Shown here piece after piece: positions 1 to 15,266 of a stretch of 15,266 nt of DNA. The position numbers and the translations under genes were made by a program. Each line of letters starts with the position of its first letter. The stretch's first letter is position 1. This DNA comes from Candidatus Omnitrophota bacterium (GTDB lineage Bacteria; Omnitrophota; Gorgyraeia; Gygaellales; Profunditerraquicolaceae): NCBI GenBank assembly GCA_023247875.1, contig JAHFFQ010000015.1:1-15266 (forward strand). Direction: 5' to 3'. The notes beneath the pieces were generated by a model. It saw nothing but the letters and a program-made list of their open reading frames with translations. It ran no database searches and was not told the origin of the DNA.

Positions 1-1
1 A

Positions 2-196
2 TGTACAGATATAACCTGTGCCGATGTAAAAGGTGAAGGTGCAAAAACGCACCTGTTAAGTGCCGGGCAGAAAATCATCATTCACCCGGATACGGCGCAT
101 AAATTCTTTCACCATGATGTGGATGGCGGATGCAGGCTCATTATTTTTCAGCCATTCTCGGCTATCACTGAGAACATTAAACCCGAATGGGCGGTA
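2..196 (+). other. C-terminal part of a cupin-like beta-barrel domain
   Basis: The first 60 or so residues read as short beta strands and contain a stretch like the second cupin motif: a Gly, five or six residues, then HPDTAH followed by KFFHH (bases 83-115). In cupins the His of this motif binds a metal. The pattern resembles sugar-phosphate isomerase or small metal-binding cupins, but the first cupin motif would lie upstream of the window, so the enzyme cannot be named. The module ends at the first Ser-Pro-Val linker, at bases 197-211. Confidence 0.45.
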
Positions 197-3100
197 TCCA
201 CAAGCCCTGTAAGTTTCCGTATACTAGAAAATATTACAGGGCTGCGGCAGAATGCATCAATCGGCCAACCTCTCCGTGGCTGGTGGGGTCCGATTTCTGC
301 CGCAGCCCTCTATTATTTTTTGCGAGGAACGAAAGCGCTTTCACCTGATCGGAGTATAGCCGGCAGCCCTGTAAATATAATGGCTATTTATCATTTAGGC
401 GTTAAGCCGTTTATTAAGCGGATACAAAATGGGGTTGTAAAGATTCAAACAGGCTGGGGTGACATTGATGAAGATGACCGTAATTTCCTGCGCGCGCACC
501 TGGGAATAAAGGATATGTCATTTATCGGGGAAGGGACTGGGGTGGTTTTTTATGAGAGCGGGGAGCATTATTATATACTTTCCGCTTCGCACGTAACCAA
601 TCCATTGGCATTCTCCCGCAGGGAATACAACCCTAATGTTATGGTAATGCTTCGAAACGGGATACAATTACAGGCCGAGGTCGTAACAGATACTTTTTTA
701 ACTTCATCCGTTGATTTAGCCATATTAAGAATTGAAAAGCAGGGCATACCGGAAGAAAATATAAGGATTATATCTTTAGCAGACGCGGCATTGGCATCCA
801 AAGAGGCTATTCTCGGAAAACATGGAGTTATCCTGGGATATCCACTCGAACAAAATTCGTTGGAATTATATCAGGGGCGCATAGGATTAGAAAAGGAAAA
901 GACCTTCTTTGGCCATTTTGAACAGCTAATGAGATTGGATATCGATTCAAAGCGCGGCACAAGCGGCGGACCGGTATTATTCCAGGGAAAGATCATCGGC
1001 ATAGTGGGGGGCATCGGCAATCCGGGCATAACCACCTTTAGTTCTCTTGAGACGATATTGCTATTTTTGCAGGATATTGTTGATGGAATTGCGTTTGCAT
1101 GCGATGATTTTTGCGATGACGCCGGCAGAAATGCGCTGCGGGAGGCAATGAACCTGGCAGGCAATATCGGTTTCGACGACAGGTATATTTTTAACAGGCG
1201 CCTGCTTCCTAAACTAACATTTCTTAGGAGGTTTGGTATCCCCGGGATTGAAGATTTCCTGGAAAGAGTTCCGAACGTAAAAAACATTGGCCCTCAGGAG
1301 ATCGCAAGGGCATTTGAGATCATCCGTAACGCGTTAAGAAAGATTTCCGCCTTATCTGTGGATTCTTCAGAGTCGCCGCTAATTTTTGCAAAAGGCGCAT
1401 TACTGGTTACTCTTGGTATAGGTTCCAGGAGTCTTGACGGATTTTCTTTCTTCAGCAGGCAAAATGGAGTGTCCTATCTATCGGGGCCGGAGGCGGATTC
1501 TCCTTTGCTGAATAATAAAAAACCATCCGGCAATAGAAAACAGGCAGCTGTTGATAGAGCCGGCAGGCTTATGAATGAAGCCTTTGTCTTATGGAGAGAA
1601 GGTAGGGGTATAGAGTCCAGGAATAGAGTCAAGCAGGCTAGAAAGATTTTATCCGGTCATCCTGATTTATTACAATGGTTGGGCTTGAAATGTTTTTATC
1701 TAGGCGAAATAGATGAGGCCTTAGATATTTTTGAGGAGGTTAGAAATATTGACCCCGATATCATAGATGCGTATATTGATCCGGCGCGGCTGCTTCAGCA
1801 TTTGGGAAGATACGAAAAGGCAAACGCGCTTTTTATTAAGGCTTTAAGCTTGGAAGAGAAGAGGGAGAAACGCGAGATTGCCAATTTATTTAAAATAAGC
1901 GGTTACTTAGGGATAAACCTGTTTTACCTGGGAGAATTAGAAGAAGGGCTTAGCAGGTTGCGGGAGGCCGCAGGATATTTTGAAGGATCGGAAAGGTATG
2001 AAGAGGCTGAGTTGCTGGCATATTTAAGTAATATTATAATAGATTACGTTTTACTGGATAGATTATCGGCGGAAAAGAGAGAGGAATATTTAGGCGAAGC
2101 TATTTTAGCGGCAGGCAGGGCGCTCATCCTGGCTAAAGACCTTAAGGATATTGCTGTAAGTGATACGACTTTTAGCCTGGCCAATTTTTCCTTGGCAAAA
2201 ATACACTTTCTTAATAAAGATTATGATTTAGCCCTGCCCGTAATTATAAAAGCCCATCAATATGCTCAAAAATTCGGAGGAATCCTGCAATTACAGATCC
2301 AAGCCGTATGGGCAGCTTGTTTGGAAAAGTTAGGCTTGCTGCAAGAAGCTGAAATTGAGGGGTTATTAAAACTAAAGAAAGATACAGAATGGGAAGAGCA
2401 TTTATTTGATTTATATCTCCAATTTAGCGGAATTTTAGGCAGGGTAACGGGAGAAAAGCTTGATAATCAGGCAGGAGATGCCCCCGAAGGATTAAATATA
2501 AGCGATGATCCTCATAAAATAGCCGAAGAATTTATCAGGCTAGCGTTCCTGTCAGCAAGTCTACGGGTAGCCGATGAGAAAGAAGGCATGATGGATTTGA
2601 CTACCTTATTTGATGTCGGTAAACTTCGGGAAGATGTGGAGGAATCAAGGCAAAGAGCCAGCGATAGATTTAACTCAGAAATGCAAAGGGTAAAATTACC
2701 TGATTCTATCTGGCAGTTCCAGCCGGTAATGGTGATGGAAAGCGGAAGAACAAAATTACAGTTGCAAGTTAACTACAAGTGGCAGGTGAATATTTCCGGA
2801 GTAATACCTTTATTCCCTCTGCCCTGGTCGGAAATCCAGCGTCGTCTAAAAAAGGGGTTATTCGGAGCTAAGGCCAAAGCAAAGAATATTGAGAATATTG
2901 ATGAGGTAAAAGAATTGATAGAGCAGGCGGTAATGTTTGGGGTGCGTTTCCAAGATTTAGAAGGCGGCTGGCATTATCTATATTATGAGCCAACCCAACG
3001 TAAAATATATATCGTGGTTGTAGGCAGGGAAGGCATAATGAATATCTCTGAAATCCAGGATAAAGATAGATTAGCCTACATCTTTTCTATTGAAACAGGT

Positions 3101-6100
3101 ATTGCGTTAAGCAAGCTAAAAACAGAGCTCTTGCCTATTTTGAGCGGAAAAGACGAAAAATGGCTGGAGTTTGAGCTTAAACAACTTGGCCATGAGCAGG
3201 TGGCTAAAGTAAGAAGAATATTACAGGCAGAGAGGAAAGAATTATTTTACTGCCTGGGAACCTCTGGCTTTTGGGTGGTTGAAACGGAATCTTCCGAAGC
3301 CGTAGTTATTGACAAGCATAAAAATTATATTAAGCTGCTCGACTTAAGTGGCGATCCGGCTGAAGAGAACCTTGGAGATGTGACATTTTTGATTGAGGCA
3401 GGTAGTAGTATATGTGAATCCGCAACCAGTTCGCCTGTTTATAATAACCAGGATTTAGAATCAGCCCTGCATAGAATTGGCGAAGAAATCGAAAATGGCG
3501 ATTTAGATAAAGCATTAGAAGATACCAAGTTTATACTTGAACAACATAGAGGCAATATAGATGCCATGTTTACGCTGTCTGTGATTCTGAAAGCAAAAGA
3601 TATAAAAGACAGGAAAGAGAAAAAAGTATTAAAGGGGCGCGATATAGACGCACCGATGGTGATTGTTAACCAGCCCGACAGCCATATCTACGAGAAGATC
3701 ATGGGATCTTTAGAATCCTTAGGAAAAGAATTACACCATTATTCCGGTGGTAAAACAGCGGGTGAAATAAGGGCCATAGATGACATTTTGTTCCATCAAA
3801 CATTGAAAATTGAGTTCCCTTGGACCGTATTAACTGTTAAGACAGAATTCATGGGACAACTATTTGGCGGGAGGGTGGGTTTATTATTAGATTTACCTGA
3901 GCCGATAAGCATAATTTTTTATGACAAATTTATAGAGTGCCTCATGCGCTTGGGGAAAGTTTGGCCCGAGTTATTGCAACAGATTCTTGAGGAAATGATG
4001 CTTTTCAGCAAGGCGGAATTAGATGGCTTTAGAAGAGGTTGCCTCACTGATGAGGAGCGGGAAGATTATGCCATCCGTCATTTGTATAAAATTAAGGGGG
4101 TAGACGGGCCGGCTTTATGGTTTTTGCGTAACCTCATCAGTGATTATGCCTATTATACCGCATATGGGAATGAGGCGTGGTTAATTAACCAGATTGATTA
4201 TGCGTTACGGGACTTATTTCAGCCGGAAATTTCCGCTGAGATCCGCAGCAAAATTATCGGAAGAGAGAAGGCACTAGTTACGATGTTTAGGGCGGGAGGA
4301 TATGCCAGCAGCCCTGTTAATAATTGCAGAAGGCAGCCTACTGCCTTCCCGTTAAGTCCAACTATTTACGGAGCAATATTGCGTGGTTTATTTACGCAAA
4401 GGATCGTCAATGAATCTATCTTTGCTCAAGGCGTCGAAGCAAACGCCGGCAGTGCTTTGTCGGGGATAAACTTTATCAGGGCTCCGCCGCTTGTCTGGTT
4501 AGATAAAATTACCTTACTTATAGCTGTTGCACTTGTATTTCCCGCCTGCGCTCACTTCGGGAATATCCAAACGCAGTCTTTCAGCCAGCCGTCAAAGCCT
4601 GCTTATACCCAGGACATGCCTGCGCCCGCAGAAGATTCTGCTAAATATTCAACCCAGGAAATAAAGTTTTTGCTTGATGGGTGCAGGTCTCTTGAAGTAG
4701 TCAAAATTGGCAGGCCCGCAGTTGTGCCTCTTGTCCGTATCCTCTTAAACAGAACTAATCCTGTCCTTACACGCGCAAGCGCTGCCTGGTGCCTGGCAGA
4801 AATCAAGGATCCTCTTGTCATACCTATCCTTATCAGGACCGCCAGGGAAATCGCCTATGACGATAAAGAATGGATGCCCCTGGTAGAGATCATCCGTGCC
4901 TTAAGAGAACTCAAAGCAAAAGAGGCGCTCCCCTTTCTTAAGGCATTAAAAGAAGCAAATGACCCGAAAAAACCAAAAACACCCAACTCCTCCCTGATCA
5001 TATATTACTGCTGCGAGTATGCCATAAATACAATTAATGCCGCGCAATCTCCCGTAAGAGGAATGGCTATGAGTCTTGCCTCCAGCCCAGCCTCCGGAGA
5101 AGACTTTCGAGAGGAAGCGATTGAGAAGCTTTCTGCCGATGAAAGAGGAAAAGTTCACATCTATGACAATATCGCCGTTTCTCTTGGCAGGATAAACGAT
5201 GCCATGGAAATATTGACGTCGTTAATAGAAAATACCCCGCAAATATTTGTAAGGAGATTTAAAAGAAACAGAGTTGCAAATCTTCCGCATATGCCGGTAA
5301 GGCTGCAGCTGCAGCAAATTAAAAGGATACGTTCCTCATTGGAAAAAGCCTCAATAATTTTAGGTAAACTTATTGGAACGAAGGGGGAAAGAGAGGTAAA
5401 ACGGGCGCGTAAAGAAATCGACCTGATCTTAAGCGATTTGAATAAAGAGATATCCCGGGAAGCATTGCTTAAAAGATTAAACGGGACAAGAGCATTATTA
5501 AAGAAAAGGGCAGGCCGTTTAGCCAGGCAGCAGAAAAGCGTTTACAATAGCCTGAGGTGCCTTGACATCAATTATAAGATTCAGGTAATCATGCGTAAGC
5601 TGTTCTTATCGCAATTATCAAAAGGCATTATTTCCAGCAATGCCTGGGGCGCCTATGTCCCGAGACAGGCCAGGGAATATATAAGCCGGATTGTCGGAGG
5701 AGGATTTGTTTCCGGGCAGCTAGTGTCTTTAAACGGGAAAGCAGTAAGGGTGAGGATAAATTTACCGGAAGATTTTAGCTTGGAGGATGCATATAGCCAT
5801 ATAACTGAGAGAGCTACCCGAAAAGGAACCAGAAGGCTGGTGCGTGTAAATGATTATCCCCGGCCGCCGGAAACAATTATCGGGGTGCGCAATGTTTTAG
5901 AGGAGCTTACCGGCAGCAGATACGTGAAAGTCAAAGGACGCAAAGACATTTTTACAGCTTATCGCAATACCATGCAAACCCGTAAGATTCTGAAGAAAAT
6001 ATTAGAATTGAGAGAGCAAGTGTATAGGCTAAGCAGGGAGACAAAAGGGATAGAGACTTCTTTTGAAATCACGCTTATTAGAATCGGTCTTGATACCAGA

Positions 6101-9100
6101 CAATACACGGGATTTATTCCCCTAAAGGACAAAACAGGAGTTTACGCTGGTTTCGTTATCTATAATACTATGGCAAGCGTAGGAAATGTCTTAAAAACAG
6201 TTATGCTTCCAGTTGAAGCATCTTTAGCCACAAGCCCGTTGCTGACCACTTTCGGCATGGCTGTAGCGAGTCCGATAAATCGCGGGAGCGGGATCATTAT
6301 GCACATAAGTTCTCTTCCTTCGCGATTCGGCATTGGAGATTTAGGGCCTGATGCCTATGAATTCGTCTCAAACATTTTTGAGGCCAAACAGGCATATTGG
6401 CAGATACTCCCGCATACGCCCATTGGGGCAGGGTACTCTCCTTTTAGCAGCCCGTCGGCTTTCGCGACTAATGAGCTTTTTATCAGCCCGGATCTGCTGC
6501 TTCAGGATGGCTTGCTTAGCAGAAAAGACCTGGGAGAGATCCCTGTTTTTCCACAAGAGTATGTGGATTTCCCGCAAGTCATTAAATACAAAGGTAGTAT
6601 TCTAAACTTAGCCTACCGCACCTATAGCCGGGACGCCGGACAGGAAGAAAGAAAAGATGTTGAAGCTTTCTCTTCCCGGAATTCAGGGTGGCTTGACCCT
6701 TACTCGTTGTATGTGGTCATAAAGAGTATCAATAACGGGCTTCCTTGGTATAACTGGCCGGACGAGTTCAGGAAAAAGGACGCAGGCGTTTTGAATAATG
6801 TCAGGGAAAAATATTTACGGCAGTTGGAAGAAGTTAAATTCCGTCAGTTTATCTTTACCAAGCAGTGGCTCATCCTAAAAAGCCTGTATGAGGCATCCGG
6901 AATAAAAATGATAGGGAACATGCCTATTTATGTAAATGACGACAGCGCCGACGCCTGGTGGCATCCTGAGGTCTTTTTGATCGATGAAAACGGGCGGCAG
7001 CTGTTTCTTGCCGGTGTTCCTCCGGATTATTTCAGCGCGACAGGACAGCTCTGGGGCAATCCTGTTTATAATTGGGAGTACCTTAAGGAAACAGGGTATA
7101 AATGGTGGATAGAGAAGGTAAGGCAAATCCTTAAATACTGCGACCTCTTCGTGGTTGACCATTTTCGCGGGTTTAACGCTTACTGGAGAGTTCCCTATGG
7201 AGAAAGCACGGCCTTGAACGGAGAATGGGCCGAGGGGCCGAGTGATGCTTTTTTTGAAGCACTGTTAAGGGAGCTCCCCGATCTGCCCATAATTGCGGAA
7301 GACCTGGGAGTCATCACTGATGATGTCCGCAGGACAATGCAACGCTTCGGTTTCCCCGGGATGAAAGTATTACATTTTGCCTTTGGGAACAAAAAAACAA
7401 ATATGCTGGATAATCCCTATTTGCCGCATAATTATACCGATAATTTCGTAGCCTATCCAGGCACGCACGATAATAGTACTACCCTGGGATGGTGGAAGGA
7501 GGACGCGGGCAGGCGGGAAAAAAGAAATTTTGCCTGGTATCTGGGAGAAAAGGTCAGCAGGCTTAATGTGAACTGGAAAATAATAAATATGGCGATGGCC
7601 TCGTGTGCAAGGGCCGCGATCTTTCCTATGCAGGATATATTGGGCCTGGGTGCTAAATTCAGGATGAATATTCCCAGCACATCGGAAGGCAACTGGTTGT
7701 GGCGTATGAAGCCAGGAGCATTCGGGGATAAGCTGCAAATTAAACTCAGGAGGCTTACGGAAAGATGCGCAAGAGCCACCTCGTTTACTTGCTCCAGCCC
7801 CGTTGTCTCCAGAGAGACCATTAAAATATTGAGGGACAACTCAAGAGAAGCAACTGTTAGGATAGACGAAGGGTTTATCCGTGCGTTCGAGAAGAGCATT
7901 GAATGGTTTATCGAGAGGCTGAAGAAATCCACGGCAGGCACAAGGGGGACAACCCTGCATATTACAGACGAACGCGACGGGAAAGGCAATATTGACTACG
8001 ACAAATACTGGAAAACCGTGATGAGCGCCTGGAGCGCTGAAGAACGCATCGAATACCTTAAGCGCAGATACGAGGAAACTTTATCCGGTAAGATCTTATC
8101 CGAAGAATTAAACGACGCGGTAGTTGCCTTAATGGCGCAGGCATACGCGCAGTATATAAAGAAAAATTTTCCGCCTGATTTATGGGGCGAGTTTGTAGGG
8201 TTTGATAACCGTTTCTTCTCCCGGGAATACGCTGATTTGATAACCCGGGTGTTGACAGCCAACGGGATCAGGGTGCTACGCGATAAAGGTAACCAGCCCA
8301 CGCCTACCCCGGTATCTTCTTATATGGGTTACATTAATAACCTCGCCGGATCAATAGAAGTTACCGCCAGCCATAATCCTCCCATCCATACCGGGATTAA
8401 ATCGGCAACGCATTACGGAGGCGTAGATACCGATGATATATCGGATAAAGTTTTGGATGAAGTGCTGGCGCTTTATAGCGGGGGAGGGGAAATAAGACTG
8501 GCTTCGCTCATAGAAAATAGCCGGATCGCAGAAATTGATGCAAAAGAAATTTATTTCGATAACTACGTAAGCAAGCTTTATACTCCGGAAACAATTCAGG
8601 CCATAAAAGAAGCGATGCAAAGAGGGGCAAAGTTCATCTTTGACGCCATTTGCGGCGTGGGCGGTGAGACCATGGAATATTACCTTGACAGGCTGTTTGC
8701 CGGATTTAGTTGGAGAGACAGCGTAATCATCATCAACAAAGAATTTGATCCCGCGATGAAAGGCATAGTTAAGCCCGATCCTTCCATAACCGATACCCTT
8801 AAATTTACCGGAGCCCTGGATGTATTGGCAGAAAATCCGGAAGTTCTCGTAAGCATTACTGCCGATATGGACGCCGACCGCATTGGCACTGCGGTAATTA
8901 TCCCTGACGGGTCTGTGGCTTTAGCCAAGAAATTCGGCCTGGAAGTAAAGACTATCCTGGGGGTCAACATAGTTTGTTTTACGCCCAACCAGATCTTCAC
9001 GCTCATCGCCTATGAAAGGATAGCGGAGTTTATCAAGCTTAATGCGGGAACGCCTGACATTAGTGCCGTAGAGCCGGGACTGTTAAAGTCCCTGGTCTCC

Positions 9101-12100
9101 AAGCTGCATATTATTACAAGCGTACCTACTTCAAGAATTGCCAAGGCAGTGGTCGAATCGGTTGGGGGAGTCGCACATTTATTAGAGGTGGGATTTAAGA
9201 ATTTAGGCAAGGAGGCAGTGGTTGTTGAATTAGAAGATGGGAGCGCTGTTATCATTATCCTGATGGAAGAGAGTGGCGGCGGCCAGATCGGTTTATTAAC
9301 AGGCCGCGGAGCAAAGAATAGCGCAACCCATAAGGATAAAGACACCTGCACTCTTGGGCTGGCGCTCTACGGGGTTACCTCCAGGCTGTATCTGGAAGAT
9401 AAGAATCTGGTAGATTTGTATGTTGAAATGGCTGAAAACCTGGGAGGGCTGTTTTATTATGAGCGCGTTGACGCCGAAGGACTATCCGATGAATTGAAGC
9501 AGTCAATATTGGACAAAAGAATGATGATTCTTGAGGACAGAGAAACGCTGCTGCGAGTTTTCGGCAAAGAAGAAAAGGATTTGTTGGGTTTAAGTAAGAT
9601 AACCTTAGAGAACGTGAAATTGCTGGTTAAGAAAGAATCGGGCGAATGGGTCATTTATCATCCCGAAGCCAGAAGGTATGAATTTAAAGACGGGGAGGCA
9701 ATTGCAGTATTCTTTGCCGGCGGCGGACCTATGGTAACCGTCTACGGCAGCACGGGAAGGCTGAAAACCTGGTCTTTGATCAGGCCGTCAGGCACGGAGA
9801 ATACCGTGCGCATATATTTAGAGGTATTTGAGGATTTTGATAATCCTCATCCGGAGCATCTTTACGAATACTATGTACGGTTATTTGATTATCTGGGCCT
9901 TCTTGGCCATCACAGCGCACTCATAAAAAAAGTCAACGATAAATACCTTGGTGCCGCCAGCCCGGTTTCGCCCGCAGTCATCAGATTCCTGATTTTAGCG
10001 TGTGTCGGATTTATATGTTTTGATTACTGTTCGAAGATCCCTGGAATGTGTAATATTGAGCCAGGATACATTTTACTGGTAATAATAGCAGGCATTATTA
10101 TTTTATTACTTCCAGGGAGATACATCGCCACCGTTAAGGGCATAGCTGATCTGCCGCAGCCAAATAAGTTGAGGGACGGCTTTGAAAGAGGCAAAAGGCA
10201 GGAAAAAGAAATGTATATTGATTATCTTTTGTCGGCGGTAGAGGAGGATTATTCCACGCAGATATTAAAAGGATTCTTAATGTGGAAAACCACAGGCACT
10301 AATAACACCAATAACCCTGATGAAATTGAAAAGATTGTTGAGCCTATAATAGCGCAACCCGGAAATCACGCCCTGTATGAATATTTGAATTTAGGCCCGG
10401 TGGAAACCAGTTCAATTGGCCCGTCGCTTGACATGTTTTATTTCGTTAGTCGCTCTGTAAAATCTCTGGAAGAAGGCTATTACTATCATATAAGGTGCAT
10501 CTATGAGAACAAGTCTACGCAAGGATCCGGTAAAGAAGAAGATTATGTGCGCCAGCGATTTATTTCTGTCAGTCATTATATGGAATTATTGCCTGAGTCG
10601 GGTGGTAAATTATGGCGTAAATTCGTCTTGCCTGATTGCATCTCTGATAAAGATGCATTGAAATTACGGCAAATAATAGATTCTTTTAAGCAAAGGCGAA
10701 AAAGAATGTTTAAGGCGGATTCGGCGCTTAGCCCCGTAACTACGCTATCAGCAAGAAAAGAAGGACCGCCCCTACCGTGGCTAGTGCGGAATCCCATCAA
10801 TAGCGCTTCGCCACTCCTTGTCCTTAATAAGCCTGACTGCAGCGACGCAAACTCCCCACTTTATGCAGAGGCATGCTGCATTGACGCAATAATACAAAGG
10901 ATCTGGCAGGGGATAGCTAATGGCAATGATGAGGTAACCTATAGTAATATTAAAGCCGCAACAATTGGCGCTACCTGGGATGCGTTGGCTCAGGGGAAAA
11001 TCTCCACCATTCATGAGGTAAGGGATATTTTCAATAAAACTTTGTTTTTTGACTGCAGATTAATCGCTGCTGATTATGATGACAGCCTTTGTTATGCCCA
11101 CAGGCCGATAACAGAGATGCCGGATACGCGTGAAGAGATCTCCCGCCTGGTAGAATTAATACTTTTTGTCATATCTACGGGGCATCCTCAAGAAAGCCTG
11201 CACAGGATTTGCGGACAGTATATTGCCAGGGAGGAGAGGATTAGAAACAGGGAACGTATTCATTTCCATTGTGAATTAGGAGGATGCGTATGCGCCTATG
11301 ATAAATCCGGCAACCTTGTTTTGTTCGTAGAAAAAAGCAGAAAAATAGATGAAAGCTTAAAGGATGAGATAATCACAGTCATTATTGAAGTCCTGAAAGA
11401 AGCGGGCCTGATTGCCCGGCTCAAAAAGATAGGTTCCATAAGCCAGGAAGAGCGCGCAGGCGATTTTATATTCATATCTCCCAGATATTCGAAAGTCACA
11501 TTAGGGTTTGTAGGTGTGGATTTACAGAACCAGAGGTATGCCGTTGGCAAAATGCTTGAGCCCTTATTAAGCAATATCGGCAGTAGACTGAGGGAAAAAG
11601 GCGACAAGCTGCATTTTCCTATTTCAAGCGTATCCATGGATATAGGTTTGTCAGAGAAATTAGATTCGCTTCAAGAATTAATGAAGGAACGCGGGATAAA
11701 TCCGGCGCAAACAGCTATTTTAGGTGACAGCGCCAATGATCTATCGCTGTTTGGGCTTGTCGAAAAAGGCGCCCTTGTTTTCTGCGCTAATCCCGAAGGT
11801 TTCCCGGAACTTGAGCGGGATGAATACAGCCAGTTGAAAGAAAAAGTCATCTTTATAACCGGTCCTCCTGCAGTGGGCAGGGTATTGCGGGCATTAAGAA
11901 TAATAATAGAAAACAGAGGTAGTTCTTTTGCCGCCAACAGCCCTGCTCAAAATCTGGAACAGATTCGCCCTCATGCTTCTCTGGCCGGTAGACCCATTGT
12001 TGCCGTGTTTGATGTCCATGGGACGCTGCTTCAACCCACCTGGAAGGAAGAATACGCCTTAACCTGTTGTTTACTTACCGGAAAGACTAGGCAGGGAGCG

Positions 12101-15100
12101 ATGAAATGGGTATCCCAAAATGCTATCCATGTGCCCGAGTTGGTTATCATACATAAATTAGTTCAGCTTTCAGGTTTATCAGAAGAACGCGTGAAGCAAT
12201 GCCTCATTGCAAAACGAAGATTCTTGCGTGAAATTGATATTCCCAGTGCCAGGCCGGGGGCCCTGAAGATCGTAGAATATTTGTACAAAAAAGGCGTGCC
12301 CGAGGTATCCACCAGCGGTTCAGACAAGTCGCTGGTAATCCGCCAGCTCGAATCAACCGGTTTTCTTCAGTTTGTTCCGGAAGAGATGATTATCGGCGGG
12401 GATGATATCCTGCTTTCTACTCCACGGCTGGAAAATAAGGGGCATTATCGTAATCTGGTCTTGGAGGGCCTGAAATACCATTTTCCTCAGCATATCCTGC
12501 TTTATTTTAATAACTGGATTGACGGCGTGAAGTTTGTCATTGAGCAAGGTGGAATTGTATTTGGATTGCCTGAAGGAGAGGGCGAGGAATATGAAGCAAA
12601 CCGTAGAGCATTAATCGATGAAGGAGTAAATTATATTCTCCCCGGATGGGACGTACAAGAGGAAATCTTTCAATTGCTTGATATTTCTAAAGAATGCCAG
12701 CGCAAGCAGAGAGTAAACCCGATTTTTGAAGAAAAGGCAAGAGAGATACCGCTTATCCTGCCTGCGCCAAGAGTCGGTCCATTGAGCCTGCTCATCGATG
12801 TCAGCGTTGATTTAAAGACGCTTACCTATCACGAAGTTATTGATGACACAGGAGTTTTCCGCCGGGACGGAATCGTGGAATACGGGAGTCTTCAGATGCG
12901 GCCTATTGTTACTTTCCCCAGCTCGTATTTGCTTTCTCCCGAACGACATATGCAGGCGCATTTTAAAGATGAGGTTAAACAGTCCGTAGAGCGGATTTGG
13001 CCGCAAGGCAAGCGTTATACGAGGTATGGCGGGATAATTGTTTCCTGGGACAAGGAAGTGGATAAGGATGTTTGGACGACAAATATCGATACCGTCTATC
13101 TGCATAAGTGCCTTGAAGAATCGGGTTTGCTGGAAAATTCAAACATAAAGAGAGCCATTGAGATAGGAACAGGCGGAGGTCATATTTCCATTTTACTGGC
13201 CTGGCGCATACCCACGCTTGAAGAAATATTAATCAGCGATATCAGCTTCTATGCCTTACGGGCGGCCAAACGCAACATCATGCCCTACCTTATGCCTGCT
13301 CGCAGATTGAGGACGTATTTAGGTAAAGGATTCGGCGCTATGCCGAAAGGCAGGGCGGATATTATTGTAGTGAATCCTCCGTATATACCGTCGCCGCCTT
13401 TTGATACGCGCGCCCATAATGATCCTTACCGCGGCACCGGACTCATCAGGGAGGTTTTGAAAGATGGGATACACTGGCTTAATCCCGATAATCCCGAAGC
13501 AAGCATAGTGATAAATATAAGTTCACTGGCCGGGCAAGATGTTAGGGTTTATCTTGATGAATTCGGCCTCCAGTTGGACATAGAGATTCTTGGGCAGGAG
13601 CTGAAAGTACCGCTTAAAATAAGTTCTATTACGCAGGAATGGAAGGATTGGCTGTTGGAGCAAGGAGGCTTAGAATATTATGCTGATTGCCCCGAAGACC
13701 AAGAGCCGTATTGGCACATTCTGCAGGCATACCGTATCCGCCCTAGAATTGTGTCCAGCCCCGCTGCTTATACGTTTAAGGTATTCGGTTCCCTGGTGGA
13801 GACCTTCGGTAGTTCGGCAAGGTGCCTATTGGGAAGCGAGTCCTTTACCGGGGGGATAAGGATAATTTCACATCTTTCATCGGGCATATCAGCGTCGTTA
13901 GCTTTATTGAACCCATTTTCTTGCCAAAGACTGTTTTGTGCAATCATATTTTTGAACTGGTTTGTTAAATCGCACGGATCAAAAGGCCCTCCTTCAATTT
14001 TAGCTAGAGGGATAAATAAACTATTCTTCGCGCCAATTAACACTAATACCGCTTTTTCCAGGAGGAATAGGGCTGGTTCTAGCCCTGTATTTTCCATAAA
14101 TAACAGGAAATTATTTCCTCTGATCAGCCCAACGGCAGTGACGCACTCTTTTGACGATGCCTGTATATCTTCGCTTCCTCCTGATATCGCAAGCGAACTG
14201 ATCATAAGATCAGAAACCCAGTTCCTTATTTTTCTTCCCGGGGATATAAAACTATTAAAGCAAGATATCGGTTTAGAGAAGGCAAAAACCTTGCTTAAAG
14301 AAGCCACTTTTGGAGAAAACAGCGGGTTTTCTATCTTGGGTAAGCAGGGAAGTCTGGATACTCTTCCTGGTTGGTTGCGTATTCCATTTGTCCGGCTCAC
14401 CCATGAAAAGTTGTCCAGGCTGGGGCAGACCAGAGAGTTTGTCACGGTGGTCAATACCTCTAAATCTCAATTCCAGGAAGACGCAATAATACTAGCCGGA
14501 GTAGGAATTGATATTGCGCAAACTCCTTACCTTAAGCTTGAAGTAAGAAATAAAGGCTTGATGACCAAAAATCAGGAATTATTTAACACTATCCGTCAAA
14601 TAGCGGCGCTTAACGGCAGCATTAAAATTCTACCTTTGATCGGAAAAGGAATAAGCCGGGATATTTTACGGGCATTATTAGCTGTGGAGCAAATTATTGC
14701 TTTGCGCATTGAGGGAACGAAGCCTGGTTCCCGCAGGGGAATAGGCTCTTCGCTTCGGGATAAAGATAAAATAGACGAACTTATAACTTTGATTAGAGGA
14801 AACAGGCCGCTTATTCCATTAATCGCCGAATGCGGTATCGGTAATCCGGCGCATGCCCGCGAAGCATTGGAAATGGGGTTCGACGCCGTCTTAGTAAACG
14901 CAGCCATTACGCAATCTAATGATCCCATCGGAACTGCGCTTGCCTTTTCGAATACCGTTAAAACAGTTATCTCCGACGGCTGTAATGCGGGGGCATCTGA
15001 CAGCCCTGCCGTCTTTAATCTCGAGGAACGCAGCATTAATAACCGCGGATTACTTCTTTCCCGCAAGGAAGGTATCTTTGTTAACGCCTGCGATTGGCGT

Positions 15101-15266
15101 ATGATCATGGACTCTGTGATGAAAGCGGACAGAGGAGTTTTAAAGAAAGGAGAGCTTCTAGCGGTAAGCTCTCATCAACAAAAAGGCAAAGAAGCCCTCA
15201 TATCTACACTTGAGCCAGATGTGATAGGGATAGTCAAAATAATATGTGCGGAGCGGAATGTTTCAG
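2..15266 (+). CDS. Giant modular multi-enzyme protein (polyprotein-like), partial at both ends
   Basis: The frame starting at base 2 has no stop codon through base 15265, which is 5088 codons; both ends of the gene lie outside the window. Domain signatures of at least nine different families appear in order in this one frame: cupin, trypsin-like protease, TPR, HEAT, MalQ, phosphohexomutase, two HAD phosphatases, N-methyltransferase and ThiG. Coding in this frame is thus real and not chance openness. Recurrent Ser-Pro-Val-like linkers separate the modules. Three hydrophobic segments (4508-4549, 9986-10021, 10067-10111) could anchor or export parts of it, although most recognised modules are normally cytosolic enzymes. 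No ribosome binding site with a usable start in this frame marks an internal gene start. Whether the product stays as one chain or is processed cannot be seen from sequence. Giant genes are known in Omnitrophota; assigning this window there is inference. Confidence 0.95.
212..358 (+). other. Short unrecognised segment between two SPV linkers
   Basis: About 50 residues between the linkers at 203 and 365. It is poor in acidic residues, contains the hydrophobic patch AAALYYFL and resembles no family I know. It contains a perfect inverted repeat (listed separately), so it may be a small inserted element or a spacer rather than a folded domain. Confidence 0.4.
238..309. repeat. 15-bp perfect inverted repeat inside the reading frame
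   Basis: Bases 238-252 (agggctgcggcagaa) are the exact reverse complement of bases 295-309 (ttctgccgcagccct), separated by 42 bases. In RNA this would form a stable GC-rich stem. The right arm contains the agccct hexamer that also occurs in the linkers at 203 and 365, so this short segment holds the hexamer three times in one orientation and once inverted. It could be a relic of a small mobile palindrome, a recombination site or an mRNA structure. It lies within coding sequence and has no U-tract, so it is not a terminator. Confidence 0.75.
377..1118 (+). other. Trypsin-like (S1/HtrA-type) serine protease domain
   Basis: This module has the complete catalytic triad of a chymotrypsin-fold protease in the correct order and spacing. 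The His is in SASHVTN (His codon 590-592), the Asp in SSVDLAILRI (Asp codon 713-715), and the nucleophile in GTSGGPVL (Ser codon 962-964), followed by the usual strand GKIIGIVGG. Residue numbers in the window are His197, Asp238 and Ser321. The match is to the trypsin-like peptidase group that includes HtrA/DegP protease domains; no PDZ domain follows. All catalytic elements are intact, so activity is expected. The substrate is unknown. HtrA-type enzymes often cut after small aliphatic residues, so the SPV linkers of the same chain are candidate targets, but that is inference. Confidence 0.88.
1119..1516 (+). other. Helical tail after the protease, ending in linker DSPLLNN
   Basis: About 125 residues, largely predicted helix, with an acidic, cysteine-containing stretch at its start (ACDDFCDD, near 1100-1125). 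A weak hydrophobic patch (GALLVTLGIG) lies at about 1394-1425 after an ESPL motif at 1370. No family is recognised. It could be a C-terminal extension of the protease or a spacer leading into the TPR region; the linker at 1496-1516 closes it. Confidence 0.4.
1517..2455 (+). other. TPR-repeat region
   Basis: The segment is almost entirely helical and contains tetratricopeptide repeats. The clearest runs from about 1664 to 1765, with LLQWLGLKCFYLGEIDEAL followed by DIFEEVRNIDPD: the W-L-G-Y-G-A-F-P pattern of a TPR. A second repeat follows at about 1766-1860 (LLQHLGRYEKANALFIKAL), and more divergent helical pairs continue (FYLGELEEGL near 1922, LAKIHFLNKDYDLAL near 2200). TPRs bind peptides or other proteins; here they could hold modules of the chain together or recruit partners. 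No catalytic motif was seen. Confidence 0.75.
2456..3424 (+). other. Unrecognised alpha/beta module after the TPRs
   Basis: About 320 residues with mixed strands and helices and normal charged composition, so probably folded. Visible features are an amphipathic helical start (2520-2690), a strand-rich middle (about 2710-2810, with KLQLQVNYKWQVN), a basic helix (KKGLFGAKAKAKN near 2860-2890), and a paired-strand section (GGWHYLYYEPTQRKIYIVVV near 2960-3020). It ends at the SSPVYNN linker. I do not recognise the family and propose no function. Confidence 0.4.
3440..4303 (+). other. Unrecognised, mostly helical module
   Basis: Bounded by the SSPVYNN linker upstream and SSPVNN downstream, giving about 288 residues. 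The first 45 residues look like a TPR-type helical hairpin (LESALHRIGEEIENGDLDKAL). A strand-containing middle section follows (about 3655-3910), then a long helical part with many aromatic residues (WFLRNLISDYAYYTAYGNEAW near 4120-4180). No catalytic motif or known family was recognised. The neat linker-to-linker boundaries suggest an independently folding unit. Confidence 0.4.
4502..4549 (+). other. Internal lipoprotein-signal-like hydrophobic segment
   Basis: LDKITLLIAVALVF is followed by PAC (Cys codon 4547-4549) and then a Pro/Ser/Gln-rich stretch (SQPSKPAYTQDMPAPAED). A Lys, a hydrophobic core, a small residue and a Cys, then a disordered tail, is the layout of a bacterial lipoprotein signal, although Phe and Pro at -3 and -2 make the lipobox poor. 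It sits about 60 residues after the SSPVNN linker at 4310, deep inside the chain. It could be a transmembrane anchor, a remnant of a once separate lipoprotein, or an export signal exposed after processing. Confidence 0.45.
4658..4975 (+). other. HEAT-like repeat region
   Basis: Helical pairs with the pattern of HEAT/PBS-lyase-type repeats: IGRPAVVPLVRILLN (4706-4752), then TRASAAWCLAEIKDPLVIPI (about 4769-4829), then a third pair ending EALPFLKALKEA (about 4922-4959). Such repeats make protein-binding scaffolds. The region follows the lipoprotein-like segment and ends at the QSPV linker at 5045, so signal plus HEAT repeats could once have been a small surface or periplasmic lipoprotein. Confidence 0.6.
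5045..5095 (+). repeat. Linker doublet QSPV ... ASSPAS
   Basis: Two SP motifs exactly 12 residues apart (Ser codons 5048 and 5084), with AMSLASSPA at the second. A second doublet with the same 12-residue spacing lies at 6233 and 6269 (TSPL ... GMAVASPIN). Both have a Met a few residues before the second motif, which could be a former start codon of a joined gene. Confidence 0.6.
5096..6226 (+). other. Unrecognised basic helical module before MalQ
   Basis: About 377 residues. The first third (about 5225-5560) is very rich in Lys and Arg and helical (KKRAGRLARQQKSVYN), possibly coiled-coil. The middle (about 5640-5930) has strands and loops such as GGGFVSGQLVSLNGKAVRVR, and the last part is again helical, then strand-rich (ITLIRIGLDTRQYTGFIPL). 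The basic character suggests nucleic-acid or polyanion binding, but no known motif was found. It ends at the TSPL/ASPIN linker doublet. Confidence 0.4.
6281..7789 (+). other. malQ: 4-alpha-glucanotransferase (amylomaltase) domain, GH77
   Basis: A full-length GH77 domain of about 500 residues, the usual size of bacterial MalQ. It opens with GSGIIMHISSLPSRFGIGDLG, the family N-terminal signature apart from small changes. The catalytic nucleophile Asp is in VVDHFRGF (codon 7157-7159), the acid/base Glu in IAEDLG (7298-7300), and the third carboxylate in PGTHDNSTT (Asp 7469-7471). MNIPSTSEGNWLWR near the end matches the family C-terminal motif. The enzyme transfers alpha-1,4-glucan segments between maltodextrins, normally in the cytoplasm, releasing glucose. 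Linkers ASPIN upstream and SSPV downstream bound the domain within a few residues. Here it is an internal module with no start or stop of its own. The next module is a phosphohexomutase, which fits alpha-glucan metabolism. Confidence 0.95.
7805..9952 (+). other. Phosphoglucomutase/phosphomannomutase-family module
   Basis: All four hallmark sites of the alpha-D-phosphohexomutase family are present in order: the phosphoserine loop TASHNP (Ser codon 8369-8371), the metal loop DMDADR (8864-8881), the sugar-binding EESGG (9266-9280) and the phosphate-binding RPSGTE (9782-9799). An N-terminal family match (GFDNRFFSREYAD, then TPTPVSS) precedes the serine loop. The enzyme moves phosphate between C1 and C6 of a hexose through a phosphoserine and Mg2+. 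Sequence alone does not settle glucose versus mannose; EESGG and the MalQ neighbour favour glucose-1-phosphate. At about 715 residues it is longer than usual, with a roughly 120-residue helical N-terminal extension of unknown role. It lies between linkers SSPV (7793) and ASPV (9956). Confidence 0.92.
9974..10720 (+). other. Two-helix membrane hairpin plus unrecognised soluble domain
   Basis: Directly after the ASPVSPA linker come two hydrophobic helices, FLILACVGFICF (9986-10021) and YILLVIIAGIIILLL (10067-10111), joined by a short Cys-containing loop (DYCSKIPGMC). They are long enough to cross the membrane. About 200 soluble residues follow, with a strand/helix mix and an Arg/Lys-rich end (KQRRKRMF, 10688-10711). 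The soluble part is not recognised. If the chain is intact, the hairpin places both flanks on the same side of the membrane, so the cytosolic enzymes on either side could both stay in the cytoplasm. Confidence 0.6.
10721..10864 (+). repeat. Cluster of three SP linkers
   Basis: SALSPVT (Ser 10730), SASPLL (Ser 10808) and ANSPLY (Ser 10853) occur within 42 residues of low-complexity, proline-rich sequence with few acidic residues. No fold is apparent. It looks like a long disordered joint or several eroded linkers left by lost modules, placed just before the first HAD phosphatase. Confidence 0.5.
10865..11929 (+). other. HAD-superfamily phosphatase, Cof/IIB-like
   Basis: The four HAD motifs are visible. 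Motif I is AADYDDSL with nucleophile Asp 11072-11074 and general acid/base Asp 11078-11080. Motif II is FVISTG (Thr 11177). The motif III Lys is probably in SEKLDSL (11657-11659). Motif IV is ILGDSANDLSL (Asp 11726, Asp 11738). The roughly 155-residue gap between motif II and motif III and the GDSxND motif fit class IIB (Cof/sucrose-phosphatase type) with a large cap. Such enzymes dephosphorylate sugar phosphates; the substrate here is unknown. About 65 helical residues precede motif I. The module ends at the NSPAQN linker at 11930-11953. Confidence 0.85.
11954..12760 (+). other. Second HAD-like domain with altered active site
   Basis: Starts with the strand IVAVFDVHGTLL, in which the nucleophile Asp is kept (12011-12013) but the second Asp of the usual DxDGT is His. 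A helical cap of the class I type follows (about 12040-12240), then a probable motif II Ser/Thr in EVSTSGSDKS (about 12302-12331) and a possible Lys in LENKGHY (12434). Where motif IV GDxxxD is expected the sequence is LLYFNNWIDGVKF (about 12500-12535), with the first Asp replaced by Asn. The fold is clear but the chemistry may be altered or lost; a binding role is possible. It follows the first HAD through the NSPAQN linker, and no SPV linker separates it from the next module. Confidence 0.75.
12780..13753 (+). other. PrmC/HemK-like SAM-dependent N-methyltransferase module
   Basis: A Rossmann methyltransferase with SAM-binding motif I IEIGTGGGH (13157-13183), an acidic residue after strand 2 in ISDIS (Asp 13238-13240), and the catalytic motif NPPY (13373-13384), preceded by the strand ADIIVV. 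NPPY marks enzymes that methylate planar amide or amino nitrogens: PrmC/HemK on release-factor glutamine, rRNA m2G enzymes and some DNA adenine methyltransferases. The substrate is not determined. The roughly 120 residues before motif I (12790-13150) would be the recognition domain; they do not look like the PrmC N-terminal helical domain. The module ends at the SSPA linker at 13754. Confidence 0.82.
13768..14097 (-). other. Antisense-looking stretch: protein-like reading on the minus strand (inverted module or minus-strand ORF, 109 codons)
   Basis: Between linkers SSPA (13754) and SSPV (14078) the + frame stays open but reads poorly: about 108 residues with no Asp, only two Glu, and very many Ser, Phe and Leu. 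The opposite strand from ATG 14097-14095 to a stop at 13770-13768 reads 109 residues of ordinary composition (6 Asp, 9 Glu), for example LAKIEGGPFDPCDLTNQFKN. Upstream of 14097 the quality switches back to the + strand. This fits a module inverted in place with the + frame surviving by chance, because wobble positions coincide on the two strands, or a small nested minus-strand gene. No good ribosome binding site precedes the minus ATG. The family is not recognised. Confidence 0.4.
14090..14482 (+). other. Unrecognised N-terminal part of the ThiG-like module
   Basis: About 130 residues after the SSPV linker at 14078-14089, with normal charge balance and mixed helix and strand (LFLPGD region near 14234, then IGLEKAKTLLKEATFG at 14267-14314). 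It occupies the place where a ThiG protein would have its first barrel strands, but I see no ThiG N-terminal signature in it. It may be a divergent half barrel or a separate small domain. Confidence 0.4.
14483..14995 (+). other. ThiG-like (thiazole synthase-type) TIM-barrel segment
   Basis: Resembles the second half of ThiG, the enzyme that builds the thiamine thiazole ring from 1-deoxy-xylulose-5-phosphate. YLKLEVRNKG (14528-14557) matches the ThiG strand that carries the Schiff-base lysine (Lys codon 14534-14536). CGIGNPAHAREALEMGFDAV (14831-14890) then VNAAI matches the ThiG phosphate-binding GIGTPSDA ... LLNTAIA region. The typical ThiG N-terminal strands are not evident upstream, so it may be a divergent or reduced barrel, or another member of the phosphate-binding TIM-barrel group such as PdxS. 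Thiamine function is not proven. The segment ends at linker DSPAV (14999-15013). Confidence 0.65.
15014..15266 (+). other. Start of a further module, cut by the window end
   Basis: About 84 residues after the DSPAV linker, beginning FNLEERSINNRGLLLSRK, with a helix (MIMDSVMKADRG) and a strand (ELLAVSSH). The frame is still open at the last base. Composition is normal, so a folded domain probably begins here, but the family cannot be named from this fragment. Confidence 0.45.

Follow-up and report, generated by a model that had tools for sequence, protein, structure and literature searches.

The window, a 15,266-nt stretch of DNA from an Omnitrophota genome, is filled by one open reading frame in which modules of unrelated proteins follow each other and a short Ser-Pro peptide returns between them. 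It raises the question whether this peptide is a linker inside one giant protein or a site at which the product of a giant gene is cut into many proteins.

Modules and sites in the giant frame

The frame (2..15265, plus strand, 5,088 aa) fills the whole contig (G000:C85) and is open at both contig ends. Its sequence marks it as an inner part of a giant polyprotein-like gene, of which the contig contains 15 kb. Mis-binning of the contig is unlikely, because its tetranucleotide correlation to the genome (0.919) is inside the range of 11 other contigs (0.80-0.98) and a punctuated giant is also present in G051, a genome of the same genus.

All modules and sites described here are on the plus strand. 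A TSPV site (200..211) and a GSPV site (362..373) are located 5' of a trypsin-like serine protease module (Trypsin_2, 533..1024), which was recognised by Pfam and has the His, Asp and Ser strings. They are followed by a DSPL site (1496..1507), a TPR module (Pfam, 1664..2353), two SSPV sites (3428..3439 and 4307..4318), a HEAT-repeat module (Pfam, 4682..4849), an SSPA site (5081..5092) and a TSPL site (6230..6241). The 4-alpha-glucanotransferase (MalQ) module is full length (6275..7774, profile match and conserved MalQ strings), with an ASPI site at its native N-terminus (6266..6277) and an SSPV site (7793..7804, aa 2598-2601) at its joint with the phosphoglucomutase/phosphomannomutase module (Pfam, 8081..9829). 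An ASPV site (9956..9967, aa 3319) is found 3' of the mutase, and then an ASPL site (10805..10816) and an NSPL site (10850..10861, aa 3618). The coordinates of the first HAD hydrolase module (11555..11779) are those of the Pfam match only, and its fold begins earlier, with DxD at aa 3690; an NSPA site (11936..11947, aa 3980) joins it to the second HAD module (12002..12382), which is under the Pfam curated cut-off. The last part contains a HemK/PrmC-like methyltransferase module (13049..13384), an SSPA site (13754..13765), an SSPV site (14078..14089) 5' of a ThiG-like module (14402..14965), and a DSPA site (14999..15010) 12 aa past the ThiG match.

An earlier note on this DNA had described about 16 such copies along nearly the whole stretch, between modules and not in the recognised folds. 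This agrees with our count: from nt 200 to 15010 there were 14 copies of its exact class [ATSGD]SP[VALI], 16 when Asn was included, and none in recognised domains. The frame has 20 SP[VALI] in total. Against composition, [ASTGDN]SP[VALI] was found 16 times with 1.65 expected (P 3e-11), and the stricter [AS]SP[AVIL] nine times with 0.65 expected (P 3e-8). None of the 17 copies of [ASTGDNE]SP[AVIL] fell inside Pfam intervals, which span 34% of the frame. The density of [AS]SP[AVIL] was 1.77 per 1000 aa, about 14 times the 0.13 in ordinary ORFs of the same genome (12 copies in 92,366 aa of 307 ORFs; Fisher P 5e-7). The Asn-Asn said to follow the motif often is not part of it, being present at 4 of 20 copies in the window and, in relatives, at 5 of 370 copies against 3.7 expected.

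The MalQ module matched NF011080 with 623 bits (cut-off 477), and model positions 3-495 of 496 correspond to aa 2092-2591. It is flanked by SPI at aa 2090-2092 and by the SSPV of the mutase joint, so the model match starts on the motif. Compared with PDB chain 1fp8_A (500 aa), residue 4 aligns to the residue after the motif and residue 498 ends 8 aa short of the next site. The family strings DHFRG, AEDLG and THDN, which presumably have a catalytic role in MalQ, are all present, and with the full-length match above the curated cut-off they assign the module to the 4-alpha-glucanotransferases. The proposal that MalQ, the mutase and the first HAD are each bracketed within a few residues was exact for MalQ; the mutase does lie between the sites at aa 2598 and 3319, and the first HAD is held more loosely between aa 3618 and 3980, with its Pfam end at 3926. 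The mutase module is preceded by SSPV in G227 and G073 too, at a spacing different from that in the window.

The motif in other giant genes of Omnitrophota

The scan of related genomes that the note had suggested gave punctuated giants in seven genomes from three families of Omnitrophota: G000 (the window), G051, G037, G073, G075, G055 and G227 (frames G227a and G227b). The tightened motif [AS]-S-P-[A/V/I/L] was present at 379 sites in these eight frames, and 351 were strictly SSP[AVIL]. In a blind search with masked runs set aside, the top over-represented 4-mer was SSPA, SSPV, SSPI or the overlapping SSSP in 8/8 punctuated frames, for example 31 SSPA in G073 (0.43 expected) and 28 SSPV in G051 (0.19 expected); an SSP-type 4-mer was at the top in 0/4 other giants. 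These four unpunctuated giants, which share modules with the punctuated ones, had 0 (G162), 0 (G321), 1 (G236) and 5 (G108) sites.

The giant of G073 is a complete ORF of 45,379 aa with no masked letters, and G075 is a single contig of 1,974,201 bp with a frame of 39,687 aa (13,333 masked); both are uninterrupted and longer than 20 kb, as in the giant ORFs of Omnitrophota. The giant already published for Ca. Velamenicoccus archaeovorus is very probably the one in G075. The hosts are tiny uncultured bacteria.

Ordinary ORFs of G000, G073 and G075 had 0.13-0.16 [AS]SP[AVIL] per 1000 aa, which speaks against the motif being equally frequent in unrelated proteins; the samples of G055 and G227, too small to carry weight, gave 2 sites in 1,187 aa and 0 in 1,553 aa. 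The earlier note had also proposed to look for the motif at the N-termini of stand-alone proteins, and this check was negative: the 12 copies in the 307 ordinary ORFs were scattered along them. This is expected if the need for the motif is the polyprotein's alone.

Codons at the sites were diverse, with distinct 12-mers at 9/9 sites in the window, 85/96 in G073 and, as the lowest, 47/66 in G227b, which means that the peptide is kept and not the DNA. Between G075 and G055, 13/18 sites were kept, with a motif identity of 51/52 and a flank identity of 55%; other SP dipeptides were conserved at 18/33, so that 13/18 is just moderately higher. One of the 13 kept sites (6744) falls in a gappy stretch. 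The match at 10082 of G075 probably belongs to a Tat signal, as its leader-peptidase site, and is not a joint.

Placement of the sites relative to domains

The comparison of boundary and in-domain density that the note had proposed shows that sites avoid folded regions. None of 230 sites was inside a Pfam domain (26.1 expected), and the same held for the fully scanned frames alone (window, G073 and G051; 0/162, 22.8 expected); inside cross-genome homologous cores there were 7/379 (46.4 expected). Gaps within one enzyme held a site in 0/15 cases and gaps between different modules in 48/62. The 14 siteless inter-module gaps include, for example, the run of PMI, epimerase, carbamoyltransferase, ROK and HAD in G051. 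Median site spacing was 229-307 aa in all eight frames with wide quartiles, like the length of ordinary proteins. Thus the spacing and the full-length MalQ give several proteins of mature size per frame, and the 379 sites with 0/230 in Pfam domains give a recurring conserved joint peptide, the two features of a cellular polyprotein.

Internal Tat signals and the proposed processing

Eight strings in the giants match [ST]RRxF[LIVM], and seven of them were judged by eye to be Tat signals. Each of these seven is preceded by a site at a distance of at most 30 aa, and five read SSP[AVI]-x-x-SRRxFLK, with Ala at the [AVI] position in three of these five. A Tat signal requires a free N-terminus, and no start codon encodes Ala. 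Signal-peptide-like segments in general were not significantly enriched downstream of sites (9/262, 5.5 expected). The giants also include SecA-like, B12-radical SAM, HD, LuxR-type HTH and response-regulator modules, all of which need the cytoplasm. The earlier suggestion of a universal linker or processing site is supported, and because each of the seven internal Tat signals follows a site, we prefer processing over a mere linker.

The punctuated giants are probably polyproteins that undergo cleavage in the cytoplasm, either at SSP[AVIL] or next to it. One giant ORF would give many unrelated proteins, including enzymes, regulators and Tat-exported hydrolases, with most modules set apart by a variable linker bearing [AS]-S-P-[A/V/I/L]. 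A cellular protease would read the tetrapeptide in the exposed linker and cleave at it or next to it; this would happen in the cytoplasm, probably while the chain emerges, and the products would be modules of ordinary protein size with a new N-terminus near the start of the native protein. We infer from these sequence patterns the cleavage itself, its exact bond, compartment and timing, and the activity of the modules on release. We are inclined to read the giants as "operons in one ORF", in which tens of copies of one tetrapeptide are cut by a dedicated cytoplasmic protease and the cargo is dozens of unrelated proteins, with Tat enzymes, SecA-like ATPases and regulators, in up to 45,000 aa.

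Ser-Ser-Pro followed by a small or aliphatic residue resembles, as we take it, the P4-P1 positions of an elastase-type serine protease. The trypsin-like module of the window was considered as the general processor and rejected, as Trypsin_2 is absent from 3/5 punctuated genomes tested (G075, G055 and G227); the window has it, and so does G073, there in a gene other than the giant. An embedded Trypsin_2 protease shared by the giants, as in a self-processing polyprotein of viral type, was therefore not found. A PDB sequence search with the module gave no match at E 0.01. S9 and S8 were each rejected as well, being present in just 2/7 punctuated genomes, and S41 is uninformative because it was in 11/11 genomes, punctuated or not. 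None of the protease families tested (Trypsin_2, S9, S8 and S41) tracks the motif.

Alternative explanations

That the giants stay uncut, with SSP[AVIL] as a structural linker tethering enzymes as beads on a string in a giant multienzyme complex of a very small cell, seems unlikely to us. The sites do sit in linkers outside domains, multifunctional fusions such as AROM exist, and the four unpunctuated giants with shared modules are presumably uncut or otherwise processed. However, Tat signals right after sites are hard to explain in such a chain, as are SecA-like and HTH modules, and a flexible linker has no need of an ordered tetrapeptide (351/379 strictly SSP[AVIL]). Separation on the ribosome in the 2A "stop-go" style, with the bond before Pro skipped at S-S-P, would also take place in the cytoplasm as the chain is made and could do without a protease, and the pattern used fixes Pro at every site. 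The 2A consensus is D-x-E-x-NPGP, but none of the eight frames contains it (NPGP was found twice), no strongly conserved context was seen upstream of the serines at 262 sites in six frames, and the position that follows Pro is under strong constraint, which skipping does not require; we consider this very unlikely. If the frame were instead several genes in series, overlapping or end to end, with translation starting internally close to the joints, the resemblance of the modules to separate proteins would be natural. Yet Met occurs within 12 aa past the site at 67/379 sites (0.18; random 0.16-0.25), Shine-Dalgarno with a start at 5/379 (1.3%; random 1-3%), a test of low power as such a start precedes only 23/86 (G073) and 17/84 (G075) ordinary ORFs, and a promoter or terminator excess is absent from the window. 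This reading is extremely improbable. No Rfam RNA was found in the window and L021.

It is highly improbable that the motif is a glycosylation or phosphorylation site of a surface giant used in adhesion or predation. The published V. archaeovorus giant was proposed as an extracellular coat (PMC10066038) and the giant N-termini in G073 and G075 bear signal-peptide-like segments by eye, but cytosolic enzymes and DNA-binding regulators account for many of the recognised modules, and modification leaves the module-edge position and the Tat adjacency unexplained. The chance that the motif has no function and was left behind by a DNA repeat that inserted in frame is close to negligible. Such an element would fit the similar 45-nt flanks shared with another site at 14/66 sites in G227b, 5/96 in G073 and 4/41 in G075, an insertion in G075, absent from G055, of a repeated peptide that itself carries an SSPA, and an inverted repeat in one linker of the window; against it, in the same test of the G000, G073, G075, G055 and G227 frames, no shared flanks were found at 9 window, 27 G227a and 23 G055 sites, and the diverse codons already largely refute it.

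Relation to known systems and significance

Viral polyproteins have many proteins per frame, an embedded protease and a recurring short joint site. The giants are like them in the many proteins per frame, in the recurring joint site and in the trypsin-like module of the window, but differ in that no shared cis-acting protease was found, Trypsin_2 missing from 3/5 of the punctuated genomes tested. Fusions of the AROM type carry several enzymes of one pathway in an uncut chain and, unlike the giants here, are not known to have a repeated joint peptide or internal export signals. In the Euglena plastid, RBCS and LHC polyproteins consist of units that a conserved peptide linker separates and that are cleaved from one another (PMC4938576), which is also a cellular system with a conserved peptide between units; that case is a eukaryotic plastid with, in the example described, one repeated protein and an excised decapeptide, whereas here a bacterium has dozens of unrelated proteins, a tetrapeptide and variable linkers.

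Ca. Velamenicoccus archaeovorus of class Velamenicoccia has a 39,678-aa protein, published as poor in annotated domains and possibly an adhesive or predatory surface protein, and ORFs over 20 kb were reported in 77/116 Velamenicoccia genomes (PMC10066038). Few bacterial genes reported so far are as long as the giants of Omnitrophota, whose roles have been called poorly understood (PMC10066038, PMC11573180). These are the same genes as here; the difference is the published surface-protein view, which comes without the joint motif in the passages drawn on, and "polyprotein" occurs 0 times in the main text of PMC10066038. In the literature searched, preprints aside, no relevant work turned up on polyproteins, either in Omnitrophota or in giant genes of bacteria.

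A direct test is possible, as a single tetrapeptide and the proteome of a cultured member exist (V. archaeovorus, public as PXD025008, named in PMC12583861). If the proposal is true, a new site-specific protease is to be gained, and bacteria would produce cellular enzymes in the way that viruses and Euglena use for their polyproteins, with a single cut site linking translation, folding, export and stoichiometry. The size of the Omnitrophota giants would then become a puzzle of expression and not of giant proteins, and the giant-gene mystery would in large part concern how genes are expressed instead of a giant protein at the cell surface.

Motif count and giant frames

The window is an entire contig (C85 of G000) and is stop-free in one frame between bases 2 and 15265 (5,088 aa). 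From N to C, the modules recognised in it are a trypsin-like protease, TPR, HEAT, MalQ, a phosphohexomutase, two HAD hydrolases, a HemK-like methyltransferase and a ThiG-like domain. The trypsin-like module (window 533-1024) has the His, Asp and Ser strings. There are 20 SP[VALI] strings in this frame. The earlier note counted about 16 copies of (A/T/S/G/D)SP(V/A/L/I) at the module joints; this exact class has 14, and the number 16 is obtained only if Asn is allowed at the first position, when 1.65 are expected from composition. An inverted repeat of 92% complementarity (window 228-252 and 295-319, 42 nt between arms) is translated linker sequence between two motif sites, and it looks like a one-time intergenic palindrome.

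Omnitrophota contigs, and giant frames in other genomes, were reached through the mutase module and more were reached through other modules; the 12 giant frames examined were thus chosen by shared modules and are no random sample. Eight frames in seven genomes contained 379 [AS]SP[AVIL] sites in 160,387 unmasked aa, including 351 of the form SSP[AVIL]: nine in the window, 96 in G073, 27 and 66 in two frames of G227 (which may be parts of a single gene), 41 in G075, 23 in G055, 49 in G051 and 68 in G037. These genomes span three families, and G051 shares the genus of the window. Punctuation was absent from the giants of four further genomes (sites: G162 0, G321 0, G236 1, G108 5). The G108 giant (contig C2, loci L163-L170), a frame reported as 70,450 aa, has no SSP punctuation in the 53,333 aa examined, which are partly masked, and carries a Thr-Pro repeat instead (31 TPTP).

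The G073 giant is a complete frame of 45,379 aa with zero masked letters in one contig of 1,553,138 bp, and G075 has a stop-to-stop frame of 39,687 aa in one contig of 1,974,201 bp. The giant protein of Ca. Velamenicoccus archaeovorus is given as 39,678 aa (PMC10066038), and from the fit of lengths we infer that the G075 frame is this giant. Because aa 19394-32726 are masked, openness over that stretch rests on the published protein.

When 4-mers were ranked blindly by over-representation in each frame, with masked runs set aside, SSPA, SSPV, SSPI or the overlapping SSSP was at the top in 8/8 punctuated frames and in 0/4 others. Lineages differ in the final residue: G075 and G055 have Ala, G227 has Val/Ile, G037 has Leu/Val/Ile and G073 has Ala/Val/Ile. 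Residues outside [AVIL] are rare after SSP, the chief exception being Ser (19 in eight frames, nine of them in G075).

Placement and conservation of sites

Domains were Pfam matches of E ≤ 0.01 (≤ 0.11 in the window), some under curated cut-offs, with one stretch per family. The window, G073 and G051 were counted in full, G075 and the first G227 frame in part, and the second G227 frame, G055 and G037 were left out; the class counted was [ASTGDNE]SP[AVIL] in the window and [AS]SP[AVIL] elsewhere. None of 230 sites was within a domain (26.1 expected), and none of 162 in the three fully scanned frames (22.8 expected). Independently of Pfam, stretches homologous across giants of different genomes held 7/379 sites against 46.4 expected, so the claim that copies occur between modules and not in recognised folds is borne out. 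Gaps between domains of the same enzyme had no site (0/15), whereas 48/62 gaps between different modules had at least one, a contrast that is only supporting evidence because between-module gaps are mostly longer. The motif stands at the start in both genomes in three homologous alignments (G227-window, G051-G075 and G051-G055). The PMI to HAD run of the G051 giant (L157) has five successive enzyme modules with no site between, and these are either true fusions or have joints cut by another agent.

Codons at the motif sites are diverse. Between G075 and G055, 13/18 sites are kept with 51/52 residues identical, compared with 55% identity in the flanks, 67% over the whole alignment and 18/33 other SP dipeptides kept. 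Some sites may be copies carried along with linkers, because linkers contain repeated DNA in places. The linker peptide VNETLRSGLKVSL is repeated in the G075 giant at aa 7444-7468 and 10315-10346, after SSPA at both; the G055 counterparts of both places are without it, as if it were an inserted linker element bringing its own site.

Density in ordinary proteins

For comparison, 40 of the 177 contigs of the window's genome supplied ordinary ORFs, 100 to 1,000 aa long and closed at one end at least. They had 0.13 [AS]SP[AVIL] sites per 1000 aa (12 in 92,366 aa, n=307) and the window had 1.77; the motif is rarer in unrelated proteins, whereas equal frequency would have spoken against the earlier note. 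Near the giants, ordinary ORFs had 8 sites in 51,840 aa for G073, four of them in a single ORF, and 3 in 18,943 aa for G075; the samples of G227 (0 in 1,553 aa) and G055 (2 in 1,187 aa) are too small to weigh. That single ORF (L056; G073 contig C1, 1113230-1116913; 1,228 aa) has four SSP[AVI] sites and may be a small polyprotein separate from the giant.

The window's genome has both punctuated and unpunctuated long frames, because contig C128 is dense and others have few sites or none. C128 (L134) is a further piece of a giant: two open frames lie side by side, one of 1,895 aa with 4 sites (2.1 per 1000 aa) and one of 1,918 aa with 5 (2.6 per 1000 aa). The sites are mostly ASPL, and each frame has a short N run. 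C135 has 2 sites in 3,576 aa and C11 2 in 2,326 aa, while C55 (5,711 aa), C100 (1,129 aa) and C177 (1,013 aa) have none; two contigs were entirely masked in this count.

Proposed new N-termini

The punctuated frames contain eight [ST]RRxF[LIVM] strings and the four unpunctuated giants none. Seven were judged by eye to be Tat signals; the eighth (G075 37417) is without hydrophobic part. All seven Tat signals have a site at most 30 aa upstream, five in the exact form SSP[AVI]-x-x-SRR[DS]FLK. They count as four independent modules, since G075 and G055 belong to one genus; with a local chance of about 0.1 each, this gives 9e-5 for four, the exact spacing being left uncounted. In three of the five exact cases the Met position is taken by Ala, which is encoded by no start codon. 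Internal translation starts in general were unsupported, but Shine-Dalgarno signals are scarce in these genomes anyway. MalQ is bracketed by copies near its family limits, as had been claimed: positions 3-495 of the 496-position model run from the Ile of ASPI to six residues before SSPV. By sequence, its ends lie close to native limits and give the same picture as the Tat modules but without export.

Proposed cutting

A putative cytoplasmic protease would cut the giant chain at the joint-specific tetrapeptide. Tat substrates fold before export and many modules are cytosolic, which is why the cytoplasm is the likely compartment. Of these cytosolic modules, SecA-like, B12-radical SAM, HD, ROK and LuxR-type HTH score over the Pfam cut-offs, and RelA/SpoT and sigma region 4 under them. 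The Ser-Ser-Pro-small/aliphatic pattern resembles elastase-type substrates such as AAPV. The trypsin-like module of the window is tempting as the processor, yet its family is missing from 3/5 punctuated genomes tested.

Giant genes themselves are already known, and their reading as punctuated polyproteins would be the new part. This reading was not found in the literature searched, which did not include Kizina et al. 2022; that paper, where the V. archaeovorus giant is chiefly described, may contain a remark to this effect. The nearest working analogue is the Euglena plastid polyprotein (PMC4938576).

MalQ matched in 9/11 genomes searched, with giant-borne and separate copies together in G000 (the window's genome), G051, G037 and G108. 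Because some enzymes such as MalQ are also stand-alone genes, their copies in the polyproteins may be paralogs that serve special roles. If all polyproteins count as one kind, the giants are a variation within it. We know of no cellular system that makes dozens of unrelated proteins as punctuated polyproteins, and therefore we rate the giants as a new kind of system.
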